NCBI GenBank assembly: GCA_951812525.1
Contig: OX638316.1
Coordinates: 3,838,506 to 3,902,505, forward strand
DNA from: an uncultured Poribacteria bacterium
Lineage (GTDB): Bacteria > Poribacteria > WGA-4E > WGA-3G
Length of the DNA: 64,000 bases
Reading direction: 5' to 3'
Shown: positions 1 through 64,000 of the stretch, piece after piece
How the letters are laid out: each line of letters begins with the position of its first letter
Position numbering within the stretch: position 1 is the stretch's first letter
The notes under the pieces: generated by a model
Database searches by the model: none
Told to the model about the DNA's origin: nothing
What the model saw: the letters and a program-made list of their open reading frames with translations, nothing else
Program-made: the position numbers and the translations under genes

Positions 1-2
1 TA

Positions 3-428
3 ATTCGGATGTTCCCAGAAATGAAGTTCATTCATTGGATTCGGGATCCGCGGGATTGTATTCGAGGCAGCCACAAAACGGATGATCTTCGAGATTTTGG
101 AGTGCCTTACCCTGAAACGAACAATATCTATGAAAGACGTGCGATCTCATGGATCTATCAATATAAACTCATGCAAGCCACACCTATGCCTAAGAATGTG
201 ATCCAAGTCCGATTTGAGGACTTTATCCTGAATCAGGAGGTGATACTCAAGAAACTTGAGGCATTCTTGGGGGTCCCATTGGGGAGGATAATCGTCCGGG
301 CAGACGCAGTGGCGCGTTGGAAAAAAGATGTATCGGAATTGGAACCCGGGGCATCCTTACCCCAATACGAATTTGAGTTTCTTCAGAAAGCAATTGTCGA
401 AAACGGTTATCCTTTAACACTAACCTAA
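3..428 (+). CDS. Sulfotransferase family protein (C-terminal part, cut by window edge)
   Basis: C-terminal 142 codons of a sulfotransferase, a family that moves sulfate from PAPS to a hydroxyl or amine. The frame is open to the left edge and the first visible Met (base 9) lies inside the domain, so the gene starts upstream. The segment FIHWIRDPRDCIRGSH is typical of the 3'-phosphate binding strand and helix of PAPS sulfotransferases (RDPRD followed by a Ser). VIQVRFEDFILNQEVILKKL resembles the later region where Glu/Asp precedes the acceptor-side helix. The next gene starts 17 bases downstream on the same strand, so co-transcription with the dehydrogenase is likely. The acceptor is unknown. 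Confidence 0.75.
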   Translation: MRMFPEMKFIHWIRDPRDCIRGSHKTDDLRDFGVPYPETNNIYERRAISWIYQYKLMQATPMPKNVIQVRFEDFILNQEVILKKLEAFLGVPLGRIIVRADAVARWKKDVSELEPGASLPQYEFEFLQKAIVENGYPLTLT

Positions 429-445
429 AGCAGAAAGGAACTATT

Positions 446-1465
446 ATGTCAAGTACTTACCGTGTTGGACTTGTCGGAGCAGGTGGAATTGCAAACGCAC
501 ACGCTAACGCCTGTCAACAAGCACCAAGTGCTGAATTGGCGGCGATCTGTGATGTGTCCGAAGATGCATTAGCAAGTTTCGGTGAACGATATGACGTGAA
601 TCCTGAAAACCGGTATCTCTCTTTAGCGGAGATGTTAGACGCTGAGAACTTGGACATCGCTGTTATCTGTACGTGGGGTGCCTTTCACGCTGAGGTCGGT
701 ATCCAGATTTCTGAATCCCGCCAAGTCAAAGCGATTTTGTGTGAGAAACCGTTTACGTCAACAGCTGCGGAGGCGGAAGCCTTCGTCGGTGCGGCGCAAG
801 AGAACGGTGTTTTAGTCGCTGAAGCGTTTAAATTTCGGCATCATCCGATGCACCTCAAAGCAAAAGAGCTAATTGATTCAGGGGCAATCGGGGACTTTAA
901 GACACTCCGTAGCACCTTTTGTACAGGCGGCGGTGGCGGTGGACCTGAGACACGCAAACCCGAAGCTAACTGGCGGTTTAATAAAGCAAAAGGTGGCGGT
1001 AGTATTTACGATTTAGCGTGTTACAATATCCACCACGCGCGATTTATGTTTGGAGCTGAACCGATTCGGGTGTCTGGAGCGTCCCAAGCCGGATTAGAAG
1101 TGGACGACGCTTCCTACCTATTGTTAGTATTTTCCGATGAGCGGATTGCCCAGATCTCCACCGGTTTTAATTGTGCTGGTGGACAGTATGCCGAGATGTC
1201 AGGGACTGGCGGCATGTGCCGACTTGATCGAGTTTGGAACAATGAAAACACAGCCGTCAATATTGAACTCACTACACGAGAAGGCAAAGAAGTCATTGAC
1301 TTTGAACCGTGTTTCCAATTTGCTTTGCAGTTAGAGCACATGTGCGAAGTTTTAGCAACTGGGATACCGCACCGTGTCTCACCGGAAAGCTGCGTGAATC
1401 AGATGCGCGTCATTGATGCCGCCTTTGAAGCAATGGCAACTGGAAGAACAGTCGAGTTAGGCTAA
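446..1465 (+). CDS. Gfo/Idh/MocA family NAD(P)-dependent oxidoreductase
   Basis: A 339-residue protein of the glucose-fructose oxidoreductase/inositol dehydrogenase family. The N-terminal Rossmann fold shows GAGGIANAHA at residues 11-20, and the conserved CEKPF motif, which carries the catalytic-side Lys, lies near residue 101. The C-terminal alpha/beta domain follows, with a Gly-rich loop near residues 160-166. An AAGGA Shine-Dalgarno lies 6 bases before the ATG, which fixes the start. The protein probably oxidises or epimerises a sugar, polyol or amino sugar. It is the first of three family members in the window and sits directly after the sulfotransferase gene. Substrate cannot be assigned from sequence. 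Confidence 0.88.
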   Translation: MSSTYRVGLVGAGGIANAHANACQQAPSAELAAICDVSEDALASFGERYDVNPENRYLSLAEMLDAENLDIAVICTWGAFHAEVGIQISESRQVKAILCEKPFTSTAAEAEAFVGAAQENGVLVAEAFKFRHHPMHLKAKELIDSGAIGDFKTLRSTFCTGGGGGGPETRKPEANWRFNKAKGGGSIYDLACYNIHHARFMFGAEPIRVSGASQAGLEVDDASYLLLVFSDERIAQISTGFNCAGGQYAEMSGTGGMCRLDRVWNNENTAVNIELTTREGKEVIDFEPCFQFALQLEHMCEVLATGIPHRVSPESCVNQMRVIDAAFEAMATGRTVELG

Positions 1466-1557
1466 CGAATTTAAACGACTATCGGCTTTCAGTCTTCATC
1501 TATCAGCACAGATGACTATCGACTATTATCTTATTATTCTGACAACTATTTTGTATT

Positions 1558-2253
1558 ATGGCAAATTTTGCAGAAACAAAAGCACTTACCTTTGACCTGT
1601 TCGGCACGATTCTGGATTTAGGGGGTAGTCTTACACCCTTCATTGGCGAATCACTGAATGCCCGTTCTGTCGGTGTATCAGCAGATGATTTTTGGGCACA
1701 GTGGCGATACCGACAACGAATCGAGCAGTATCAGGACACGATTGTAATGCTCGGACATAGCGGCTATCTGGAGACCGTTCGGCGTGCACTCCACTATGTT
1801 CTAAGAGCAAACGGCATTAATGCTACTCCTGATACGGTAAAAGAGTTTATGCGGGGTTGGCGACACCTCTCACCCTTTCCAGAGGTGTTGTCTGCCCTCG
1901 CGAAGATGAAATCCAGGTATCAGTTGGTGGTACTATCCAATGGTGATCCCGCGTTCTTAGATTATCTTGTCACTAAACGGGTTACGTGGGATTTTGATGG
2001 CGTGATTTCGGTGACATCGGTCGGTGCGTTTAAACCGCATCCGGCAGTCTACCGTGGGGCTGCAGGGAAATTAGGGCTTGAAGTCGATGAATGTCTGATG
2101 GTTTCCGCCAATTCGTTCGACATCATGGGGGCGCGGGCATGCGGATATAAGGGAGCGTTTGTGAACCGTTACCAACTTCCGTATGAAGATACACCATATC
2201 AACCCGATGTAACAGTCTCTGATTTTACGGAACTGGCAGAAGCCTTAATATAA
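1558..2253 (+). CDS. HAD superfamily hydrolase, haloacid dehalogenase-like
   Basis: A 231-residue HAD hydrolase. Motif I FDLFGTILD (residues 13-21) contains the nucleophile Asp of the DxFGT type seen in 2-haloacid dehalogenase-like members. Motif II is VVLSNGD, the motif III Lys lies in FKPHPAVY, and the acidic motif IV is replaced by a SANSFDIMGARACG stretch, as in L-2-haloacid dehalogenases, which end motif IV as xxSxNxxD. Length fits that subfamily. It could be a dehalogenase or a small-molecule phosphatase. No convincing Shine-Dalgarno precedes the ATG. It stands 92 bases after the dehydrogenase and converges on the GDPD gene. Confidence 0.82.
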   Translation: MANFAETKALTFDLFGTILDLGGSLTPFIGESLNARSVGVSADDFWAQWRYRQRIEQYQDTIVMLGHSGYLETVRRALHYVLRANGINATPDTVKEFMRGWRHLSPFPEVLSALAKMKSRYQLVVLSNGDPAFLDYLVTKRVTWDFDGVISVTSVGAFKPHPAVYRGAAGKLGLEVDECLMVSANSFDIMGARACGYKGAFVNRYQLPYEDTPYQPDVTVSDFTELAEALI

Positions 2254-2319
2254 GCGGCAAATACCTCACCTAACACTCCATTCAATTCTTGATCAGCATA
2301 TATTCGTTAGTATTTTCTT

Positions 2320-3126
2320 TTACACATCCCTATGCCAATGTAGACAGCACTCAAGTGCCCAATCGGTACATATACCGTCCACTTTGCTGGCGCGTGCTTT
2401 ATCCCAGGTGTCGGGTTCCTTGTGGGCGATGTGCAAGCTAACCCAGACGCGTTTACCCAGCTTGTGAGCTTGTTCAGTCGCTTTCGCGTCAGGGACGTAT
2501 ACTACCCACAGGTCGTCAGCTAATGGATCACGTAGGTCTGCCTCGAATTGCTCAGTATCACGAATATGTTGGGTAGTTGTCCGCAGCTTTGGGTTAGCTT
2601 CTTTGAAATGACGGGTGGAATTAATAGGTTGACCGAAGGCGAAAAGCTGATCCAATAGTTCGTATTTTTCTACGAGCTGCACGATGTTCTTCTCAATCCC
2701 CGGTGAGATAACTTTCATATTCAACGCTACGGTCAGCGGAGTGCGTTGGCGCTCGCGAATGAGTTTGAACACCTCTTCCAATGTCGGTACCTTCTCTCCA
2801 GTGAAACGTGGATCAAACCAACTCCCGGCATCCAGTTTGCGAATTTCTGCCAATGCCATTTTGACTACTTCGCCGGTGCCATTGGTCGTGCGGTCTACTG
2901 TCCGATCGTGAATGATCACCAACTGTTCATCGCGTGTCTGGTAGACATCTAATTCGATCGACAACCCTAACTCGATAGCCGCTGCAAAACTGGGTAAAGT
3001 GTTCTCAGGTGCATGTCGCACCAAACCGCGGTGAGCGAGCAAGATTGGATCCGCATCCGACTCGTCTGCCACTGCTTCCGGAGGCACGGCGATTACACAC
3101 GAAAGTATCGGTATATTGAACGACAT
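2320..3126 (-). CDS. Glycerophosphodiester phosphodiesterase family protein
   Basis: A 268-residue GDPD-family TIM barrel. The hallmark N-terminal motif is clear: LLAHRG at about residues 28-33, then PENTLPSFAAAIELG with the metal-ligand Glu, and ELDVYQTRDEQLVIIHD, which supplies the ExD metal pair and second catalytic His. These enzymes hydrolyse glycerophosphodiesters to glycerol 3-phosphate and an alcohol. The start has GGAGA 5-6 bases upstream. A short N-terminal stretch before the barrel does not look like a standard signal peptide, so location is uncertain. The TolB-like gene ends 101 bases upstream on the same strand; the two may be co-transcribed. Confidence 0.88.
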   Translation of the reverse strand: MSFNIPILSCVIAVPPEAVADESDADPILLAHRGLVRHAPENTLPSFAAAIELGLSIELDVYQTRDEQLVIIHDRTVDRTTNGTGEVVKMALAEIRKLDAGSWFDPRFTGEKVPTLEEVFKLIRERQRTPLTVALNMKVISPGIEKNIVQLVEKYELLDQLFAFGQPINSTRHFKEANPKLRTTTQHIRDTEQFEADLRDPLADDLWVVYVPDAKATEQAHKLGKRVWVSLHIAHKEPDTWDKARASKVDGICTDWALECCLHWHRDV

Positions 3127-3227
3127 AATTTATCTCCGGATATCTCGTTGATTATAAGTCTGGTGACAGCGATGAACAATCTCCGAAAATCCATCGAAAG
3201 CCATATACTGCTTGAGAGAGACACGCA

Positions 3228-4205
3228 TTATTTCTTTTCCTCCGAAACAACTTGGATTTTCACATCGCCCCACAACGTGCTTAGGAGAGATAGCGATGGA
3301 GAAACAGGTAACTGGGGCGGTGAAAACCAGTTGCCGCAATAATTGCTTCCATCGTCTGTGAGTTGTGTAAGTTTTAGGTTCGTCAGGTTAACTTTGAAAA
3401 TTTGTGAATTACTTCCGATAACACCTTCTGTGTAAATGAGTTCATCGCCAGAGGGTGCCCAAGCCGGGTAGGTCGCCACTAACGACTTAATCCGTCTGAG
3501 ATAACTCCCATCTCGGTTAACGACGAATATCGACTGTTGCTTTTCTGCCGGGCGAAACCAAACAAAAGCTATCTTATCACCAACTGAGGCGTAGGCAGGC
3601 TGAAACATTCGCGGGAAATCATCTGGAAAGAGGGTCTCTTGATCATCAGTTTCTAAATTGGAAAATCGAATTTGTCGGCTTGCCCAATGAATCTCATCTG
3701 CTACAACAAAAGCGATTTCTGTTCCATCCGACGACCAACTTGGATATCCACTGTGAGCACTCTTTAGACGCTCAATAGGTTTGATTTCTGTTCCATCCGC
3801 TTTTGCGGTGTAGATATTTATACCACCGAAGGCACGCTGTGAGTAGGCAATTCTCTTTCCATCAGGAGACCAAGCGGGTTCCGTTCGGTACGCTTCACTG
3901 ACCCCAAACAGTGGACGCACATTTCTCCCATCGACATCCATTAAATACAGATCACGTGTCCCACCGCGATTGGAGGTGAAGAGGATCCGATCGCCTCTTG
4001 GCGAGATGACCGGTTCACAATCAACAGCGCGGTCATAGGTTAATCTCTCCTGACGAGTTCCATCAGGATTCATTATGTAGATTTCCCAATTACCGTCCCG
4101 GTTTGACGAAAACACAATCTTCTCTTTGCTGAGCGGTTTTGCTGATGCAGAACATAGCAACCCGAAGATAAGACAGCAAGTGATGAAGATACGTCGCAGT
4201 TTCAT
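3228..4205 (-). CDS. Exported TolB-like WD40/PD40 beta-propeller protein
   Basis: A 325-residue secreted protein. Residues 1-22 form a signal peptide with cleavage likely after ASA. The mature part is built from PD40/TolB-type repeats, each with a strand pair of the form IVFSSNRDGNWEIYIMNPDG or SPDGKRIAYSQ; five to six repeats are visible, enough for one propeller. It resembles the C-terminal domain of TolB but lacks the TolB N-terminal domain, so it is not the Tol-Pal TolB. A GGAAGG Shine-Dalgarno precedes the ATG. It probably binds a periplasmic or surface partner; no catalytic residues are evident. Confidence 0.8.
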   Translation of the reverse strand: MKLRRIFITCCLIFGLLCSASAKPLSKEKIVFSSNRDGNWEIYIMNPDGTRQERLTYDRAVDCEPVISPRGDRILFTSNRGGTRDLYLMDVDGRNVRPLFGVSEAYRTEPAWSPDGKRIAYSQRAFGGINIYTAKADGTEIKPIERLKSAHSGYPSWSSDGTEIAFVVADEIHWASRQIRFSNLETDDQETLFPDDFPRMFQPAYASVGDKIAFVWFRPAEKQQSIFVVNRDGSYLRRIKSLVATYPAWAPSGDELIYTEGVIGSNSQIFKVNLTNLKLTQLTDDGSNYCGNWFSPPQLPVSPSLSLLSTLWGDVKIQVVSEEKK

Positions 4206-4322
4206 GAGAACCCTTCCATATTGCTAAAGCGTTTTAGTGTTCTTGGCGGGTTTACTGAATACCGGTATTGCCTAAATGGATAGAAGATGTTTTAATGAGT
4301 GCTGTTGCTCTCATTTGCCGAA

Positions 4323-4352
4323 ATAATAACATATATGTCAAAAAAATGTGAA
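4323..4352 (-). promoter_or_regulatory. Candidate sigma70-type promoter for the TolB-like gene
   Basis: On the minus strand, -35 TTCACA (4352-4347), 18-base spacer and -10 TATTAT (4328-4323); each hexamer matches the consensus at five of six positions. It lies about 118 bases upstream of the start at 4205. Confidence 0.4.
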
Positions 4353-4455
4353 GAAAATGTCATATAATTCTTATTTTGGCGAATTTCACTTGAAGAAGAG
4401 GGGTAGGTTATAACCGCAAGATAGGTGGTGAATTGAAAAATGGGTAGTATCCGCT

Positions 4456-4484
4456 GTAGGGGCAGCCCTTGTGGCTGCCCCTAC
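4456..4484. repeat. Perfect 12-bp inverted repeat with 5-nt loop
   Basis: GTAGGGGCAGCC (4456-4467), loop CTTGT, then the exact reverse complement (4473-4484). There is no T-tract on the minus-strand side where the upstream oxygenase transcript would end, so it looks more like a dispersed palindromic element than an intrinsic terminator. Confidence 0.75.
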
Positions 4485-4517
4485 TTTAGTTTTTGCGGGG
4501 AAAGAATAAAGTTGGAT

Positions 4518-5354
4518 TTATGACCAGACGAATATTTCATCGTCTTCTGGGGAATACCCAATAAATACCGCCAAGACTATGCGGGCGCGAGTACCTTGGA
4601 CGGGTGGAACTTCGTGGATACAGCGCGTGTTGAAAAAGTAGAGATCGCCCTGTTGCAAATCGACCTGATAGTTCTCTATCCCATTATCGGCAGCATATCG
4701 GTCGAATGTCTCTTCAGCGATATAGGGCTGAATCTCATCAGACCAGAGACAGCGATGTAGGATGGCTTGCGTGCCTTTTCCGTTTTCGTCAGCGTTTTGG
4801 ACGCATAACACACCTGCAAACTGATGTTCAAAGCGGTAGACCTGATAGTCAGTACGCTTCTCACGGTATTTGACGTGATCGATGTGTGGTTTGTAACTAT
4901 GTGTTTCGTAGTGAACGCGGAAGATCGCCGGACCGTAGCGTGAACCATCTGATTCACGCGCCACCTTTACCTCTTTACCCGGAGATAGTGCAGTGAGGGA
5001 ATCATAAATGAGACTGACAGGATTGTCGAATCCGTCAAATAGGAATTTGAAGAGATGTTCAGTTGTTTGAGCGTGTCCCAAAAATTTCGCCTTATCCGCA
5101 CCGCGATTACCGAGACTGGTACCAATATCAATACGAGTACGTTTGTCAGCGGAGTTGATATCAGCTTCGTCGCGCATCAATCCCATATTTGTGAATCTAT
5201 TGATAAGTCCCTTGCATTGTTCAGGTGAATAGGCATTCCGAAGAATAATCGCTGGTATTTCCGCCTGAGAGAGTGAATAAATCGGGTTGCTATAGGTTTC
5301 GCAAACCGTTTCGAGATCAGGCTCCGCTGGGAACCAATTATTTTGTGCGCTCAT
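4518..5354 (-). CDS. 2-oxoglutarate/Fe(II)-dependent oxygenase (prolyl hydroxylase-like fold)
   Basis: A 278-residue oxygenase. The start at 5354 is preferred because GGAGG lies 5 bases upstream; a longer reading from 5369 would place that Shine-Dalgarno inside the coding region. The iron facial triad is visible as H157-I-D159 (in YKPHIDHVKY) and H247 (NTRCIHEVPP), followed by Arg at 256 or 258 for the 2-oxoglutarate carboxylate. This arrangement matches 2OG-Fe(II) dioxygenases, not PhyH in detail. Substrate unknown. It is last in a minus-strand run with a PhyH gene, lysC and another PhyH gene, 84 bases after the upstream PhyH. Confidence 0.75.
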   Translation of the reverse strand: MSAQNNWFPAEPDLETVCETYSNPIYSLSQAEIPAIILRNAYSPEQCKGLINRFTNMGLMRDEADINSADKRTRIDIGTSLGNRGADKAKFLGHAQTTEHLFKFLFDGFDNPVSLIYDSLTALSPGKEVKVARESDGSRYGPAIFRVHYETHSYKPHIDHVKYREKRTDYQVYRFEHQFAGVLCVQNADENGKGTQAILHRCLWSDEIQPYIAEETFDRYAADNGIENYQVDLQQGDLYFFNTRCIHEVPPVQGTRARIVLAVFIGYSPEDDEIFVWS

Positions 5355-5381
5355 GGGTACCTCCATCATGAACTATGGGTT

Positions 5382-5427
5382 GGCACTTCGGGGTTACAAA
5401 CCCCTCCTACAAAAATCGGGAAGTGCC
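5382..5427. repeat. Nested palindromic repeat upstream of the 2OG oxygenase
   Basis: Outer arms GGCACTTC (5382-5389) and GAAGTGCC (5420-5427) enclose a smaller hairpin GGGGTT-aca-AACCCC (5390-5404) followed by CTCCTACA, the tail shared with the dispersed CCTCCTACA family elsewhere in the window. It would be transcribed in the 5' leader or spacer before the oxygenase at 5354. Confidence 0.65.
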
Positions 5428-5438
5428 ACTGTATGCCT

Positions 5439-6278
5439 TTAGAAGCGCGGATTGAAGAGGTAATCGTATTCATCAATTTTTGGATTAACGAAGTCAAGAA
5501 ACTCAGCATTATGGTTGAGATCGCTATTTTTAAAGGCAGCTTCACACCCAGTTTTATACTTCAGTCTACGGTCGGACCTGAGCCAAGAGGCACGGTGAAT
5601 CAACGCTATCATGTGACGTGGCTTGTCGGATGGGTTAGGGACACCTCGGTGCCACAACCGCATGTCTCGAATGAGTGCGCTCCCCTTCTTCGCGCTGCCA
5701 CGGATAGGTGGACAAATTTTGCGGCGTGCTTCCTCCTCCTCTTCATCTATCCGTTTACCGCTAACCTGCAGATGTGAACCGGGCCACAGTTCAACACTGC
5801 CGTTCTCTTCTGATGTATCTTGAGGTGAGATATTAACGACAACCTCTGCTGTCGGGTGTGCGACCTCCTGGTCTGGCCACAAGTGCGAACCGTCTCTGTG
5901 GAGCGGTTGTGTTGTGCTACCTGGCGAGTTCGTATTCCCGTTGTAAAAGTTATTATAGATCCCCGGACCAAGCAGAGCTTTCGTCACTTGTACGACGTAG
6001 GGGTTCGCAACAATGTCACTGAAAATGTACGGGGCATACGGGGGTGGTCCCTGTTGGAGATGTCCTACAAGTCTACCTGCCCCACCCCATTTTTTTTCAT
6101 TAATTAAAATCTGCGAATCTGCATCCATCCGTTCGCGTAGAATGTCCAAATGTTCATGATTGATGACGTTTTCCAAGATGACGTAGCCATCAACACGGAT
6201 TGCCTTAACGGCTTGTTCAACATGGGCATCTGTCAGTTTCCCTGATGCTAATTCTTCAGGTTGCACGGTTATTTCCAT
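5439..6278 (-). CDS. Phytanoyl-CoA dioxygenase (PhyH) family protein
   Basis: A 279-residue PhyH-type 2-oxoglutarate/Fe(II) oxygenase. Iron ligands are H127-R-D129 (QPLHRDGSHLWP) and H210 (RDMRLWHRGVPN), with R221 placed for 2-oxoglutarate. The ENGSVELWPGSH segment (158-169) is the usual loop before the distal His. Members hydroxylate small molecules, including lipid acyl chains, ectoine and natural products; substrate is not predictable here. The gene begins 12 bases after the lysC stop, so the two are almost certainly co-transcribed. Confidence 0.88.
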   Translation of the reverse strand: MEITVQPEELASGKLTDAHVEQAVKAIRVDGYVILENVINHEHLDILRERMDADSQILINEKKWGGAGRLVGHLQQGPPPYAPYIFSDIVANPYVVQVTKALLGPGIYNNFYNGNTNSPGSTTQPLHRDGSHLWPDQEVAHPTAEVVVNISPQDTSEENGSVELWPGSHLQVSGKRIDEEEEEARRKICPPIRGSAKKGSALIRDMRLWHRGVPNPSDKPRHMIALIHRASWLRSDRRLKYKTGCEAAFKNSDLNHNAEFLDFVNPKIDEYDYLFNPRF

Positions 6279-6290
6279 AATGGTATTCCT

Positions 6291-7643
6291 TTAGGCGAAA
6301 AATGCCGAGTAGAGTGCTTGGACGGCAGTCTCCATATCTTCGGATTTTATGCCGAACATCATACTGACTTCGTTGGAGCCTTGGTTAATCATTTCAATAT
6401 TGACCTGAGCACTGGATAAAGCATGTGTCGCACGCGAAGCGATACCGACAGTATGTCGCATACCTTCCCCAACAACCATGATGAGGGATAGCCCGCGTTC
6501 TACGGAAATGTCTTCGGGGCCAAGGGTCTGCCGGATTTGTTCAACAATCCTTTTCTCTTTTTTCGCTGGAAGGTTTTCTTCGCGAATGATAACTGACATG
6601 TTGTCTATACCAGAAGGTACATGTTCAAAAGAGACAGCCTCGGATTCCAAAATCTGCAACAGCCGTCGTCCAAATCCGATTTGCCGGTTCATCAGATACT
6701 TGCTAAGGTAGATACAGCAGATACTGTCTATTGCTGCGATGCCGACAACCGGAATATCCGTTGACTTACGGCTCGGAACAATCATTGTGCCGTCTGCTTT
6801 TGGGTTATTCGTGTTTCGGATGTTAACGGGCACCTGCGCTCGATAAACCGGTTCAAGTGCCTCATCGTGGAAGACAGAAAACCCTGCATAAGAGAGTTCG
6901 CGCATCTCACGATAAGTTAACTCAGCGATTGGTGCAGGATCTTTAACAATGGATGGATTTGCGGCGAACACGGAATCGACATCAGTAAAGTTCTCGTAAA
7001 CTTCTGCCCGAACGGCACTGGCGAGAATAGCGCCTGTAATGTCCGAACCCCCACGCGAAAAAGTAACCACGTTGCCTTGTTTCGAGTATCCGAAGAAACC
7101 CGGAAAAATAGTGATACCCGGTCGTTCGTTCAGATCACGGAGACGGTTATATGCTTCGGGTAAAACTTGGGCGTTGCCAGGCTCATCGGATAAAATCATA
7201 CCTGCATCTTTGGGACTTACGTAGTGTGCCTCTACACCTCGTGCTTGTAACACTTGAGCAATGAGCCGCGCACAGTTATCTTCACCGCCTGCCTTCATGG
7301 TATCCATATAAAGATTTGCGTCAGTTGTGCTTTTTTCCAAACGTTCCGTCAGATCACGCGAAATAGGTTCAATGACTTCGGCGGGAAGTCCTAATCCCGA
7401 AGCGATACTACGGTAGCGTTCAATCGTTTCTGCACATTCCGAGGCACCGATCTTTCCCGTGAGCCGTTCCGACGCAGCAGCGATCAACAGGTCTGTTACT
7501 TTGATGTCTTGACTGTGCCGTTTTCCAGGGGCAGAGACAACGATAAGGCGGCGTTTCGGATCGGCGGTGATAATGTCACAAACTCGACGCACTTGCTCCG
7601 CCGTTGCAAGTGAACTCCCCCCAAACTTTGATACTTTTAGCAA
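6291..7643 (-). CDS. lysC: Aspartate kinase (LysC-type, with ACT domains)
   Basis: A 450-residue aspartokinase that phosphorylates L-aspartate, the first step of the lysine/threonine/methionine pathway. Residues 4-11 contain the signature KFGGSS; FSRGGSDITGAILAS and YENFTDVDSVFAANP are the ATP and aspartate site motifs. The last ~150 residues form the tandem ACT regulatory domains. Length matches the ~450-residue class (E. coli LysC), not the ~400-residue Bacillus alpha/beta type. Translation starts at TTG: GGAGG lies 7 bases upstream and the N-terminus fits the family exactly. It is unusual in being flanked by PhyH genes on both sides in one apparent transcription unit. Confidence 0.93.
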   Translation of the reverse strand: MLKVSKFGGSSLATAEQVRRVCDIITADPKRRLIVVSAPGKRHSQDIKVTDLLIAAASERLTGKIGASECAETIERYRSIASGLGLPAEVIEPISRDLTERLEKSTTDANLYMDTMKAGGEDNCARLIAQVLQARGVEAHYVSPKDAGMILSDEPGNAQVLPEAYNRLRDLNERPGITIFPGFFGYSKQGNVVTFSRGGSDITGAILASAVRAEVYENFTDVDSVFAANPSIVKDPAPIAELTYREMRELSYAGFSVFHDEALEPVYRAQVPVNIRNTNNPKADGTMIVPSRKSTDIPVVGIAAIDSICCIYLSKYLMNRQIGFGRRLLQILESEAVSFEHVPSGIDNMSVIIREENLPAKKEKRIVEQIRQTLGPEDISVERGLSLIMVVGEGMRHTVGIASRATHALSSAQVNIEMINQGSNEVSMMFGIKSEDMETAVQALYSAFFA

Positions 7644-7716
7644 TCCAGATCCTCCGTTTTTTAATATTTATGGTAAATTTTAGAATTACGTATACATTAG
7701 GCATCTGCGAGCATAC

Positions 7717-7743
7717 GTCGGGATTCGGAAATCCCTCCTACAG
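7717..7743 (+). repeat. Copy of the dispersed TCGGGATT...CCTCCTACAG repeat
   Basis: A 27-base element beginning GTCGGGATTCGG and ending ATCCCTCCTACAG. GGGATT pairs with the internal AATCCC. Related copies lie at 13674-13698, 24531-24558, 24579-24605, 58566-58594, 58617-58643 and 58673-58699. Confidence 0.75.
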
Positions 7744-7848
7744 AAGAGTCCTGAAATGTATATGTATTTTCATACTTCATTATAATTACGGGGTGAAGTA
7801 AGTACACACGCTATGTACCATAGATAGTTAGAAATTGAAAATGCCAAA

Positions 7849-8568
7849 CTATCTTCTAAGATGTGAGACGTGTGTCCCTTCAGTTGGCTCAAACCGTTGT
7901 GACTTCTCACCCTTATAGTGACATATAAAACTCCGTCTCCACCGGTCGTTTGTCTTATTCATGTAGGAACCGTGAATAACCTTACCATCAAAGAAAAGTG
8001 TATCACCCGGTGACATGTCAATTCCCAATTCCTCAGCGTTTCCCGGTTTGACGGCTTGTACATCTGTAAACGAAATAGCAGTGTCTGCTGTTTCAACAGA
8101 TAACAGCCCATATTGATGGGAACTTGGAATCAGGACCATGCGACCAACAGCTGCATCCGATGTATCTAATGCTACCCAAACACCAATGATTGGGTCTATA
8201 GTGATATATTGTTCATCTTGGTGTAGTGCTTGTCCACGTGCACCAGGTGGTTTGAAATAGAGCATCGTTTGTAACAACACGGGTGTGTCATCAATCAACT
8301 GTTCTGTGACGGTGAGTAGGTTGGTATCTGATGCCCACTCTTGGGTTAATCCGTCCCAGTTGTGCATATTAATCATGCGCGGGAATTGATGATTCGGATC
8401 ATCGGCGTGGTCGGTTGTGCCGCCGGTGTCGCCAGGTTTCGGACCTTCTGCACGGCGTTTCATATAATGATCGAGCATCAACGTTGTTGTGGCTGTATCA
8501 AAGAGATGCGGAATTACCACGAAGCCCTGTTCTTTGTAGTGCTCTCGCTGCTGAGGCGTTAAGTACAT
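7849..8568 (-). CDS. Phytanoyl-CoA dioxygenase (PhyH) family protein
   Basis: A 239-residue PhyH oxygenase. Two in-frame ATGs lie close together; AGGAG is 8 bases before the one at 8568 but only 2 before the one at 8574, so 8568 is chosen. Iron ligands are H116-Q-D118 (GQALHQDEQYI) and H199 (FFDGKVIHGSYMN), with WRRSF beyond supplying the Arg. The SPGDTLFFDGKVIHG segment is typical of the family. It is the first gene of the run that continues with lysC (206 bases downstream) and two more oxygenases, behind a near-consensus promoter at 8633-8661. Confidence 0.87.
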   Translation of the reverse strand: MYLTPQQREHYKEQGFVVIPHLFDTATTTLMLDHYMKRRAEGPKPGDTGGTTDHADDPNHQFPRMINMHNWDGLTQEWASDTNLLTVTEQLIDDTPVLLQTMLYFKPPGARGQALHQDEQYITIDPIIGVWVALDTSDAAVGRMVLIPSSHQYGLLSVETADTAISFTDVQAVKPGNAEELGIDMSPGDTLFFDGKVIHGSYMNKTNDRWRRSFICHYKGEKSQRFEPTEGTHVSHLRR

Positions 8569-8632
8569 GGACATGTCTCCTACGGGTTGCCAGTCCGATT
8601 TAAATGGTTTGTTCGAGCCTATCTCTTAACTA

Positions 8633-8661
8633 ATTTTATGACAATTTCGCTTATTTGTCAA
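8633..8661 (-). promoter_or_regulatory. Sigma70-type promoter for the phyH-lysC run
   Basis: Minus strand: -35 TTGACA (8661-8656, consensus), 17-base spacer, -10 TAAAAT (8638-8633, five of six). It lies 65 bases before the start at 8568. Confidence 0.65.
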
Positions 8662-8711
8662 AGTTTTTTCTATATCTGTGTAGATCGTATGATTCTCTGT
8701 AAACATTCGGC

Positions 8712-8740
8712 GTGACTTTCTCAGAGAAATGTGCTATACT
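8712..8740 (+). promoter_or_regulatory. Extended -10 promoter for the ThuA gene
   Basis: -35 GTGACT (8712-8717), 17-base spacer, -10 TATACT (8735-8740) preceded by TGC, i.e. an extended -10 element. It lies 35 bases before the ThuA start and diverges from the promoter at 8633-8661. Confidence 0.5.
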
Positions 8741-8774
8741 TGAGAAAAATCTTATTTATGGAGTTTAACTTTTG

Positions 8775-9707
8775 ATGAAAAATGAATGGGTTGTTTATGA
8801 AGGAAACGAAGGTCCCGGAAAGGGCAAGCATATTGTGCTCGTCAGTGGCGACGAAGAGTATCGCTCTGAAGAGGCGTTGCCGATGTTGGGGAAGGTATTA
8901 GCTGCACACCACGGGTTTACGTGCACGGTGCTATTTGCCATTGATCCAGAAACAGGCGAGATCGATCCAGAGGTGCAAACCAACATTCCTGGACTCCACC
9001 ATTTAGAATCTGCAGATATGATGGTGCTGTTCACTCGTTTCCGAGAACTGCCCGATGAACAGATGAAGTACATCGTTGACTATACGAACGCAGGGAAACC
9101 TGTGATGGGACTCCGCACAGCTACACACGCTTTCAGTTATAGCCGAAACCTTGATAGCCCGTACGCAAAATATAGTTTTGACAGTGAAAGTTTTGAGGGT
9201 GGATATGGCAGACAAGTCCTCGGCGAAACGTGGGTTAACCATCATGGACATCACGGTGTAGAGAGTGCTCGTGGTGTCATTGACGAAGCGATGACAGGTC
9301 ATCCGATTCTTAAAGGTGTTGACGATGTCTGGGGTCCGTCCGATGTCTATGGTGTCACAGAATTAACCGGTGATTCCGAAGTCCTTATTCATGGACAGGT
9401 ATTGGTCGGTATGGATCCAGCAGATGCTCCGAAACCCGACACCGTCACCATGCCGATGGTATGGATAAAAACTTATACAGGGGACGAAGGCAATACCTCA
9501 CGCGTATTAAATACAACAACGGGTGCCTCGGTCGATTTAGAGAGCGAAGGACTCCGCCGTCTTCTTGTTAATGGTTGTTATTGGTGTATGGGGATGGAGG
9601 ACGCAATCCCTGATAAAAGTGTAGTCGATTATGTCGGTGATTATGCTCCGACTTTCTTCGGATTCGGCACGTTTAAACGGGGTGTCCGACCCGAAGACCA
9701 TGCATAA
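8775..9707 (+). CDS. ThuA-like domain protein
   Basis: A 310-residue protein with a ThuA-like, class I glutamine amidotransferase-type fold. After a short N-terminus, GKHIVLVSGDEEYRSEEALP starts the domain; ADMMVLFTRFRELPDEQMKY and GKPVMGLRTATHAF (Thr or Arg at the nucleophile elbow instead of Cys) follow, then HHGHHG and GHPILKGV, all typical of ThuA. The family is linked to trehalose and other sugar use and often carries no amidotransferase Cys. GGAG lies 11 bases before ATG 8775; an upstream TTG at 8772 is also possible. It is followed by a clear terminator, so it is probably monocistronic. Confidence 0.82.
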   Translation: MKNEWVVYEGNEGPGKGKHIVLVSGDEEYRSEEALPMLGKVLAAHHGFTCTVLFAIDPETGEIDPEVQTNIPGLHHLESADMMVLFTRFRELPDEQMKYIVDYTNAGKPVMGLRTATHAFSYSRNLDSPYAKYSFDSESFEGGYGRQVLGETWVNHHGHHGVESARGVIDEAMTGHPILKGVDDVWGPSDVYGVTELTGDSEVLIHGQVLVGMDPADAPKPDTVTMPMVWIKTYTGDEGNTSRVLNTTTGASVDLESEGLRRLLVNGCYWCMGMEDAIPDKSVVDYVGDYAPTFFGFGTFKRGVRPEDHA

Positions 9708-9730
9708 TAGAACAAAAGAATAGTTAATTT

Positions 9731-9780
9731 TTTGTGTCTCACCTGTTTACTTTTGTAGTAAAGGTGAGGCACAAATTTTT
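9731..9780 (+). terminator. Rho-independent terminator after the ThuA gene
   Basis: 14-base stem, TTTGTGTCTCACCT (9731-9744) with 9762-9775, containing one U-G wobble, 17-base loop, then five T at 9776-9780. It sits 24 bases after the ThuA stop. Confidence 0.8.
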
Positions 9781-9869
9781 AACCTATAAGTACGCTATGA
9801 AAATTTGACAAAATTATGACATTAATGTTGTATACTAATACCATAGACGAAAGATAACAGGAGATTACA

Positions 9870-10988
9870 ATGCTAAATACAAAAAGAATACAAAATGCTC
9901 AAAATAGGATGAAACAGCAAGGCATCGATGCCTACCTCATCCTAACCCATGATGATTATATCTACTTTTTCGGTGAGGATCGGTATCAACCGCGGGCGAT
10001 TATTCCTGCCGAAGGCTTGCCGCTTATTGTCACCTTTGCTGGGGAGGAAGACGAAGTCAGGGAATCGTTAGGCGTGGAAGATGTCCGGATTTTCGGTTCG
10101 GTAGGTCAGCAAATTAAAGACGTTGTTCAAGTGATGCGCGGCATGATAGGGAAGAAAGAGAAACTCAAAATCGGCGTACAGATGTGGTTTGGAACCCCCG
10201 CCTTTTTATTGAATATGTTCCAAAGAGCGAATCCTATAGTCGATGTCGTAGACATCGCCCCTGTTATGGATGAGCTCCGCATGATTAAAGATGACTCGGA
10301 GATAGCACTCATGCAGCGCGCCGCAGAGATCGCAGGCATCGGCATGGAAACGGCAGTCAAGACACTCAGAACCGGTATTACGGAAAATGAGGTAGCAGCG
10401 GAAGTAGAATACGCCATGCGAAAAGCAGGTGGACATGGCATCGCAACCCCTGTCTTTGTGAATTCAGGGATCCGTTCAGGATGGCTTCACGGAACAGCGT
10501 CCGACAAAATAATTGAGGATGGAGACCTTATCGTCCTCGATTTGGTGCCGCGTTACAAAGGGTATTGTGCGAATCTCTGTCGTACCTTTGTTATTGGCAA
10601 CCCTTCTGCAAAACAAGCTGAGATGTTTGCTACTTATAAAAGCGCGCAGACAGCGGGGATAGAGGCGTTGAAACCCGGTGCGAAGATGCGAGATATTGAT
10701 ACGGTGGCGAAGAAAGTTTACACTGAAAACGGGTACGGAGAATTCTATGTCGCCGGTATCAGTCACAGCATCGGACTCGGTTTTGAGGAGACCCCCGCAC
10801 CGACAATCCATCCGGGTGATTCTGGCATTCAAATTCGTGACGGCATGACGGTAACGGTGGGACATCCGGTTCTTTCTGTACCGGGAACAGGCGGTGTGCG
10901 ATTGGAAGACACGTTCCACATTTCGGATGGAACAGCCGAGCCTTTGACGGTTTTTCCTTCGGAGTTAGTGCTGTCTAATTTGGCTTAA
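9870..10988 (+). CDS. M24-family (Xaa-Pro peptidase-like) protein with altered metal site
   Basis: A 372-residue pita-bread-fold protein: creatinase-like N-terminal domain (1-135) and M24 domain (140-360). Active M24 metallopeptidases bind two metals through Asp, Asp, His, Glu, Glu. Here the positions read D224 (IVLDLVPRYKG), N235 (YCANLCRTF, normally SDxTRTF), H299 (ISHSIGLGFEE), G331 (TVTVGHPVL, normally Glu) and E346 (VRLEDTF). Two of five ligands are thus replaced, so it may be a metal-independent hydrolase like creatinase, a single-metal enzyme or a binding protein. The start has GGAG 6-7 bases upstream. Confidence 0.8.
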   Translation: MLNTKRIQNAQNRMKQQGIDAYLILTHDDYIYFFGEDRYQPRAIIPAEGLPLIVTFAGEEDEVRESLGVEDVRIFGSVGQQIKDVVQVMRGMIGKKEKLKIGVQMWFGTPAFLLNMFQRANPIVDVVDIAPVMDELRMIKDDSEIALMQRAAEIAGIGMETAVKTLRTGITENEVAAEVEYAMRKAGGHGIATPVFVNSGIRSGWLHGTASDKIIEDGDLIVLDLVPRYKGYCANLCRTFVIGNPSAKQAEMFATYKSAQTAGIEALKPGAKMRDIDTVAKKVYTENGYGEFYVAGISHSIGLGFEETPAPTIHPGDSGIQIRDGMTVTVGHPVLSVPGTGGVRLEDTFHISDGTAEPLTVFPSELVLSNLA

Positions 10989-11534
10989 ACAACGCGCACT
11001 GCAACGGATACTCTTGGAGAATAAAGGTCCATAATTTTTGTTGTTTTTCATTATAAATATGAAAAAAGAGACTACTGAAGGTAAGCGCAGTCTGGACCAG
11101 TTCAACGGTTGATTTACAAAAAGCAACCAATATTTATCGCACTCATGTAGTGTGTTTTTTTTTGCGTTATCTACTACAATTTTTGTGCTTTATCCTACAA
11201 TTTTTGCACCTTGGCAATCGGAGATGGATTTTGTTGCTTTCTCGCGAAAACAGTTTTGTGAGAAAGGTGAATGCTTCTGGTTGTCTTGATACCCCATTTT
11301 TATTGGTATTTCAGGGGCTTGCATCAAACCATCTGTGGAATTTCAGCCGGGTATGATGTAACTATGGCGTTGTGTTGAGGGTGTTGGCATCGAATTTGCT
11401 ATACATATAGTCATAATGTCCCATTTATATATTTATATAATATGTAGTTTATTATGTTGTATATATTATTTTTAGAGAAATGGATTGTTTCGTTACCGAG
11501 AAAGTCCAGACAGCGGAGAAAGTGCGGTTGGCAA
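10989..11534. other. Long intergenic region before the LamG gene
   Basis: 546 bases with AT-rich stretches and no convincing gene. It contains two direct copies of CTACAATTTTTG, at 11174-11185 and 11195-11206, spaced 21 bases apart (two helical turns), which could be an operator. A 68-codon open frame at 11150-11356 has no Shine-Dalgarno and no recognisable sequence. Confidence 0.5.
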
Positions 11535-12305
11535 ATGAAAATTCACAAGCAACTCTTTTCGTTTGTTTTCATCATAGCCTGTATTGGTGTCAGTGTCCCT
11601 GTTTACACAGCAGTTGATAGGGATACGATTATAGGTATTTGGCTTTTCGATGAAGACATTAACAACAATGTCGTCAAGGACGCTTCAGGCAACGGACATG
11701 ACGGTGAAGTTAAGCGGAGTCCTAAGATTGTAGACGGTCAATTCGGCAAGGCACTCTCTTTTAGTGGAAACGACCAAATCGTAGTTCCACACCATGATAG
11801 GTTTTCGACCCCGACTTTTACGCTCATGGCATGGATAAATATTGAGGATATATTATCAGGTTGGCGAATGATTGTTGGTAAGGATGATTGGCCGGATCGT
11901 AACTACGCAATGTTTGTTCACAGGGAGGGTGAACGCTTGCATTGTTCGTTTTGCGCCGGTCGATGTATGGGAAATTTTAACAGCCATGCGACAATTGCCG
12001 ATGGAGATTGGCATCATGTCGCTTTCACTTATGACGGGACGGTTGAACGCATGTATATCGATGCGGAGCTTGACGACGACAAAAGAATGGCGGAAATACC
12101 AGGAACAAACACTGCTCCCGTTATTATCGGTAGACCTCCCTTTAGAGGGCTTATTGATGAGGTATTCATCGGAAATGCAGCCATCTCCGCAAATGATGTC
12201 AGAAGAACTTTCGAGGACGGGATTCAAGATTTTATCCTTACAGCTGTCGAACCTGCCTCAAAACTCGCGACGACTTGGGCATCGCTAAAACACTGTTGCG
12301 ATTGA
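11535..12305 (+). CDS. Exported LamG/concanavalin A-like lectin-fold protein
   Basis: A 256-residue exported protein. The start at 11535 gives a signal peptide (Lys-containing N-terminus, hydrophobic core, cleavage near VYTA); the frame is open further upstream but that extension is charged and not signal-like. The mature part is one LamG-like jelly roll: GIWLFDEDINNNVVKDASG, a Gly-rich GQFGKALSFSGNDQIVVP strand, FTLMAWINIED, DGDWHHVAFTYDG and GLIDEVFIGNAAIS are its standard landmarks. Such domains bind glycans or matrix proteins. The tail KLATTWASLK is outside the domain. No neighbour is obviously related. Confidence 0.8.
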   Translation: MKIHKQLFSFVFIIACIGVSVPVYTAVDRDTIIGIWLFDEDINNNVVKDASGNGHDGEVKRSPKIVDGQFGKALSFSGNDQIVVPHHDRFSTPTFTLMAWINIEDILSGWRMIVGKDDWPDRNYAMFVHREGERLHCSFCAGRCMGNFNSHATIADGDWHHVAFTYDGTVERMYIDAELDDDKRMAEIPGTNTAPVIIGRPPFRGLIDEVFIGNAAISANDVRRTFEDGIQDFILTAVEPASKLATTWASLKHCCD

Positions 12306-12353
12306 GGAGATTCAATTACAGATGAAACGACTTTATCTTTTTGGAGGGTCATC

Positions 12354-12603
12354 ATGAAACTGGGAGCTTGTTTACTTATGTTTTTGATATTGTTGGGGTG
12401 TTCAGCAAAGCAACCTTTATCGTCAAACCACGCGATGCCTCGGCAGGCATGAAAATCGAGATAGAATTCGTCTGGACATGGATTGATCAAACTTCTTCAG
12501 ACAGCTACACGAAACCGAAGACCCTCTGTCTGAACTTTCATTTTATGAAAAGCGGTTGGCGGATGTGTTGAGGAAGAAAGCTCTGATACAATATCTTCCT
12601 TAA
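12354..12603 (+). pseudogene. Broken small lipoprotein gene (or very short lipopeptide)
   Basis: GGAGG sits just before an ATG at 12354 that encodes a lipoprotein signal: Lys, hydrophobic core and a lipobox LLGC with Cys at residue 16. The frame stops at 12450-12452 after 32 codons. A different frame then reads SNFFRQLHETEDPLSELSFY and on to a TAA at 12601-12603 with helical, coding-like composition but without a start. The simplest reading is one small lipoprotein gene broken by at least one frameshift. A genuine 32-residue lipopeptide is the alternative. Confidence 0.45.
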
Positions 12604-12784
12604 GTTGAAACTATGAAAATACGCACTAAGTAGATTTGGGGGTAAATTTTCCTTTTCAGGAGTTATCGCATTACGATAAAGAACCCATGGGTATCATCCT
12701 CAGAGCTAAGAGAACAAACAATCCTGGACTTGGCACGATTCCGTAGTCGTGGTGGTTCCTGAAAACAGCTAACCGTAGCGCGAT

Positions 12785-13402
12785 TCACCATTCAAGCGGT
12801 TCGTTTTGCAAATAGGGCAACAGAATAATCCGTAGTTTCCGACGTGCGTGATATAGGTGTGTTTTAACGGTACCCTCTGACTTGTTCATACGAGAGGCAA
12901 TCATTTTTATCGGAAGGTCATGAAAGTAGCGCAAACGAAAGACGCTGCGCTGACCCGGTGGCAGATGACTGATCGCGATGCGGATAATGTCGCCAAGTTC
13001 TTTCTGCTCAAGGACTTGATAGGTCGATGGATGCACCTGGAGCATTGGAAGAACATCATCAGCGTTCTGAGGCAACTCCTCGCACGCAAACACAATTTGC
13101 TTATTTTGTTGGCGGAGGAAATCGATACTACAATTGACAGCAATTTGGTAAAGCCAAGTGTAGAAGGCTGACTGTCTTTTGAATTTCGGCAATGCTTGCC
13201 ATGCTTTCAGGAACACTTCTTGGCAAAGATCTTCCGCTGCCTCTTGGTCGCGAACTTTACGGTAGATTAAATTGTAGATTTTTTGCTGATATTTACGTAC
13301 GAGCGGGTTAAATGCCTCAGCATCACCATTTTGGGTGCGTGTGATAAGTTCCTGCTCATCGTAGCGTTTATATTTTTCGTGTGAGTTTAAAGCGTTATTC
13401 AT
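12785..13402 (-). CDS. ECF-type sigma factor (orphan)
   Basis: A 205-residue sigma70-family ECF factor. Region 2 spans about residues 24-95 (FNPLVRKYQQKIYNLIYRKV, AEDLCQEVFLKAWQALPKF, FYTWLYQIAVNCSIDFLR) and region 4 about 135-190 (LPPGQRSVFRLRYFHDLPIK, SEGTVKTHLYHARRKLR). There is no C-terminal extension. GGAG lies 5-6 bases before the ATG. No anti-sigma gene adjoins it on the same strand, unlike the sigma gene at 17218. It is followed at its 3' side by the broken lipoprotein region. Confidence 0.92.
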   Translation of the reverse strand: MNNALNSHEKYKRYDEQELITRTQNGDAEAFNPLVRKYQQKIYNLIYRKVRDQEAAEDLCQEVFLKAWQALPKFKRQSAFYTWLYQIAVNCSIDFLRQQNKQIVFACEELPQNADDVLPMLQVHPSTYQVLEQKELGDIIRIAISHLPPGQRSVFRLRYFHDLPIKMIASRMNKSEGTVKTHLYHARRKLRIILLPYLQNEPLEW

Positions 13403-13705
13403 GTTTTCTCCTATGTAGATATTTACATTATGGATACATCTTAAAGGAAAAAGATTGCATATTTGTTATTTTCTTCTGTATATCAATTATGTATATATGC
13501 GGCATCCTATAGATAATGACGCGATTGGAGAGTCAAATGGTTGCATAATCTTAAGGAATCAGGAGAAATATTGTATTGAAAGTAGAATGGGGCTATTCCG
13601 TATAAGAAAATTGTAAGAAGGAAGGGTCTTGACGAAATGAAGGATTATCAAACGTCTTTGGTTAGAAATGTGTTGTAGGAGGGATCTCCGATCCCGACGC
13701 TTCAC
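13403..13705. other. Intergenic region upstream of the orphan sigma gene
   Basis: 303 bases with AT-rich sequence and one copy of the dispersed repeat at its right end (13674-13698). A weak TTGACT element is present on the minus strand but no well-spaced -10 was found. No coding region seen. Confidence 0.5.
13674..13698 (-). repeat. Copy of the dispersed palindromic repeat
   Basis: Minus-oriented copy: the plus strand reads TTGTAGGAGGG at the left end and GATCCCGAC at the right end. GGGATC pairs with GATCCC. Confidence 0.75.
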
Positions 13706-14470
13706 TTAGAGGGACAGAATTCCACCTTCAACCAACATCGGGGCACCGGTCATATATCTTGACTCGTCGGAGGCGAGGTAGACCGCTGCCCAGGCGATGT
13801 CTTCAGGTTCGCCGATACCCAGGGGATGCATCTCTTTGATTTCTTTGTTTATCGCTTCTGGGTCTGGTTGGTTTGATAAGAATTCTTGATAGAGTTCGGT
13901 GTTAATCGTACCGGGACAGAGGCTGTTGACGCGGATGTTATCTTCAGCATATCGGACCGCCATGCTTCGGGTGAGATGCACCACAGCGGCTTTGGAGGAG
14001 GTATAGGCAGGGTGCATCGGGAACCCGACATACGCCGATTCGCTTGCCATATTGATGATCGAACCGCCACCGGCTTCGCGCATCAGTGGAATGATCGCAC
14101 GAGAAACCAGATAGATACTCTTTACGTTGACGACGTATTGACGGTCCCAGTCTGCCTCAGAGATATCTTCTAACTCGCCTACAACAGCGATACCTGCGTT
14201 ATTAAACAACACGTTTGGCGCGCCAAGGTCGGATGCAACCTGAGCGGCAGCACGCTCGATCTGTGCAGCATCGGTTACATCGCACTCACAGAAAATCGCT
14301 GTGCCACCGTTTGCTTGAATTTGCCGTGTGGTCTCTTCGCCACGTTCGACATTAAGGTCCCAGATGGCTACAGCCGCATCCTCACCAGCAAAAAGTTCTG
14401 CACTTTTTGCCCCGATACCTCGTGCTGCACCCGTGATAATTGCGATTTTGTCCTTGAGTCGATTCGCCAT
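13706..14470 (-). CDS. SDR family oxidoreductase
   Basis: A 254-residue short-chain dehydrogenase. The start at 14470 places MANRLKDKIAIITGAARGIG in the usual position, with the TGxxxGIG cofactor motif at residues 13-19; the frame's first start at 14515 would overlap the upstream gene and add 15 atypical residues. NNAG, the catalytic Ser in INMASESAYVG, and YTSSK (Tyr/Lys) are all present, and the C-terminal MTGAPMLVEGG matches classical SDRs. An acidic residue after the second strand suggests NAD preference. It is last of the five-gene unit starting at 17838, 8 bases after the dienelactone hydrolase. Confidence 0.92.
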   Translation of the reverse strand: MANRLKDKIAIITGAARGIGAKSAELFAGEDAAVAIWDLNVERGEETTRQIQANGGTAIFCECDVTDAAQIERAAAQVASDLGAPNVLFNNAGIAVVGELEDISEADWDRQYVVNVKSIYLVSRAIIPLMREAGGGSIINMASESAYVGFPMHPAYTSSKAAVVHLTRSMAVRYAEDNIRVNSLCPGTINTELYQEFLSNQPDPEAINKEIKEMHPLGIGEPEDIAWAAVYLASDESRYMTGAPMLVEGGILSL

Positions 14471-14478
14471 GTGTGCAG

Positions 14479-15288
14479 TTAGAGTCCTCGCAGAATGGAG
14501 ACCCACCGTTCCCATGCGGCTTTAGTAGCAGCTTTCTGTGCTTCGTTTGCCTCTTCTCCCATACCGCGTCTCAGAAAGGCGTGACCAACGTTCTCATAGA
14601 TGACAGGCTCATAAGTGACGTTTGCCGCATCCGCTGCTGCTTTGGTTTCGTCAATTGTGGCGTTAATACGGTTGTCGCTTTCGCCGTAAAAACCGTATAC
14701 GGGTGCAGATATCTTGGGTACGTCTTGCGTCGATGGCGCACGACCATAGAACACAAAGCCAGCGGCGATTGTATCGGAATTGACTGCGTAACTAAATGTT
14801 TGTCCACCGCCCCAGCAGAAGCCAGAAACCGCAACCTTCTCGTTAGTTGAAGGCAGCTCTCGTGCATATTTCTGAATAGCATCCAAATCCGATGTAACTT
14901 GGGAAGGTGAGAGTTCTCGGATCGTCCGTCGGACGTCATCACCAGACTCGAAACTCTCTGTACCGCCGCCGTCAGGACCCATACCGGAAAGCAGGTCTGG
15001 GCAGATTGCCACAAACCCTTCCGCAGCCAATCTATCAGCCACAAGCCGAATCCAATCAGTGAGTCCGAAAATCTCATGGATGACAATGATAGTTGTTGCT
15101 GCTTCCTTCACTTCTGGATAGACGACAAACGAATTGACCGTCCGACCATCGGCTGTTGTCACTTTCACCCATTCACCGTGACGTGGTGATTTTTCAAGTT
15201 CAGTCTTTGTGTTGTCAGCTACTGCGTTAGCAGCGAACAATATTCCAGTAACAATGATGCCCAACATAAGAGCGTTGTATATCTGCAT
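14479..15288 (-). CDS. Dienelactone hydrolase family protein, exported
   Basis: A 269-residue alpha/beta hydrolase of the dienelactone hydrolase family with an N-terminal signal peptide (about residues 1-24). The nucleophile is Cys in GFCWGG, the acid is Asp in YGESDNRI, and the His is in VGHAF, giving the Cys-Asp-His triad of the family; the HEIFGL oxyanion-side motif is near residue 72. It may cleave lactones or other esters in the periplasm. It lies 9 bases after the RseB-like gene and 8 before the SDR gene, so it appears to be under the sigma operon's control. Confidence 0.87.
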   Translation of the reverse strand: MQIYNALMLGIIVTGILFAANAVADNTKTELEKSPRHGEWVKVTTADGRTVNSFVVYPEVKEAATTIIVIHEIFGLTDWIRLVADRLAAEGFVAICPDLLSGMGPDGGGTESFESGDDVRRTIRELSPSQVTSDLDAIQKYARELPSTNEKVAVSGFCWGGGQTFSYAVNSDTIAAGFVFYGRAPSTQDVPKISAPVYGFYGESDNRINATIDETKAAADAANVTYEPVIYENVGHAFLRRGMGEEANEAQKAATKAAWERWVSILRGL

Positions 15289-15297
15289 AGTTTCTCC

Positions 15298-16395
15298 TTA
15301 TTTTTTCTTTGCTATTTGAATGATGGATTCCACGACCTTCTGCATTTCGCTTGCAGGCATGTCGCCGAACAGAAAGAAGCGAATGTCTGAACTCGACCAA
15401 CTAAAGGCGTACGTCGGTCCGCGTCTGTGTTTATGCACGCGCGTGCCATCAATCTCAATTGTGTCCCATCCTCTACGCCTTCCACTGTCACGAAGCGATC
15501 GCTTATCTGTTGTTTCAAACATCGAAAAATCCGATAAACCATCTGTATAGATGAGATGTATGGTATTTTGTCTCCCTTTTATGCTCTGAACATCACGCAA
15601 CTGGAAACCCGGTGGCAGGTATTCAGGCTGGATGGGTTTAACGTTGAGGATCTTTTCTCCTGCGGAAAGTGAGATTGAGTGGCTGTGCTCAGGTTCCAGT
15701 TTTATCTCTTTCTGAAAGGTGTCCCATTTGCGTTCCACAGTTTCAGGATCAAAACTAATTCGGGTATAGACAAACATTGCTCGAAGAACGCCTTCGGCAT
15801 CGAGAGACTCGGCTCGCAAGATAGCTCCGTTCTCACGGGCAAAGAAAATCCGTTTTGTAGGCCTGTTAGCAAATTTGGGAGTAATCGTTAGTACATCAGT
15901 TTCATAATTCGCTATTTTTTCTGTAGACGATGATTTTTCTAAATTATAGTTTTGGGCAATAAGGGCAATCTCTTTCTTGGAAAATAGGTGATTGTGCTGT
16001 CGCCATTCGATCTGTTCGCGCCCTCTTTCTCGACCATTTCTGCGATTCTCGTCGCGATCCGATCTGTGGTTGTCTCTACGGTTTTCATCGCCGCGTGAAC
16101 CTGCAAAAGATTTTCGCTCGCCTACCGCAGATATTTCCTTCCCATAGAGGATATCTGGTGATTTATGAATGACAAGCTCTTCAAAAGTTCGTGTGCCTCT
16201 CGACCAAATGAACGTCTTCAAACGTACCCCAACATAATTGACTTCACGCTCGGCTTCAGCAATGCGTTCGAGGGTGTTGGTGTCAGCAAAAAGTGTATGG
16301 GACACACACAGCGAAAAGATTAAAGCTGAACTACAAAGGAGAGACAGTGTAATTGGGAAGTTCTTATAGCAAATTAGATATTTATGGATTCGCAT
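15298..16395 (-). CDS. RseB/MucB-like periplasmic regulator
   Basis: A 365-residue protein with an N-terminal signal or membrane anchor (about 15-37). It resembles MucB/RseB: an N-terminal lipoprotein-carrier-like domain (VNYVGVRLKTFIWSRGTRTF) and a smaller C-terminal domain (LPPGFQLRDVQSI, TDGLSDFSMFE, and FLFGDMPASEMQKVVESI). RseB binds the anti-sigma factor and senses envelope signals. A charged Arg/Asp/Asn-rich insertion at about residues 96-125 is unusual. Its place directly after an ECF sigma and anti-sigma pair supports the assignment. Sequence similarity outside the motifs is modest. Confidence 0.78.
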   Translation of the reverse strand: MRIHKYLICYKNFPITLSLLCSSALIFSLCVSHTLFADTNTLERIAEAEREVNYVGVRLKTFIWSRGTRTFEELVIHKSPDILYGKEISAVGERKSFAGSRGDENRRDNHRSDRDENRRNGRERGREQIEWRQHNHLFSKKEIALIAQNYNLEKSSSTEKIANYETDVLTITPKFANRPTKRIFFARENGAILRAESLDAEGVLRAMFVYTRISFDPETVERKWDTFQKEIKLEPEHSHSISLSAGEKILNVKPIQPEYLPPGFQLRDVQSIKGRQNTIHLIYTDGLSDFSMFETTDKRSLRDSGRRRGWDTIEIDGTRVHKHRRGPTYAFSWSSSDIRFFLFGDMPASEMQKVVESIIQIAKKK

Positions 16396-16422
16396 GGGTT
16401 CACCGTCGGATCCTCGGAAAAT

Positions 16423-17172
16423 TTAATTTCCTATATTCTCCAGATATAGGTTGAGAAACAGATCAGTATCACCATCCGACTCTACCGATTCTTCGGGTTG
16501 CATGCTACTGATGTTGGCACTCAATGGGTTGTCTGTCACTTGTTCCGTATAGATGCCGAAGTAGAAATCGAGAGTCTCTTCATATTGGGAAGTAGCGGGA
16601 TAAAAGTAAAGTGCTCCCACAATTAGTATGAGCGTCAAAATCCCTGTCGCGCCTGCAGTAACGGGGCGGAGAAACCAGCGTCCGAAATCCGGCAGCCATC
16701 GCCCAATATCTGGTAGTCGTAGCGTACGAGAAGGCTTCTCTGTGCTTGATTTTGCTGCCTCTTGGCGTATCTGTGTCATTACAGCGTTATGAATCGATAG
16801 TGGAGCAGGATGCTCAAGACTTTTAATCCCCTCACGATTTCGCTGAAACGCTGCGAGCATATCCGAACATTCGTTGCAGGAGTGAAGGTGTGCTTCAATC
16901 CGCTTATGTATATCCGGTGCTAATTCATTATCTAAATACGCAGATAACTCGTCTTGAATTTGTTCGTGTATCTTTGCCATCACCATGTCCTTGATCGGTG
17001 GTGCAGGATGCACGAATCCCTTGATTCTGTGTCTGTTTTGTTGGAACGCTGCGAGCATATCTGCACACTCCTTGCAAGAGCGGAGATGTGTTTCAACCCG
17101 CTTTTGCATGCTTGCAGATAATTCATTATCTAGGTATGCTGATAATGCGTTCTGAATTCGCTGATGGTTCAT
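16423..17172 (-). CDS. Anti-sigma factor with two tandem zinc-finger domains
   Basis: A 249-residue membrane-anchored anti-sigma factor. Two zf-HC2/ZAS modules are visible: H29-x3-C33-x2-C36 and H95-x3-C99-x2-C102, each inside a near-identical LSAYLDNEL...HLxSCxEC block. The modules are 66 residues apart and look like an internal duplication. One transmembrane segment spans about residues 172-192, followed by a short extracytoplasmic tail. It should hold the ECF sigma factor encoded 45 bases upstream. Most anti-sigma factors have one ZAS module. Release probably involves proteolysis; an RseP homologue is encoded at 51789. Confidence 0.9.
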   Translation of the reverse strand: MNHQRIQNALSAYLDNELSASMQKRVETHLRSCKECADMLAAFQQNRHRIKGFVHPAPPIKDMVMAKIHEQIQDELSAYLDNELAPDIHKRIEAHLHSCNECSDMLAAFQRNREGIKSLEHPAPLSIHNAVMTQIRQEAAKSSTEKPSRTLRLPDIGRWLPDFGRWFLRPVTAGATGILTLILIVGALYFYPATSQYEETLDFYFGIYTEQVTDNPLSANISSMQPEESVESDGDTDLFLNLYLENIGN

Positions 17173-17217
17173 ATATTCAATCGAGAATGTGGTAAAAGAC
17201 GCAGTTGATTAATGTGT

Positions 17218-17838
17218 CTACCACTCAACTCGCTCCAGTTCTTTTTTTAGTGCCTTTCGGGCTTCGTGTAACCGGGATTTGACCCTTCCAAGGGTACAAC
17301 CGAGGACTTCCGAAATTTCTTCGTAAGGGAGTTCTCGCAACTCTCGCAAGACAAGTATTTCCCTATAACTATCTTTGAGTCTTGCGAGTGCGCTATGGAC
17401 AATATCTTTTTCTTCTGATCGCAGTGCTGCGTCTTCAGGGGTTGCCGTATCGAGCGGAACCCATGACTGCGAATCGTCAATTTCCATCGGATCGGTTTTT
17501 CGGCGTTGGTGTTGGTCAATGTGATTATAGCACTTGTTTTTGACAATCCGGTAGAGCCATGTAGAAAATTGAGAGCGGAACTCAAATTTACCAATGTTTT
17601 CCCATACAGAGAGAAACGCATCTTGGGCGACATCCTGCGCATCTTGATGGTGACTCAGCATGCCGTAAGCAATGTTGTAGACCCAGTGTTGATAACGTAT
17701 GACAAGGGTACCCATCGCGTCAACATCGCCCTTCTGACAACGCAAGACAAGTTCGCGTTCCTGTTCTATGTCTAATTCTTCTGTCTTGCCAATCTCCGTG
17801 TAGGTTTCCATAGTCGTTGTAAGTGTTGCAACGGACAT
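17218..17838 (-). CDS. ECF sigma factor, RpoE-like
   Basis: A 206-residue ECF sigma factor. The start at 17838 has GGAG 7 bases upstream; a reading from 17883 lacks a ribosome site. Region 2 covers about residues 30-100 (MGTLVIRYQHWVYNIAYGML, AQDVAQDAFLSVWENIGKF, FSTWLYRIVKNKCYNHI) and region 4 about 135-195 (LKDSYREILVLRELRELPYE, GCTLGRVKSRLHEARKALKK). It heads the unit sigma, anti-sigma, RseB-like, hydrolase, SDR, the layout of an envelope-stress regulon, with a good housekeeping promoter upstream. Confidence 0.93.
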   Translation of the reverse strand: MSVATLTTTMETYTEIGKTEELDIEQERELVLRCQKGDVDAMGTLVIRYQHWVYNIAYGMLSHHQDAQDVAQDAFLSVWENIGKFEFRSQFSTWLYRIVKNKCYNHIDQHQRRKTDPMEIDDSQSWVPLDTATPEDAALRSEEKDIVHSALARLKDSYREILVLRELRELPYEEISEVLGCTLGRVKSRLHEARKALKKELERVEW

Positions 17839-17915
17839 ACTTTTTCTCCAAACTGCAAGGATAAGGAAAGTACTTCTATTCAAATCAGACGATTCAATAC
17901 TTCATTAGCCTTAAA

Positions 17916-17945
17916 ATTATACCTGACTTTTTTGAAAGTTGTCAG
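17916..17945 (-). promoter_or_regulatory. Sigma70-type promoter for the ECF sigma operon, with inverted repeat
   Basis: Minus strand: -35 CTGACA (17945-17940, five of six), 18-base spacer, -10 TATAAT (17921-17916, consensus). The -35 overlaps one arm of an inverted repeat, AGTTGTC (17937-17943) and GACAACT (17962-17968), which could be an operator. It lies 78 bases before the start at 17838. Confidence 0.6.
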
Positions 17946-18022
17946 ATTTACTGATATAGGCGACAACTAAATCGTTCTGTTATTGAATTAGACAGAAGAT
18001 AAAACAAAAGGTTCGTTTTGTT

Positions 18023-20509
18023 TTATTCAAGCATGTTTTCCTTACCCGGTGTCGTTTGGATAAGTCTGAGTTTTCCGTTCCCATTCGGCCATCTGCCCAG
18101 GGCAACATCTTTCTCCTGTTTTTCAAACGTCACACTATCAAGCACCTTATTTTCACGTGTATCCGTATCAACGAGTGCTATGGTCTCACCGTTACGAGAC
18201 AGTTTAAAATTGGCATGGAGTCCCTCTTTGGATTTACCATCTTCATCTAACCACACGAGGAGATATCCTTGCGCTGGAATCGTTGTATTCGCCGGAAACG
18301 CCCATTTTTTGAGATTGTCTATCTTATCAGTCAGGTACATCCCGGAGAGATCTATCGCATCATTGGTCAGGTTGTGCAGCTCAAGCCAGTCTTCGTATTG
18401 CCCTTGTGGGTCAGCAAGGGTCTTGGTGTTGACTGCCATCAGTTCATTAATAACAACTGGACGCTCTTTCGCAACAGGGAGACCGACCTGATGTGTTGCA
18501 GCATTGGGTTCTGCGCCCGCAGGTGAAAAAACTGTTGTGCCGTGTGTTTTTACTGCATTTGCTTCAAGGTAATAATAAACCGTTGTCTCTGGTGGAAAAG
18601 CAGGAATATTTCCAACGAAAATATCGCTGTCCTTGGTCATCTGAACCTGGTTAAAAACTGCGTAACGCTCAGTACTATAATATAACAAAACAGAATCAAC
18701 CGCAACTGATTCGTCAAGTACCGCTTTAACTAACGCCGATTTATTTTCTGTCAAATCAATATCGGGTTCGATATCAACGGAGAGAAATTTTGGTGTTGGT
18801 CTGTTCAGTTCTGGATGATTGAGCAGATACTCGCGCCGTGTGGTTACAAAATGCTTGAGATCGGACGAAGCGTGATTCGCGAACTCATCGTAGCTGTAAA
18901 GTTTTTTGTCGTCCTGCTGAACTTCTGAATCGATGAGTGCCATATATTTGTTCACAATCGGACCAAGCACTTCCCAATCGAGCCATTCATTCGCCACGGT
19001 GCGGACATGCGCCAAGTAACGGGCACGCCACTCCGGATTTGAGAGCAGCCGATGAATAAGTGGGCGCGAGGGGTTATCTTCATGGGCAACAGGAGAGACC
19101 ATTCCATTCGTTAAAGTACCCCACGACCAGCCACCCGGACCACCGCCACCAGGACCCCCTCGACCGCCGCGAGCAAATCTGATGCTTTCATTGTTGTCGT
19201 GTGATATAAGATGAAATCTACCGTTGACATCTTGGTAAATAGAGTAGTCTCCACCTTTATGGATATAGCCATCGTCGTCCATAAAGACATTAGAGACAGC
19301 GAGTTGCCACAGCACCTGGTCGATGTTAAGTATGGATGACAAGTTTTCCGCAATCTCAGCATCTGAAGTCGATTCGTCAAGCATTTTAGTGAGTGCGATG
19401 AGGTCTTCCCAAGGGTTTTCAACATTGTTGGTCTTGAGTTGGTAGGTTTCTTGATACGTTTCCGGATCCTCTCCAGCGTATGTCAAGGCACCACCTCTGC
19501 CGGGACCTACCTTCCAACGGATCCCTCCTTTCGTATCGAACCATTCAGCGAGAAAATCTTTGTTATATTGTTGGAGATTGATATAAACGCCCCAATTTTC
19601 GCCGTTGATGACCAGTTTCACAAAATTTGTTTGCATCGCAGGGATGTAGGAACGCGTAATACGGTTGTAGAGTACTTCGCGGAGGAAAGAAGCATCAACA
19701 TGCCCATTGAGCAAATTGAGGGTTTTATAGCCGTAGAGGCGTTGTCCATCTTCACCATAGTCAACGGCAATGTTAAAGGATTTCTTCTCTGAGTTAACCG
19801 TGAAGTAGGAAGAGGTGCCTCGAAAATGGGCACCAACTTCTGGATAAACCTGTCCATCAACAATCAGATCCGCAGGGACCTCAATATCCGTGCGATAAAA
19901 CGCGTTCATCTGTTCATACCAGTCTTCATGATGGAACCGGAGGTGGAGTGTACGGAGTGTATCCGCATCGTATAGAGAAGGAGAACCTTCTGGTATAGAA
20001 GCAAGACTGGCTTGCATATCGTTCTGGATGCTTTCCTTTAAACTTGCTTCGTCCAGGAGAGTGACATTCCCACCGCCACGTGCATCTAGGGCTGCTTGTC
20101 GTTCGGCACCGGTTAATTTTCCATCTTCGTCTGTATCGAACTGCTTGACTAATTTTTCAGGCGGCCTCGGTCCACTGCGTCCACCACGTCCACCACCAAA
20201 ACCGGGCATTCCACCCGGTCCGCCAAATGGCGGTCCATCCGGTCCGCCAAAGCCTCTATCTGGATCGGAGCTGCTTTGCATTCTCTCAATCTCTTCACGG
20301 CTGAATTTATTGCCCATGAACCCTTCTATACTGGTGACTCGGAGCATGAGCTCATTTTCTTCATTACTCAGTTTTCCATCTCCATTGAGGTCGAATCGCT
20401 TCTGTTCGTCTGAGAGTTTTGGCGGTTCTTGATTGTCTTGGGCGTTTGCATGTATGGCATAGCCAACAATTATTAGCGCAATGAGTAGTATTGATTTTAG
20501 TTGCATCAT
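18023..20509 (-). CDS. CotH kinase family protein with EF-hand-like and lamin-tail domains
   Basis: An 828-residue exported protein. Signal peptide 1-23. Two EF-hand-like loops (FDLNGDGKLSNEE near 39-51 and FDTDEDGKLTGAE near 124-136) flank a Gly/Pro-rich linker. The CotH kinase domain covers about 180-560 (LHLRFHHEDWYEQM, AHFRGTSS, KKSFNIAVDY, GYKTLNLLNGHVD, LQQYNKDFLAEWF, HLISHDNNESIRF). The C-terminal 130 residues are a lamin-tail domain (VVINELMAVN, EDWLELHN, FKLSRNGETIALVD). CotH proteins are atypical kinases that phosphorylate secreted proteins. GGAG precedes the first ATG by 6 bases. The DUF4956 gene lies 69 bases upstream. Confidence 0.9.
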   Translation of the reverse strand: MMQLKSILLIALIIVGYAIHANAQDNQEPPKLSDEQKRFDLNGDGKLSNEENELMLRVTSIEGFMGNKFSREEIERMQSSSDPDRGFGGPDGPPFGGPGGMPGFGGGRGGRSGPRPPEKLVKQFDTDEDGKLTGAERQAALDARGGGNVTLLDEASLKESIQNDMQASLASIPEGSPSLYDADTLRTLHLRFHHEDWYEQMNAFYRTDIEVPADLIVDGQVYPEVGAHFRGTSSYFTVNSEKKSFNIAVDYGEDGQRLYGYKTLNLLNGHVDASFLREVLYNRITRSYIPAMQTNFVKLVINGENWGVYINLQQYNKDFLAEWFDTKGGIRWKVGPGRGGALTYAGEDPETYQETYQLKTNNVENPWEDLIALTKMLDESTSDAEIAENLSSILNIDQVLWQLAVSNVFMDDDGYIHKGGDYSIYQDVNGRFHLISHDNNESIRFARGGRGGPGGGGPGGWSWGTLTNGMVSPVAHEDNPSRPLIHRLLSNPEWRARYLAHVRTVANEWLDWEVLGPIVNKYMALIDSEVQQDDKKLYSYDEFANHASSDLKHFVTTRREYLLNHPELNRPTPKFLSVDIEPDIDLTENKSALVKAVLDESVAVDSVLLYYSTERYAVFNQVQMTKDSDIFVGNIPAFPPETTVYYYLEANAVKTHGTTVFSPAGAEPNAATHQVGLPVAKERPVVINELMAVNTKTLADPQGQYEDWLELHNLTNDAIDLSGMYLTDKIDNLKKWAFPANTTIPAQGYLLVWLDEDGKSKEGLHANFKLSRNGETIALVDTDTRENKVLDSVTFEKQEKDVALGRWPNGNGKLRLIQTTPGKENMLE

Positions 20510-20578
20510 TGTATTCTCCTTTTTCGTTTTAAACTTTTCTGATAGAGATAGGTTCGTATTCCTATCGCTCTACGTATT

Positions 20579-21238
20579 TTATTCTTTATCCATCTTTGTC
20601 TCTGTGACGTTTTCGATACTTGATAGTTCGTTAAAGAAGTCGAGCCATTTCTCTGGATCTGCTAACTTAACCCGGAAGTTCAATTCAACTAACTGCGTCT
20701 TTTTTATCCGTTTTTCGATTAGGCGTTCGTAAATCAGATACTTGTCAAACACACGGCGATAAACAGTCTCAAGATTTGGATCGGGAGGAAGGCAGAACTC
20801 TATACTAAATTCGCTATTGTTACTAAAGTGTTCGTGCCAGTAGTATATACCAAGTATAATGACACCGATGAGAAATGTTGCCAAAACCGCTACAGATGGA
20901 TTGCCTGCACCGACTGCCATTCCGACACCTAATGCATAAAATACGAATCCGATATCGCGTGGATCTTGGATAGCCGTACGGAAGCGAATAATAGACAGCG
21001 CACCGACCAGACTAAACGCTCGCGCAATACTATCACCGATAATCACCATCACAACCGATATCAGCATACACAGAATAATAAGTGTGTCTGTAAACGATTT
21101 TTGTGGGATATTGGTGTGCGTCCACCGATAAATATTAACAATAAAAATACCAAGGACAAAAGCGAGCAGTATTCTGAGTGCGTCGGCACCGATCGTTACG
21201 AGCGGCGGGAAAGTTAAAATGTCAAACAATACATTCAT
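20579..21238 (-). CDS. DUF4956 membrane protein
   Basis: A 219-residue integral membrane protein of the DUF4956 family. Three to four transmembrane segments lie in the first ~150 residues; the family signature GDSIARAFSLVGALSIIRFR followed by DPRDIGFVFYALGVGMAVG is plain. The C-terminal ~70 residues are soluble. Members occur beside CotH and VTC-type polyphosphate polymerase genes; here CotH is next door but no VTC gene is seen. The start at 21238 (ATG) is chosen by family fit; a TTG at 21286 is possible, and neither has a good Shine-Dalgarno. Function is unknown. Confidence 0.82.
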   Translation of the reverse strand: MNVLFDILTFPPLVTIGADALRILLAFVLGIFIVNIYRWTHTNIPQKSFTDTLIILCMLISVVMVIIGDSIARAFSLVGALSIIRFRTAIQDPRDIGFVFYALGVGMAVGAGNPSVAVLATFLIGVIILGIYYWHEHFSNNSEFSIEFCLPPDPNLETVYRRVFDKYLIYERLIEKRIKKTQLVELNFRVKLADPEKWLDFFNELSSIENVTETKMDKE

Positions 21239-21327
21239 CCAGTTTGTCAATTGAAGATTTACGGGTATTTTACCATAATATGACAAGCTTGTGAAGAAAT
21301 TGTTCAGAAATTATGAAGTAGGGCGCG

Positions 21328-21768
21328 TTAGAAGGTATTTTCAGAGGATGTTTCAGGTGTGGAACCGTAGAGATGTATTTCGTCGATCCTGCCCATCGAC
21401 GATGATACGACAACACGGATAGCGTCGGTCACAAGAGGCGTACGGATGATATAGGGCGATTTACGAACCGGTGTTTTGATTGCCTTGACAATCCGCCAAT
21501 TGTCTTCACCCATCCGAGCATAAACGGTCATGTTCCTTAAAGGTTCAATCGGGTCAAAGTGGATTTCTATTCGGTTGATAGCGCGTCTTTCTGGGAGTAT
21601 CCACCTCTGAATTGTACCCAGACCGCTTTCGGAAATTTCATAACTCTCTGCAATGCCGTTGTCAACGCGAACTGTATTCTGTGCTGCCAAAGACAGACAA
21701 CCCAGAACCACAAATGGCAATAAGGCGAATAAAAAAGCAGTATAGGTAATTTTCTTTTGAAATCTCAT
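21328..21768 (-). CDS. Small exported protein with discoidin-like beta fold
   Basis: A 146-residue protein with an N-terminal export signal; VVLGC near residues 20-24 could act as a lipobox. The rest alternates short strands (QRWILPERRAINRIEIHFDP, MTVYARMGEDNWRIVKAI, SPYIIRTPLVTDAIRVVV) in the pattern of a coagulation-factor 5/8 type C (discoidin-like) sandwich, though this is inference without a diagnostic motif. It lies between the fbpB and DUF4956 genes. No function can be given. Confidence 0.6.
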   Translation of the reverse strand: MRFQKKITYTAFLFALLPFVVLGCLSLAAQNTVRVDNGIAESYEISESGLGTIQRWILPERRAINRIEIHFDPIEPLRNMTVYARMGEDNWRIVKAIKTPVRKSPYIIRTPLVTDAIRVVVSSSMGRIDEIHLYGSTPETSSENTF

Positions 21769-21808
21769 AAGGTCATCTCCTATTGTTAGGGCTTATCTAT
21801 ATTTTTCT

Positions 21809-23377
21809 TTAAGTTTGTTCTTCGTGCCTAATTAGTAACCAGACAAATATACCTGAAAACATTAAAATTGCCAACGCATAAGGTGCCGCTTCGGCGAACA
21901 TGGCTTCTGATGTGTAGCTCCAGACATTGAGGGCAAGCGTTTCGTATCCGGCAGGGGATAAGAGAAAGGTAAATGGTAATTCCTTCATCGTTGCCAGGAA
22001 AACAAATGCCGTGGCGGTTAACATACCACGCAGCATAATTGGTAAGATCGTTCTGACAAATGCCTGTAGCGGTGGATAGCCGAGGGAACGCGCAGCCTCT
22101 TCTAAATGTGGGGAAGTTTGATAAAGTGAACTCCGAACAGGACCAATAGCTTCCGCCAAGAAGTGTAGCGTGCAGGCGTAGATAAGCACCGGTAGCGTCT
22201 TATAAATAAAGGGCACAATGTTAAGAACAAAAAAGATAAGCGATAATGCAAAGGCAAGTGGCGGTATCGCATAAATAATGTAGGAGACACGCGCCAACAT
22301 GTTTGATGTCCGAGTCGGATACCTCACCTCAACATAAGCGAACGGAACCGCCAGAAGTGCGCACAGGACTCCGGTAGGTATTGCTATGGATAGCGAACCA
22401 ATCAGTGCATCCACAAGTCCTTGCAAAGCTGAAAAGTCGAATCCTCTGAAAATCCAGAGCAATATAGCACCCGTAGGGACAATTACGGTTACAAAAGCAA
22501 GCAAGCAGAGGTAAAGGTAAGCCGGAACGCGCCAGGCACCGAGTGGGATCAACGAAGATTGACGAGATGTCCCATGTCCGGCACGGTGAAGTGATACTCG
22601 ACTTAGCAATTTCGTTTCAAGATAGAGGAGACAGCCGGTGAAGGCGAGAAGCATCAGCGCAAGCCACGCCGCGTAAATATGTTCAAAAGAGAGTGTGTAT
22701 TCAATATACAGTGCATAACTAAAAGTTTCATACCGCATAAGCGATACAACACCGAAATCGCCGAGTACGTGTAAACTAATAAGCAATCCGCTTGCATAGA
22801 AAGCAGGACGCAGTTGTGGGAGAATGATATGGAAGAAAATCTCACGATACCGATAACCGAGATTTTGAGCGGATTCCTCGAGGCTTGGGTCAAGTCCTAA
22901 TAAGGCGGTGCGTAGGTTTAAAAAAAGATATGGGCTGGTGTAAGCACTGAGCGCAAGGAGCGCACCCCAGTAGCCGCTGAGGCGTGGGATGCTGATGCCG
23001 AATAACTGGGCAACAATGCCTATGTTACCACCAAGTGCTAACAGGGCGTATGCCATCACATAGCCTGGAATTGCGAGCGGGAGCGCGCTCAGCACCGTAA
23101 AGAACGGTTTACCTTTTAGGCTCGTCCTGCTTGTTAACCATGCTGCGGGTGTGGCTATTAACAAATCAAGGGCGAGAACCCCTACAGTCAGTAGGAGTGT
23201 GTTGAGAAAAAGTCTGGCGTTGCGCCAGCGGAAGACAATCTCCAAAAGAGCTGTGCCTTCCGCTGAAAACGCTTTGGTGAGCAAATAACCTAACGGGATA
23301 AGTCCACCGATCCCTACCACAATGGCAGGAATAAAGAAATATCGGTGGGCACTTATTGATTTTATTGTAGAATCCAA
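21809..23377 (-). CDS. fbpB: Iron(III) ABC transporter permease, FbpB-like
   Basis: A 522-residue permease with about 12 transmembrane segments and two BPD_transp_1 modules, the fused arrangement of FbpB/SfuB/HitB ferric transporters. Each half carries an EAA loop: LEESAQNLGYRYREIFFHII in the first and LEEAARSLGYPPLQAFVRTI in the second, which dock the ATPase. The start is TTG at 23377, with AGGA only a few bases upstream; no better in-frame start was found. A 7-base-stem hairpin (23388-23409) separates it from fbpA. No ATPase (FbpC) gene adjoins. Confidence 0.88.
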   Translation of the reverse strand: MDSTIKSISAHRYFFIPAIVVGIGGLIPLGYLLTKAFSAEGTALLEIVFRWRNARLFLNTLLLTVGVLALDLLIATPAAWLTSRTSLKGKPFFTVLSALPLAIPGYVMAYALLALGGNIGIVAQLFGISIPRLSGYWGALLALSAYTSPYLFLNLRTALLGLDPSLEESAQNLGYRYREIFFHIILPQLRPAFYASGLLISLHVLGDFGVVSLMRYETFSYALYIEYTLSFEHIYAAWLALMLLAFTGCLLYLETKLLSRVSLHRAGHGTSRQSSLIPLGAWRVPAYLYLCLLAFVTVIVPTGAILLWIFRGFDFSALQGLVDALIGSLSIAIPTGVLCALLAVPFAYVEVRYPTRTSNMLARVSYIIYAIPPLAFALSLIFFVLNIVPFIYKTLPVLIYACTLHFLAEAIGPVRSSLYQTSPHLEEAARSLGYPPLQAFVRTILPIMLRGMLTATAFVFLATMKELPFTFLLSPAGYETLALNVWSYTSEAMFAEAAPYALAILMFSGIFVWLLIRHEEQT

Positions 23378-23387
23378 TTTCCTAGCC

Positions 23388-23409
23388 TCAGCCTACTAAT
23401 CGAGGCTGA
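23388..23409 (-). other. Intercistronic hairpin between fbpA and fbpB
   Basis: TCAGCCT (23388-23394) and AGGCTGA (23403-23409) form a 7-base stem with an 8-base loop, directly after the fbpA stop and just before the fbpB ribosome site. It has no T-tract. It could lower fbpB expression or protect the fbpA part of the message. Confidence 0.45.
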
Positions 23410-23410
23410 C

Positions 23411-24421
23411 CTATAGAATTTCTGCATGCTGCATCAGCTTGACAGTACCATCAAGATCGTCCATATCATTGAGATCGAACGCAGGTGCAGCCTCGAGCAG
23501 TTCAGATAGGGGCGACAGGTTAGGGTTCGGCGTTACATCCTCAATAACTGGATATTCAAAAACATCGCTTGTAAAGTACTGTTGGGATTGAGCAGATAGC
23601 AAAAATTCGACAAACTTCAGAGCGGTTTCCTTCTGTTCGCTGCTTTTCAATATCCCAATTCCAGCAATATTGACGAGGTTGCCTGGATCACTTGCCTTAA
23701 AAAAGGTTTGTGCGACAGGATAATTTGGGTCGGCTTTTTTGAACCGGAGTAGGTAATAGTGATTTGGTAAACCGACATCGATTTCGCCTGCGGCAAGTGC
23801 TTCTATGATGGGGGTATTCTTTGCGTATTTTATTGCACCGTTCGCTTTCATACCGCGTAGCCATTCTTCGGTGCGTTCTTCGCCAACTTGTACGCGCATA
23901 GCGGTGACAAAGGCTTGGAAGGACCCGTTTGTTGGTGCCCAACCCACTCTGCCTTTCCACATCGGTTGCGTTAAATCGAAAATGCTGTGCGGAAGTTCTT
24001 CCAGTTTAACGCGTTCTGGGGAGTAGGCAAGGACGCGCGCCCTACCACTCGTAGCAACCCAATGACCCTCGGCATCTCTGAAGATTGATGAGACCTTTGT
24101 GAGTATGGATTCCGGTAGTTGTTCAAACATCTCTTTTTTACTAACAGCACCGAGTGCACCAGCATCTTGTGCCCAGAAAAGTGCGGCAGGACTTTTGTCG
24201 CCTTCTGTTAGGAGTGCAGCGGCTAACTGCGTTGTTCCGCCGTAATTTGCTTTTACTTCGATACCCGTTTTTTCCTCAAACTGTTTAATAATCGGTTCAA
24301 CGAGACTCTTGCTGCGTCCAGAATAGATCGTCAAACTCTCAGCATAAACCGCACTGGTAAGGGTAAATAACAGCAAAACCGGTAAAACGTAATTGAATAA
24401 ACGAAATCGATTTTTTAACAT
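23411..24421 (-). CDS. fbpA: Iron(III) ABC transporter substrate-binding protein, FbpA-like
   Basis: A 336-residue periplasmic binding protein with signal peptide (1-27). SLTIYSGRSKSLVEPIIKQF and YGGTTQLAAALLTEGDKSPA match the FbpA/FutA family, as do GRARVLAYSPERV, WKGRVGWAPTNGSFQAFVTA and the hinge segment with LPNHYYLLRF, whose Tyr pair is placed to bind ferric iron. GGAG lies 5 bases before the ATG. It precedes fbpB by 33 bases, and the multicopper oxidase gene lies upstream, consistent with ferric iron uptake linked to iron oxidation. Confidence 0.9.
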   Translation of the reverse strand: MLKNRFRLFNYVLPVLLLFTLTSAVYAESLTIYSGRSKSLVEPIIKQFEEKTGIEVKANYGGTTQLAAALLTEGDKSPAALFWAQDAGALGAVSKKEMFEQLPESILTKVSSIFRDAEGHWVATSGRARVLAYSPERVKLEELPHSIFDLTQPMWKGRVGWAPTNGSFQAFVTAMRVQVGEERTEEWLRGMKANGAIKYAKNTPIIEALAAGEIDVGLPNHYYLLRFKKADPNYPVAQTFFKASDPGNLVNIAGIGILKSSEQKETALKFVEFLLSAQSQQYFTSDVFEYPVIEDVTPNPNLSPLSELLEAAPAFDLNDMDDLDGTVKLMQHAEIL

Positions 24422-24490
24422 GATATCTCCTTTTACAAGATAATTTTGTGTCTGTGGGAGTTAGAACGCTATCAATTTTGTCAAGTGTGT

Positions 24491-24513
24491 CAATAATTCG
24501 TTCAGAATTATTG
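24491..24513. promoter_or_regulatory. Palindrome upstream of fbpA, possible operator
   Basis: Perfect 9-base arms CAATAATTC (24491-24499) and GAATTATTG (24505-24513) around a 5-base centre, 70 bases before the fbpA start. A TTGACA hexamer on the minus strand (24493-24488) overlaps the left arm. It could be an operator for iron control or a weak terminator of the oxidase gene; it does not match a Fur box closely. Confidence 0.4.
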
Positions 24514-24530
24514 GTGCAGAGATTAGCTCT

Positions 24531-24605
24531 CCTGTAGGAGGAATCTCCAGATCCCGACCTTCAATCGTGCCATCTTTCCTGTAGGAAGGATCTCCGAATC
24601 CCGAC
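24531..24605 (-). repeat. Two adjacent copies of the dispersed palindromic repeat
   Basis: Copies at 24531-24558 and 24579-24605, both reading CTGTAGGA... to ...ATCCCGAC on the plus strand, separated by 20 bases, starting 7 bases after the oxidase stop codon. They differ from each other at several positions, so they are not a recent duplication. Confidence 0.75.
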
Positions 24606-24612
24606 TTCTGAC

Positions 24613-25710
24613 CTAACGCTTCGGAATAACCCGCCAGCGCGTGTTCATGCCCGCCGTAATATGATCAGCAACATGGCAGTGATAGAGCCAGTTCCCTGGG
24701 GTTTTTGCTGTCATATCAACCGTAACCATTGTACCAGGGAGCAGTTCTACAACATCGGTGCGTTTTCCAGCATTCAGCACAGTTTGTCCGTGCCAATGTG
24801 CAGTGTGCATATCGACTTCAGTACCCAATCCGACAAGATACCAGCGGACCGTGTCGTTTTGTTCAACTTCCAAACCTTGCAAATTGCCGAAAATAAAGCC
24901 GTTAATTGTGTGCTTGAGATTGCCCTCTTCTTCTTCCTCGGGAGAATTATAAGCCTCCGTTTGTCCACTATTGACGATTTCGCGACCATTTTCGTCGAAG
25001 ACAAGAAACAGCGTTGTGAACGCATGGTCAATGTCCTTGGGGCGCGGATCGTCTGGGGCGCGTTCCATCCCCTTTTTGGTGACAATAATAGTTCCGATTA
25101 ATCCATCGTAAACTTCAGTGACAGCATCAACGTGTGAATGGTAAAGCCAGACGATGGAGGACGGATCGTTCGGTCCCGGAGCAGCGTCGCTATCTGCTTC
25201 CCAATGATAGGTAAACATACCACCGGGACGCACAGCGGCACCAGAACCTTTCATGTCTGCCCCTTCGTTTTCTTCATCATATTGTAACCCGTGTACATGG
25301 ATACTGAGCGGTTTATCGGCGCGATTGAGAAAATGCACCTTCACACTATCACCTTCGACAGCATGGATTTGGGGTCCGAGTATACCCATCCACACAGGTT
25401 GTTCAACTCGTGTAGTATAGGAGTTGTCGGTATATTGAATGTAGCGATATTTTTGGTAGACGAGTGCTTTGCCCCAGACCCCCAATCCCATCGCAGGTCT
25501 GATGAGGTTTTGTCCACTTGGCGCATAATTCCATTCTACTTTCTCCGCGGCGATCCAATATTCCCGTGTTGCGGCTTCAGTGAAGGTTATGCAAAGGGAC
25601 AACAGGGCACTCGTGAATGCAATAAGCTTGTAAGAGGTTGCTTGTGGAAGGAAACGTAGCCAGTAATTCCGTCTGATAAACGGAAGTAATTTTGTGAACT
25701 TGAGACTCAT
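24613..25710 (-). CDS. Multicopper oxidase, two-domain type
   Basis: A 365-residue exported multicopper oxidase. An N-terminal signal/anchor (about 20-46) precedes two cupredoxin domains. All four copper-binding His motifs are seen: HVHGLQYD, WLYHSHVD, MHTAHWHGQTV and WLYHCHVADHITAGM, the last giving the Cys between two His plus a Met for the type 1 site. Length and layout resemble two-domain laccases or ceruloplasmin-like oxidases. With fbpA/fbpB next in line, oxidation of ferrous iron before uptake is a reasonable inference. The start at 25710 (ATG) is chosen over a TTG at 25716. A consensus promoter lies at 25798-25826. Confidence 0.9.
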   Translation of the reverse strand: MSLKFTKLLPFIRRNYWLRFLPQATSYKLIAFTSALLSLCITFTEAATREYWIAAEKVEWNYAPSGQNLIRPAMGLGVWGKALVYQKYRYIQYTDNSYTTRVEQPVWMGILGPQIHAVEGDSVKVHFLNRADKPLSIHVHGLQYDEENEGADMKGSGAAVRPGGMFTYHWEADSDAAPGPNDPSSIVWLYHSHVDAVTEVYDGLIGTIIVTKKGMERAPDDPRPKDIDHAFTTLFLVFDENGREIVNSGQTEAYNSPEEEEEGNLKHTINGFIFGNLQGLEVEQNDTVRWYLVGLGTEVDMHTAHWHGQTVLNAGKRTDVVELLPGTMVTVDMTAKTPGNWLYHCHVADHITAGMNTRWRVIPKR

Positions 25711-25797
25711 TTTCAAAATAGAAGATATTGAAGCGAATCTGAAACTATCTTCGTATGCTCCTGATTAAAAAACCGCTATGGGTTAAATTTGGACTTA

Positions 25798-25826
25798 ATT
25801 ATAACACAAAAATGGTAGTGTGTCAA
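25798..25826 (-). promoter_or_regulatory. Consensus sigma70 promoter for the multicopper oxidase gene
   Basis: Minus strand: TTGACA (25826-25821), exactly 17-base spacer, TATAAT (25803-25798). Both hexamers match the consensus fully. It lies 88 bases before the oxidase start and 9 bases past the terminator of the preceding operon. Confidence 0.78.
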
Positions 25827-25834
25827 ATAAACTG

Positions 25835-25862
25835 AAAAATGGTGCGGTTAGCAACCGCACCA
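25835..25862 (-). terminator. Rho-independent terminator of the PhyH/Gfo-Idh-MocA operon
   Basis: 10-base perfect stem with arms at 25840-25849 and 25853-25862 and a 3-base loop; on the minus strand it is followed by five T (plus-strand A at 25835-25839). It sits 37 bases after the dehydrogenase stop. Confidence 0.85.
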
Positions 25863-25899
25863 TAAGTTTCAATTCAATAAAAGACAGAATCGTGGTAGG

Positions 25900-27117
25900 C
25901 TATTTATCTACAAGATCGTAACCAAATTTCTCGGAAAACTCATCATGAACCATCTGTTCATAACCCGTCATCTCAGTTATGGGAAGTGAAACAGGTGTCA
26001 TACCTGTCCTTGAGGATTCATATAACGCGATACACATCTCCACATCTTTCCGACCCTCGATGCCGTATTCTGGTGGGTCTCCTGTGATAGCTGCCCGCGC
26101 CGTTGTCATGATTTCTTCAGCGGTTCCGACGTTCCAATCGTCTATCGCATACGTTCTGAAAGGGTTCTCGTAGACAATCTGTGGATCGGTATGAACGACA
26201 ATTCTGGATAGGACATCGACACCATCGACCTGATACCGTTCCGTTTCAATTGGTATATCTTGCATTTCTCCGTTAACATGCGCACGCAGCGGGAAATCCG
26301 ATGTCCAGTAATCGACATCGGTTATCACGCCTTTCGTTCCCATAATCTGTCTGTACTTGATGGTTTCTTCTCCAACCCGAGAGGTCTCATAAACCCCGAC
26401 AGCACCACTTTCAAACTGGATAAGCGCGTGTCCCCAGTCTTCGTATACTTTGTCAGGACCCGGAACAAACTGTTTAGTTGTTCCAACAATTGTTTTTGGG
26501 TCGCTTTGGGCATAGAACCGAATTTGCGACATTCGGTGTACACCCATGTCAATGCAAACACCTGAGTGGGAAGTGAATGTCGATATGGGGGACTCTATAC
26601 CGCGTGGCTCACCGGCACCGTGTACAAGTGGCGAACGACCAAAAGGCTCAATAAAGTGCACGCGCTTGATGTCGCCAAGTACGCCTTCCTGGATCAACTT
26701 TATGATGATCCGGTCACCCGGCATTCGGAAATAGTTTTCAGCGACTTCATAATGGACCCCGTTTTTTCTGCAGCTATCTATTATCGCATCGCAGCAGGCA
26801 AGCGTAGGTGCCATTGGCTTTTCGACGATCGGGTGCATCTTACGCTCAGCGGCTCTCTTTGCCACAGCATGGTGTTCATAATCGCCAACACAGATGTCTA
26901 CGACATCGGTATCGCTGTATTTGTCGAGCATCTCCTCGACATCTGTGTAATATGGAAGTCCGTAAGTCGCACCGACTTCGCGAGCAACATCGGCATCAAT
27001 ATCGCACACAGCGACCCAGTCTAAATCACCCCTCTTGGTCAATTCGGCGATTGTTGGTAGATGCCAACGTCTTGCTACAATGCCACAACCTACGGATGCA
27101 ATCTTGGCTTTTCGCAT
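25900..27117 (-). CDS. Gfo/Idh/MocA family oxidoreductase
   Basis: A 405-residue family member. The start at 27117 is used: GGAGG lies 10 bases upstream, and the protein then begins MRKAKIASVGCGIVARRWH with the Rossmann GxGxxA motif near the N-terminus. The conserved VEKPM stands for the usual EKP motif, and SGVCIDMGVHRMSQIRFY supplies the GxxxDxxxH catalytic pattern (Asp and His). Length is at the long end of the family. It is last in a four-gene operon and is preceded by a PhyH gene ending 26 bases upstream. Confidence 0.88.
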   Translation of the reverse strand: MRKAKIASVGCGIVARRWHLPTIAELTKRGDLDWVAVCDIDADVAREVGATYGLPYYTDVEEMLDKYSDTDVVDICVGDYEHHAVAKRAAERKMHPIVEKPMAPTLACCDAIIDSCRKNGVHYEVAENYFRMPGDRIIIKLIQEGVLGDIKRVHFIEPFGRSPLVHGAGEPRGIESPISTFTSHSGVCIDMGVHRMSQIRFYAQSDPKTIVGTTKQFVPGPDKVYEDWGHALIQFESGAVGVYETSRVGEETIKYRQIMGTKGVITDVDYWTSDFPLRAHVNGEMQDIPIETERYQVDGVDVLSRIVVHTDPQIVYENPFRTYAIDDWNVGTAEEIMTTARAAITGDPPEYGIEGRKDVEMCIALYESSRTGMTPVSLPITEMTGYEQMVHDEFSEKFGYDLVDK

Positions 27118-27143
27118 TCTTATGTTTCCTCCACACCAGCCCA

Positions 27144-28352
27144 CTAAGATGGACGGATTTTCTCGGTCAACTCCTCGTCAACAGTGATTGCCAGATGTCC
27201 AGCGGGACCAACCATCTTATTTACCATAACCGACTCGAGTTCCTTCTGTTCCAGTTCCGTCAACTCGTCTACGAGCGGACTGTGGATAAAGTTTTTATAC
27301 GGAGTGCTGGTATCCATGAACGGCATGATGAACATCGGAATAACCGCCTGCAGCATAGCAGCGCGTTTATGTTCAGTTCGATTTACACCAGCGCGATGCC
27401 AGATACGAGAATCGTAAACAATATAGCTTCCGGGTGGTGCTTCAATGACATCAGCGTCCGGTCCGCTATAGGGTATACCCTTAGTTTCTCGGTATCCTTC
27501 CTGTCTTGAGGTGTTTCCGTTTACCCATTCTATAGGTGGTCCCTGACCCAGTGTATGGGATCCGAGTTTGAAACAAGTCGCTCCGTTTTCACTGCGAAAT
27601 TCCGAGACGCAGAGATTGCGTTGGACCCCCATAACCAATCCATCAACCTTGTGAACCGGGATGCGGTTAACAGCCTCACTGCCAGCAATGCCCCAGAGGT
27701 AAGGGAAATCTGAATGCCAGCCTTGCACATTCCTTTTGCCGTCGTCTGGTGAGAGTATAGCGAAACCCGGTGAGTGTCCAAGCCGGATTTCATGAGTTTT
27801 CATATATTGGCGCATCAACCATAGGGAGACCGGTTCCGTAATAATTTTTGCTACAGCGGCGGTCTCATTCAGCGGTGGTATACGTCGCTCGTATGTGTCC
27901 GCTTCCCAACGACCGGTACAACTCACCCGTTCCAACTCTTCAATAGTATCTGGCGCAATGATCGACGGAAGACAGACCCATCCATTTTCCCAGAACGATT
28001 CAAGGTACTCAGAAGGGAGGTGTCCGGGACCGTGACCCGCCGAGAAAATGTCGCCTTCATTCGCTGTGTTACCGTCCTTGCCGAGTAGACTCCCGTTATG
28101 GCGGAGGTAGCACCCGTCTTCAGCATCAGTGGATTCTGCTTCCAGCTGCAAGTCAGTAGTGACATGACGATAGGCACTGCTGCCTTCAACCTTTTCCCAT
28201 ATTGCCTTATCGTCAACATAATCAAAGACTGAAAGTTCGTTGGTGTCAGATACACCGAGGAACTCACCAGTAGTGTTACGAAGTAGTGTAAAGTGCGCCG
28301 ACGGCTTCTCGACACGCACAACACGCTCCTGAAAAAGTTCATCCTTTGCCAT
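27144..28352 (-). CDS. PhyH family oxygenase with N-terminal extension
   Basis: A 402-residue protein. The start at 28352 has AGGAG 8 bases upstream; the longer frame from 28409 would overlap the upstream gene. Residues 1-105 form an extra domain of short strands (HFTLLRNTTGEFLGVSD, SVFDYVDDKAIWEKVEG, YRHVTTDLQLEA, LRHNGSLL) whose pattern suggests a small beta-trefoil or fascin-like module; this is inference. The PhyH domain follows, with iron ligands H213-S-D215 (GWHSDFPYLWG) and H319 (YDSRIWHRAGVN), and ENGATCFKLGSHT before it. The substrate is unknown. It lies between two Gfo/Idh/MocA genes. Confidence 0.84.
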   Translation of the reverse strand: MAKDELFQERVVRVEKPSAHFTLLRNTTGEFLGVSDTNELSVFDYVDDKAIWEKVEGSSAYRHVTTDLQLEAESTDAEDGCYLRHNGSLLGKDGNTANEGDIFSAGHGPGHLPSEYLESFWENGWVCLPSIIAPDTIEELERVSCTGRWEADTYERRIPPLNETAAVAKIITEPVSLWLMRQYMKTHEIRLGHSPGFAILSPDDGKRNVQGWHSDFPYLWGIAGSEAVNRIPVHKVDGLVMGVQRNLCVSEFRSENGATCFKLGSHTLGQGPPIEWVNGNTSRQEGYRETKGIPYSGPDADVIEAPPGSYIVYDSRIWHRAGVNRTEHKRAAMLQAVIPMFIMPFMDTSTPYKNFIHSPLVDELTELEQKELESVMVNKMVGPAGHLAITVDEELTEKIRPS

Positions 28353-28398
28353 CGGTATTACTCCTGAATAATTGTATAATCCTACATTTACAGATATA

Positions 28399-29433
28399 TC
28401 AATGAACAACGCCTACCTCTGCGAGCCAAGCGTCCAGCAGCTGCATGTTACCAAGTGTATCGTCCCAGGACATTGCAGGTGCTTGCCGATCCGCAATATG
28501 ATTGGCTACCGTGTCCGCTTCGAGGGTAAAGAGATCTCGATCTACATCAACCGTAATTTCTTCCCGGCTTTGGTTAGATTCAACAATGATTTTTGTTGAC
28601 GGGAAGACTGTATCCAGTGGTAACGGTTCTCTTGCGTTCCGGCAAGGTGAGGAAGGCAACCATGGACTTGGAATAGTAATTGAGCCTTCTGAACCGTAGA
28701 TAAGGACACTGCTTCCGAGGCTACATTCAACAGCAGCAATGATTTCCCCAATAATACCGTTTTCAAACTTGAGCGTTGCTGCTGCGATATGGTCAACACC
28801 CGTCGGACCAATTTTCCCGTTTCCTTTTACTTCAACAGGGTTGAGAAATAGCTTATTTTCAGCGGCACCTGCCATTTTCCGCGTCATTGAAGCGGTGTAA
28901 CAGCCTATGTCAAGGATACCACCGCCCCCCATTTCACGATTGAAAATCCGGCTTTGGGGGTTAAAATTCGACCGGTAACCAAATATTGATCGGATGACCA
29001 GAACATCACCGATCGTGCCGTCTTGTATGAGTTCAACCACTTTTTCTACTTGTGGGTGGCATCTGGACATAAAGGCTTCCATGAGAAACACGTCATTTTC
29101 ACGTGCTGCATCGACCATGGCAGCCGCTTCAGCATGGTTCATGCTGACGGGTTTCTCGATGAGGAGATGTTTCCCAGCTTCGGCGCACTTTATCGCCCAC
29201 TCCGCATGAAGTGGATGAATCGTTGCAATATATACGGCATCAATATCATCATCCGTCAACAAACCATCATAGTCGTTGTATTGGCGAGGGATGTTGTAAT
29301 CGTTGACGAGTCTGTCTATACGCGATTGAGTACGGCTCGCAACGGCGAGAATCTGCCCGGAGTCTGTGAAACGCATCCCGTTACAGAAGACATAAGCGAT
29401 GCCGCCGGCACCCATAACGCCCCAGTTTATCAT
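28399..29433 (-). CDS. Gfo/Idh/MocA family oxidoreductase
   Basis: A 344-residue dehydrogenase. GVMGAGGIAYVFCNGM at residues 5-20 is the Rossmann motif; LIEKPVSMN is the EKP motif; GGGILDIGCYTASMTRKM gives the catalytic DxGxY stretch, with Tyr in place of the usual His nearby, as in the dihydrodiol dehydrogenase-like branch. GGAG lies 7 bases before the ATG. It is second in the four-gene unit, 16 bases after one PhyH gene and 46 before the next. Confidence 0.9.
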   Translation of the reverse strand: MINWGVMGAGGIAYVFCNGMRFTDSGQILAVASRTQSRIDRLVNDYNIPRQYNDYDGLLTDDDIDAVYIATIHPLHAEWAIKCAEAGKHLLIEKPVSMNHAEAAAMVDAARENDVFLMEAFMSRCHPQVEKVVELIQDGTIGDVLVIRSIFGYRSNFNPQSRIFNREMGGGGILDIGCYTASMTRKMAGAAENKLFLNPVEVKGNGKIGPTGVDHIAAATLKFENGIIGEIIAAVECSLGSSVLIYGSEGSITIPSPWLPSSPCRNAREPLPLDTVFPSTKIIVESNQSREEITVDVDRDLFTLEADTVANHIADRQAPAMSWDDTLGNMQLLDAWLAEVGVVH

Positions 29434-29449
29434 GTGTTATCTCCTTCTA

Positions 29450-30652
29450 CTAACTGTTTCGTCCCTTGGCTGCTTCTGCACGCTTACTTGCAAGCGGATG
29501 CATAATACCGGCACCGGGTGGCCAGACCCCTGGATCTGCCTTGATCCATTCACACAACTTCTGAGCATGTGGTGTTAATGTTTCCCAGATTTCGTGGGGC
29601 ATAATCCGACTGAAACCACGTTGCGTGCGCCACGGCGCGGCATACTCAACGTTCGGTAGGGCGCGAATTTCCTTTGAGAGATTAGGTGTGGCACCGTGCC
29701 ATGCCCGATTATCTCGAAATACACCAGCACCAGCACTTGCCCCGACGAGCGTTGAATGTTTCATCCAATCGGGTTCGTCACTGGGAGGCGGCGGATTCTG
29801 CTGCAGGGTATGTGTCCCCGGAATCTGACGAATTGGACCATTTTCCCAAGTCAGATCGCACATCACAAAATTAATGGTTACTGTAGGCGGTGTCATCTCC
29901 ATAATCATCTTTTGGGTCGGGACATCGAGGTTTCCGTTGTCGTCCCTATGGAGTTGAACGCCGACTAATTCGGCTTGCTTAATGCGTGCTTCGGAAAGGT
30001 GCTGTGGATCTCTGCCATCGGGATGGAGGTGTTGGTACTCTACCGCACCTGGAAGGCAGAGGTCTCCACCCGAACCCCAAACCCGATAATCCGAAGAACC
30101 GAAAATCGCCTTAACGATCGGGGTAGTTGTCGGTAAATCAATCATGCTTGCCCAAGCAGAGTGGTGTAGCATCTGCCGAGAGGCAGAAGAGGTGCCGTAG
30201 CTATAACGGTGTGGTAGGCGTCCGGTTTCGGTAATATATTTCCTATTTCCAGGACCGGGAATCGAGAGAATATCGCGAAGTGCTTCGGCGCATCCTTCTC
30301 GCCAGCGCGCAAGTTGCTCAGCGTTGAGGAGGTCTTTGACGACGCAAAAACCGTCGCGATGGAAGATCCGAGCGATTTTCTCGATTTCGTGTGGCTCACA
30401 GATTTCGAGTCCACGGACGCCGTTGTGTTCACGCAATTTTTCGCGTAGTGCTTCAACTTCTGGATCATCGTAGACCCGACGTTTAGGTGAAAGCGGATCT
30501 GCTACACCGAAACCTCTGTGGCTGGGAAAGAGATTGCCCTCTGCGTCAACGGTTTCGTTGACAGGTGTGTTCTCATCCCATCCAACCCGCGTTTCGCCGT
30601 ATACCTCCATCTCTTCCAGTTCTGCAGTAAAGGTCTTTCCGTTGTTGCTCAT
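29450..30652 (-). CDS. Phytanoyl-CoA dioxygenase (PhyH) family protein
   Basis: A 400-residue PhyH protein, longer than the common 250-300. Iron ligands are most likely H235-R-D237 (GVQLHRDDNG), since the ENGPIRQIPGTH loop follows at the usual distance; an earlier HPD (QHLHPDGRDP) is an alternative. The distal His is in FRDNRAWHGATPN. The N-terminal ~100 residues are mostly charged and family-specific. GGAG lies 8 bases before the ATG. It is the first gene of the operon phyH, dehydrogenase, phyH, dehydrogenase and diverges from sbcD. Confidence 0.85.
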   Translation of the reverse strand: MSNNGKTFTAELEEMEVYGETRVGWDENTPVNETVDAEGNLFPSHRGFGVADPLSPKRRVYDDPEVEALREKLREHNGVRGLEICEPHEIEKIARIFHRDGFCVVKDLLNAEQLARWREGCAEALRDILSIPGPGNRKYITETGRLPHRYSYGTSSASRQMLHHSAWASMIDLPTTTPIVKAIFGSSDYRVWGSGGDLCLPGAVEYQHLHPDGRDPQHLSEARIKQAELVGVQLHRDDNGNLDVPTQKMIMEMTPPTVTINFVMCDLTWENGPIRQIPGTHTLQQNPPPPSDEPDWMKHSTLVGASAGAGVFRDNRAWHGATPNLSKEIRALPNVEYAAPWRTQRGFSRIMPHEIWETLTPHAQKLCEWIKADPGVWPPGAGIMHPLASKRAEAAKGRNS

Positions 30653-30897
30653 GTGCTTAACTCCTTATCTTCCACGATATCGCAATCGAGGAATCTACAT
30701 CTTTTCGGGAAAATATTGTATTGCGTTGTAGATAACGGGTGTAGAAACGACCGATTGTGGTGTAGGGTTTAATCTAACACGACTTATTTTTTTTGACAAC
30801 GGTTAATTTTCTTGGAAAAAAGACTGGAGGTATGCTAAGATAATATGTAGTAAATCTATGAACCTTATCTTCAAGGAGCGGTAAGTGTACGAATAAT

Positions 30898-32070
30898 ATG
30901 AAAATCATACATACAGCCGATTGGCACATCGGCCAACGGCTCCATGAACGTTCCCGACTTGATGAACACCAGCAATTCCTCGACTGGCTCCTTGAAACCA
31001 TTCAGAAATATAATGTCGAACTCCTCCTCGTTTCAGGAGATATTTTTGACACTGCCCTTCCATCAGCAGAAGCAACCAACCTCTACTATCGCTTTCTCTA
31101 TCGTCTTTTTAATGAAACGCATACCTATACGGTAATTACTGCTGGCAATCACGATTCCGCTCGCCACTTGGAAGCACCACGAGAGTTTCTGAAGATGGGC
31201 AGAATTCACGTCGTCGGTCTGGCTTCCGAGGCTGCTGAGTGTGTCTTTCCGTTTCCACCGGACAACCCGCGAGTGGGGGTTGCAGCTGTTCCCTACCTTT
31301 CCGAGACAGAACTTCCGCATGTCTCTTATGAGACGGAGATAGAAAAGAGTGAACGGTATCGAGAACGACTCAAATCATTCTATGCTGATTGTGTTGCCAG
31401 CATGCCAACAGAAATTCCCAAAATATTAATGGGACATCTCTTCGTTCAAGGTGGAACAATAACCGATTCTGAACGCAATATCCAGATTGGCGGTGCTACC
31501 GCTATCCATGTGAGTGATTTCCCGGACGGCGTGAGTTATGTTGCCCTCGGTCATCTCCATAGACCGCAAGCAATCAGCGGGTCTAGTTATCCAATCCGAT
31601 ATTCAGGTTCGCCTATTCCGCTGAGGTTCAACGAAACCGGTTATGAGAAAAAAGTATATCTGCTGGAGTTGTCCGATGACGACATGTTGGTACAAGATGA
31701 AGGTATTGGTGTTCCAACCTTCAGAGAATTATGTACTATTGAAGGTGATGAGGAGACTATTCTTTGGGAAGCAGAAACGGGGCTGTGGAGTGGGAAATAT
31801 ATTCAGGTCAAGTTGAAATTAGACAAGCCTAAGGTTGGTGTTAATGATGAAATTCGCCAAGCATTCACGGAGCGTGGCGGAGAGGTTTTAAGCGTTGAGG
31901 TTGAATTGCCAGGGGTAAAGCAGGGACCGGTGATTCCTGTTGAGAAGATGAAGCAACCCGAAGAAATCTTTGAACAATTCCACAGGTCGAATTTTGACGG
32001 GGAGCCACCCGATGAAACGCTGGCACAGACCTTTAATGAATTGGTCCAGATGGTTGAGGAAACCGAATGA
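30898..32070 (+). CDS. sbcD: DNA double-strand break repair nuclease SbcD (Mre11-like)
   Basis: A 390-residue Mre11/SbcD nuclease. Phosphoesterase motifs are complete: TADWHIG (residues 6-12), VSGDIFDTA, TAGNHDS, MGHLFVQG and ALGHLHRPQ. It forms the SbcCD complex that cuts DNA hairpins and processes blocked ends. Its stop overlaps the sbcC start by 4 bases (ATGA), implying translational coupling. The AAGGAG upstream is 19 bases from the ATG; a three-codon frame GTG-TAC-GAA-TAA lies between, ending just before the ATG, and may couple initiation. Confidence 0.95.
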   Translation: MKIIHTADWHIGQRLHERSRLDEHQQFLDWLLETIQKYNVELLLVSGDIFDTALPSAEATNLYYRFLYRLFNETHTYTVITAGNHDSARHLEAPREFLKMGRIHVVGLASEAAECVFPFPPDNPRVGVAAVPYLSETELPHVSYETEIEKSERYRERLKSFYADCVASMPTEIPKILMGHLFVQGGTITDSERNIQIGGATAIHVSDFPDGVSYVALGHLHRPQAISGSSYPIRYSGSPIPLRFNETGYEKKVYLLELSDDDMLVQDEGIGVPTFRELCTIEGDEETILWEAETGLWSGKYIQVKLKLDKPKVGVNDEIRQAFTERGGEVLSVEVELPGVKQGPVIPVEKMKQPEEIFEQFHRSNFDGEPPDETLAQTFNELVQMVEETE

Positions 32071-35000
32071 AATTATGTAAACTCAAGCTAAAAAACCTAA
32101 ATAGTTTTCGTAAAGAGATTGAAATTGATTTTGAAAAATCACCGTTAAGTGATGCGTCTCTGGTGGCGATTACTGGTCCGACCGGAGCCGGAAAAACGAC
32201 GTTATTGGATGCTGTTTGTGTTGCCCTCTACGGAAAAACGCCGCGCTTGAGTGGGACAGGGAGTCAACATCCGAGCCATCTCATCAGTCATGGCGAAAGA
32301 GAAGGTTTCGCTGAAGTGCATTTTGTGGCAGATGGGACTGCTTATATTGCTGCTTGGTCTGTCAAACAGAAAAGTTCGCCAAAGGGACAGCTGCTTTATG
32401 CAGAGGGGGACAAGTTAATCAGTGATAGACTATCAACACGCGGCAAGTCTCTCGGTTCAAGCCAAAACACGATAAGTGAAGAAATTGAATCTATTTTAGG
32501 GCTTGACTTTAACGCTTTCAAGCGCTCTGTTATGTTAGCGCAGGGCGAGTTTGCGGCATTTTTGAAAGCGAGTGGTGAAGAACGGCGGAAAATTTTGGAG
32601 GCGACTGCGGGTATCTACATCTACGATGTTCTCAGACAGGCATTACTCGACAAAGTACGGGAGGTTGAAGATGCGAATGCTGAGGTACTTGACAACTTGA
32701 AGCAAATTCCTGAAGCTTCTCACGAGCAGCTTACAGAGGCTGAGGTGGAACTTGACAGATTGATGGAGGAAGCGAGATCTATAGATGCCCAGCACGAGCG
32801 AGTTCAGCAGGAAAAAGATGGGGAGACACAACGCAAAAACGATTTTGAGAGACTCCAATCTTCAGAAGAGCGTCAAGCAGAACTCTTAGATCAGCAACCC
32901 AGAATAGATGCCCTCCGAGAAGAGCGGAAAAATGCTGAACGTGCTAAAGATCTACGCTCTGAAAAACGGGAATATGATACCGCAAAATCGGATCTCGAAA
33001 AAGCAGAAACGGCACTTGGTATAGCAACAACTGAGAAAACGGATGCAGCGAATCAAGTAAAAACCGACCAAACCGACTATGACGTAAAAGATAGAGCATA
33101 TCAAGCAGCATCAACGGAACATAAAGAGAAAACAGAAATTTACACTGCTGCGAAATTGAATGTGGAACGAGCCTCGGATCTGTTTGCTCAGGTGAATAAC
33201 CGAATCCCAAAATTGGAGGGCTTGGATAATCAGACTGACAAGCTTTCAAACGAATTAGCTGACACGGAGACCGAGCAAGCCCAACTACAGGAACTGATTA
33301 AAGATGCGCAAACCTTTGTAGATGATAACCCGCTTCCGTCAGATAGACAGCACCGTCTCACTCAGGCAAATATTTTTTCCTCGCAGCTTGAATCACAACA
33401 GAATCTGTTGGAAACGGCATTGACGAATCAAGCGGAGCACGCAGAGAAAGTGTCATCTCTGGCGCGTGAAATTGAAAAGTTATCTGAAATTCATGCAGAA
33501 CGTCTCTCGAAAAAAACAGAAGCAGAGGATGCCTTGAAAAGGGCAAATGCCGAGTTGAATAAGCTACTGGCAGCTGGATCTCAGGATAAATGGAATGCCC
33601 GGAAACAGCAAGCGGTAAAAGTGCAACCGATCGCACAGAAGTATGAAACGATGGAAAATGACTTGGCAGATGCCGAAGACCGTATGCACAAATTAAACGA
33701 GGAGAAAACAAGACAGGACACAAAACTTGAGGAAATTGAAGCCGAATTAGTGAGCCAAGAAAAGGTGTGTCAACAGGCGGATAAAGCAGTTAAACGCTGT
33801 GAAGAGGCACTTAAGTCCGCAATGTTAGCAAATCCTATCAACCAACTTCGACAACGCCTTCAGCCGGGAGAACCATGCGCGGTATGTGGGGCAACACATC
33901 ATCCTCGTGCTCATGTCTTGGAATCTGAAGACGATGACTTGCTACGGAATGCAGAAGTTGCTTTAGAACAGGCGAAAACCGAGGCACAGACCGCGCAAAA
34001 CCAGAGAGAGTCTTTGAATACGAGGCAGGCTGCAACGCAACGGGATATGCGTAATGCTGCAATTCAGATTGAAGAGTGTGAATCCGACATAGGGAAGCTA
34101 CGGAATGAGCAGGCAAGATGTCTTGCGGAGTGGCAGGAGATTTATTCAGACAACGCTATTTCGTCCGATTGGGTAGTTGAACAAATTGAGAAAGCAGATA
34201 CCGCTATTGAAGCACTCGGAGAAGCCGAGCAAGCACAGATGGCGGCATCGCACACTTACGATATGGTAGCACAGCAACTTGAAACCTGTGAAACAGACAT
34301 GGCACGCGAGAAGGAATCGCTGAACGCAGTTGAGGAAGAGTTACAAAATGTGAGCGATGCTGTTGCGGATTTACAAGCGGACGTTGCGTCTACTGAAGAG
34401 CGTTTTTGGGAATTCTTACCAGAGACTTTCCACGGCGTTTCCCCGAATGAGGCTGTGGCTCAGTTTGAGAATAAGATTAAAGAGGTAGAGAAGCGCGAAG
34501 TTGAATTAAGTAGCACAGAGGCTAAACTTGATTTGCTTAACGCTAAGATTGAAACGGATCAAGGCAGTCTTCAGACTTTACGAAATAACCGAGACGACTT
34601 GCAAGATGAAATAGACGAATACCGACACGAAGGAGAAGCGTTTCTGGGGACTGTTCGTGAAAATACGGGTGGATTGGAAACGGAAGCGGAGATTAACACT
34701 GCTATTAATGCTTTGCAAGCAGAACTGCAAGCGAAAAAGATTGCGCGCAATCAGAGCCAACAGCAGTTACAGGAAATCCAAAAGCTACTTACACAAAAGC
34801 AAACCGCTCATGATATTTCTGAGGATCGGCATGAAGAATCTACCAAAAAACTTGAAACAGCACGTGATGCTTACTTTAATAAGTTAAGTGATGCAGGATT
34901 TGATTCTCCACAGGCACACGACAACGCCTTCCGAGACGAAGTACAGGTGCAAGAACTCAGTGACCAGATTGATGCGCATGAGGTTGAAAAACACAATCTT

Positions 35001-35729
35001 GCGTTAGAGATTACTGAGCTGCAAACCCGCTTTGATGAAACGCCATTTGATCCGGAGACACTCGAACGGATTGAGACCAAAGTGCGGGAAATCGCCGAAC
35101 AATTCCAGGAAGCTCAGCAGAAGGTTGGCGCGCAACAGCAGAGAATTGACGACTTAAAAGATGCGCTTGAAAAGCGAAAGGCTCTTGGTGATGAAATAGC
35201 GGAGGCTGAAACAGAATTGATGCGTTGGAAAAGGTTACAGGAGACAATCCCCAAGAACGATTTACGCGATTTTGCTTTGGAGATTATGTTCAGACAGATG
35301 GGGAATTTAGCAAACGAGCAGTTAAAATACCTCACCTCTGAACGCTACCAACTTAAAGTCGAGAATATTGGTGATTTGACTGTCATTGATCGGTGGAATG
35401 CGAATGAAGAACGTCCCGTTGAAACCCTGTCTGGTGGAGAGTCGTTCCTGACGAGCCTTGCTTTGGCACTCGCGCTTGCGGATCTGAGTCGTGGACGTGC
35501 GCAGCTCAATTCACTATTTCTTGATGAGGGGTTCGGCACGCTTGATGCTGAAACGCTTGACATTGCTATCGCTGCATTGGAAGGGCTACGCATACAGGGA
35601 CGCAGCATTTTCCTGATTAGTCATGTTCAAGAACTAACAAGGCGTTTACCTGTTAAAATCAACGTTAAGAAGCAAGGAGACGATAGTTTAGACGGTTTAT
35701 TCAGTTCGGATATTGATATTCGAGGCTAA
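32067..35729 (+). CDS. sbcC: SMC-like ATPase SbcC (Rad50-like)
   Basis: A 1220-residue Rad50/SbcC ATPase. Walker A is TGPTGAGKTTLLDAV near residues 36-50; long Glu/Gln/Lys-rich coiled coils run from about 190 to 590 and 640 to 1050. The zinc hook is C604-AV-C607 in PGEPCAVCGATHHPRAH at the centre. The ABC signature ETLSGGESFLTSLALALALA, Walker B LNSLFLDEGFGTLD and the switch His in LISHVQEL are near the C-terminus. It is larger than E. coli SbcC (about 1050) mainly through coiled coil. Confidence 0.95.
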   Translation: MKLCKLKLKNLNSFRKEIEIDFEKSPLSDASLVAITGPTGAGKTTLLDAVCVALYGKTPRLSGTGSQHPSHLISHGEREGFAEVHFVADGTAYIAAWSVKQKSSPKGQLLYAEGDKLISDRLSTRGKSLGSSQNTISEEIESILGLDFNAFKRSVMLAQGEFAAFLKASGEERRKILEATAGIYIYDVLRQALLDKVREVEDANAEVLDNLKQIPEASHEQLTEAEVELDRLMEEARSIDAQHERVQQEKDGETQRKNDFERLQSSEERQAELLDQQPRIDALREERKNAERAKDLRSEKREYDTAKSDLEKAETALGIATTEKTDAANQVKTDQTDYDVKDRAYQAASTEHKEKTEIYTAAKLNVERASDLFAQVNNRIPKLEGLDNQTDKLSNELADTETEQAQLQELIKDAQTFVDDNPLPSDRQHRLTQANIFSSQLESQQNLLETALTNQAEHAEKVSSLAREIEKLSEIHAERLSKKTEAEDALKRANAELNKLLAAGSQDKWNARKQQAVKVQPIAQKYETMENDLADAEDRMHKLNEEKTRQDTKLEEIEAELVSQEKVCQQADKAVKRCEEALKSAMLANPINQLRQRLQPGEPCAVCGATHHPRAHVLESEDDDLLRNAEVALEQAKTEAQTAQNQRESLNTRQAATQRDMRNAAIQIEECESDIGKLRNEQARCLAEWQEIYSDNAISSDWVVEQIEKADTAIEALGEAEQAQMAASHTYDMVAQQLETCETDMAREKESLNAVEEELQNVSDAVADLQADVASTEERFWEFLPETFHGVSPNEAVAQFENKIKEVEKREVELSSTEAKLDLLNAKIETDQGSLQTLRNNRDDLQDEIDEYRHEGEAFLGTVRENTGGLETEAEINTAINALQAELQAKKIARNQSQQQLQEIQKLLTQKQTAHDISEDRHEESTKKLETARDAYFNKLSDAGFDSPQAHDNAFRDEVQVQELSDQIDAHEVEKHNLALEITELQTRFDETPFDPETLERIETKVREIAEQFQEAQQKVGAQQQRIDDLKDALEKRKALGDEIAEAETELMRWKRLQETIPKNDLRDFALEIMFRQMGNLANEQLKYLTSERYQLKVENIGDLTVIDRWNANEERPVETLSGGESFLTSLALALALADLSRGRAQLNSLFLDEGFGTLDAETLDIAIAALEGLRIQGRSIFLISHVQELTRRLPVKINVKKQGDDSLDGLFSSDIDIRG

Positions 35730-35751
35730 CCTAATATAAATGGAGGCTTAT

Positions 35752-36510
35752 ATGAAATTTGGTTTTATGTCGTCTGTGTGTCCGCCGCTAACACTGGCGG
35801 AACTTATTGATAAAGCGAAACACTACAACTACGAACATTTGGAACTCCGCGTGGAGTGGGATCATGGGCACGGCGTAGAATTGGATTCGACACCCCAGCA
35901 GCTCCAGGAGGCACGCTCCTTGCTTGCTGATAGTGGCATTGAACTTTCTTGCATTGCTACGGGTTGTCGGTTCATTGATCCCGATGCCAGTAAGCGTGCT
36001 GAGCAGGTGGATTTACTCAAGCGGTATATTGATTTGTCCGAGAAGATGGGGGCAAAGAATATCCGTATTTTCGGGGATAGGGTACCTGAAACGCCGGTTG
36101 AAGTATCACAAACTTTAGATTGGGAAGCGGAAGGGATTCGTGCTTGCGACGGCTTAGCTGGAGAGGCAGGGGTAGCACTCTGCTTGGAGACACACGGCAA
36201 TCTCATCGGCAGTTGGGTCACGGAAACTATACACCGAGCAGAGGCAAAGAATACTTTTGTGAACTGGCACGCAGCGCATCATGTTCGCCATGGAGAACCT
36301 ATAGATGTCGCCTACGTGCATCTACGTGGCAAAGTACGACACGCACACGTCAACTTTGGCGACAGCGGACCGTTACCGGACACGGAAAGGGATTCGCTTA
36401 CGCTCCTCGCACAAGATGGATACGACGGATATGTTTCTATAGAGGTAATCAATCCGCCGGATTCAGATGCGGTACTACAACGACACGCCGAATTATACAA
36501 AACATTGTGA
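35752..36510 (+). CDS. Sugar phosphate isomerase/epimerase-like TIM barrel (AP endonuclease 2 family)
   Basis: A 252-residue xylose-isomerase-like TIM barrel. The second in-frame ATG (35752) is the start, as GGAGG lies 5 bases before it and inside the longer reading. Visible landmarks: LAELIDKAKHYNYEHLELRV, the metal-binding strand ends with LCLETHGN and NWHAAHH, and CAYVHLRG-type strand VAYVHLRGKVRHAHVNFGDS, then GYVSIEVINP with the last Glu. Members isomerise or epimerise sugars and inositols or dehydrate keto-inositols. It follows sbcC by 22 bases, but a functional link to repair is not implied. Confidence 0.84.
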   Translation: MKFGFMSSVCPPLTLAELIDKAKHYNYEHLELRVEWDHGHGVELDSTPQQLQEARSLLADSGIELSCIATGCRFIDPDASKRAEQVDLLKRYIDLSEKMGAKNIRIFGDRVPETPVEVSQTLDWEAEGIRACDGLAGEAGVALCLETHGNLIGSWVTETIHRAEAKNTFVNWHAAHHVRHGEPIDVAYVHLRGKVRHAHVNFGDSGPLPDTERDSLTLLAQDGYDGYVSIEVINPPDSDAVLQRHAELYKTL

Positions 36511-36524
36511 GTAGTCTTTGGCGA

Positions 36525-36635
36525 TTAGCAATTAGATCTCACGCTTTCAGCTATGATTGTGCTTTGAGCAATTGGCAGTCAATTAAGAGGGTTATGATTG
36601 ACATAAGACACCTCTTTCTAACTGCTAATTGCTAA
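36525..36635. repeat. Inverted repeat flanking a short AT-rich segment
   Basis: TTAGCAATTAG (36525-36535) and CTAATTGCTAA (36625-36635) are perfect 11-base inverted arms around 89 bases that also contain AAGAGG/CCTCTT. Similar 'gcgattagcagtcag' motifs recur at 58549-58670 and 62890-62930, so this seems to be a second dispersed repeat family between convergent genes. Confidence 0.6.
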
Positions 36636-36645
36636 CTGCTATTCG

Positions 36646-36975
36646 CTAAACGTTAAATGACTCGCCGCAACCACATGTATTCTTTGCGTTCGGGTTCGTA
36701 ATCTTAAAACCTGAATCCATCAATCCATCGTTGTAGTCAAGCACCGATCCAGCAAGGTAAAGCGTACTTCTGGGATCAATGAAGACCTTCAAACCGTGGA
36801 ATTCAAACACCTTGTCAGTGTCTTTCCCAGCGCCGAACTCGAGGTTGTACTGAAAGCCGGAACATCCGCCGCCGACAACCTGCATGCGTAAGCCGAGTGC
36901 GGATTCCGACTCAGGGTCATTGTTATTAATAAGTGTAATAGCTTTTTGTGCAGCAGATTCTGTGACTTTAATCAT
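36646..36975 (-). CDS. erpA: A-type iron-sulfur carrier (IscA/ErpA family)
   Basis: A 109-residue HesB/IscA/ErpA protein. All three cluster-binding Cys are present: C38 in GGGCSGFQY and C101, C103 in TCGCGESF. It receives Fe-S clusters from a scaffold and hands them to target enzymes. It lies 5 bases after the IscU-like gene, so the two are surely co-transcribed. The erpA name rests on general family similarity; iscA or sufA would be equally defensible. Confidence 0.93.
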   Translation of the reverse strand: MIKVTESAAQKAITLINNNDPESESALGLRMQVVGGGCSGFQYNLEFGAGKDTDKVFEFHGLKVFIDPRSTLYLAGSVLDYNDGLMDSGFKITNPNAKNTCGCGESFNV

Positions 36976-36980
36976 GGTGC

Positions 36981-37352
36981 TTACACCTCCGTTTTGGAGA
37001 GAAAATCGGCGATTGCCGTTTTTAATACCTCTTCAGCTGCTTCCGCGTAGCGTTGTTTATCCAAGGGCAGCCCACCTAATGCCTCAGATAGATGTATCGC
37101 TGTAATTTGAAGTGCTTCTGGAATTTCACTCCCGGTAACCATTTCAGTAAGGACCGAAGCACTTGCGATGGCAGTAGGACATCCGAATGCTCGGAACTTC
37201 GCCGCAACAATAACATCTTCCAATACCTTAAGGGTCAGTTTTATCATTTCACCACTGGCTGTAGAACCGACAGTGGCTGTGCCGTTGGCATCGGCGATTG
37301 TTCCAACGTTGCATGGGTTTTCGTAATGTTCAATTACTTGTGGCGTATACAT
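36981..37352 (-). CDS. IscU/NifU-N-like scaffold protein lacking two canonical cysteines
   Basis: A 123-residue IscU-family protein from the ATG at 37352 (AGGG upstream; the frame's first start at 37385 adds 11 atypical residues). The fold landmarks YTPQVIEHYENPCNVG, FRAFGCPTAIASASVLTEMV and ALGGLP are clear. Compared with E. coli IscU, Cys37 is S33, Asp39 is E35, Cys63 is kept (C58), and His105-Cys106 read R101-Y102. A Cys at position 14 replaces the common Arg of NPRNVG. A normal three-Cys cluster site therefore cannot form. It may be a carrier with another ligand set or a scaffold needing a partner. Confidence 0.82.
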   Translation of the reverse strand: MYTPQVIEHYENPCNVGTIADANGTATVGSTASGEMIKLTLKVLEDVIVAAKFRAFGCPTAIASASVLTEMVTGSEIPEALQITAIHLSEALGGLPLDKQRYAEAAEEVLKTAIADFLSKTEV

Positions 37353-37479
37353 CGGACATGCCCTTGCATTCCAAAAGAAGCCCATTCTGCAATTATACTA
37401 TATTTTCGATGGAATGTCAAATTTTGAGAAAAAATGCCAGTAGACCTCAAAGGTTAACTGACGACAACGTAGAACTGGC

Positions 37480-37980
37480 TTAAGCAGTAGCGTCATCATT
37501 CGCATTGGTCGTTTTAGGTTCTAATTCCGCTTGGCATTCGGCGCAATGACCAATTATCTCGTTACGAAAGCGTACTGGTTTAAATTGGTGCGCTTCACAC
37601 ACCGATTTTTGCAAGGCATCAATCCGAGGTTCTTTAAATTCAACAATCTGATTGCACCGAAGGCAGATAAGGTGTGCATGTTCTTGGAGGGAGTGGATGC
37701 TCTCATAACGGGTGTTTTTCTGGGCATCAATGAATTCGGTCAGCAACCCGCTTTTCACGAGCAGTGGGAGCGTCCGATAGATGGTTGGACGTGACACCAG
37801 ATATCCATTTCGACGCATTTGGACCAAGAGATCTTCAGTTTGGAAGTGGCCGGGATAGTCAAAAACTTGGTTTAAAATATCCAATCGTTTTTGCGTCAAA
37901 CGGAGTCCACAACTCTTAAGGTAGTCTTCAAACTGCGTTACAAATTCAGTATCGAGTTTGGATTCGTTCGTAGACTGCAT
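37480..37980 (-). CDS. fur: Fur family transcriptional regulator
   Basis: A 166-residue Fur-family repressor. The winged helix spans about 20-90 (LRLTQKRLDILNQVF, VSRPTIYRTLPLLVKSGLL). The metal sensor segment HSLQEHAHLICLRCNQIVEF gives His ligands and a CxxC pair, with CAEC near residues 148-151 forming the second Cys pair of the structural zinc site. It could be Fur, PerR or Zur; the Fe-S genes next door favour Fur or an IscR-like role. It follows mqnA by 21 bases. Confidence 0.9.
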   Translation of the reverse strand: MQSTNESKLDTEFVTQFEDYLKSCGLRLTQKRLDILNQVFDYPGHFQTEDLLVQMRRNGYLVSRPTIYRTLPLLVKSGLLTEFIDAQKNTRYESIHSLQEHAHLICLRCNQIVEFKEPRIDALQKSVCEAHQFKPVRFRNEIIGHCAECQAELEPKTTNANDDATA

Positions 37981-38001
37981 TTCTGGTCCCTTTCAGCTGG
38001 C

Positions 38002-38835
38002 TTATTTGAAACAGAGACGGCGACACGGTGGAGAGAGATCGTGTTTTACAGCGTACTTATAGAAAAGTTCAATGCCAGCGATTGCAGATTCGTCCAGATC
38101 GTATTTGATGCTATCTCGCAAATAGGCAAGGCAGAGCGGTTCGGGCAAACCTAACTTTAGTGCCTCAAGCCGTGCGATCTCCTGTATTTTCGCCGTACCA
38201 CGTGCTTTGGATTCAAGGAGGACTGGTGGTACATCACCTAAATCTGTTTCCTGCCTCGCAACCCAACAAGCATACACAAACGGTAAGCCCGTTAACTTAT
38301 GCCAGTCCTCGCCAAGATCAACACAATACTCCGTCGAACCGAGATGTCTCAATGCTGCATCTCCAATAAGGAGAACTGCATCAAAAGGTGGATCTTGCCG
38401 ATTTTCAAGAGCAGTCTTTGGATTTACTGTCGGGTCACACGTTGTAAACGCCGGCGAGATTCGATATTTCTCAGCAAGTAAGATTTTCAACAGCGCAACA
38501 GAGGATCGAGAATTTCTATCAAGAGCGATACGTTGAATTTCAGGAACGGGTACACGACTGAACAATTGGATACTACGCACACGCCCGTCCGATGTGATTG
38601 ATATATCCGGTAGAATACAGTAAGGTGTATCCAACGGATTCGCACGAAAATATTCTATGATCGGGATTAATCCGACATCAATTTCGTCTTTTTTTAGTAA
38701 CGTCGCAATACGACTTGGCACATCGACAGTGAGCGCAATATCTGTTTCGATTTCTTGTTTCAAAAGGGGATAAATAAGCGGTTTAGTGTTCAGGAACGAG
38801 ACCGCACCTACCCTTATGCGGCTTTTCTGTACCAC
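38002..38835 (-). CDS. mqnA: Chorismate dehydratase MqnA (futalosine pathway)
   Basis: A 277-residue MqnA. RVGAVSFLNTKPLIYPL at residues 8-24 is the family N-terminus and DVGLIPIIEYFR and SSVALLKILLAEKY follow the periplasmic-binding-protein-like fold. It converts chorismate to 3-enolpyruvylbenzoate, the first step of the futalosine route to menaquinone. The start is GTG at 38835 with AGGG about 6 bases upstream, and it overlaps the end of mqnE by 22 bases. Confidence 0.92.
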   Translation of the reverse strand: MVQKSRIRVGAVSFLNTKPLIYPLLKQEIETDIALTVDVPSRIATLLKKDEIDVGLIPIIEYFRANPLDTPYCILPDISITSDGRVRSIQLFSRVPVPEIQRIALDRNSRSSVALLKILLAEKYRISPAFTTCDPTVNPKTALENRQDPPFDAVLLIGDAALRHLGSTEYCVDLGEDWHKLTGLPFVYACWVARQETDLGDVPPVLLESKARGTAKIQEIARLEALKLGLPEPLCLAYLRDSIKYDLDESAIAGIELFYKYAVKHDLSPPCRRLCFK

Positions 38836-39950
38836 TGATTTCCCTCTCGAATGATTTCATTGTAAAGTGTATCGCGCTCAATGGGCACGAAGCCTGCCTC
38901 TTCAATGAGATGCGTTAGTTGCGAAACGGTGACGGCTTCTGGTGTGTCTGCGCCTGCCATGTGTGTGATTTTTTCCTCAGTTACAGTGCCATCAATATCA
39001 TCAGAGCCAAAGCGGAGTGCAACTTGTGCTGTCTTCAAGCCTGTCATGATCCAATAAACCTTGATATGCGGTATGTTATCGAGCATGAGACGCGCAACGG
39101 CAATGTTCCGAAGATCCGTTAAACCCGTTGTTGAAGGCAGATATGCCATACGGGTATTCAAAGGGTGAAACGCCAGTGGGATGAAGGTGGAAAACCCACC
39201 AGATTTATCCTGCTGTTCGCGGAGTCTGATAAAGTGGTCAACCCGGTCCTCGTTTGTTTCGAGGTGTCCATATAGCATTGTAGCGTTTGTGGAGATACCG
39301 AGGCGATGCGCAATATCGTGTACCTCTAACCACCCCTCTGCACTCAGTTTTCCGGGACAGATTTTCTCACGCGTCTCTTCTGCGAAAATTTCCGCACCAC
39401 CACCGGGCAGTGAGTCTAAACCCGCTTCTCGAAGCTGCGTTAGAACTTCTTCTATTGACATCTTAAAAATGCGAGAGAAGTGATGAATTTCGACAGCCGT
39501 GAAAAATTTGAGGTGGACCTGTGGCATCCGTTCTTTGAGTCCACGGATGATATCGAGGTAGTAGTCAAACGGCAATTTGGGGTGTAACCCGCCTACGCTA
39601 TGAATCTCAGTGCAACCGTTTTCAATAGAGCGCATGGCTTTGTCTAAAAACTCATCAACACTCATTTCCCACGCCCCTTCGGTCTGCATGTTTTTTCGGG
39701 CGAATGCACAAAAGTGGCACCGGGCGTGCAGGATACAGACATTAGAGTAGTCAATGTGTTGGTTGATGTTATAGTAGGCGACGTTTCCATTTAGACGTTC
39801 ACGAACGTGGTTAGCAATGAATCCAACCCCTGTAATATCTGAGCTCTCATAAAGTGAGACACCTTCCTCAAAGGAAAGGCGTTGCGCTGCCTTAACTTTT
39901 TCGTAGATCGCAGGCAATTTAGGATCCGTAAACCGGCTGTAGTGTTCCAT
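38814..39950 (-). CDS. mqnE: Aminofutalosine synthase MqnE (radical SAM)
   Basis: A 378-residue radical SAM enzyme matching MqnE: NINQHIDYSNVCILHARCHF, then EIHSVGGLHPKLPFDYYLDI, TAVEIHHFS, LPGGGAEIF and ATMLYGHLET. It joins enolpyruvylbenzoate to SAM to make aminodeoxyfutalosine. The cluster Cys are C72, C78 and C81, i.e. CX5CX2C rather than the usual CX3CX2C, a two-residue widening. mqnE and mqnA overlap and lie with fur and the Fe-S genes downstream, a sensible grouping for an Fe-S-dependent pathway. It could be confused with MqnC, but the GGLHP segment favours MqnE. Confidence 0.88.
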   Translation of the reverse strand: MEHYSRFTDPKLPAIYEKVKAAQRLSFEEGVSLYESSDITGVGFIANHVRERLNGNVAYYNINQHIDYSNVCILHARCHFCAFARKNMQTEGAWEMSVDEFLDKAMRSIENGCTEIHSVGGLHPKLPFDYYLDIIRGLKERMPQVHLKFFTAVEIHHFSRIFKMSIEEVLTQLREAGLDSLPGGGAEIFAEETREKICPGKLSAEGWLEVHDIAHRLGISTNATMLYGHLETNEDRVDHFIRLREQQDKSGGFSTFIPLAFHPLNTRMAYLPSTTGLTDLRNIAVARLMLDNIPHIKVYWIMTGLKTAQVALRFGSDDIDGTVTEEKITHMAGADTPEAVTVSQLTHLIEEAGFVPIERDTLYNEIIREGNQWYRKAA

Positions 39951-40074
39951 TACTTTTCATCCTGATCGATTATCAATCCTTTTGCACTTCAGTGCGACTT
40001 GCAGACTCGAAACCTATACCAAATATCTAAGACTGCAAGCCAAAAATTTTTACCCATAGTCCGATAGAAAATGC

Positions 40075-40104
40075 TTGACACTTGGTCATCAATAAAAGTA
40101 TTAT
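40075..40104 (+). promoter_or_regulatory. Sigma70 promoter for the isomerase-SAM hydrolase-trpS operon
   Basis: TTGACA (40075-40080, consensus), 18-base spacer, TATTAT (40099-40104, five of six). Its -10 overlaps the -10 of the opposing promoter at 40100-40128, making a bidirectional promoter. Confidence 0.65.
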
Positions 40105-40128
40105 AGCACAAGAGTATTAAGGATGCAA
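40100..40128 (-). promoter_or_regulatory. Extended -10 promoter for the mqnE operon
   Basis: Minus strand: -35 TTGCAT (40128-40123), 17-base spacer, -10 TATAAT (40105-40100, consensus) preceded by TGC, an extended -10. It lies 150 bases before mqnE and shares five base pairs of its -10 with the plus-strand promoter. Confidence 0.62.
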
Positions 40129-40191
40129 GTCTTTTTAACATCGGTTTGCGAATTTCGCCGAGGTTTTTCAACGAGAAGGGAAGAGGAATTT

Positions 40192-40992
40192 ATGTCAAAA
40201 TTAGGACTTATTCATTACAACTACGTAAGCAAATCGCTTGATGATTTTCTGAAATTCACGAGCGAGACAGGTTTCAGTTACGTGGAACTCCAGATTAGCG
40301 ATGTTTGGAGTTCGGAAACCGCTGATCCCGAAAAGAATGCCGAAGCCGTTAGAGCACAGGTCGAGGGTTACGGCTTACAGGTCTCCGCACTCGCCGCCGG
40401 AAACGATTTCGTTTTGCTCGAGGAAGACGCTATCCGCTCTCAGGTCGAACGGATGGAACGCATTGCCGGACTCGCTAAGCTGCTGGGTGCTTCAATCCTC
40501 CGAACGGAGGGTGGTGTAGCAAAGGACGCTGTGCCAGAAAGCCGTTGGGTTGAAGCCATGGCTGGTTGCCTAACCCGGTGTCTTGAATTTGCAGAGCGGG
40601 ACGAGGTATATTTGGCGGTAGACAATCACGGCATCGTTACAAACGACGGTGACTTGCAGGTCGAGATCTTTGATCGGGTGGGTTCTAAGTATGTCGGTGC
40701 CAATATGGACACAATGAACTATCGTTGGGCTGGTCATGATTTAGAGACGGTGGGCAGGTATTATGAAATCGTCGCACCCTATACCCTACACACGCACCTG
40801 AAAGACGGAACAGGATCGCGTGCCGACTACCGTGGCGAGGCACTCGGTGAAGGCGAAATAGATCTCGGCAAGGCAATTCGGTGTTTGAGAGAAGCCGGTT
40901 ATGACGGTGTTTGGTGCTGTGAATACGAGGGTAGGGAAAACGATGGGACAGGACAACGAAAAAGTTTTGACTGGATGCAAGCAAACCTCTAA
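40192..40992 (+). CDS. Sugar phosphate isomerase/epimerase-like TIM barrel
   Basis: A 266-residue AP-endonuclease-2-type TIM barrel. The ATG at 40192 has GAGG 5 bases upstream; the frame is open further up but crosses the promoter. Landmarks: FTSETGFSYVELQISDVWSS, GASILRTEGG, YLAVDNHG, VGANMDTMNYRW, TLHTHLKDG, LGEGEIDLGKAIRCLREAGY and WCCEYEG, which together give the Glu/Asp/His metal site. Likely an isomerase or epimerase of a sugar or inositol. It overlaps nothing but is only 3 bases from the next gene, so they form one operon. Confidence 0.86.
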   Translation: MSKLGLIHYNYVSKSLDDFLKFTSETGFSYVELQISDVWSSETADPEKNAEAVRAQVEGYGLQVSALAAGNDFVLLEEDAIRSQVERMERIAGLAKLLGASILRTEGGVAKDAVPESRWVEAMAGCLTRCLEFAERDEVYLAVDNHGIVTNDGDLQVEIFDRVGSKYVGANMDTMNYRWAGHDLETVGRYYEIVAPYTLHTHLKDGTGSRADYRGEALGEGEIDLGKAIRCLREAGYDGVWCCEYEGRENDGTGQRKSFDWMQANL

Positions 40993-40995
40993 GAG

Positions 40996-41826
40996 ATGAG
41001 CATTCCACCTCGCATTATCACACTAACAACCGATTTTGGCACGAGTGATGCTTACGTCGGTGTCATGAAAGGTGTAATTCTTGGCATTAATCCGAACGCG
41101 CAAGTCGTTGACATTACGCATGCCGTGCCGCCACAGGATATTCACGAAGCAGCCTTCTTAATCCATGCAGCGTATCGCTATTTTCCGACAGACACGATTC
41201 ACGTCATCGTTGTTGATCCCGGCGTAGGGAGCGACCGACGGGCGATAGTTTGCCAAACGGAGCAGGCACTCTTCGTCTGTCCTGACAACGGGATATTGAC
41301 TTATCTCCTGCATGAAATTGAGAACGATGGAAAACAGCTGGAGAATATAGTAGCGATTCAAAACCCGGTTTACTGTTTGCCAGAGGTAAGCCAGACATTC
41401 CACGGCAGGGATATTTTCGCTCCCGTTGCAGCTCATTTATCACGTGGTGTACCGCTTGCGGAGATGGGTCCTTCCGTACGAGATCTCGTCCGACTCCCGA
41501 TTCCAACGCTTGAGATTTCTGATGATAAACTGACAGGTGAGATTATCAAAATCGACAGTTTTGGAAATGCAATATCGAATATCTCAGAAAGCCTACTGAC
41601 CTGCTTGCAAGGCGGATCTGCCGCGGAAATCTACGATTGTGAAATCAGAGTCGGCAGTGTGAAGCTTAAAGGTCTCAACCGTTCATACGCCGATTCTGAG
41701 ATCGGAGCTCCTCTGGCAATTATTGGGAGCTCTGGGGTGCTGGAAATTGCCGTGAATGGTGGGAGTGCGGCAGCGATTTTCGGATTAAAGCGAGGAGATA
41801 CAGTTACAATTCATAGGTTTGATTGA
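40996..41826 (+). CDS. SAM hydroxide adenosyltransferase (DUF62 family)
   Basis: A 276-residue DUF62 protein. ITLTTDFGTSDAYVGVMKGV at the N-terminus, VVDITHAVPPQDIHEAAFLI, VDPGVGSDRRAIV (the Asp-Arg-His hydroxide-binding region), and FHGRDIFAPVAAHLSRG are diagnostic. The C-terminal barrel contains IIKIDSFGNAISNI. The family uses a water-derived hydroxide to split SAM into adenosine and methionine and is related to fluorinase/chlorinase; the halogenase loop is not evident. It sits between the isomerase and trpS, 3 and 6 bases away. Confidence 0.92.
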   Translation: MSIPPRIITLTTDFGTSDAYVGVMKGVILGINPNAQVVDITHAVPPQDIHEAAFLIHAAYRYFPTDTIHVIVVDPGVGSDRRAIVCQTEQALFVCPDNGILTYLLHEIENDGKQLENIVAIQNPVYCLPEVSQTFHGRDIFAPVAAHLSRGVPLAEMGPSVRDLVRLPIPTLEISDDKLTGEIIKIDSFGNAISNISESLLTCLQGGSAAEIYDCEIRVGSVKLKGLNRSYADSEIGAPLAIIGSSGVLEIAVNGGSAAAIFGLKRGDTVTIHRFD

Positions 41827-41832
41827 ATATAT

Positions 41833-42882
41833 ATGGTTCAGCAGGTTAAAATAGAATTAAAATCCGAAGAGGAGGACGGAACCAAATTGAGACAGATAAC
41901 TTTAACCGGGATCAAACCGACAGGACAGCCGCACATCGGCAACTACCTCGGTATGATTAAACCGGCACTGGAACTCGCGGAAACATATCAAGCACTTTAC
42001 TTCATCGCAGATTACCACGCACTTACTACTGTAAAAGACAAGAAAGAGTTGATACATTTAACCCACCAGGCAACTGCGACGTGGTTAGCATTGGGATTAG
42101 ACCCGAATGAAGTGATTTTCTACCGTCAATCGGACATTCCAGAGGTATTCGAGTTGTCATGGGCGTTGGCGTGTTTCACAGCAAAAGGCTTGCTTAACCG
42201 GGCGCACGCCTACAAGGCGATCGTTGATGACAATATCTCCGAGGGTCGGGAGGAGGATAAGAACATTAATGTGGGACTCTTCACCTATCCTGTTTTGATG
42301 GCGGCGGACATCCTGCTCTTTGGTACGCACGTTGTGCCGGTCGGTCTTGACCAGCAACAGCACCTCGAAATTACGCGCGATGTCGCCCTCACCTTCAACA
42401 GGAATTATGGCGATGTTTTAACAATTCCAGAAGCCGTAATTCGCAAAGAGGTCATGACTATCCCCGGAATTGATGGCAGAAAGATGAGCAAAAGTTATAA
42501 CAATGTCATCCCTATCTTCGCACCTTCTAACCAAGTGCGTAAGCCTGTGATGCGGATTGTAACCGACTCTAGACTTCCAGAAGATCCGAAAGATCCTGAT
42601 GAATGTAATATCTTTGCGATCTATCGACACTTCGCAGATGCGGATGCCGTTGCTGCGAAACGACAACTCTATCTTGATGGTGGGCTGGCGTATGGCGAGA
42701 TGAAAAAAGAGTTGTTTGCGTTGTTAGAGACGACGTTTTCTGCCCAGCGCGACCGGTATAATGATTTGATGGACAATACGGATGAACTGGATAAAATCCT
42801 TGAAGAAGGTAGCGAAAAAGCACGCGATATCGCTGTGCCGATTTTAGCGAAGGTCCGTAAAGCCGTTGGTGTCAGTCCTTAA
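41833..42882 (+). CDS. trpS: Tryptophan--tRNA ligase
   Basis: A 349-residue class I tryptophanyl-tRNA synthetase. TGIKPTGQPHIGNYLGMI holds the HIGH-like motif (PHIGNYLG) and GRKMSKSYNN is KMSKS. The stretch VMAADILLFGTHVVPVGLDQ (amino acid site, with Asp/Gln) is typical. The N-terminus is ~18 residues longer than E. coli TrpS and charged. It charges tRNA-Trp. It ends the three-gene operon; a stem follows the stop but its T-tract faces the other way (see 42885-42916). Confidence 0.96.
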   Translation: MVQQVKIELKSEEEDGTKLRQITLTGIKPTGQPHIGNYLGMIKPALELAETYQALYFIADYHALTTVKDKKELIHLTHQATATWLALGLDPNEVIFYRQSDIPEVFELSWALACFTAKGLLNRAHAYKAIVDDNISEGREEDKNINVGLFTYPVLMAADILLFGTHVVPVGLDQQQHLEITRDVALTFNRNYGDVLTIPEAVIRKEVMTIPGIDGRKMSKSYNNVIPIFAPSNQVRKPVMRIVTDSRLPEDPKDPDECNIFAIYRHFADADAVAAKRQLYLDGGLAYGEMKKELFALLETTFSAQRDRYNDLMDNTDELDKILEEGSEKARDIAVPILAKVRKAVGVSP

Positions 42883-42884
42883 GC

Positions 42885-42916
42885 AAAAAACGAGGTGGCA
42901 AAGTAATGCCACCTCG
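42885..42916 (-). terminator. Rho-independent terminator of the WD40 gene
   Basis: 10-base perfect stem, CGAGGTGGCA (42891-42900) and TGCCACCTCG (42907-42916), 6-base loop; on the minus strand it is followed by six T (plus-strand A at 42885-42890). The stem also lies 8 bases after trpS, so it may act weakly for that operon. Confidence 0.85.
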
Positions 42917-42949
42917 CCAAATAGTGAAGTTTCCTTCTATAGAGATGCT

Positions 42950-45565
42950 TTATTTCCGTATCACCATTTTCCGCGTGGCAGTAAAATCTCCTGCCGTTAG
43001 TACATAGAAATAGATACCACTGGCGACCTGTTCGCCAAATTCATTCCGACCGTCCCAATGCGCCGCGCGGCTACGAGACGCATAAGCACCCATAGCCTGA
43101 TGTCCCAATTCGAGTGTCCGAACCAATTGCCCATTAGCTGAATAGACGGCTATAGTGACATTCGCAGGTGCTGCTAACTGGTAGGGTATCCAAGTTTCCG
43201 GATTGAACGGGTTAGGATAGTTCGGTAACAGTGCAGTCATTCTTGGAGCCAATGTCTCCAGAATTTGCTCAAGTACCTGAATCCCGCGCGCATAGGAAAC
43301 GCCATTCGGGAGTCTTGAGGTTTGGTTCAGTTGAGATGAATCGCGCTTGGCAAGGCGTAACCACTGTTCTACCTGAGCTGCCGTGAGTTGTTCACTGGCG
43401 TGTCCGTTGGCAGCTGGTGCCGCTGCGACATTTCCTAAGGCATTCGCAATTAAAACAAGATCTTGAATGTTCACCTCACCGTCGCCGTTGAGATCTGCCT
43501 CACTGACGGTCTCAGTAGCCCCTCCGAAACTCGCTGCTATCAGGACTATATCTTGGATATTGATGATACCATCCTCGTTCAGATCGCCAAGGACTTCTGC
43601 TACGATGGTAGCAATATCGGGTATTATTGGGAATGCCCACAGGAGGACAGTGCCATCGAAACTGCCACTTGCAATTGTACTCCCGTCTGGACTCACTGCA
43701 ACACTCGTGACAGAAAATGTATGTCCCTCAAACGTTTCCAACTGCTCTCCGGTGGCAGTGTGCCACAAGCGGATAGTAGCATCGTAACTTCCAGTGACAA
43801 GGGTTTTACCATCTGGACCGAATACAATACTGGTAGCATTCGCTGGATTCTCGGCGGGGACATCCTCTGTCAATTCTTCTACGCCCTCTTCTCCAGGATC
43901 GGTAGGTTGGATGAAAGTCTGTTGGCGTTCAGCTGTATCGACATCCCATAAGGAAACCGTGTCGCTCCCGCCACTCGCGAGCGTTTTACCATCGGGACTG
44001 AAGGCGACCGTCCAAACGTCGTCCTCGTGTTCCGTGATAGTGTGCAATACCTCGTGTGTTTCGGTATCCCACAAGCGAATGGTATCGTCTCTGCTCCCAC
44101 TTGCGAGCATGCTACCATCAGGACTGAAAGCCAGTGCTTCGACACCCGCCTCGTGTTCCCGAAGCGTGGTAATATGTTCACCCGTGGCGACATCCCATAA
44201 CCCGATGTTGTCGTCCTCGCTCCCACTTGCGAGCATGCTACCATCAGGACTGAAAGCGAGACTTATCAGGTAAGAGTAATGGCCTCTGAGTGTTTTCAGA
44301 TGTTCACCCGTGACAGCATCCCACAAGCGGATGGTGTCATCTTGACTCCCGCTTGCAAGCGTCCGTCCATCCGGAGAGAACACAACAACATCAACATCAT
44401 CTTGGTGTCCGATAAGGGTATGTCGAAGTTCACCGGTATCGGCATCCCAGAGACGAATGGTTTTGTCCCAACTCCGCGTAGCGAGGATGCTGCCATCAGC
44501 ACTGAACGTAACGCTCGCGACGACATCTGTGTGTCCAGTAATAGTTTTCAGGTGTGTGCCTGTGACAGGTTCCCAGAAGCGTATGGACGCATCCCAACCA
44601 CCGGTAGCAAGTGTACCACCATCGGGCGTAAAAGCCAGTCCGTAGACATCAGCAGTGTGTCCAGTAATGGTTCTAAGATGTACGCCTGTTGCTGCGTGCC
44701 ACAAGCGGACGGTATCGTCCTCACCTGCACTCACGAGAAACCGTCCGTCAGGACTGAATTTAACGTCGTAAATACCAGACGTATGTCCGGCGAGCGTTTG
44801 CTTGATTGTCCAGGTTGCGGTATCCCATAGGTGGATAGTCGCGTTTAAATCTCCACTGGCGAGTGTCATTCCATCAGGACTCAGTGCCATACTGGCGACA
44901 TCATCTCTATGTCCGTCAAGCGTCTGCAGCCGTTCGCCTGTTTCCACGTCCCACACACGGATGGTATCATCTCGACTTGCACTGATGAGCATGCTATCAT
45001 CAGCGTTAAATAGGACGACACTGACACCTTCTGTATGACCTTCAAGCGTTTTCAGAAGTTCGCCTGTTTCAGGATTCCATAGATGGACAATGTCATCTCG
45101 ACTGCCACTTGCGAGTGTAGTACCGTCAGAGTTGAAAGCAACGCTGCGGACACCTCTTGTATGTTCTGACAGTGTATGCAGAACATCGCCTGTTTCTGCG
45201 TCCCACAAACGGACACTACCGTCCCAACTCCCACCAGCAATCATACTCCCATCTGGAGAATATGCGAGTGCGGAAATGCCATAGCCGTCTGCAGTCAGTA
45301 GGGAAAGTTCTTCATCGGTTGCCGCATCATAAATCCAAACACCGAGGGAACCTGCACCGGCGAGCCGTGTCCCATCGGGTGAGTATATAATCTCGGATAA
45401 CCAGCCTTTGCCGAGTCGCGTTGTTGCGCCTTCAGGTAGATGCCATTGCGGGGAATCTTGAGCGAAGCTACTCGGTACATATAGAGTCAAAGTAATAAAT
45501 AATATTAGGAGTGTGGAAAGTCCAAATATACGCTTGAGCATTGTGCTTGGAAATGATTTTTTCAA
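42950..45565 (-). CDS. Exported 14-repeat WD40 protein with dockerin-like and C-terminal sorting-like domains
   Basis: An 871-residue exported protein. TTG at 45565 is chosen because AGGAG lies 10 bases upstream; the next ATG (45541) is 34 bases from it. Residues 1-36 are the signal peptide. Then 14 WD40 repeats (about 50-640), enough for two seven-bladed propellers, each blade with SPDG, GS.D.TIRLWD and GH-like turns; blade 12 carries a 20-residue acidic insertion. A dockerin type I-like pair of Ca loops, DLNEDGIINIQD and DLNGDGEVNIQD, lies near 658-710. The last ~90 residues (NYPNPFNPETW, then VASGIYFYVL, TRKMVIRK) match FlgD-like/type A sorting tails. Likely a surface scaffold. Confidence 0.88.
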   Translation of the reverse strand: MKKSFPSTMLKRIFGLSTLLILFITLTLYVPSSFAQDSPQWHLPEGATTRLGKGWLSEIIYSPDGTRLAGAGSLGVWIYDAATDEELSLLTADGYGISALAYSPDGSMIAGGSWDGSVRLWDAETGDVLHTLSEHTRGVRSVAFNSDGTTLASGSRDDIVHLWNPETGELLKTLEGHTEGVSVVLFNADDSMLISASRDDTIRVWDVETGERLQTLDGHRDDVASMALSPDGMTLASGDLNATIHLWDTATWTIKQTLAGHTSGIYDVKFSPDGRFLVSAGEDDTVRLWHAATGVHLRTITGHTADVYGLAFTPDGGTLATGGWDASIRFWEPVTGTHLKTITGHTDVVASVTFSADGSILATRSWDKTIRLWDADTGELRHTLIGHQDDVDVVVFSPDGRTLASGSQDDTIRLWDAVTGEHLKTLRGHYSYLISLAFSPDGSMLASGSEDDNIGLWDVATGEHITTLREHEAGVEALAFSPDGSMLASGSRDDTIRLWDTETHEVLHTITEHEDDVWTVAFSPDGKTLASGGSDTVSLWDVDTAERQQTFIQPTDPGEEGVEELTEDVPAENPANATSIVFGPDGKTLVTGSYDATIRLWHTATGEQLETFEGHTFSVTSVAVSPDGSTIASGSFDGTVLLWAFPIIPDIATIVAEVLGDLNEDGIINIQDIVLIAASFGGATETVSEADLNGDGEVNIQDLVLIANALGNVAAAPAANGHASEQLTAAQVEQWLRLAKRDSSQLNQTSRLPNGVSYARGIQVLEQILETLAPRMTALLPNYPNPFNPETWIPYQLAAPANVTIAVYSANGQLVRTLELGHQAMGAYASRSRAAHWDGRNEFGEQVASGIYFYVLTAGDFTATRKMVIRK

Positions 45566-45615
45566 TTTAAAATATCTCCTTTTCTGATAATTATGACCTA
45601 AGTTGCAATCTAAAA

Positions 45616-45637
45616 ATAATGATAATCCAATCATTAT
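45616..45637. promoter_or_regulatory. Fur-box-like palindrome upstream of the WD40 gene
   Basis: ATAATGAT (45616-45623) and ATCATTAT (45630-45637) around AATCCA; the left half runs on to ATAATGATAATC, twelve bases identical to the E. coli Fur consensus. A TATAAT on the minus strand (45638-45633) overlaps it, though no good -35 was found. It lies 51 bases before the WD40 start. Confidence 0.4.
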
Positions 45638-45826
45638 ATATCCCTCAAAGACAAATATAATCATATCAATTTAAATTATTCTATCCGTCCTTATGTAGAT
45701 GATTATACTTGAATTTGACTCATAGATCTATTTAAATCTGGGTATAATTTTAAAATTGGAGGATAGCCGAAAGGTATTCGCGGGAAAATAAATCCAGAAC
45801 CTATAAACTTCTAAAAACCGGTGATG

Positions 45827-47089
45827 TTACGCCAAGATCACAAACTCCAAACGACGGTGTGCCTCACGGAGTGCTGCTTCAACCGCTTCAGGTGTTTCTG
45901 CCCGTGCAAAGATAAAACCGAGATACCGTGCACCTTCCGGCAACGGAACGACCTCTCCGCCAATAGGGATGGTAATGTCTACTTCCGTAACGTCATTTAC
46001 TTTGCGGGCATCGGCTTTGCCGCGCACTTCTCCTAATATTCCGGCTTTCGGAACGGGAATCATCATCACGCCTGCTGCCTGTTTTTCGCGATGGAGTGTT
46101 TCCACAGGATGCCCAATGGCATGTCGAATTACGAGTTCCTCTAACGGCATTCCCGTGCCGAATCGCAGCGTACGGGCTCACAGCCCACCAATCGTCCGGG
46201 CAGCGATTTCAATGAGATGCGCGCCTTTTTCGTTGTAGCGTAATTCGGCGTGGACGGGACCGTGACGTAGTGCTAATGCGGAGGCGGCTTCTGCTGTTGC
46301 GCTTCGCAGTTCATCTTGGGTGTCCTGCGGTAGACGCGAGGGAGTAATGTACAGGGTTTCCTCAAAAAACGGACCCTCAAGTGGATCAGGTTTGTCAAAA
46401 AGTGCCAGCGTCTTGAGTTTACCTTCTAAGAGGATACCTTCAAGTGCCACCTCTATGCCAGGTATGTAATCTTCTACCAATACATCTGTGGATGGAGATT
46501 CTGCATTCGCGTCCGCATCCGTTTCTATAGCACGGAGGAGTGCTGCGACACGACGGAAAGCAAAAGTAAATTCATTCGGATTGTCTGCACGAATTACACC
46601 GCGACTTGCTGATAGAGAGAGCGGTTTGATAACACAAGGGAAATCGACGTGTTTCCTGATTTCAGCGATGTCGTCACAGGTTGAAAAACGTCTGAACTTT
46701 GGACACGAAACATCACGGGCTGACAGTGTATGCCGCAGGCGATATTTGTCGCGTGTGGCTTTCGCAGATTCAACCGGGTTGTGTGGAAGTCCGAGTGCCT
46801 CTGAAGCAGTGGTTGCAAGCAGCGTGGTATCGTCGTCAACGCCCACGATTGCAGAGATCGGATGTTCCGCAGCGAATGTGACGATTGTCTGCGTTGCAGC
46901 GGTTGGCGCGCTGAAGTCAAGCACAAGTGAATCTCGCGGTGAGAGATCAGCAGTTGTCGCCGCTTCCTCCGATGCAACAACCACTTCTACGTTGAGTTTC
47001 ATAGCTGCAGCGAGAAAATCAGGCGCACGATAGGTCCGCGTCGGAAGCAACAGGAGAATGCGCGGTTTTTCTAAGTTTTGTTCTGACAT
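45827..47089 (-). CDS. ATP-grasp domain protein with in-frame TGA (candidate selenoprotein)
   Basis: One ATP-grasp gene of 420 codons, read through a TGA at 46178-46180 (codon 304). Before it: an N-terminal domain (ILLLLPTRTYRAPDFL), DFPCVIKPLSLSASRGVI (the ATP-grasp Lys), VLVEDYIPGIEVALEGIL and HAELRYNEKGAHLIEIAART. After it the same frame continues ARTLRFGTGMPLEELVIRHA and an ~110-residue C-terminal domain with an intact stop. Family members, as I recall them, have Cys here (IGGLC). GAGG lies 6 bases before the ATG. A hairpin 17 bases past the TGA fits bacterial SECIS rules. Carboxylate-amine ligases make peptides or amides. A nonsense mutation remains possible. Confidence 0.7.
46145..46160 (-). 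promoter_or_regulatory. Candidate SECIS hairpin downstream of the in-frame TGA
   Basis: On the minus strand CGGCA (46160-46156), loop CGGGAA (46155-46150), TGCCG (46149-46145). The stem is perfect over five pairs, the loop has G at its second position, and the loop starts 22 bases after the TGA, inside the 16-37 range used for bacterial SECIS searches. An alternative fold pairs CCCGT with ACGGG nearer the TGA. Confidence 0.4.
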
Positions 47090-47249
47090 TAGAGACCTCG
47101 CCGTTTGCTTTTCGTCGTAGTGTATATCCCGCTTGCAAGGATTAGATAGCGTATTGTACCACGAACTGTTACTTTGTAGTCTGTGAAGTGAATCTCAGCA
47201 GCATCGCAAACTAACAGTTTACGGTACAAGGTATCACTGAATAGCGCGA

Positions 47250-48203
47250 CTACAGGCGCGATCGGAGGATTTTTTGATACTCCGCATGGGCATCTTGCGG
47301 ATCCAACTCGCTGTCAATGACACGCCGGAGACACTGCACAAAGCCTATCGGTGCGTCTTCACCGAAAATCGTACGTCCAAACAAGGCAGCACGTCCGCCG
47401 TTACTGACAACACTGTGTGCCAGGGCAAATGTGCTACGGGCGTTTTGTCGAGGTCCGCCCAAGGCACCGATGACCAGTGTGGTATCGAATTGGCACAACT
47501 CAGTCCAGACATCAGCTGTTGTGTAAGCGGTTTTGATAAAACGCGGGCGTTGATGCTTCCGCAGATAGCTCATTGTGCGAACAATGGAATCGGCGACGTA
47601 CATGCCACGCTTTTCATCGTCCATCCCCGGCAATTTAACATTTGGTAAAAATACTTCTAACAAATGGTCGAAACCTTCAATTTCACCGACGACGTGCGCA
47701 AATTGCACATACGACTGCAGCATCCGCTCATCAGCGATCGGATCGTTGTTGAGGGTAATGGAGTATAGTCCGAGGTTAACTCGGCATTCGAGCGCAGGAC
47801 CGATTAGTGCCTCACAATAGCGTTGCATATCTTCTGGGAAAACCGTCTGAAATGGCATTGATAACCGGGAGGTATACACCCCGAACCGTGGGTTCCAGAT
47901 GGCTGTCTCTGAGTTCATTCGGACGATTGGCGTGATTGGTGTGTTTTCAAACAGGTTTTCTTCGAGTGCGAGTGTCTCTGCATCAGCCGGGGTCATCAGG
48001 AGTCCATCCAGCTGTCCGTCTGCAACAAGGTCGCGTTGGAGTTGCAGGAACTCAGCATGTGTTCGGTAGTGCGGTTTCGGATGCTGCACCTGTCCGAGTC
48101 CCTTAATGCCTGCGGATGCGAGTGGATCCGCAGCAAAAACCAGAATCGGGCTGCCTGCAAGCAACTCCGAATCAGCGAGTTTATCAAATATCCGATTGCC
48201 CAT
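47250..48203 (-). CDS. DhnA/DeoC-type class I aldolase-like TIM barrel
   Basis: A 317-residue TIM barrel resembling DhnA-family class I aldolases. RFIKTAYTTADVW has the Lys placed as the Schiff-base residue; LVIGALGGPR matches the phosphate-binding GGP strand, and GGRAALFGRTIFG the final strand where family members have GRNV/GRN. The N-terminal part (PILVFAADPLASAG, DGLLMTPADAETLAL) is more divergent. Substrate unknown. It lies 21 bases after priA and 160 before the ATP-grasp gene. Confidence 0.62.
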   Translation of the reverse strand: MGNRIFDKLADSELLAGSPILVFAADPLASAGIKGLGQVQHPKPHYRTHAEFLQLQRDLVADGQLDGLLMTPADAETLALEENLFENTPITPIVRMNSETAIWNPRFGVYTSRLSMPFQTVFPEDMQRYCEALIGPALECRVNLGLYSITLNNDPIADERMLQSYVQFAHVVGEIEGFDHLLEVFLPNVKLPGMDDEKRGMYVADSIVRTMSYLRKHQRPRFIKTAYTTADVWTELCQFDTTLVIGALGGPRQNARSTFALAHSVVSNGGRAALFGRTIFGEDAPIGFVQCLRRVIDSELDPQDAHAEYQKILRSRL

Positions 48204-48224
48204 TTATAATTAAATCCTTTATTT

Positions 48225-50759
48225 TTATAGTGTACTCGTTGGATCAATGTCAATCACAAGTTCAACTGTACTTGATTTGTTTGCAATTGGCGATTCATGC
48301 GATAATGACTTAAGGAGTTGACTTATCTTTTCAACGGAAGTGCTTCGGAGCAAGAAATGCCATCGAAATTTCCCCTCGATCTTCGAGAGCGGTGCTGGCG
48401 CGGGACCGAGGATCTCTACCTGTGTCTCTGCAGTATTGAAGCCGTGATCTGTTTGCCAAATTTCGAGATGATCTCGCACAGCATGAGCGGTATCTATAAC
48501 CTCTTTCTCGCTTCTACCGCGGAGCAGGAGCGTTGCGACATGCCCGAACGGCGGATATCGAAAAGCGTTCCGCGCCTCGAGTTCTTGTTTATAGAAACCG
48601 AGGTAGTCGTGCTGTTGTGCAGCTGCAATACAGTAGTGCTCGGGCATATAGGTTTGTACGACGACTTTACCTTCGAGTTCGGCGCGCCCGGAGCGTCCTG
48701 CGACCTGTGTGAGTAGGCTGAACGTCTGCTCGCTTGCTCGGAAGTCTGGCAGGTTCAGAGCAGTATCGGCAGCGATAACCCCGACAAGTGTAACATTGGG
48801 GAAGTCTAATCCCTTCGATACCATCTGTGTGCCTATCAGAATATCAATTTTCTGCCCTTCAAACGCCCCTAAAATCTGTTGATGAGCGTTTTTGCGGGCT
48901 GTTGAATCTGCGTCAAATCGTTTTACGTTTGCTTTTGGAAAGGTTTTCCGTACTTCTTGCTCGACTGCCTCTGTGCCGAGTCCAAAATAGCGGATAGCGG
49001 GACTGCTACACTGTGGACATGCCGATTGCGTTGGACGTTTATCGCCACAGTGGTGGCAGACCAATTGCTTTGTCTCAAAGTGAAACGTCAACGAGATAGA
49101 ACAGTTGTTACATTGTTCTACATAGCCGCAGTTTCGGCAAAAAACATAGGTGGAGTGTCCCCGTCGGTTGAGGAACAGGATAATCTGTTCTCGTCTTATG
49201 AGTCGTTCTTCAATTGAACTACGGAGAAGATCGGAGAAGATCGTGCGATTTCCTTTTTTCAATTCAGTCCGCATATCGACAATGTGAACGTCGGGCATTT
49301 TTCTATCGAGAACACGGGTCGGTAAACTGAGGAGTCGATAATGCCCGTTTTTTGCAAGGTGAAAACTCTCAAGTGCCGGAGTTGCGCTCCCGAGTAGAAG
49401 CGGACAGTTTGCGAGTTCGCTTCGTTTCTGTGCCACTTCTCGTGCGTGGTAACGCGGCGCGGTGTCGGATTTATAGGAGTCCGAATGCTCTTCGTCTATA
49501 ATCAGCAGTCCAAGATTTTTGACAGGCGCGAAGACCGCAGAACGCGGTCCAATCACGATGCTGGCATCTCCCTTCTGAATACGATGCCATTGATCGTGGC
49601 GTTCACCAGCACTCAATCGACTGTGAAGTACAGCAACCTGCTCCCCAAATCGCCCAACAAATCGAGAGGCGGTTTGGGGTGTAAGCGAGATTTCGGGAAC
49701 CAATACGATAACCGATTTTCCGTCTTTAAGGATATCTGCCATCGCCTGCATGTATACCTCAGTTTTGCCGCTACCGGTTACACCGTGTAGAAGAAAAGTG
49801 AGAGAATCCCCTTCTTTGCTGTGAGATTGGGATGCCAGTGATTCCTGAATTGCCGAGAATACCTGCGATTGCGCTGGATTTAACTCCAACGGTTGCGTCG
49901 CAGCGATCGGTTCGGCATTTAGAGGATTGCGCACAATTTGCGCACGTTTTATATGGATAAACCCGCGTCTTTCAAGCGTGCGAAGTAAGGAAATACTGGT
50001 ATTTACGTGCTGCGTCAATTCTGCTGTTGCCAAGGGGACACCTTCATCAAGCAGGAGTTGCAGAATCGCAGCGTGTTTGGCAGCGGCAATGTGACGGCGA
50101 TTGCCTGAGGGCGAGGCGGGTATATTTCCATCAGAGCCTACTTCATTGTTGAGCCGTGCTATCTCCGCTTCAATCGCATCATTCGGCAAGGCTAAGGTCG
50201 CGACGTTGGTCTCCTGCGTGGAGGCTTGGGGTTTGTGGGTGACATTGACATCGACGATGCCTTTCTCACGGAGTGCGGTAATCCTCGGACGGAGTTCTTG
50301 AGTATTCAAGCCGATACGTCGGGCAAGCTGATTGGGAGAGAGCTCCTCTTCTGCTTCCAAAAGATCGACGATTGCCTTTTGAATTTTTCCGCGTGGCGCA
50401 GGAGCATCCGGTAGGAGACGCACACGTTGCTGCTTTTGACTGCGTACGGCAGCTGGCACCGCACAAAAAAGCGCAGCCCCCCACGAGGACACATAATAGT
50501 CTGCCATCCATTTGGTGAGGGTAAGCATTTCAGGAGTAAATGTAGGGGTGTCATCAAGACAGTCGGCGATATTTTTGATGAGGTTCGGCGCAAGGTCGGT
50601 TTCATCAAGACGTTCGACGACGACCCCTTCCTCATGCGTTCTACGAAAAGGTGCTAATACTCGGACACCGGGTTGCAAAACCGCATCCAGCTGCGGGGGT
50701 ACGCCGTAGGTAAATACCTGATTGACTGATAGCGGAAAAGCAACGTTCACATAGTCCAT
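48225..50759 (-). CDS. priA: Primosomal protein N' (replication restart helicase PriA)
   Basis: An 844-residue PriA. The 3'-OH-binding N-terminal domain opens VNVAFPLSVNQVFTYGVP; a winged helix follows; Walker A is GVTGSGKTEVYMQAM, Walker B LLIIDEEHSDSYKSD. The zinc-binding insert has four CxxC pairs (CRNCGYVEQCNNC, CHHCGDK, CPQC) and GTQMVSKGLDFPNVTLVG, QVAGRSGR are motifs V and VI. PriA reloads DnaB at stalled forks. The N-terminal winged-helix region is longer than in E. coli PriA (732 residues). No strong Shine-Dalgarno is visible. Confidence 0.96.
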   Translation of the reverse strand: MDYVNVAFPLSVNQVFTYGVPPQLDAVLQPGVRVLAPFRRTHEEGVVVERLDETDLAPNLIKNIADCLDDTPTFTPEMLTLTKWMADYYVSSWGAALFCAVPAAVRSQKQQRVRLLPDAPAPRGKIQKAIVDLLEAEEELSPNQLARRIGLNTQELRPRITALREKGIVDVNVTHKPQASTQETNVATLALPNDAIEAEIARLNNEVGSDGNIPASPSGNRRHIAAAKHAAILQLLLDEGVPLATAELTQHVNTSISLLRTLERRGFIHIKRAQIVRNPLNAEPIAATQPLELNPAQSQVFSAIQESLASQSHSKEGDSLTFLLHGVTGSGKTEVYMQAMADILKDGKSVIVLVPEISLTPQTASRFVGRFGEQVAVLHSRLSAGERHDQWHRIQKGDASIVIGPRSAVFAPVKNLGLLIIDEEHSDSYKSDTAPRYHAREVAQKRSELANCPLLLGSATPALESFHLAKNGHYRLLSLPTRVLDRKMPDVHIVDMRTELKKGNRTIFSDLLRSSIEERLIRREQIILFLNRRGHSTYVFCRNCGYVEQCNNCSISLTFHFETKQLVCHHCGDKRPTQSACPQCSSPAIRYFGLGTEAVEQEVRKTFPKANVKRFDADSTARKNAHQQILGAFEGQKIDILIGTQMVSKGLDFPNVTLVGVIAADTALNLPDFRASEQTFSLLTQVAGRSGRAELEGKVVVQTYMPEHYCIAAAQQHDYLGFYKQELEARNAFRYPPFGHVATLLLRGRSEKEVIDTAHAVRDHLEIWQTDHGFNTAETQVEILGPAPAPLSKIEGKFRWHFLLRSTSVEKISQLLKSLSHESPIANKSSTVELVIDIDPTSTL

Positions 50760-50843
50760 ATTTTCTGTCCGTGTACCGAGTAAAAAGCCTAACTTCTCCT
50801 AAGTCCGTCTTCTTGAGACGATATTTTTGATATGACCTCGGTT

Positions 50844-51563
50844 TTATGCTTCATCCAGAAAAGCCATGACCTTTTGAATATCCTTCCACACCTCACCTTT
50901 GGCGTTTGGGTTCCTCAGGAGGTACGCTGGGTGGTAGGTTGGCATAACGGCTGGCGGCTTTTTATGTGGCAGCACGCGCAATCCTGGAACGTTGCATGTA
51001 TGGAAGTCACCGCGAAGTTTCGTAATACCGATTTTTGTTTGCAGTAACATCTTGGCGGCGAAGCTACCGAGAGCCACAATTACCTTCGGTTGGATGAGTT
51101 CTATTTGGCGGATCAAATACGGACTACAGGTTTCAACTTCAATGGGTTCGGGGTTTCTGTTGCCCGGCGGACGGCATTTTAGCACATTGGCGATGTAGAC
51201 GTCCGAGCGTTTAAGTTTCATGCCTGACTCAATAATTTGGGTCAGTAACTGACCTGCTCTACCGACAAAAGGTTCTCCCTGCTTATCTTCATCAGCACCT
51301 GGTGCTTCACCAATGAACATAAGGTCGGCGTTCGAGTTTCCAACCCCGAAAACAACATTGGTCCGCGTCTCATGTAACGGGCATTTTATGCAACTTTCGG
51401 CATCAGCAGTCAGGGCAGGCAGATCGAAGTTAGCATAAGGCGAATCCCGTTCAGGTTCGTTAAGTTCTGATTCTGTAAAACCGAGCTGAAGTTGTTCTTC
51501 CACGTGTTCCCTCACACTGGCAATGAGTTGTATGTAATCTTTTCTAAGGTGCTCTCTATCCAT
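50844..51563 (-). CDS. Uracil-DNA glycosylase, family 4 (Fe-S)
   Basis: A 239-residue type 4 uracil-DNA glycosylase. [10 protein letters not shown] gives the first two Cys of the 4Fe-4S site; the catalytic motif [20 protein letters not shown] follows; [21 protein letters not shown] adds the other Cys, and [12 protein letters not shown] is the second active-site motif. It removes uracil from DNA, and such proteins are often thermally stable. It lies 84 bases upstream of priA on the same strand, in the run of housekeeping genes that begins with rpsB. Confidence 0.93.
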
Positions 51564-51788
51564 TTTTAGCCTATACGCAGTCGGTCTGATACGTTCGTTA
51601 GATTAACCTAACGCGTCAATCGTGATAAGGAGACATAGCCATCAAATTGATTGCAAGTGATACACAATTGGGTTTGTAGCTGGACGATTCATTGCGTGTT
51701 TGCATTTTACAACGTGCGATGAATCGCCAACTACGAAACTTAAAACGCTATTTTCGGTACCTGAATTTATTTTCTTATTACCTCTTAA

Positions 51789-53471
51789 CTAATTTCGTAG
51801 ATCGTGGATGAGAGACATTCCATCAAACCAAGTGATGTAGAGAAAGAGTGCAATCAGAAGATAAATGCTGACATGTTGGACAATCTCTTGTGCCCTACGA
51901 GGCATTGGCTTACCACGGATTTTCTCAACGGCGAAAAATAGCAGTTGTCCACCATCTGCAATCGGAATAGGTAAGAGATTAACGATACAGAGGTTGATAC
52001 TGATAAACCCGATGAAGAAGAGGACGCTGCTGAAACCGACTCTTTCAAACATACGGCTCGTTGCATTCGCTATCCCGATCGGACCGGCAAGGTGTTTCGG
52101 TGAGACTTCACCGCCTACCAACTGTTGCAGCGTTCTCCCAACAGTTGTAACAGTGAACCATGTCGCTTCAACGCCTTTTCCGAGCCCTGAGAGGAAGTTG
52201 TAATCTGGCAGCGGTGGTGTCTTCGCCGTGAATTGTATCCCACTGAGGAAGGTTTGCCACGTCAGTCCGAAGAGAGGCATATCTGGGTCTGAAAATTGCG
52301 CGCCGCCTGCGAGGGTTACCTCTCTTAGGTTTCCGTCGCGGATTAAGCCGATTTCGATCGGTTCATTCGCCATCGCGTTGAGTTGTGAATAGAGCGTGGC
52401 ATTCTCTATAGCTTCTCCGTTAAGCGTAATAAGCACATCTCCGTCCTGAATCCCAGCATTTTGAGCGATGCTGCCTTCTTGAACGCTCGCTACCACGTTC
52501 CAGTGCACCGGCATTTCAATCGTAAGAGGTGCTTCACCGCGTCGAATGCCGAGCGTCACGGATTGTTCGTTTTCATTAATGCGATTGTAAAGGGTCTGAC
52601 GCTTTTCGGCACTCCAGTCCGCAGATGGGTGCCATACCCCGTAGCCGAAGTACGGAACGTTATGGATGGGTTCACCGTTAATAGTCTCAATTAGGTCATC
52701 AGGTTGGACACCGACTTGTGCAGCAAGACTCCCGCTGGTGACGTTCCGAACAACGGTCTTATCTTTTGCACTTACCTTGATTATACCCATATCTCCCCTG
52801 ACACTTGAGATGGCTTCAGGTGTCACAAAGAGTGCGCGGCGTACGCCATCTCGTTCGACAACAATCTCTAATTCTCTGCTGGCACTGGTCAAGATACGGG
52901 TGTGGAACATTGTCCAGTGAGAAACCGAGTCGCCATTGACCGAGAGGATTGTGTCTCCGGGCATGAGTCCACCTTTTGCACCAGCGCCATCGTCGGCAAT
53001 CCAGCCGACTTGGATTGGTGCTTTTTCTCCAAGTGTTTGCCCTGTCAGTCCGCCGATTAACCGAGCCGAATCTGAATTGATGCCGGTGGCGAAGACGAGC
53101 CAATATACGAGTATACCAAATAAGAGGTTAACCACTGGTCCCGCAGCGACAACGACTGCGCGATTCCCGAGGGATGCACTTGCGAATTCACCGGGTAATC
53201 CTGTCTGTTCGCTTGGGTTTTCGCCTTCCATCTGGACGTAACCACCAAACGGTAGCAAGCAAATTTTATATTCCGTCTCACCGCGCTGAAACCCGACGAG
53301 CCTGGGTCCAAAGCCGAGAGCGAAGGTGTTTACCTTAATACCACACCGCTTCGCTGCGTAGAAGTGGCCGAGTTCATGAATGAAAATGATGAACCCGAGT
53401 GGGATAATAGCCAGAAAGATCGTCTTGATGTACGGAAGAATTGAGAGGACGAGGTCGAGTAATAATTGCAT
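51789..53471 (-). CDS. rseP: Site-2 protease RseP with three PDZ domains
   Basis: A 560-residue intramembrane metalloprotease. HELGH in FIHELGHFYAAKRCG (residues 28-33 region) and NLLPIPIADGG near the C-terminus form the zinc site, with four transmembrane segments. Between them lie three PDZ-like modules, around VGWIADDGAGAKGGLMPGDT, VTSGSLAAQVGVQPDDL and SVQEGSIAQNAGIQDGDVL; E. coli RseP (450 residues) has two. It cuts anti-sigma factors inside the membrane. The anti-sigma/RseB pair at 15.3-17.2 kb is a plausible target. The dxr gene lies upstream, as in many genomes. Confidence 0.94.
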   Translation of the reverse strand: MQLLLDLVLSILPYIKTIFLAIIPLGFIIFIHELGHFYAAKRCGIKVNTFALGFGPRLVGFQRGETEYKICLLPFGGYVQMEGENPSEQTGLPGEFASASLGNRAVVVAAGPVVNLLFGILVYWLVFATGINSDSARLIGGLTGQTLGEKAPIQVGWIADDGAGAKGGLMPGDTILSVNGDSVSHWTMFHTRILTSASRELEIVVERDGVRRALFVTPEAISSVRGDMGIIKVSAKDKTVVRNVTSGSLAAQVGVQPDDLIETINGEPIHNVPYFGYGVWHPSADWSAEKRQTLYNRINENEQSVTLGIRRGEAPLTIEMPVHWNVVASVQEGSIAQNAGIQDGDVLITLNGEAIENATLYSQLNAMANEPIEIGLIRDGNLREVTLAGGAQFSDPDMPLFGLTWQTFLSGIQFTAKTPPLPDYNFLSGLGKGVEATWFTVTTVGRTLQQLVGGEVSPKHLAGPIGIANATSRMFERVGFSSVLFFIGFISINLCIVNLLPIPIADGGQLLFFAVEKIRGKPMPRRAQEIVQHVSIYLLIALFLYITWFDGMSLIHDLRN

Positions 53472-53515
53472 ACGTCTATTGCCCCTTTTTTTATTTTTAG
53501 AGTGAGGTATACATT

Positions 53516-54706
53516 TTAGGGTGTCGCTTTTTTATTAGATTGTGCGTTATTTTTTATTATTGAACGTGCTGTCGATTTTGCCCACCGGTCAACCTCAAGG
53601 ATGTCCGAAAGCGCTGGATCTGTGATCACCGTATGCTTGTCCATCACCCGTGCGAGGATAGCCGGTATGTCCATGAAGCCGATACAATCGTTAATAAAAG
53701 CCTCTACCACCACCTCGTCGGCACTGCTCAGCACGACAGGGAGGGTGCCGCCGACTTCTGCGGCACTATATGCAAGGGAGAGACACGGAAATTTTTCAAA
53801 GTCAACGGGTTCAAAGTGTAAGGCACGGATTTCCTGTAAATCCAACCGCGGCACGGGTGCAGAGAGCCTACGTGGATACGTTAGCGCGTATTGTATCATG
53901 ATACGCATATCAGTAGGTCCCAACTGTGCGATCGTGGATCCATCTGTCCATTCCACCATGGAATGGATGATACTCTCTGGATGGACGACAATGTCAATCT
54001 TCGAGAGCTCTATATTAAACAGCCATTTCGCTTCGATGACTTCGAGTCCTTTGTTCATCATCGTAGCGGAATCGACTGTGATTTTTTGCCCCATCTTCCA
54101 GTTCGGATGCCGCAGTGCCTGTTGCGGCGTTACGGAATGGAGCTTCTCCTTGGGCAGTGTGCGGAACGGCCCGCCTGAAGCGGTAATCAGGAGTCGATGG
54201 ATCTCTGCCTGCCGTTCACGTGCACCTTCCAAGCACTGGAAAATTGCGCTCATTTCGCCGTCAATTGGGATCAAGTTAACACCGTTTGTTTGGACAGCGT
54301 CATTAACCAAGGCACCCGCCATTACCATCACCTCTTTATTAACAAAGGCGATGTCTTTGCCAGCGTCAATCGCTGCCAAAGTCGGTAACAAACCTGCGCT
54401 CCCGCCCATTCCGTCTAAGACTTGAGAGGCTTGCGACATCGTCGCTACGGCTTGGAGCCCTTCGGTTCCAGCGAGTACTTGTGTCCCATTGAGGTCCCGA
54501 ATGCGTTCACGGAGTTGCGATGCCGAGGTCGGTTCGTTTAGCGCTACTAACTTGGGAGTGTACTGCCGGACCTGCTGTTCAAGCGTATCGACATCCCGGT
54601 TCGCTGCGAGACCAACGACCTTAAATTCATCAGGGTGTGTATCAACTACACTGAGTGCGTTCTTCCCAATAGACCCCGTGCTACCGAGTATGGCGATGTG
54701 CTTCAT
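53516..54706 (-). CDS. dxr: 1-deoxy-D-xylulose 5-phosphate reductoisomerase
   Basis: A 396-residue Dxr. The NADPH motif GSTGSIGKNALSVVDTHPDE is at residues 8-27. PIDGEMSAIFQCLEG carries the metal-binding Asp and Glu, with FVNKEV before it and ITASGGPFRTLPKEKL and WKMGQKITVDSATMMNKGLE after it. It makes MEP in the non-mevalonate isoprenoid pathway. It stands between cdsA and rseP, a very common order in bacteria. Confidence 0.96.
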   Translation of the reverse strand: MKHIAILGSTGSIGKNALSVVDTHPDEFKVVGLAANRDVDTLEQQVRQYTPKLVALNEPTSASQLRERIRDLNGTQVLAGTEGLQAVATMSQASQVLDGMGGSAGLLPTLAAIDAGKDIAFVNKEVMVMAGALVNDAVQTNGVNLIPIDGEMSAIFQCLEGARERQAEIHRLLITASGGPFRTLPKEKLHSVTPQQALRHPNWKMGQKITVDSATMMNKGLEVIEAKWLFNIELSKIDIVVHPESIIHSMVEWTDGSTIAQLGPTDMRIMIQYALTYPRRLSAPVPRLDLQEIRALHFEPVDFEKFPCLSLAYSAAEVGGTLPVVLSSADEVVVEAFINDCIGFMDIPAILARVMDKHTVITDPALSDILEVDRWAKSTARSIIKNNAQSNKKATP

Positions 54707-54755
54707 GTGTATTTTTTGTGTTTCTTACAAGGTAAATAACTTGATAACCTTTAAC

Positions 54756-55589
54756 TTACACTATATGTCCTGTCAGTTTCAGATAGTAATAAAGGGCTGG
54801 TGCACTGAAAATCAGGCTGTCACATCTATCGAGCAATCCGCCATGCCCTGGAATCACATCACCGGAGTCTTTAACACCGGCTGTCCGTTTCATAAGGGAC
54901 TCACTGAGATCTCCGAGTTGTCCTAAAGCCGTCAATAGCAACCCAATGAGTGCGGCGTGGACGAGAGAGATTGTGTCCTTTAAGAGGATTGAGCCGAGCA
55001 GAAAACCGACCAAAGTTCCTACAACCAACCCACCGATGGTCCCTTCAATCGTCTTCCGAGGACTGACGGGTGTGCCGAGTTTGTGTCTACCCACAGCCCT
55101 ACCGATGAGGTAGGCACCAGTGTCGCCACACCAAACGGTTCCTGCTAATAGAAAGCAGAGATGTGTGCCGATTGATTCGGTGTTTCGCAACAAGATAAGA
55201 TGGTAGCCCAATGCCCAGCCGATTGTTAGAATGCCTGTTAATTTCAGCGTGACAGTGACAAGCTCACCCGCGACCTTCCCTCTAAAGATACTTTCAGCGA
55301 AGACATAGATCAACACAAAAGCAAAAAAGCTAAACATTACCGTCGAAACGGATGACGGGTTTGTTAGCATAGGCAAGAAGTACGCGAGTAGACAGAAGGC
55401 AACCGTCAAGAGCGTCGGCATCACCACATTCAGTTTTTCAGAGAAGTGTTGTGCCAGCCGACAGTACTCAACTTGCATCAACAGGACGACAGCAGCTATG
55501 AGGAGTAGATAGAGCCAACCACCCTGGTAAACAATGAGGAGGACCAGCGGGAGCAGGATAAGAATACTCAGGGCTCGCCGCCAAAACAT
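54756..55589 (-). CDS. cdsA: Phosphatidate cytidylyltransferase
   Basis: A 277-residue integral membrane protein of about eight segments. The CDP-diglyceride synthase signature is intact near the C-terminus: SLMKRTAGVKDSGDVIPGHG then GLLDRCDS, with the KR, KD, GHGG and DRxD residues. It activates phosphatidic acid with CTP for phospholipid synthesis. uppS, which usually lies between frr and cdsA, is absent here: the 166 bases to frr hold no gene. Confidence 0.94.
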   Translation of the reverse strand: MFWRRALSILILLPLVLLIVYQGGWLYLLLIAAVVLLMQVEYCRLAQHFSEKLNVVMPTLLTVAFCLLAYFLPMLTNPSSVSTVMFSFFAFVLIYVFAESIFRGKVAGELVTVTLKLTGILTIGWALGYHLILLRNTESIGTHLCFLLAGTVWCGDTGAYLIGRAVGRHKLGTPVSPRKTIEGTIGGLVVGTLVGFLLGSILLKDTISLVHAALIGLLLTALGQLGDLSESLMKRTAGVKDSGDVIPGHGGLLDRCDSLIFSAPALYYYLKLTGHIV

Positions 55590-55755
55590 AATTCTCTATC
55601 CTCCTTCAATTAATGCGTAGTGTAGAGTGAGATGTCGTGTTCGTGTGCTCAAGACTCGAATAGATTCTCAGCAGCAATTTCCGGAGCGTGTGTCGTAGTG
55701 TTTGATATAGCTGCGGAGACTTGACAAGCTGCACCCTACAATACCACAAAGCGAG

Positions 55756-56343
55756 TTAAGTTTCTAACAATTCCGATTCTTTCGCCGAGACCAGTTCGTC
55801 GATTTTATCGATGTAGGTATCGGTAAGTTGCTGAATCGGATCGGCGTTGGATTTACCACGTCTTTTATCGCCACCGCGCCCGCGGCTTTTACCACCGCCG
55901 GTCGATGAATCACCACCGTCGAGCTTTTTGGCGGCATCATTAGCATCACGGCGAATATTCCGAATGGCTACCTTTCCCTCTTCTGCTAACTTACGTACCA
56001 CCTTTGTTAGTTCAGTACGTCGTTCCATTGTGAGTTCAGGGACTTGAATTCGGATAACATTGCCGTCATTATTTGTTGAGAAACCTAAATCGGAAAGGGC
56101 TATCGCCTTTTCAATTTCTGTAATGAGCGTTTTGTCCCAAGGTTGAATAACAAGCAGACGCGGTTCAGGGGTTGTAATTGTACCAACTTGACTCAGCGGA
56201 TTTTTACTGCCGTAGTAGTTGACACTCACCTGATCCAAAAGTGCCGGTGTCGCCCGTCCTGTCTGGACGTGTGACAGTTTGGCTGCTGTTGATTCTATTG
56301 TTTTCTTCATCCGGGACTCAGTTTGTTGAATGATTTGTTCCAT
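55756..56343 (-). CDS. frr: Ribosome recycling factor with Gly/Arg-rich insertion
   Basis: A 195-residue RRF. Domain I and II motifs are standard: VQTGRATPALLDQVSVNYYG, PEPRLLVIQPWDKTLI, VPELTMERRTELTKVVRKLA and VAIRNIRRDANDAAKKL, and the closing helix QQLTDTYIDKIDELVSAKE. Between them, where other RRFs have the ~15-residue helix-joining segment, lies a low-complexity linker from about residue 143 to 168 rich in Gly, Arg, Lys and Ser. pyrH, normally just upstream, is missing. A 252-base gap follows tsf. Confidence 0.93.
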   Translation of the reverse strand: MEQIIQQTESRMKKTIESTAAKLSHVQTGRATPALLDQVSVNYYGSKNPLSQVGTITTPEPRLLVIQPWDKTLITEIEKAIALSDLGFSTNNDGNVIRIQVPELTMERRTELTKVVRKLAEEGKVAIRNIRRDANDAAKKLDGGDSSTGGGKSRGRGGDKRRGKSNADPIQQLTDTYIDKIDELVSAKESELLET

Positions 56344-56595
56344 CTGAATTTTCCTTATGAAGTGTTCGCGACACTCGAAAAGTCGCAGTGGGGAACGGGA
56401 TTAAACCCTAACTTGCCACTATTTAGTGCTGCCGAAGCCGTTAGCACCAGTGGAAGGTTGTGTCTCTGGTTCAGGCAGCCGCAAACTAATGAATTTTCAG
56501 ATTTTAGTGCAACGACTTGCTGGATACCCTTGGAAACCGATGCATATACCAGATAACCGAGATATGGAGATCTCGGTTACCAGATGTATATCTCT
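56344..56595. other. Intergenic gap between tsf and frr with a hairpin
   Basis: 252 bases where pyrH is normally found. It contains a perfect 10-base hairpin (arms 56554-56563 and 56570-56579, loop ATGGAG) 17 bases after the tsf stop, without a T-tract. No pyrH remnant is recognisable. Confidence 0.6.
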
Positions 56596-57189
56596 TTACT
56601 GTCCAAGAACATAAAGTACGAAGCGCTTAATGACGATATTCTCTCCCAATTGCGCTATCGCGTCCTTTACGAGACTTTCGACGGTTTTGTCTGTATCGCG
56701 GATGTATGGCTGCTGTAGGAGACAGGTTTCTGAGTAGAATTTAGAGATACGTCCCTCAACGATGCGTTCAGCAATGTGTTCGGGTTTACCTTCCTGCTGT
56801 GCTTGTGCTTTGAGGATCGATTTTTCAGCCTCCAAATCTTCAGCGGGTACCTCGTCTGAGGTAAGATATTTCGGTTTAGCAGCCGCTACCTGCATTGCAA
56901 TGTCTTTCGCCAATTTTTGAAATTGCTCCGTCCGCGCGACGAAATCGGTTTCACAATTCAGTTCGACTAACGTGCCGACACGGCTACCGGGGTGTATGTA
57001 GGAAATAATCAATCCTTCCTTTGTGGTCCGACCGCCTTTGACTTCGGAAGCCCTCAAGCCCTGCTCCCGCAATTTCTGAATTGCTTGGTCAATATTCCCG
57101 TCCGTCTCTGCGAGTGCCTTTTTGCAGTCCATAATGCCTGCACCGGTGCGCGAACGGAGCTCGCTAACCATCTTTGCAGTGATTTGCAT
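56596..57189 (-). CDS. tsf: Elongation factor Ts (short form)
   Basis: A 197-residue EF-Ts. The N-terminal UBA-like module MVSELRSRTGAGIMDCKKAL is diagnostic, followed by EGLIISYIHPGSRVGTLVEL and NCETDFVARTEQFQKLAKDI, the TDFVA motif that contacts EF-Tu. Its length matches the short Thermus-type EF-Ts, which lack the second half of the core found in E. coli (283 residues). It exchanges GDP on EF-Tu. GGAG is 5 bases before the ATG. Confidence 0.95.
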   Translation of the reverse strand: MQITAKMVSELRSRTGAGIMDCKKALAETDGNIDQAIQKLREQGLRASEVKGGRTTKEGLIISYIHPGSRVGTLVELNCETDFVARTEQFQKLAKDIAMQVAAAKPKYLTSDEVPAEDLEAEKSILKAQAQQEGKPEHIAERIVEGRISKFYSETCLLQQPYIRDTDKTVESLVKDAIAQLGENIVIKRFVLYVLGQ

Positions 57190-57306
57190 TTTTACTCCTT
57201 TTATTTTCCACTGGAAGCGGCTACGCGGATGTAGGTTCGCAAGCCATGCCTACTTCGTTGTTTCCGCTTGTAAATCGAAAGTATATATATCTATGTAATG
57301 AACTGT

Positions 57307-57341
57307 GGGCGCGCTATTGTGCTGAAAAGCGAAGCGCGCCC
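57307..57341. repeat. GC-rich inverted repeat between rpsB and tsf
   Basis: GGGCGCGC (57307-57314) and GCGCGCCC (57334-57341) with a 19-base loop. There is no T-tract on the transcribed side. It could be an RNA processing or partial-termination signal between the two genes. Confidence 0.6.
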
Positions 57342-57355
57342 GACAAAGTTTTATT

Positions 57356-57400
57356 TAGACTACTGGCGAGTAGACTGCTGGCGAGTAGACTGCTGGCGAG
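57356..57400. repeat. Three tandem 15-bp units at the 3' end of rpsB
   Basis: Units at 57356-57370, 57371-57385 and 57386-57400. The last two are identical; the first differs at one base, which turns a Gln codon (CAG) into the TAG stop of rpsB. Confidence 0.88.
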
Positions 57401-58292
57401 GGGGTCTGCCGCCTCTTCTTCGCTGGCGTGGTGCCCGTCCACGCTGCTGCTGCTGCTCGCCATCACCGATTGCCTCTGGTTCTGCGGACAGCTGTGTTTG
57501 TTCGAGAATCGCAGCACTCTGCTCGGCGCGCCGTTCAGCATCGAGTATAACATTGAGTTGCTGTGGTGTGGCTGCATCTGCAGTTTCATCCGCGACTTCT
57601 GCGCCTTCTAACGCGCCACCGCGCCCTTCAATTACTGCCTCTGCTAAAACGGAGGAGATGAGACGAATCGAACGAATAGCATCGTCGTTACCCGGAACAG
57701 GTAAATCAATCGGGTCGGGATCACAGTTGGTATCCACTATTGCGATAATAGGAATGTTTAACTTGTTTGCCTCTGCAATAGCGGTATGCTCCTTACGGGT
57801 ATCGGTCACAACGAGTACGTCAGGAATTGTTTTCATTTCTCTGATGCCGCTGAGGTTATTGTCCAATTTGCCTTTTTCACGGCGTAAGGATATTACCTCT
57901 TTTTTCGGCATCTTTTCAAATACCCCATTTACTTCGTCAGCATCGAGTTTGTCGAGCCGATTGATACTGCGACGGATCGTCTGGAAATTGGTAAGCATAC
58001 CACCTAACCAACGGTGGTTGACATGGTACATACTACATCGAACAGCCTCAGCTCGAACAGCTTCTTGGGATTGCCGCTTTGTACCGACAAATAGGACAGA
58101 GCCTCCCTTTGCTGCGACATCCTGTACGAAGTCTACTGCGGTCTCAAGCATCCGTAGCGTCTTTTGCAAGTCAATTATATAAATCCCATTTCGCTCGGCG
58201 AAGATGTATTCTGCCATCTTCGGGTTCCAGCGACGGGTCTGATGTCCAAAGTGAACTCCACATTCAAGGAGTTCTTTCATTGTAACTCCCAA
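57360..58292 (-). CDS. rpsB: 30S ribosomal protein S2 with repetitive C-terminal tail
   Basis: A 310-residue S2. [53 protein letters not shown] and [18 protein letters not shown] are standard S2. The last ~70 residues go beyond the fold: an acidic Gln-rich segment, then a basic tail [16 protein letters not shown] ending in QQSTR repeats. Translation can begin at TTG 58292 (GGAGG 6 bases upstream; best match to the family N-terminus) or ATG 58280 (GGGAG 5 bases upstream). It heads the long minus-strand run and has a near-consensus promoter at 58491-58519. Confidence 0.96.
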
Positions 58293-58490
58293 AAAAAACC
58301 TCCAAGGGTTCGTAAGCGCGACACTACGCCTACTGGGTTTCCACGTCCACCTCCTTCACATCTGCATCAGACTCTCAACATGAGAGAACCCGCTGTGCAA
58401 ATCGAGAGGTGTGTCGTATCAGTTTTTATTACATTTTGTACGAGAATCATGAATTCCAGATGACAACTTGTCACTAGAATCAATTCATAT

Positions 58491-58519
58491 ATTTTACCAC
58501 AGAAATGAGGCAATTTCAA
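58491..58519 (-). promoter_or_regulatory. Sigma70 promoter for the rpsB run
   Basis: Minus strand: TTGAAA (58519-58514, five of six), 17-base spacer, TAAAAT (58496-58491, five of six), about 200 bases before rpsB. Confidence 0.65.
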
Positions 58520-58565
58520 GTTTTTTTTACACGTAGGCTGTCAGCCATCAGCGATTAGCAGTCAG

Positions 58566-58699
58566 TCGTTGGGATTCAGAGATCCGTCCTACAATGACTA
58601 TTGACAGTCAGAAGCAGTCGGGAATCGGAGTTCCCTCCTACAGTGGCGATTAGCCGTTAGCAGTCAGAGGTAGTCGGGAATCGGAGTTCCCTCCTACAG
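58566..58699 (+). repeat. Cluster of three dispersed palindromic repeats
   Basis: Copies at 58566-58594, 58617-58643 and 58673-58699. The last two are identical over 27 bases (GTCGGGAATCGG to CCTCCTACAG) and are spaced by a 'gcgattagccgttagcagtc' segment of the second repeat family. Identity suggests recent local duplication. Confidence 0.85.
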
Positions 58700-58795
58700 A
58701 AAACTATTTCGGAATCCACGATTTGGGATGCACATTTGAGAAAACCGTAGCACTCAATTAAGATATGTGGTATAACATAGCAGGGGGACACCACA

Positions 58796-59878
58796 TTGCA
58801 ACATTTGATTGAAACGATTGCCGTTCACTTTAAGACAGATCCGAATGCGCTGCGCATCGAACCGATTCAGCATGGGAAACGACTGCGGCACAATGTCTGC
58901 TGCCTGAATATCGGCACCCAAAAATACCTGCTAAAACAGTACGACATCAAAACTTCCGTTGTCGAATCGGGCTACACACCGTGCAAAATCGAGACCGATG
59001 TCCTGTCAATTTTACACCGTAGTGGCTGCAAAGTTCCGCGAGTCGTTTGGAGTTCAACGGTGTTTCACGCCGTATTGTTGGAGTGGCGCGGTGAGCAAAC
59101 CCTTGATGCTATTGCACAAAGCGATGAAGAGCCGCTGTCGGGCGTTAAACCGCTTCTTGAGACGATAATTCAAAAATTCTGTGAGATTGAAACCTGTTTT
59201 GCTTTGCACGTCGAGCATTTTGCCCCTTATGTCTTCAGTTACGATGCCCACGCGAGCTTAAAAGATTTACTGGAGCGCGGTGTAAAGGTTATCGGCTATC
59301 TCTCTCATCTTAGCGAGAAACCGATGTCATCAGACCAGGCGGATATACTCATAGAGAGGTGGAACGCGCTCGCCGTTCGGCTACAACTTGCGCCGACAGC
59401 ACTTGGCGGTTTGGACAATAATGCCCGCAACGTCGTAATTGCAGATGAGAACCCTACGTTCATCGATTTCGCCAGTATCGGTTGGAATTGGCAAGAGATA
59501 CGACTCGTGCAGCTTCTCAATAGTATTGGTGCCTTTTTGTCTACACCGCGTGAAAATGCGAACTTCGTTTCCCTTTTAGATCGAGAACTTGTCAACACCT
59601 ACGCTGAGTGGGTATGTGAGCACCGAGAAACCTGTTCACCGGCGGAGATCGCTGCCCGAGTTGACGCACATCATCTACTCTTTTACTTGTCTGCTATCGA
59701 TCAACTGTTACAGGCAATGGCACAACCCGAAGCCTCCGAAAGCGAGATGCTGCTGGACGCTTGGGGGAATACCAAATCGAGATTCCAATCTGCCCTCACG
59801 CATATTATTGATGCCGACTTAAGTGACGATACCGATACGACGACAATTCGAGAAATGATAGCCGGTTTTCGTGCTTAA
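58796..59878 (+). CDS. Aminoglycoside phosphotransferase/kinase-like protein
   Basis: A 360-residue protein of the APH/choline-kinase-like fold. TQKYLLKQYD has the ATP-binding Lys, VLLEWRGEQTLDAI the hinge, LGGLDNNARNVVI the catalytic loop (Asp and Asn kept with correct spacing; the usual His two before Asp is Gly), and PTFIDFASIGW the metal-binding IDF. Substrate unknown; antibiotic resistance should not be inferred. The start is TTG at 58796 with AGGGGG 8 bases upstream. It stands alone, converging on a small membrane protein gene 7 bases downstream. Confidence 0.72.
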   Translation: MQHLIETIAVHFKTDPNALRIEPIQHGKRLRHNVCCLNIGTQKYLLKQYDIKTSVVESGYTPCKIETDVLSILHRSGCKVPRVVWSSTVFHAVLLEWRGEQTLDAIAQSDEEPLSGVKPLLETIIQKFCEIETCFALHVEHFAPYVFSYDAHASLKDLLERGVKVIGYLSHLSEKPMSSDQADILIERWNALAVRLQLAPTALGGLDNNARNVVIADENPTFIDFASIGWNWQEIRLVQLLNSIGAFLSTPRENANFVSLLDRELVNTYAEWVCEHRETCSPAEIAARVDAHHLLFYLSAIDQLLQAMAQPEASESEMLLDAWGNTKSRFQSALTHIIDADLSDDTDTTTIREMIAGFRA

Positions 59879-59885
59879 AGCTGTA

Positions 59886-60287
59886 TCATTCCTTAACGGT
59901 GTCTGTAAGGATTGTCTGCCTAAGCTGTTGCAGGAATGTCTCTATCTCCGGTGTAGACGGTTTTTTCGTATAGAACTCCGCCTGATACGATTTCAGCACG
60001 TCGTAGAGTGCTGGTAGATTCGTACGTCGATTTTGGTTCGCCTCACGGACGCTCGCAAACACTGTAACCACCTGTTCTTCTGATATCCCGTCTGGTCTAT
60101 TGTTCGATTTAAGATGTTTTTCGACACCGTTGAGTGCCCGTTCTGCCATCCAATAGCGTGTCCCCTCTACGCCGCCAACACGTTGATAGACCACACCCCC
60201 CGCGATCAAGCAGACACCTACGACTGCTAATAAAAAAATCATAACTCGCCTATAGCAGCCGCTTAGTTTTTTGTTTATATTTAACAT
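59886..60287 (-). CDS. Hypothetical small membrane-anchored protein
   Basis: A 133-residue protein not recognised. Residues 15-35 form one transmembrane segment (VMIFLLAVVGVCLIAGGVVY); the rest is a soluble helical domain rich in Gln, Arg and Glu, probably outside the cytoplasm. Codon use and the absence of internal stops support a real gene. It lies 52 bases after the amidohydrolase gene on the same strand, so the two may be co-transcribed. Confidence 0.6.
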   Translation of the reverse strand: MLNINKKLSGCYRRVMIFLLAVVGVCLIAGGVVYQRVGGVEGTRYWMAERALNGVEKHLKSNNRPDGISEEQVVTVFASVREANQNRRTNLPALYDVLKSYQAEFYTKKPSTPEIETFLQQLRQTILTDTVKE

Positions 60288-60339
60288 TTTTATTTTTTAC
60301 TTCTCGTGTATCGTAAACTACGCACACAAGCGATTGGTT

Positions 60340-61455
60340 TTAAATTTTTCCCTCACGTATGGTTAATTCCGTCTTTAATTTCGTATCTCCTATGAACTTT
60401 GTTCCGTGTGAGTCAAAGTATTCAAACTGACCTTCAAGGATATCAAACACAGCGACATCGGCGACAGTGCCAACTTTCAGGTTACCGAGTTGTTCTTCAC
60501 GTTGGATGGCTTTTGCAGCACTAAATGTTGCTTTCTCGATCACGTCCGCAAGCGATAGACCTAAGTGCATCAGTTTCGACAACGTGGTCGGGAGATCGTA
60601 GACGGGTCCGTTGATATTTCCAGTGTGTAGGTCTGTGCTGATGACATCGGAGATGAATCCCTGTTCCATGGCACGTTGTGCGACTTCATAGCGGAAACTT
60701 CCGGCTCCGTGTCCGACATCAAAGATAATACCATCTTCACGCGCTTTCCACGCTTCAGGAATGATTCTGCCTTTTTCGTCAATGATGTTATCACCGTTGC
60801 CTTGGAAACAGTGGGTAATCACATCGCCTGGACGGAGTAATCCCAAAATTTCTGGGAGCGGCACACCGGCACCGATATGGCACATGACAGATGTCTCTGA
60901 GCGTTCTGCTGCTTGGATGGCAAGTTTTAAGGGTTCAGTGCCGTTATCGCCGACCTGCATTTTGCCTTGACGCACTTTGACACCGACAGTTATATCTCGA
61001 TGCTTTTGTAAGGTTTCCGCAACCTGTTCTGGGCTGGCATAAGCGATGTCGGTCATCTCGCCTAACGGTCCGTAGACGAGTCCGATCCCTGAGATATGGA
61101 TGTAGGTGAGAATGTTTGTCTGTGCGGGTTCGGCGATGAATTCTCGGAAACCGGGGAATGTGACCCAACTCGGGCTGCCTGCATCGACAACCGTGGTTGT
61201 TCCTGCTGTTGTGCAGACGGCATCGGCTCTGATACCCCACGTGGTTACACCGTGATAGACGTGTGTGTGGATATCAATGAGTCCTGGTGTAACGTATTTA
61301 TCTTTAACAGAGATGGTCTGTGTTGCTGCGCGTTCTGGAATATCTGTTTCAATCGCTGTGATAGTGCCGTCAGTGATCGCGACATCGCGCACGGCGTTTA
61401 AGCCTTGTGCGGCATCAATGACAGTGCCACCTTTTAGCAAAAGGTCGTACTTCAT
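60340..61455 (-). CDS. Amidohydrolase/deacetylase family metallohydrolase
   Basis: A 371-residue amidohydrolase. The beta-sandwich opens YDLLLKGGTVIDAAQGL; metal ligands are HTH in GLIDIHTHVYHG, the carbamylated Lys in VGVKVRQG, His in MCHIGAGV and ITHCFQGN, and Asp in STDLHTGN. This is the Atu3266/EF0837-type group within the dihydroorotase-like branch, known for deacetylating or hydrolysing N-acyl D-amino acids and similar amides; the exact substrate is not deducible. The start is ATG 61455 with AGGA-like sequence upstream. Confidence 0.88.
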   Translation of the reverse strand: MKYDLLLKGGTVIDAAQGLNAVRDVAITDGTITAIETDIPERAATQTISVKDKYVTPGLIDIHTHVYHGVTTWGIRADAVCTTAGTTTVVDAGSPSWVTFPGFREFIAEPAQTNILTYIHISGIGLVYGPLGEMTDIAYASPEQVAETLQKHRDITVGVKVRQGKMQVGDNGTEPLKLAIQAAERSETSVMCHIGAGVPLPEILGLLRPGDVITHCFQGNGDNIIDEKGRIIPEAWKAREDGIIFDVGHGAGSFRYEVAQRAMEQGFISDVISTDLHTGNINGPVYDLPTTLSKLMHLGLSLADVIEKATFSAAKAIQREEQLGNLKVGTVADVAVFDILEGQFEYFDSHGTKFIGDTKLKTELTIREGKI

Positions 61456-61470
61456 ATCTGTTCCTTGGCT

Positions 61471-61513
61471 ATAGGAGGATGTTGGGTTTCACTGTGCTCA
61501 ACCCAACCTACGA
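61471..61513. repeat. Inverted repeat upstream of the amidohydrolase gene
   Basis: GTTGGGTT (61481-61488) and AACCCAAC (61500-61507) form an 8-base stem with an 11-base loop. It may be another dispersed palindrome and lies in the leader between queE and the amidohydrolase gene. Confidence 0.6.
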
Positions 61514-61549
61514 TTCTCGGTACGTTTTTCTGTAACCGGTAACGTTTTT

Positions 61550-62230
61550 TTAGACCCCGCGTTTATCGCCCCATATATCCACGTGTGTACGCGGGGAATA
61601 GCGATATCCGTTCTCTTTACAAAGTTCAACCAACCATTGCTGTTTTTGTTGGAGTTCGGCAGGCGTTACGCCTTGTGGCATCAGCAGGATAGTCTCTGCA
61701 GGGATACCAATTTCCGTCTGCAACACTTGAATCTCAGCCAAGTCTTCAGGGGTATCCACGACAAACTTCACTTGGCACGGGTAGGTATCTAAAAACTTGC
61801 GGATAACGTCGGGGCGGATACGCTCGCGCTCGTGGCGCTTGAAGAAACGGTTGTTTGTCGGCGGATTGGAATTTTGCAGCTTGGGACTCATGGAAATAAG
61901 GTGAGCGGCGACATCCGCGAAGATCGTCGCATTCGTTTCGATCGTAATGTGGTGTCCCTGTTTATCTAATGCTTCACAGAGTGCAATCAATTCTTTTGTT
62001 TGAATAAACGGCTCGCCGCCGGTGATGACGACGTGCTTACATCCGTATTTTGAAATAGCAGCGACGCTTTCAGCGACAGAGATGTCCCGGTTTTCGGGAT
62101 TCCAAGATGTGTAAGGTGTATCACACCAAACACATCTCAGATTGCAATAACTCGTTCGGAAGAAAACAGAGGGAACTCCAATAAGTTGTCCTTCCCCCTG
62201 GATTGTATAGAAGAGTTCGCTGAATTTCAT
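61550..62230 (-). CDS. queE: 7-carboxy-7-deazaguanine synthase QueE
   Basis: A 226-residue radical SAM enzyme of queuosine/7-deazapurine synthesis. The start at 62230 has AGGA 8 bases upstream and gives the standard beginning MKFSELFYTIQGEG; the frame's first start adds 22 unlikely residues. C29-x3-C33-x2-C36 (CNLRCVWCD) is the cluster motif, and VVITGGEPF the SAM-binding GGE. It makes CDG from carboxytetrahydropterin. No queC, queD or queF is present nearby. Confidence 0.92.
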   Translation of the reverse strand: MKFSELFYTIQGEGQLIGVPSVFFRTSYCNLRCVWCDTPYTSWNPENRDISVAESVAAISKYGCKHVVITGGEPFIQTKELIALCEALDKQGHHITIETNATIFADVAAHLISMSPKLQNSNPPTNNRFFKRHERERIRPDVIRKFLDTYPCQVKFVVDTPEDLAEIQVLQTEIGIPAETILLMPQGVTPAELQQKQQWLVELCKENGYRYSPRTHVDIWGDKRGV

Positions 62231-62367
62231 GATTCTATTCCTCGCCAAGCGTTTAATCAGGTATCTTACGGTATTGTTTACCATTACCGTAGACATCCGA
62301 AGTAGCGAGGCACAGGGACCTCGCCTAACACGATTGGTCGATGCGAGGTAGCGATTTCTGCGAACGA

Positions 62368-62739
62368 TTACATCTCAATGAGCTCAATCTGAACGTTGTC
62401 AGGCCCCTTGAAAAACGCCATCATCAGCCCCTGCGGTTTCAGATCTTCGAGTTCTGCCCCTTTCGCTTGCAGATCAGCGACGGTAGCATCAAGGTCGTCG
62501 ACAGTGAATGCGAGTTGGTAAACACCCCAACGGTTGTTTCCGCTGGTATCTTCTACTTCCATATCTCCTAATTTAGGTGAGAGAAAGATCCGTTCCCCGC
62601 CGATCTCCATGCGTACGATTTTCAGACCTCGGACATCGACAACTTCTGTGACTTTACCGTCAAACATCTTTTCATAATAACTGACTGCGCCGTCCAGATC
62701 CTCGCACCGAAGATGGACGTGGTGAAATGTAACTGCCAT
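62368..62739 (-). CDS. VOC family (glyoxalase-like) protein
   Basis: A 123-residue single vicinal-oxygen-chelate domain pair. FHHVHLRCEDLDGAVSYYEK is the first beta-alpha-beta unit with a His ligand, and YQLAFTVDDLDATVADLQAK the second; a Glu in VQIELIEM closes the metal site. It may be a dioxygenase, glyoxalase, epimerase or drug-binding protein; no function can be chosen. A strong promoter lies at 62813-62841. Confidence 0.85.
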   Translation of the reverse strand: MAVTFHHVHLRCEDLDGAVSYYEKMFDGKVTEVVDVRGLKIVRMEIGGERIFLSPKLGDMEVEDTSGNNRWGVYQLAFTVDDLDATVADLQAKGAELEDLKPQGLMMAFFKGPDNVQIELIEM

Positions 62740-62812
62740 TGTAAGAATTTCCTTTCCTTAGAAGAGGCGCGCCTAACAAGCGCGCGATTCAAAACATGGT
62801 ACAAGATATGCT

Positions 62813-62841
62813 ATTATCACATAACCTTTTGATTGTGTCAA
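62813..62841 (-). promoter_or_regulatory. Extended -10 sigma70 promoter for the VOC gene
   Basis: Minus strand: TTGACA (62841-62836, consensus), 17-base spacer, GATAAT (62818-62813, five of six) preceded by TGT. It lies 74 bases before the VOC start. Confidence 0.68.
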
Positions 62842-62871
62842 ATAATTTTTCGGTTAGCTCAAAGATGTCAA

Positions 62872-62890
62872 AATCAGGATTTTCAGGATT
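62872..62890 (+). repeat. Dispersed AATCAGGATT-type repeat
   Basis: AATCAGGATT followed by TTCAGGATT. A related copy lies at 63837-63855 (AATCAGGATT, then TACAGGATT). The unit is itself a near-direct repeat of CAGGATT. Confidence 0.65.
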
Positions 62891-63422
62891 CGTTGGCTGT
62901 CGGTGGTCAGCAGTCAGCAATCAGCGGTAAGGATAGGAAGCCTCGTCAGCCGATGGACATATCCCCAGTAGTACAATTATTGAAGTGCGCTGAACAATTT
63001 TTGCACATCTATGATAGGAGAACAGGACGCATTTTCTCAACAATCCGGTGTTTTTTCGGATAGATGAGCGTTTCCATCCCTTTCGATAAAGCCAGTGTGT
63101 GCCTGTGTTTTTGATACGGATAGTTAAATGCCTATTAAAAATTTGAATAAAAATTTGAAGAGTTAGTCGGAGGAGAGGTTTAATAAATGTAATGGCATGA
63201 AATTTGCTACATTACAACGGGTGTCCCCTGAAAGATTTTAGCATTACGCGTTCTGGTGTGCTAAAAATTAGGACGAATCTGAGTGTAATAAGTAGGTTAA
63301 AAAAACGAACTTTTTTCGATAAAATCGGACTAAGTAAACGAAAACTAAAATTACACGTTTGAATAATCAAAAGGCAAAATTAACATTCATAATGTTTAAA
63401 AATAAAAAACAGGAGCAAAAAA

Positions 63423-63764
63423 ATGACTACGCAAATTCGCCAACAAAATGGCATCTCAATTTTGGAACCCAGTGGAAAGATCGTAGGACACTCCGTTTCA
63501 GAATTACGGGAAGCAATCTTGCCACACATAGAGGCTTCCGATGCACCACGTATCCTCATCAATTTCGAGAAGGTCAGTATGATTGATAGTTCAGGGCTTG
63601 GGACGCTTATGGAGGCACGTGCCGCGGCGACACGGAAGAATGGTCGTATGGGTGCGATCCATGTCGGAAGACACATCAAAAATCTGGTCGTTCTGAGTCG
63701 GGTGGTCAATCTCTTTGAACATTACGACAGCGAGGACGATGCGGTTTCGGGACTGTCAGCCTAA
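63423..63764 (+). CDS. STAS domain anti-sigma factor antagonist
   Basis: A 113-residue SpoIIAA-like STAS protein. ILEPSGKIVGHSVSELREAI begins the fold and VSMIDSSGLGTLMEARAAAT carries the conserved Asp-Ser-Ser-Gly loop in which the phosphorylatable Ser lies. Such proteins bind anti-sigma kinases (RsbW/SpoIIAB type) in partner-switching control. AGGAG lies 7 bases before the ATG and a strong terminator follows. No kinase or phosphatase partner is in view, though the next gene starts 223 bases on. Confidence 0.93.
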   Translation: MTTQIRQQNGISILEPSGKIVGHSVSELREAILPHIEASDAPRILINFEKVSMIDSSGLGTLMEARAAATRKNGRMGAIHVGRHIKNLVVLSRVVNLFEHYDSEDDAVSGLSA

Positions 63765-63788
63765 AATCTACATTCAATTAAAAGCAGA

Positions 63789-63818
63789 GGGAATCGGTTT
63801 TACCGGTTCCCTTTTTTT
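63789..63818 (+). terminator. Rho-independent terminator after the STAS gene
   Basis: 9-base stem (63789-63797 with 63803-63811, one G-U wobble), 5-base loop, seven T at 63812-63818; 24 bases after the STAS stop. Confidence 0.88.
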
Positions 63819-63836
63819 GTGGTTGTGGGTTGTCAG

Positions 63837-63864
63837 AATCAGGATTTACAGGATTTAGGGATTT
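63837..63864 (+). repeat. Second copy of the AATCAGGATT-type repeat
   Basis: AATCAGGATTTACAGGATTT followed by AGGGATTT, related to the copy at 62872-62890. Confidence 0.6.
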
Positions 63865-63986
63865 GCAAGATATTGAACCTGCATGCTGCTGACGGGCAAT
63901 TAATTGCCCACTACGAGCGAGGGTTTGACAAATCGTTGGAATGCTGGTATCATGTCCTGAATCGTTCATTTGGAAGGGATCATCAG

Positions 63987-64000
63987 ATGTCGCTTGAGGA
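63987..64000 (+). CDS. Start of a gene running off the window
   Basis: ATG at 63987 with GGAAGG about 9 bases upstream; only MSLE is visible. The frame is open to the edge. Too little sequence to name it. Confidence 0.4.

Follow-up and report, generated by a model that had tools for sequence, protein, structure and literature searches.

Does the single TGA codon inside an otherwise open ATP-grasp gene of an uncultured Poribacteria bacterium end the protein, or is it read as selenocysteine (Sec)? The gene lies in a stretch of 64,000 nucleotides (contig OX638316.1 of assembly GCA_951812525.1), here called the window, and was proposed as a candidate selenoprotein gene in a first-pass annotation. 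Here we present a set of features for the gene, its relatives and its genome, on the basis of which it is very probably a selenoprotein gene: the SelA, SelB, SelD and tRNA-Sec of the organism itself would decode UGA-304, giving one 420-residue ATP-grasp enzyme of the L-amino-acid-ligase type. We infer the insertion of Sec at this codon from sequence comparisons, which are described below together with the competing explanations.

Gene and domain features

On re-reading, the minus strand was confirmed to hold a single frame of 420 codons, as first annotated, with the TGA at codon 304 as its sole break and TAA as its terminator (Table 1). The initial assignment to the ATP-grasp class was borne out and could be narrowed to L-amino-acid-ligase-like by the Pfam domains and by the fold of PDB 3VOT. 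The LAL_C2 domain is located entirely 3' of the TGA. Regarding NCBIfam, no model was matched above its cut-off by the gene product.

Table 1. Features of the ATP-grasp locus (positions in the window)
Feature	Position	Strand	Residues	Remarks
Full-length gene of the probable selenoprotein	45827..47089	-	420	L-amino-acid-ligase-like ATP-grasp, Sec predicted at residue 304; end includes TAA stop
ATPgrasp_N (PF18130)	46781..47008	-	28-103	Pfam 36 bits, above curated cut-off
ATP-grasp_4 (PF13535)	46175..46645	-	149-305	Pfam 110 bits; ends just beyond Sec
In-frame TGA, probably read as selenocysteine	46178..46180	-	304	Aligns with invariant Cys column
Candidate bacterial SECIS stem-loop	46145..46160	-		5-bp stem CGGCA/TGCCG; loop CGGGAA at 46155-46150
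LAL_C2, L-amino acid ligase C-terminal domain 2 (PF18603)	45836..46063	-	343-418	Pfam 56 bits, above curated cut-off

The product of the upstream gene (47250-48203) weakly resembles class I aldolase-type enzymes, and the gene is kept beside the ATP-grasp gene in 30 Poribacteria loci. Downstream, a large WD40-repeat protein is encoded at 42950-45664; a similar gene follows in few relatives only.

An AlphaFold2 model of the protein (pLDDT 90) matched the L-amino acid ligase PDB 3VOT with a Z score of 39.9 over 397 residues (3.0 A, 26% identity), and the enzymes BacD, RizA and PurT/PurK with Z scores of about 31-32. As modelled, the protein has an L-amino-acid-ligase fold. Sec304 is located in the model where a short helix (302-307) starts, just after the strand bearing the E-I-A-A-R motif of the family. 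In a phmmer alignment it stands two residues past the position of BacD Trp332, which was reported to shape substrate recognition (PMC6920838), and six residues past Arg298, which aligns with BacD Arg328. Sec304 may lie within the substrate pocket.

Selenocysteine machinery and use of TGA

Profile searches for the Sec machinery were run on the whole genome, a single contig (C1) of 5.06 Mb. The four components that the first-pass annotation had named for this check were all found, with matches above the curated cut-offs: SelA (594 bits), selB (C1:2709354-2711252, 336 bits), the adjoining tRNA-Sec gene selC (C1:2709224-2709313, 78 bits) and selD (L012; C1:3914052-3914975, 358 bits). Within the phylum, selA is present in 72 of 85 genomes. 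The selD gene carries an in-frame TGA of its own (VKCAG-U-ASKL); this gene, itself a selenoprotein gene, is located approximately 11.5 kb past the right end of the window. In the three selenoprotein genes examined here (the ATP-grasp gene, selD and the CUAEP gene described below), UGA is followed by GC.

Seven of the 48 long ORFs in the window are terminated by TGA (the ATP-grasp ORF counted among the seven), and TGA is therefore not reassigned throughout, in agreement with the earlier argument that it cannot stand for Trp in all genes. Suppression or reassignment to a different amino acid would be compatible with the open frame taken alone, but the use of TGA at the end of other long ORFs, the presence of tRNA-Sec and SelB in the genome, and the occurrence of TGA at known Sec positions in the selD and CUAEP genes leave this explanation with almost no weight.

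Codon 304 in relatives

A genome-collection scan covering many phyla yielded 80 loci, of which 78 have TGT or TGC at codon 304 and two have TGA. In a 42-sequence cross-phylum alignment (with U written as C) the codon-304 column is invariant Cys, and an unrelated residue occurs at this position in neither the 80 loci nor the alignment. The Cys given for homologues in the first-pass annotation was thus correct, and the alignment then suggested returned only Cys or TGA. That the TGA falls exactly on this column is more than a coincidence. The two relatives with TGA (L023 and L053, 90% identical) belong to separately assembled genomes of Candidatus Poribacteria. Regarding the phylum, the gene was found in 54 of 85 genomes, with an in-frame TGA in three only, i.e., the window's own genome and those of L023 and L053, all of which have selA. 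A sequencing or assembly error is exceedingly improbable, given that codon 304 is TGA in these two separately assembled metagenome genomes as well.

In the tree, the three genes with TGA group together as a single clade (support 100/97) within the Cys-encoding Poribacteria; the nearest Cys relative, L050, has TGT and is 86% identical to the window gene or L023. Because of this position within the Cys forms, the simplest history would be a single recent Cys-to-Sec change (TGT/TGC to TGA) in the lineage from which these three species of sponge-type Poribacteria descend, by which an otherwise invariant Cys would have been exchanged for Sec at residue 304. Among genomes that have the gene, 64 of Methylomirabilota and 123 of Chloroflexota yielded no further TGA at codon 304. 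Two loci of the Chloroflexota were considered for an independent origin of Sec and rejected, both having Cys at codon 304: in L163 (G526) the TGA falls outside the aligned part, and in L164 (G280) a TAG aligns before the N-terminal end.

Selection downstream of the TGA

For codons 305-418, the comparison of the window gene with L023 gave a dS of 0.58 and a dN of 0.034 (dN/dS 0.059), the ratio for the codons before the TGA being 0.157. The corresponding comparison with L053 gave a ratio of 0.065 after the TGA, and the values across the TGA genes range from 0.059 to 0.072. The sequence 3' of the TGA is therefore maintained as protein, under strong purifying selection, in both TGA lineages. These values bear on a nonsense mutation, which would have left either a pseudogene in decay or a shortened but functional protein of 303 residues. 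A lone TGA would indeed end the protein where the ATP-grasp_4 domain ends, but the same TGA persists between lineages approximately 12% apart in DNA, it falls exactly at the invariant Cys column, and the sequence behind it shows a dN/dS of about 0.06 and no other lesion; this explanation is very unlikely.

A split enzyme, in which translation stops at the TGA and restarts at an in-frame ATG (46150), is less likely still. This ATG, 10 codons past the TGA, does open an ORF of 107 codons; however, the ORF begins within the conserved FGTGM segment, the GGGA that abuts the ATG is too near for a usual ribosome site, codons 305-313 show zero amino-acid changes among the three TGA genes, and the genes of the Cys relatives encode a single chain. 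The gap in synonymous changes at codons 306-314 of the three TGA genes was discarded as evidence, since three other stretches of the gene stay unchanged over a greater length. Decoding of UGA-304 as Sec remains the preferred reading.

Candidate SECIS element

The published model of the bacterial SECIS allows a loop of 3-9 nt, a stem of 4-16 bp with G in the first two loop positions, a spacing of 16-37 nt and an energy of <= -7.5 (PMC13188914). The hairpin at 46160-46145 had been advanced in the first-pass annotation as evidence for Sec. Its position and geometry were upheld: the loop begins 22 nt after the TGA, G is at the second loop position, and the hairpin fits the published geometry, with an energy of -5.9 kcal/mol for the hairpin alone as compared with -7.5 in the model. 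The wider region folds otherwise, an alternative structure at 46176-46152 having a lower predicted energy (-12 to -13).

The weight given to the hairpin was not upheld. For the background, the long ORFs of the window were scanned behind each of their 210 Cys codons; a hairpin of the same geometry occurred at 23% of these codons with an energy of <= -3.2 kcal/mol and at 8.6% with an energy of <= -5.8 kcal/mol, so that the present one hardly stands out. A similar hairpin is formed in the Cys relative L050 (TGT), where its persistence is explained by the conserved FGTGMS stretch, whose codons make up most of it. In view of the background count and the L050 hairpin, the structure was dismissed as proof of Sec. 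The hairpins of L023 and L053 have a G-U pair in the stem and reach -3.2 kcal/mol only. A Ser-to-Pro change in the window gene (TCG to CCG), absent from L023, L053, L050 and L024, turns the stem G-U into G-C; as a sign of a SECIS element, this strengthening of the stem is suggestive only.

Radical SAM partner

Outside Poribacteria, the gene often adjoins genes for an NfuA-like protein and for a radical SAM (seleno)protein with a CUAEP/CCAEP tail (NF040546; 646 bits at a cut-off of 500). The flanking sequences of 18 loci hold the tail motif, as C-TGA-AEP in ten and as CCAEP in eight (loci with conserved neighbourhood: L054, L056, L061-L065, L067-L070, L076, L078, L079, L082, L085, L094 and L095). 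In the Poribacteria genomes inspected the two genes are not neighbours; the window's genome has the radical SAM gene in its Sec form (C1:526189-527523), unlinked to the ATP-grasp gene (C1:3884335). Of 30 Poribacteria loci, 15 (L143 and L150 among them) have genes for DUF169 (PF02596) and short-chain dehydrogenase-like proteins beside the CUAEP radical SAM gene.

Among the 85 genomes of the phylum, 49 have both genes, five the ATP-grasp gene only, one the radical SAM gene only and 30 neither (Fisher 1.1e-16). For the window's family alone, in which the absences are scattered over genera, the value is 5.6e-9. (Note that both p-values are too small, because genomes that are not independent are counted as such.) Outside the phylum, 28 of 35 genomes bearing the ATP-grasp gene have the radical SAM gene. 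The NF040546 radical SAM protein is a probable pathway partner of the ATP-grasp enzyme. Its second-best NCBIfam match is ArsL (NF040542), with a score of 294 bits, below the cut-off of 450; for ArsL, transfer of a 3-amino-3-carboxypropyl group to arsenite has been predicted (PMC8552651). With ArsL as the next-best family of the partner, a metalloid substrate for the pathway is suggested by sequence similarity.

Proposed function

The enzyme would use ATP to activate a carboxylate for coupling with an amine (or a different nucleophile), presumably in a pathway shared with the CUAEP radical SAM protein. The thiol or selenol at residue 304 might hold or attack a soft, thiol-reactive substrate, e.g., an arsenic-bearing amino acid from an ArsL-like reaction; this role is put forward tentatively and is the least certain of the steps. 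Rather doubtful, though conceivable, is the wider proposal that the two proteins constitute an undescribed metalloid or selenium pathway, in which the radical SAM protein would build an amino acid containing a soft element (e.g., arsenic) and the Cys or Sec in the active-site region of the ligase would bind this element or form an acyl-thioester or acyl-selenoester before joining a second molecule. To our knowledge, a ligase without plain redox activity is an unusual place for Sec, which counts against the selenoprotein reading, as do the weak hairpin and the lack of an independent Cys-to-Sec change among the Methylomirabilota and Chloroflexota genomes.

If the soft-element pathway were real, the protein would be the first ATP-grasp ligase with selenocysteine. 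As a selenoprotein, it would bring a ligase fold into a list in which redox proteins predominate, which raises the question of what selenium does in a reaction that may do without redox chemistry. A natural Cys/Sec pair for kinetics (window gene or L023 versus L050) is provided by the near-invariant Cys and the recent Sec, and through the link to the CUAEP radical SAM protein, seen in many phyla, two orphan families gain a shared testable pathway.

Comparison with known systems

The closest known enzymes are the L-amino acid ligases BL00235 (3VOT), BacD/YwfE (3VMM) and RizA (4WD3), which share with the Poribacteria protein the ATP-grasp fold over the whole length and the ATP-grasp_4 and LAL_C2 domains, at approximately 17-26% identity. 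They differ in lacking the invariant Cys/Sec 304, the aligned residue in the phmmer alignment being Met in BacD and Ser in BL00235. The CUAEP/CCAEP radical SAM protein belongs to an unrelated family and has its own Sec in the C-terminal tail, with the same alternation of Cys and Sec as in the ATP-grasp protein. The arsQML arsinothricin cluster, to which ArsL belongs, was described without an ATP-grasp gene (PMC8552651).

Regarding selenoproteins, neither an ATP-grasp enzyme nor an L-amino acid ligase is among the 119 prokaryotic families of the 2026 catalogue, from whose table NF040546 is also missing (PMC13188914). The 2022 selenoprotein table likewise holds no ATP-grasp enzyme, and an earlier prediction may exist outside these two lists; a literature search on ATP-grasp selenoproteins, selenocysteine in Poribacteria and CUAEP/CCAEP returned nothing relevant. 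The two lists are in line with the remark in the first-pass annotation that a Sec-containing ATP-grasp ligase would be new. The Poribacteria protein resembles the catalogued families (PMC13188914) in having UGA at the Cys position of its relatives, the Sec machinery in its genome and a candidate stem-loop 22 nt downstream, and differs from them in that there is no redox motif such as UxxC near residue 304. The mechanism by which UGA-304 would be decoded is the standard one; novelty lies in the class of the enzyme and in the pathway linked to it.
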